Assembly (NCBI GenBank): GCA_003488105.1
Contig: DNMS01000387.1
Location: 450-6,580, forward strand
Direction: 5' to 3'
Source of the DNA: Rhodospirillaceae bacterium
GTDB taxonomy: Bacteria > Pseudomonadota > Alphaproteobacteria > Rhodospirillales_A > Casp-alpha2
Length of the DNA stretch: 6,131 nucleotides
The notes under the pieces are model-generated. The model was given only the letters and a program-made list of their open reading frames with translations. It was not told the DNA's origin and did no database searches. Of this stretch, positions 1 through 6,131 are shown piece after piece; the stretch's first letter is position 1; each line of letters starts with the position of its first letter. The translations under genes and the position numbers were made by a program.

Positions 1-310
1 GCATCCGACCGTGAAGCCCGTGGCCATGATCGCCGACGCCATCCGGGATGCCTCCGACCGTGGCGACCTGGTCCTCGATCCATTTCTCGGGTCGGGGACG
101 GCGGTGATCGCCTGCGAGCAGACGGGGCGCGTCTGTGCGGGCCTGGAACTGGATCCCAAATACGTGGATGTCATCGTGCGCCGGTGGCAGGCCTACACGG
201 GCAACAAGGCGCGCCACGCGGACACGGGCATGACCTTCGATGAGATGGCCGACCTGCGCCAGGGCAAAATGCTTCTCTTGCCGCCGCCGGCCACCGGTGG
301 GGAGGCGTGA
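1..310 (+). CDS. DNA methyltransferase (N4/N6, beta class), C-terminal fragment cut by the window edge
   Basis: The reading frame is open from position 2 and its true start lies off the left edge, so the GTG at 11 is not the start; 102 residues are visible. It transfers a methyl group from S-adenosylmethionine to adenine or cytosine N in DNA. The visible part opens with HPTVKP at residues 1-6, then motif I DPFLGSGT at 26-33 (SAM binding) and the acidic motif II GLELDP at 47-52. A C-terminal FxGxGT motif after HPTVKP is the beta-class order, in which the DPPY catalytic motif lies upstream, here out of view. In prophages this type is often fused to an N-terminal ParB-like nuclease domain, which cannot be checked here. 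The residues after about 68 form a short Gly/Pro-rich tail. The stop is one base before the next gene's ATG, so the two are co-transcribed. A phage-borne orphan methylase is the likely role; family assignment is firm, target site unknown. Confidence 0.9.
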   Translation, partial: HPTVKPVAMIADAIRDASDRGDLVLDPFLGSGTAVIACEQTGRVCAGLELDPKYVDVIVRRWQAYTGNKARHADTGMTFDEMADLRQGKMLLLPPPATGGEA

Positions 311-311
311 C

Positions 312-710
312 ATGACCAAGAAGGATTACGAGGTCGGCTACGGTAAGCCGCCCACGGCGACCCGGTTTAAGCCTGGTCAGTCCGGCAACCCCAAGGGTCG
401 TCCCAAGGGCAGCAGAAACCTGAAGACCGAGCTGCTTGAAGAAATGAATGAACGCATCGCCGTTCGTGAAGGCGGGGCGTCGCGAAAGGTTTCCAAATTG
501 CGTGCGGTGTTGAAGGCGCTGACTGCAAAAGCCGTCCACGGCGATCCTCGGGCGGCCAACCTGGTCCTTAATCTGGTGATGCGCCTCCTGCTGCATGATC
601 AGTCTGACCCACCGCAGAGCGAACTCACCAAAGCGGACGAGGAAATTCTGGCGGAATTCGAAGCGGAGATTCTCAAGGCAGCCAAGGTCAAGGAGACCGA
701 CGATGGATAA
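312..710 (+). CDS. DUF5681 domain protein, possible small-terminase-like packaging protein
   Basis: This is a 132-aa protein. The start at 312 is chosen over an in-frame ATG at 240 because a GGAGGC ribosome binding site at 300-305 lies 6 bases before it, and the 240 start would run 71 bases into the methyltransferase gene. Residues 9-36 carry the DUF5681 signature, a basic Gly/Pro-rich stretch containing FKPGQSGNPKGRPKG at 19-33. The middle (about 37-95) looks helical, with a stretch around HGDPRAANLVLNLV. The C-terminal third is acidic and charged. DUF5681 genes often sit just before a large terminase. The basic N-terminus plus helical body would suit a DNA-recognition (TerS-like) role, but this is inference from position and composition; the domain has no established function that I know of. 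Its stop overlaps the terminase start by 8 bases (ATGGATAA), indicating translational coupling. Confidence 0.85.
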   Translation: MTKKDYEVGYGKPPTATRFKPGQSGNPKGRPKGSRNLKTELLEEMNERIAVREGGASRKVSKLRAVLKALTAKAVHGDPRAANLVLNLVMRLLLHDQSDPPQSELTKADEEILAEFEAEILKAAKVKETDDG

Positions 711-2208
711 GCAAGACACCTTGAACGCGCTACTGCGTAGCCGGCTGGAACCAATGATCCGGAAAACATTCGAAACCCTGAACCCGGGTGTCCGGTTTCT
801 GCCGAACTGGCATATCGAAGCCCTCGCGTACAAGTTGGAACTTTGCGAACGGCGGGTAGTCAAACGCCTGATCGTGTCAATGCCGCCCCGATACCTGAAA
901 TCCGAGATATGTTCGGTCGCTTTCCTCCTGTGGATTTTCGGGCGGGACCCAAGCGTCCGGATTATTGCCGGCAGCTATTCCGAAGACCTGGCCCGGCATT
1001 TCGGTCGGGCGCGACAGAAAGTCATGGGGACGGATTGGTACCGATCGGCCTTTCGGCATGCCCGGTCCAGTTTGCGGAAGAACACGGAAAGCGAAATCGT
1101 TACCCGAGATGGGGGAGGCTGCTACGCGACCTCGGTCGGCGGCTCCCTGACAGGCAGGGGCGGGAACTTCATCGTGATCGACGATCCCATCAAGGTTGGC
1201 GGAGCAATGTCGCGCGCCGAAAGGAATGCCGTGAACGAATGGTACCGACATACACTTTTCACTCGGCTGAACGACAAAAAGAACGACGTCATCATCATTG
1301 TCATGCAGCGGGCGCACGTCGATGATCTTGCCGGGTATGTCCGAGAACTCGATGACTGGGAGATCCTCGAACTCCCCGCGATTGCTGATGAAGAGGCATG
1401 GATCCAAACCGGTCCGGCCCCCAATGATCGCTATCACCGCCTCCCCGGTGAGCCGCTTCATCCGGAACGGGAAGATATCAGCACTCTTGAGGCGATAAAA
1501 AAGGCGATTGGTGGCTACAGCTTCGGCAGCCAATACCAACAACGTCCAATTCCTATGACGGGGAACCTCATCAAGCGGGAATGGCTGAAATGGATTGATA
1601 AAGCGCCTAACTATTTTGACTGCGACGCCGTCTACCAAAGCTGGGACACCGCGATCGGGACGGAATCGTCGAACTCATATTCGGTCTGTACGACCTGGGG
1701 AGTTCGCTCGGGGAAATACTATCTGTTGCATGTGTTTCGTGAACGGATCGAGGTGCCGGACCTATTGGAGGCGATAAGGTCGCTTGCGGAAAAGTTTCAT
1801 CCGCAGGTGGTTCTGGTCGAGGACACGAGCAGCGGCGCAACGCTCCGGCACCTTGTGAACCTACCGAAAGGAACAAGCCTGATCCCTGTCAAAGCTCCGA
1901 GGATGGATAAAGAGGCCCGGCTTTCATTGACCGCGCCCATGTTTGAAAGCGGGTCGGTTTTTGTTCCCACGGACGAGCCTTGGTCTGCGGATTATGAAGA
2001 CGAACTTCTTTCATTCCCCGAGACGCGGTTCAACGATCAGGTGGACTCGACATCCCAATTCCTTCTCTGGGTTCTCGACCCTCAAGGCGGACATCGGAAG
2101 CATGCCGTAGCAAGCCGCGCCGGAATTTCAGTGAGAAATGGGCGCTATGTCACCTCAAGGCCCCGGAAATATCACCCAATGAGAGATCCAAAAAAGAGGT
2201 GGCGATAA
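703..2208 (+). CDS. terL: Phage terminase large subunit (ATPase plus nuclease)
   Basis: This 501-aa protein is the motor that drives phage DNA into the prohead and cuts concatemers. The start at 703 has AAGGAG at 690-695 with a 7-base spacer; an in-frame ATG at 595 only adds residues antiparallel to family expectation inside the upstream gene. The ATPase half has MPPRYLKSE at 60-68 as the Walker A region, IVIDD at 157-161 as Walker B, and a QRAHVDDL segment at 202-209 (coupling/motif III region). The nuclease half has an RNase H-like fold with candidate metal ligands D315 (SWDTA), D374 (LVEDT) and D445 (FNDQVD). It ends in a basic Arg/Lys-rich tail from about 476. Length and motif order match the terminases that carry the 'phage uncharacterized protein C-terminal' (TIGR01630-type) domain. 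The gene looks intact. No portal gene follows, which is unusual for a working morphogenesis cluster. Confidence 0.93.
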   Translation: MDKQDTLNALLRSRLEPMIRKTFETLNPGVRFLPNWHIEALAYKLELCERRVVKRLIVSMPPRYLKSEICSVAFLLWIFGRDPSVRIIAGSYSEDLARHFGRARQKVMGTDWYRSAFRHARSSLRKNTESEIVTRDGGGCYATSVGGSLTGRGGNFIVIDDPIKVGGAMSRAERNAVNEWYRHTLFTRLNDKKNDVIIIVMQRAHVDDLAGYVRELDDWEILELPAIADEEAWIQTGPAPNDRYHRLPGEPLHPEREDISTLEAIKKAIGGYSFGSQYQQRPIPMTGNLIKREWLKWIDKAPNYFDCDAVYQSWDTAIGTESSNSYSVCTTWGVRSGKYYLLHVFRERIEVPDLLEAIRSLAEKFHPQVVLVEDTSSGATLRHLVNLPKGTSLIPVKAPRMDKEARLSLTAPMFESGSVFVPTDEPWSADYEDELLSFPETRFNDQVDSTSQFLLWVLDPQGGHRKHAVASRAGISVRNGRYVTSRPRKYHPMRDPKKRWR

Positions 2209-2323
2209 TTTAAGGTTCCAAGGTGTGCTCGCGTTCCGGCGTTAGTGGTTTGGCTGATCACGGCAATTGTTCAAATTCGACTGGACTTCTGCTGGAAACA
2301 GAGCAGTACATGTGCCTGTGCAG

Positions 2324-2344
2324 AGGGGACCGGATTAGGCCCCT
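2324..2344 (+). promoter_or_regulatory. First stem-loop of the DUF3489 leader
   Basis: AGGGG at 2324-2328 pairs with CCCCT at 2340-2344, and an inner CC/GG pair (2330-2331 with 2338-2339) extends it past a single bulged A. The loop is GGATTA. This gives seven pairs in all. No T-run follows, so it is not an intrinsic terminator for the terminase operon. Confidence 0.45.
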
Positions 2345-2357
2345 GAAACGCCTCCAA

Positions 2358-2407
2358 CCACCGCCCGCTCGGACCGGTCTCGCGACCGGCCGAGGTCTGG
2401 GCGGTGG
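2358..2407 (+). promoter_or_regulatory. Long GC-rich hairpin, candidate structured RNA leader element
   Basis: A 50-nt inverted repeat is readable directly. CCACCGCCC (2358-2366) pairs with GGGCGGTGG (2399-2407), CTCGG (2368-2372) with CCGAG (2390-2394), and CCGGTC (2374-2379) with GACCGG (2384-2389) around a TCGC loop. That is 20 Watson-Crick pairs with one internal loop (G opposite GTCT) and one bulged A. The offset bulges suit an RNA stem better than a symmetric protein operator. No T-tract follows, so it is not a typical intrinsic terminator. It ends 27 bases before the AAGGAGG ribosome site of the DUF3489 gene, so a role in expression of the recombinase cassette is plausible. A recombinase binding site is the alternative. 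Confidence 0.6.
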
Positions 2408-2410
2408 AAG

Positions 2411-2426
2411 CCCCGTACCCGCGGGG
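2411..2426 (+). promoter_or_regulatory. Third stem-loop, just before the DUF3489 ribosome binding site
   Basis: CCCCG (2411-2415) pairs with CGGGG (2422-2426) around a six-base loop. An alternative register (near-palindromic GTACCCGCGGGGAC at 2415-2428) is also possible. It stands 8 bases ahead of the Shine-Dalgarno and could affect ribosome access; this is inference. Confidence 0.4.
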
Positions 2427-2434
2427 ACCCGATC

Positions 2435-2441
2435 AAGGAGG
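2435..2441 (+). promoter_or_regulatory. Strong ribosome binding site for the DUF3489 gene
   Basis: AAGGAGG with a five-base spacer to the ATG at 2447 is a near-perfect Shine-Dalgarno. It fixes the start of the cassette's first gene and marks it as the likely entry point for translation of the three overlapping genes. Confidence 0.8.
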
Positions 2442-2446
2442 CGAAC

Positions 2447-2686
2447 ATGACCGCCAAGACCAAACCCCACCCCACCAAGTCCGAGTCCATCTTGAAACTT
2501 GTTTCCCGGCCTGCAGGCGCCAGCCTGGGAGCTCTGGAGAAGGCGACGGGCTGGCAGCCTCACAGCGTCCGTGCTGCCCTCACCGGCCTGCGCAAGGCCG
2601 GGCACGCCGTCGAGCGCGGCAAGGACCTGAAGGGCGTCACCGTCTATCGCATCGCCAAGGCTGAAGCAGCGGCGGACGCATGCTGA
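2447..2686 (+). CDS. DUF3489 domain protein, small winged-helix-like
   Basis: This 79-aa basic protein matches the DUF3489 family as I know it. Residues 12-20 (SESILKLVS), 25-33 (ASLGALEKA) and 38-51 (PHSVRAALTGLRKAG) read as three helices. They are followed by a short beta hairpin ending in VTVYRI at 64-69, the layout of a winged helix-turn-helix. DNA binding is therefore likely but not proven, and no target is known. The family typically stands directly upstream of a DUF2924 gene and a serine recombinase, as here, so it may regulate the recombinase or help it on DNA. It is the first gene of the overlapping operon, behind a strong Shine-Dalgarno and a structured leader. Its stop overlaps the next gene's start. 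Confidence 0.85.
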   Translation: MTAKTKPHPTKSESILKLVSRPAGASLGALEKATGWQPHSVRAALTGLRKAGHAVERGKDLKGVTVYRIAKAEAAADAC

Positions 2687-3114
2687 TGCTCGACGACCTG
2701 GGCGGCATGACGACGGCGGAACTGCGGGCGGCTTGGGAAGAAGACCTGGGCCGCTCGCCGCCCGCCCGGGCGAGCGCTGGTTGGATGCGGTCGGTGCTCG
2801 CCTATCGCATCCAGGAGCGAAAGGGTCCACGTCTGTCTAACGCCACAAAGCAGGAACTGGAACGCATCGCCCGGGCGCTCGAGAAGGACCGGGGCCATCA
2901 GCCGAAACCGACCCGCCAGTTGAAGCCGGGCACGAAGCTGCTCCGGGAATGGAACGGCGTCGTCCATGAGGTCCTGATGCTCGACGATGGTGCTGAATAT
3001 AGAGGAGTCCGCTTCCCCAGTCTCACGGCCGTCGCCAAGGAGATCACGGGAGCCCACTGGTCGGGCCCTCGCTTCTTCGGCCTGAAAACCAGGGGCAAAG
3101 CAGATGGCGGGTGA
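2680..3114 (+). CDS. DUF2924 domain protein, recombinase-associated
   Basis: This 144-aa protein matches DUF2924. The N-terminal part (residues 10-70) looks helical and includes RASAGWMRSVLAYRIQE at 30-46, typical of the family. The C-terminal part (about 82-136) carries the conserved block GTKLLREWNGVVHEVLML, then FPSLTAVAKEITG (112-124) and HWSGPRFFGL (126-135). The ATG at 2680 overlaps the DUF3489 stop; a second ATG at 2686, with TGATG coupling and GGCGGA 9 bases ahead, is an equally possible start six bases later. The gene overlaps the recombinase start by 11 bases. Co-occurrence with serine recombinases suggests an accessory role in recombination (for example site choice or direction control). 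That is inference from gene order; no biochemical role is known to me. Confidence 0.88.
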   Translation: MLMLDDLGGMTTAELRAAWEEDLGRSPPARASAGWMRSVLAYRIQERKGPRLSNATKQELERIARALEKDRGHQPKPTRQLKPGTKLLREWNGVVHEVLMLDDGAEYRGVRFPSLTAVAKEITGAHWSGPRFFGLKTRGKADGG

Positions 3115-4675
3115 GCGGAAGCTGAACTGCGCCGTTTACACGCGCAAGTCGTCGGAGGAGGGGTTGGAGCAGGAGTTTAATTCCCTCGACGCCCAGCGGG
3201 AGGCTTGTGAGGCCTACATCGCCAGCCAGAAACATGAAGGCTGGCGCCTGCTGAAAGACCGCTACGACGATGGCGGCATCTCCGGTGGGACCATGGAGCG
3301 TCCGGGCCTAAAACGCCTGCTGGACGATGTGGAGGCGGGGAAGGTCCAGATCGTCATAGTCTACAAGGTGGATCGGTTGACTCGCTCGCTCACCGACTTC
3401 GCTAAGATCGTCGAAATTTTTGATTTACACGGTGCGTCCTTTGTCTCCGTTACCCAGCAGTTCAATACAACGAGCTCCATGGGGAGGCTCACGCTCAACG
3501 TGCTGCTCTCCTTCGCCCAGTTTGAGCGCGAGGTCACGGGTGAGCGCATCCGCGACAAGATCGCGGCGTCCAAACGCAAGGGCATGTGGATGGGCGGCAA
3601 CCCGCCCCTCGGCTATGACTGCAGGGACCGGAAACTGGTGGTGGTCGGGGCGGAGGCGGAAACCGTCCGCTACATCTTTCGGCGCTATGTAGCTCTCGGC
3701 AACGTGCGGGCGCTGAAAGCCAACCTGGAAGCTGCCGGTATCGTCAGCAAGATCTGGACCTCGGCAAGCGGCCGTCGGATCGGTGGCAGGCCCTTCGCCC
3801 GCGGCGCCCTCTACCACCTACTGCAGAACCGCCTCTACCTGGGCGAGATCGTCCACAAGGACCGGACCTACCCGGGCCAACACGCGGCCATCATCGACCA
3901 GACGCTGTGGGACGAAGTGCAGGCGATGCTCGCTGCCAACCGGATCGGGCGCAGGCGCGGTACCAACGCCAGGGAGCCCAGCCTGCTTGCCGGCATCCTG
4001 TTCGACGAACACTGCCGCCGCCTGACGCCCAGTCACGCCAACAAGGGCGGGCGGCGCTACCGCTACTACGTCACCAATCCACGAGATGAAGACGGTCAGC
4101 CGGCAATTCGTCTGCCGGCCAAAGAGACGGAGAACGCCGTGCTCGCCGAATTAAGGCGGCACTTGGCACAGGAGAGTGAACTATCAGGCCGTGCTTCGGA
4201 TGTGGAAGTCGATGCGGCCGAGTTCCTGCGAGCAAGCGTCACCAAGATTGTTCTTGGGAAGGCTGAGATTGAAATCCACCTTCTGGAAGTTGATCAGACG
4301 AAGGCGTCCATTCTGGCTGTTGAGTACGGACTGAGACGGCGCGGCGTCGAGGCGAAGTTGGTACTTAGCCCCGGTCTTCATCGGCGACAGCCGACGCTGG
4401 ACCAAGCCCTGATCAAGGTCGTCGCGCGCGCAACTTATTGGAACAAAAGATTGATTGAAGGTCATATGCCTTCGATATCTGCCATCGCAAAATCCGAAGG
4501 TCTGGCACATACATATGTACTTCGGATTCTGAAACTTTCCGTCCTGGCACCGGATATCGTCAGAGCGATTCTAAGCGGAGAGCATCCGATAAACGTCACC
4601 GCCGAGAAGCTGACCCGATTGGCGCATCTTCCAGATTCCTGGGACGAACAGAGGCAAATTCTTGAACACCTCTAA
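3104..4675 (+). CDS. Large serine recombinase (resolvase/invertase family)
   Basis: This 523-aa protein cuts and rejoins DNA through a 5'-phosphoserine link, probably for integration and excision of the element. The ATG at 3104 has AGGGG at 3091-3095. The resolvase domain (about 7-155) holds YTRKS at 12-16 with catalytic S16, YDDGGISGG at 54-62, and DRLTR at 90-94 with the active-site arginines R91 and R94. The recombinase domain (about 165-275) begins GNPPLGYD. The zinc-ribbon-like segment (294-325, LLAGILFD to RYRYYV) has only one cysteine, C304, so it probably binds no zinc. A C-terminal helix-turn-helix-like region lies at about 455-482 (SISAIAKSEGLAHTYVLRIL), followed by LAPDIVRAIL. The gene looks complete. 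G+C drops from about 67% to below 50% in its last third by hand counts, suggesting a mosaic C-terminus. It converges with the zinc-ribbon gene six bases away. Confidence 0.95.
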   Translation: MAGERKLNCAVYTRKSSEEGLEQEFNSLDAQREACEAYIASQKHEGWRLLKDRYDDGGISGGTMERPGLKRLLDDVEAGKVQIVIVYKVDRLTRSLTDFAKIVEIFDLHGASFVSVTQQFNTTSSMGRLTLNVLLSFAQFEREVTGERIRDKIAASKRKGMWMGGNPPLGYDCRDRKLVVVGAEAETVRYIFRRYVALGNVRALKANLEAAGIVSKIWTSASGRRIGGRPFARGALYHLLQNRLYLGEIVHKDRTYPGQHAAIIDQTLWDEVQAMLAANRIGRRRGTNAREPSLLAGILFDEHCRRLTPSHANKGGRRYRYYVTNPRDEDGQPAIRLPAKETENAVLAELRRHLAQESELSGRASDVEVDAAEFLRASVTKIVLGKAEIEIHLLEVDQTKASILAVEYGLRRRGVEAKLVLSPGLHRRQPTLDQALIKVVARATYWNKRLIEGHMPSISAIAKSEGLAHTYVLRILKLSVLAPDIVRAILSGEHPINVTAEKLTRLAHLPDSWDEQRQILEHL

Positions 4676-4681
4676 TGCCGG

Positions 4682-4846
4682 TTATTCCCAGCCTGGGCGG
4701 ATATCCGTGCGATTACATTCAGGACAATGAATCGCCCAAGTTCTTTTGCCTTCTTTGCGGCGTTCGCGCGACTCTTCAGGAGAGAGCGTTTCTTCCTCAA
4801 ATCGATGTCCGCAATTCAAGCAACGATAGCGGACCATTTCTGGCAT
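4682..4846 (-). CDS. 54-aa double-CxxC zinc-ribbon protein
   Basis: This small gene is read on the minus strand from ATG at 4846 to TAA at 4682-4684. The product has two cysteine knuckles, RCLNCG (C9, C12) and HCPECN (C41, C44), 28 residues apart. They are separated by a charged Glu/Arg/Lys-rich linker, and the protein ends in RTDIRPGWE. Four cysteines in this arrangement would bind one zinc in a rubredoxin-like ribbon. GGAG at 4854-4857 lies 7 bases before the start. The start is only 16 bases after the cyclase stop, so the two genes form an operon. The reading is favoured over the opposite-strand frame starting at 4675 by the paired CxxC motifs, the Shine-Dalgarno and the operon spacing. 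Function is unknown; nucleic-acid or protein binding, or regulation of the cyclase, are guesses. Confidence 0.82.
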   Translation of the reverse strand: MPEMVRYRCLNCGHRFEEETLSPEESRERRKEGKRTWAIHCPECNRTDIRPGWE

Positions 4847-4853
4847 CCGTGCA

Positions 4854-4857
4854 CTCC
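4854..4857 (-). promoter_or_regulatory. Ribosome binding site of the zinc-ribbon gene
   Basis: On the minus strand GGAG precedes the ATG at 4846 by seven bases and lies between the cyclase stop and the small gene's start. It supports calling a gene that is otherwise below usual length cut-offs. Confidence 0.6.
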
Positions 4858-4862
4858 GCCTT

Positions 4863-6011
4863 TCAGTGTTCCAGCCGTTCGATGAACATCTCCCATAAGA
4901 ATTCGGCTGCCTCTTCCGGGGAGAAACGTCTGTCGTGGTTCCCGTGCATCCGCATTCCCATCGGTTTCAGGAACAACTCATGGCCGTCATCCTCGACGTG
5001 GATTGTCTCGTTGTAGGAGTTGTCCGCGTCGATGCTGAAACTCCCTTCCGCATAACCGATCCCTTCTGAGTATGACCTTTGCGATAACCAAATCTTGCAC
5101 CGATTCTTGCTGTCGCCGTTCACATAAACGTCGCACGTGAATTTCAACGAATGGATCGTTTGGATTGTCGCGTCTACCTCCGGATATTGATTGCTGACGC
5201 TGTTGGCGGCCGTTTCAAAGTAGTGCTTGGCGGTGACAAAAGCGTCCCGCAGGAAGTTGTCTCGGTCGCGATCCGTGATCCTTCCTTTTATCTTCGGCAC
5301 ACGCGGTGTCTTGCCGATCTGCCCGCTTGTTGCTGGGCGCGCGGAATCTGGCAGAGGGTCATCGGACCGGGAGAGGTCGAACAATTCCATGCTTCCAGCG
5401 CCTTTGGGTAACTGCTGCACGCCAACTGAAGCGAACTGGATATTCGAACCACCCATCCGCGCGAGGGTGTGTTTGAAGGATGGGGAGCACCAGATACGGT
5501 TTGCCTCAACGACAGGTTCGATGCGGGCGGCGGCGTTCATCCCTTGACCGGAAACACCTGTAACTTCGCCGCCATCGATCTCAAGGGCGACGCTGTTCAT
5601 GTCCAAGCCAATTCGGATCTGAACAGGGGAGGGGAAGCCCTCGTTCTCCCAATCTTCATTGCGGAAACGGTCGCGGAACCTCAGGGCTTCCTCGGCTATG
5701 ATCGCCGGCGTGTTGCCGACCACGACAATCCCGTCGCCCCAAGTATTCGCGTGGAGAATGCCATCTACGGAACTCGCCTGTTTCGCCAGCGTTTTGACGA
5801 GGCCTGCAACCCGCGTCTTGAGCGCGTCGCCCTTGATCGTGGAAGACCCAACGATGTCAGCGTATAAAATTGCGCAGGTTCTCGACTCAGTGGCCATGGC
5901 TGGCGGTCCAGATTGGGTGTTGAGCGTCCAAACTGCATCCCGAATGTAACCGTCAAAACGGCCGACAGAGATTTTCGGGCCAGAACTAACCGTCTTATAG
6001 CTCGAGAGCAT
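4863..6011 (-). CDS. Class III nucleotidyl cyclase fused to an uncharacterised C-terminal domain
   Basis: This 382-aa soluble protein has no visible membrane segment. Residues 45-212 are a class III cyclase domain, which makes a 3',5'-cyclic nucleotide from an NTP. Metal ligands are D52 (YADIVGSS) and D93 (WGDG); the transition-state pair is N159 and R163 (MNAAAR). The usual purine-selecting Lys is replaced by N89, and the partner Asp position near 152 by Gly or Thr, so the base specificity is open. A Pro/Ser-rich linker (about 214-244) leads to a second domain (246-382): a helix, a strand-rich part with NRCKIWLS, DNSYNETIHVEDDG and LFLKPMGM, and a final helix. From memory, similar tails occur on bacterial TIR-domain proteins, hinting at a shared sensing module; this needs a search. 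Start: ATG 6011 fits the promoter at 6056-6061, but ATG 5897 (M39), right before the domain, is possible; neither has a strong Shine-Dalgarno. Confidence 0.85.
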   Translation of the reverse strand: MLSSYKTVSSGPKISVGRFDGYIRDAVWTLNTQSGPPAMATESRTCAILYADIVGSSTIKGDALKTRVAGLVKTLAKQASSVDGILHANTWGDGIVVVGNTPAIIAEEALRFRDRFRNEDWENEGFPSPVQIRIGLDMNSVALEIDGGEVTGVSGQGMNAAARIEPVVEANRIWCSPSFKHTLARMGGSNIQFASVGVQQLPKGAGSMELFDLSRSDDPLPDSARPATSGQIGKTPRVPKIKGRITDRDRDNFLRDAFVTAKHYFETAANSVSNQYPEVDATIQTIHSLKFTCDVYVNGDSKNRCKIWLSQRSYSEGIGYAEGSFSIDADNSYNETIHVEDDGHELFLKPMGMRMHGNHDRRFSPEEAAEFLWEMFIERLEH

Positions 6012-6055
6012 GCCACGAGGCGAATCGCAGGGGGATTCTGCCTATAAGCTTTTGA

Positions 6056-6084
6056 ATTATAAATACGAATGCGGGAGACAGAAA
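6056..6084 (-). promoter_or_regulatory. Candidate promoter of the cyclase operon
   Basis: The minus strand reads TATAAT at 6061-6056, a perfect -10 box in an A+T-rich patch of otherwise G+C-rich DNA. The hexamer 17 bases upstream, TTTCTG at 6084-6079, is a poor -35. Transcription would begin near 6049, giving a leader of about 38 bases to the ATG at 6011. The -35 position overlaps the T-run of the tRNA terminator, an unusually tight arrangement. Confidence 0.45.
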
Positions 6085-6102
6085 AACCGGAGGTTTGTCC
6101 GG
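6082..6102 (-). terminator. Intrinsic terminator of the tRNA gene
   Basis: On the minus strand CCGGA (6102-6098) pairs with TCCGG (6091-6087) around a six-base loop CAAACC and is followed directly by TTTTT (6086-6082). The stem is short (five pairs). It stands 7 bases past the CCA end of the tRNA, the usual place for a tRNA terminator. Confidence 0.65.
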
Positions 6103-6109
6103 GACGGAA

Positions 6110-6131
6110 TGGCGGAGAGGGAGGGATTCGA
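6110..6131 (-). tRNA. 3' end of a tRNA, probably tRNA-Ser, cut by the window edge
   Basis: The minus strand from the edge fits tRNA geometry exactly. There are six of the seven T-loop bases (TCGAAT), the 3' half of the five-base T-stem (CCCTC), a seven-base acceptor strand CCTCTCC, discriminator G, and an encoded CCA (6112-6110). The acceptor 5' strand would be GGAGAGG, and this start with G73 is typical of bacterial tRNA-Ser. The anticodon lies outside the window, so the amino acid is inferred. A terminator follows. tRNA 3' ends are common integration sites for mobile elements, so this may be one boundary of the accessory region. Confidence 0.75.

What the first reader, a model, noticed from the sequence alone, without database searches (positions are those of the whole stretch)
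4863..6011. Class III cyclase with intact catalytic core but non-canonical base-selecting residues
D52, D93, N159 and R163 align with the two metal-binding aspartates and the Asn/Arg transition-state pair of class III cyclases, so the enzyme should be active. By hand alignment the position that is Lys in adenylate cyclases (two residues before the Gly-Asp) is N89, and the second base-selecting Asp position is Gly/Thr. Neither the Lys/Asp (ATP) nor the Glu/Cys (GTP) pair is present. Pyrimidine cyclases of the Pycsar anti-phage systems are one group of class III enzymes with altered base pockets, so cCMP or cUMP synthesis is possible.
Basis: partly seen in the sequence, partly recalled or inferred. 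Interest (0 to 1): 0.72.

Follow-up and report, generated by a model that had tools for sequence, protein, structure and literature searches.

The report
Cyclase on a TIR-protein tail domain
A bacterial mobile element carries a two-gene unit in which an enzyme predicted to make a cyclic-nucleotide signal takes the place of the immune TIR domain, joined to the same tail domain and followed by the same small zinc-binding partner gene, which suggests that bacterial defence proteins can swap one signal-making enzyme for another.

Summary
The minus-strand ORF 4863-6011 is an uninterrupted class III cyclase with both metal aspartates (D52, D93), N159, R163 and K203, and with N89 at the Lys position and G152 at the Asp position. 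It is a family trait: 0 of 16 aligned N/E-(S/T)-W-G-D relatives have Lys or Asp there. The pyrimidine inference is possible but untested. The main finding was missed. Residues ~240-382 are a separate domain (CTD) matching the tail of a PADLOC ThsB profile (E 1.4e-28); in all 30 other loci whose N-terminus I read intact, it is fused to a TIR domain. I found no other cyclase-CTD fusion. Sixteen nucleotides after the cyclase stop lies a 54-aa zinc-ribbon gene; relatives overlap the end of TIR-CTD genes by 8 bp in 4 loci (two near-identical) or lie near TIR or CTD genes. The pair lies between an integrase gene and a tRNA-Ser 3' end, with no room there for a Pycsar effector. Best reading: mobile-element cargo, probably defensive, in which a cyclase replaced the TIR enzyme on a shared regulatory tail. 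Product, trigger and effector are unknown.

The parts
4863..6011 (-). Class III cyclase-CTD fusion gene (382 aa; alternative start at M39, 5897)
   Evidence: single open ORF; Pfam PF00211 residues 42-211; PADLOC PDLC00420 residues 230-380
5364..5888 (-). Cyclase catalytic domain, residues 42-216
   Evidence: AF2 pLDDT 94.9, class III fold
5733..5747 (-). N89-T-W-G-D93 motif: Asn in place of the base-selecting Lys, family-invariant Trp91, metal Asp93
   Evidence: column table
4866..5294 (-). CTD, residues 240-382: helix, six strands, helix; elsewhere fused to TIR domains
   Evidence: profile built without the window scores it 135.5 bits; AF2 pLDDT 87.9
4682..4846 (-). 54-aa zinc-ribbon gene (two CxxC), 16 nt after the cyclase stop
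   Evidence: relatives near TIR or CTD genes
6110..6131 (-). 22 nt identical to the 3' end of tRNA-Ser genes, at the window edge
   Evidence: exact matches in 11 of 96 genomes, all 11 at tRNA-Ser 3' ends
6087..6102 (-). terminator-like hairpin with T run after the tRNA 3' end
   Evidence: 2 such sites in the region against 2.2 in shuffles, so weak
3104..4675 (+). large serine recombinase (integrase), convergent to the cyclase unit
   Evidence: Pfam Resolvase E 2.6e-38, Recombinase E 9.5e-13
2680..3114 (+). DUF2924 gene upstream of the recombinase
2447..2686 (+). DUF3489 gene
706..2208 (+). phage-type terminase large subunit
   Evidence: Terminase_6C E 1.8e-9

Best explanation
The locus is a two-gene cargo unit, [class III cyclase-CTD] + [54-aa zinc ribbon], of an integrative or prophage-like element, probably of an alphaproteobacterium. 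It is a variant of the [TIR-CTD] + [zinc ribbon] unit in which the TIR enzyme domain has been replaced by a class III nucleotidyl cyclase of the N/E-x-W-G-D family. Inferred mechanism: the CTD, with or without the zinc-ribbon protein, detects a trigger (most likely phage- or mobile-element-derived) and switches on the N-terminal enzyme, which makes a 3',5'-cyclic mononucleotide; an effector encoded elsewhere responds. Shown: architecture, homologies, gene pair, altered pocket, position between integrase and tRNA-Ser end. Inferred: activity, trigger sensing, defence role. Unknown: nucleobase and effector.
For: Cyclase residues intact, fold as expected. CTD: PADLOC ThsB profile E 1.4e-28 at profile positions 164-315, the part after the TIR domain (the TIR-CTD protein of L001 matches the whole profile at E 7.2e-127). 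tblastn on plasmids: 23 of 25 matching records match in the CTD alone, 21 of those 23 annotated TIR; 2 of 25 match in the cyclase alone. Best CTD relative 42% identical (L009). In a CTD tree the window branches among TIR proteins. Zinc ribbon: 9 plasmid records, 7 with a TIR annotation under the match; of the 5 fetched, 3 overlap a TIR-CTD gene by 8 bp (two of these, L114 and L118, near-identical), 1 overlaps a CTD fragment, 1 precedes a TIR without CTD; L045 also overlaps by 8 bp and L033 lies 590 bp downstream. The ribbon is rare: 0 of 111 genomes and 1 of 96, that one being G469, which holds the TIR-CTD L045. Of 7 contexts of the cyclase family looked at, 3 have a PycTM-like (L005) or TIR (L080, L081) gene nearby. 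cNMP cyclases displacing another domain in conflict systems are described in PMC7159879 (passages).
Against: A single example: no second cyclase-CTD fusion in 398 genomes searched with the whole protein (where in many genomes only 4 candidates were scored), 385 and 247 genomes searched with the CTD, 13 loci or 25 plasmid records. No cyclic-nucleotide effector is visible. Nothing here shows that TIR-CTD proteins defend against phage; no gene annotated ThsA or SIR2 is in the 11 plasmid stretches fetched around CTD or ribbon genes (that gene table is incomplete). The window's genome is not held, so genes beyond the tRNA are unseen. The ribbon profile found no locus beyond the 7 it was built from plus the window, so most TIR-CTD loci held show no ribbon, though many have only ~1.5 kb of flank. 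The tree join of the window with L002/L006 is 90/89, not starred, involves a long branch (1.98), and no starred group holds the window.
Confidence: 0.6

Rival explanations
1. A true Pycsar system: the cyclase is a divergent PycC making cCMP or cUMP for a PycTM or PycTIR effector.
For: N89 and W91 sit on pyrimidine-selecting positions of EaPycC and AnPycC by spacing; a family member (L005) lies in a same-strand cluster with a PycTM-like gene (PDLC02364 E 1.7e-29; gene order).
Against: PycC model E 0.041 or none; no effector gene recognised between integrase and tRNA-Ser end; residues differ from those of clades B, D and E in PMC11224242; the CTD is a TIR-protein domain. Solved PycCs are not among the 50 rows, which is inconclusive.
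Confidence: 0.15
2. An ordinary adenylyl or guanylyl cyclase with a relaxed base pocket and a housekeeping role, merely carried by the element.
For: Closest structures are adenylyl cyclases Rv1264 and Rv1900c; Rv1900c lacks the canonical Lys (recalled, no call); 5 of 16 relatives have Glu at position 89, as guanylyl cyclases do (recalled).
Against: Fusion to a CTD otherwise on TIR proteins, a zinc-ribbon gene shared with TIR-CTD units, location beside an integrase, and family members fused to TPR-S or lying near TIR or PycTM-like genes.
Confidence: 0.15
3. The CTD is itself the toxin or effector and the N-terminal cyclase or TIR domain is only the regulator.
For: The CTD is the shared part and the enzyme varies; the zinc ribbon could be its antitoxin (small gene, overlap in 4 loci); some polar positions are invariant or nearly so in A4 (T12, N100, E101, D108, E132), so a site is not excluded.
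Confidence: 0.12
4. The cyclase domain is catalytically dead and serves as a nucleotide sensor or dimerisation module.
For: Base pocket unusual; transition-state Asn lost in 13 of 16 relatives.
Against: In the window D52, D93, N159, R163 and K203 are all present.
Confidence: 0.08

Closest known systems
TIR-CTD proteins filed as ThsB1|ThsB in PADLOC (PDLC00420)
   Same: enzyme + CTD in the same order; CTD homologous along its length; some have the same 54-aa zinc-ribbon gene downstream
   Different: N-terminal enzyme is a class III cyclase, not a TIR domain
Pycsar (PycC + PycTM/PycTIR)
   Same: class III cyclase with non-canonical base pocket; here on a mobile element
   Different: no effector gene recognised in the window, other pocket residues, TIR-associated C-terminal domain, poor PycC profile score
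N/E-x-W-G-D class III cyclase family (this report's name, alignments A5 and A9)
   Same: same motif and pocket; various fused parts
   Different: none of the others found carries this CTD
Thoeris (ThsA/ThsB)
   Same: CTD shared with one PADLOC ThsB profile
   Different: no TIR, no ThsA in the window
Rv1900c and Rv1264 catalytic domains
   Same: closest solved folds
   Different: other regulatory domains (recalled); no TIR-linked CTD

Membership tests
Class III nucleotidyl cyclase | catalytic fold and profile | tested here: met
Class III nucleotidyl cyclase | two metal Asp, transition-state Asn/Arg | tested here: met
   D52, D93, N159, R163
Canonical adenylyl/guanylyl cyclase | Lys/Asp or Glu/Cys base pair | tested here: not met
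   N89/G152
Pycsar | PycC-type cyclase by profile | tested here: inconclusive
   E 0.041, none when started at M39; model unspecific, 148 of 200 genomes
Pycsar | adjacent PycTM or PycTIR effector | tested here: not met
   none recognised in the 6131 bases; 98 nt between cyclase start and tRNA-Ser end, convergent integrase beyond the zinc ribbon; region beyond the tRNA unseen
Pycsar | product cCMP or cUMP | not testable with these tools
   needs enzyme assay
Thoeris | ThsB TIR domain | tested here: not met
   only Guanylate_cyc in Pfam
Thoeris | ThsA effector nearby | tested here: not met
   none among the six window proteins scanned with Pfam; region beyond the window unseen
PADLOC PDLC00420 (TIR-CTD), CTD part | homology over profile positions 164-315 | tested here: met
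   E 1.4e-28; 135.5 bits to a profile without the window
TIR-CTD + zinc-ribbon unit | 54-aa two-CxxC gene directly downstream | tested here: met

The most novel reading that the evidence does not exclude
A defence unit in which the signal-making or NAD-consuming TIR enzyme has been replaced, on a conserved CTD sensor with its own zinc-ribbon partner, by a cyclase of an uncharacterised family that makes a non-canonical cyclic nucleotide, showing that one phage-sensing module can drive TIR or cyclic-nucleotide immunity.
Probability: 0.33. Interest if true: 0.8.

Novelty: new variant of a known kind. Interest (0 to 1): 0.6.

Why it matters
If right, the CTD plus zinc ribbon is a portable sensing module that works with chemically unrelated outputs. 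What the CTD senses becomes directly testable by comparing TIR and cyclase versions side by side. It also points to a cyclase family with an altered base pocket, seen in 15 of 299 Pseudomonadota genomes (four of these supplied rows to the profile), for which I found no product described.

Tried and rejected
Pycsar by profile: rejected as uninformative, because PDLC00734 rings in 148 of 200 genomes and PDLC02368 in 42 of 150. NCBIfam gave no match. Upstream effector gene: none in the window; 98 nt separate the cyclase start from the tRNA-Ser end. ARAGORN finds no tRNA in the window, the match being cut by its end, and Rfam gave one match below its gathering score. Frameshift or broken fusion: rejected, one open ORF.

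Relatives in viral contigs: none for the whole protein, the CTD alignment or the zinc ribbon. Annotated phages: none for the whole protein or the zinc ribbon. Whole-protein scan of genome contigs: none. These contig scans need short exact words and are insensitive. The zinc-ribbon search was empty, and the tool warns that an empty answer alone shows nothing; the same query did ring in G469. The window's recombinase found only one weak relative among the loci held (in L001); in plasmids its best matches are Sphingobium, Eleftheria, Shinella and others. Combined alignment A8 put cyclase rows on the CTD and was discarded.

Literature: the listings (titles and starts of abstracts) showed no paper on a cyclase fused to a TIR-protein C-terminal domain or on a TIR plus zinc-ribbon pair; two searches returned nothing, and supplements and most subscription papers were not searched. 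Seen: PMC11224242 (outline with abstract, passages, part 1 of section 7), PMC11312562, PMC7159879 and PMC4215837 (passages only); PMC2447327 gave no passage. Recalled, not read: the base-pocket residues of Rv1900c and the canonical Lys/Asp and Glu/Cys rules.

Full report

The active site. In alignment A9 D52, D93, R163 and K203 are kept, and N159 too, although 13 of 16 family members have lost it. N89 replaces the Lys that 9 of 10 ordinary enzymes have, and G152 the Asp that 8 of 10 have. A profile of this family (A5, 9 sequences) finds 15 of 299 Pseudomonadota genomes at E <= 1e-36 (four of them sources of profile rows), then nothing until 1e-21, where ordinary cyclases begin. By spacing from the metal aspartates, N89 and W91 fall on positions that choose pyrimidines in two PycCs (PMC11224242: R142/Q144 before D146, K104 before D106). 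That keeps a pyrimidine product possible but does not show it. The closest folds are adenylyl cyclases, one of which, as I recall, also has Asn at this place.

The missed domain. Residues 230-380 match the second half of the PADLOC ThsB profile PDLC00420 at E 1.4e-28. That profile describes a full TIR-CTD protein (L001, E 7.2e-127). In plasmids 25 records match the protein: 23 through the CTD only (21 annotated as TIR proteins) and 2 through the cyclase domain only. Further CTD copies came from genome contigs (13 loci) and genome samples (8 places among 398 genomes; 3 of 385; 3 of 247; each sample includes a genome already known to have one, and the samples overlap). I read the N-terminus of 30 loci: L001-L003 and L006-L008, L009, L010 and L012-L020, L031, L033, L034, L038, L039 and L041, L044, L045, L047 and L048, and L114, L115 and L118. 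All 30 begin with a TIR domain by sight; Pfam TIR_2 was run on four of them and confirmed all four (L001, L002, L114, L045). Not counted: L011 (TIR part broken by stops), L021 (cut by the contig end), L032 (short frame, upstream not examined) and L117 (CTD fragment). A profile built without the window scores its CTD at 135.5 bits. The CTD model (23 rows, pLDDT 87.9) is a long helix, six strands and a second helix, with no confident PDB relative. In a tree of 29 CTDs the window lies among TIR proteins, joined to two Agrobacterium proteins at 90/89 over a long branch; no starred group holds it. A cyclase displacing a TIR domain is the simplest reading, but the tree alone is weak.

The missed gene. 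Sixteen nucleotides after the cyclase stop begins a 54-aa ORF with two CxxC motifs (4682-4846). Relatives (48-64% identity among those aligned) occur in 9 plasmid records, 7 of which show a TIR annotation under the match. I fetched 5 of the 9. In L114, L115 and L118 the ORF overlaps a TIR-CTD gene by 8 bp and is absent from the PLSDB gene table (L114 and L118 are near-identical); in L117 it overlaps a CTD fragment; in L116 it precedes a TIR without CTD. L045 overlaps by 8 bp, and L033 lies 590 bp downstream. A profile of these eight found no further copy in the loci held. In genomes the gene is rare: 0 of 111 and 1 of 96, the one being G469, the genome of L045. A rare small gene that keeps meeting the same rare domain, now next to a cyclase instead of a TIR, is the strongest argument that enzyme-CTD and zinc ribbon form one working unit. 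Against it, most TIR-CTD loci held show no ribbon, many with only ~1.5 kb of flank.

Family context. Other members carry a NUDIX-like part by sight (L004), other C-terminal parts that I did not assign (L030, L040, L055, L056, L058), or N-terminal parts with TPR-S (L037). In Priestia (L005) one lies in a same-strand cluster with a PycTM-like gene and a RyR-domain gene. In L080 and L081 a ThsB_TIR or TIR gene is the neighbour. L079, L082 and L083 showed no such neighbour to the eye (first 60 residues of each ORF), nor did the annotation of L004. Replacement of another domain by a cNMP cyclase in conflict systems is described (PMC7159879, passages). ThsB1 of staphylococcal Thoeris binds a phage capsid protein (PMC11312562, passages), which makes a sensing role in such proteins reasonable but proves nothing for this CTD.

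How it most likely works. The CTD (with the zinc ribbon) receives a trigger; the cyclase domain, which in this fold usually works as a head-to-tail dimer, becomes active and makes a cyclic mononucleotide. No responder is encoded beside it. Shown here: sequence, homology, gene pair, pocket. Inferred: everything about activation and defence. It is not filed as Pycsar (no effector in view, profile not informative) nor as Thoeris (no TIR, no ThsA). It works like a one-protein sensor plus signal synthase. I score it a new variant of a known kind. On checking against the calls I raised one rival (CTD as effector) from 0.10 to 0.12, because several polar CTD positions are in fact nearly invariant.

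Noticed in passing
L007:4548-6423: A TIR-CTD gene directly follows a reverse transcriptase that matches PADLOC RT_VI (E 1.7e-84): possibly a retron with a TIR-CTD effector.
   Followed up: partly
L005:3145-7771: Priestia plasmid cluster on one strand: PycTM-like gene, two hypotheticals, N-T-W-G-D cyclase with a long C-terminal part, RyR-domain gene; the cyclase is not hit by any PADLOC model at E <= 1.
   Followed up: partly
L035, L042, L050, L051, L054, L057, L063: Proteins of about 530-690 aa in the held sequence with an N/E-x-W-G-D cyclase at the C-terminus behind other parts; TPR-S found by Pfam in L037, the same gene as L051.
   Followed up: no
L004:5989-7062: N-T-W-G-D cyclase whose C-terminal part looks NUDIX-like by sight (PADLOC PDC-S07 E 1.8e-7), followed by an annotated NUDIX hydrolase gene.
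   Followed up: no
L116:4001-4914: Zinc-ribbon gene upstream of a TIR protein that lacks the CTD, near a recombinase gene.
   Followed up: partly
L011, upstream of 5974: TIR part interrupted by in-frame stops ahead of an intact CTD frame in a Devosia MAG; decay or sequencing error.
   Followed up: no
PADLOC PDLC00734: The PycC model rings in 148 of 200 Pseudomonadota genomes at E <= 1e-10, so its matches need a partner gene to mean Pycsar.
   Followed up: no
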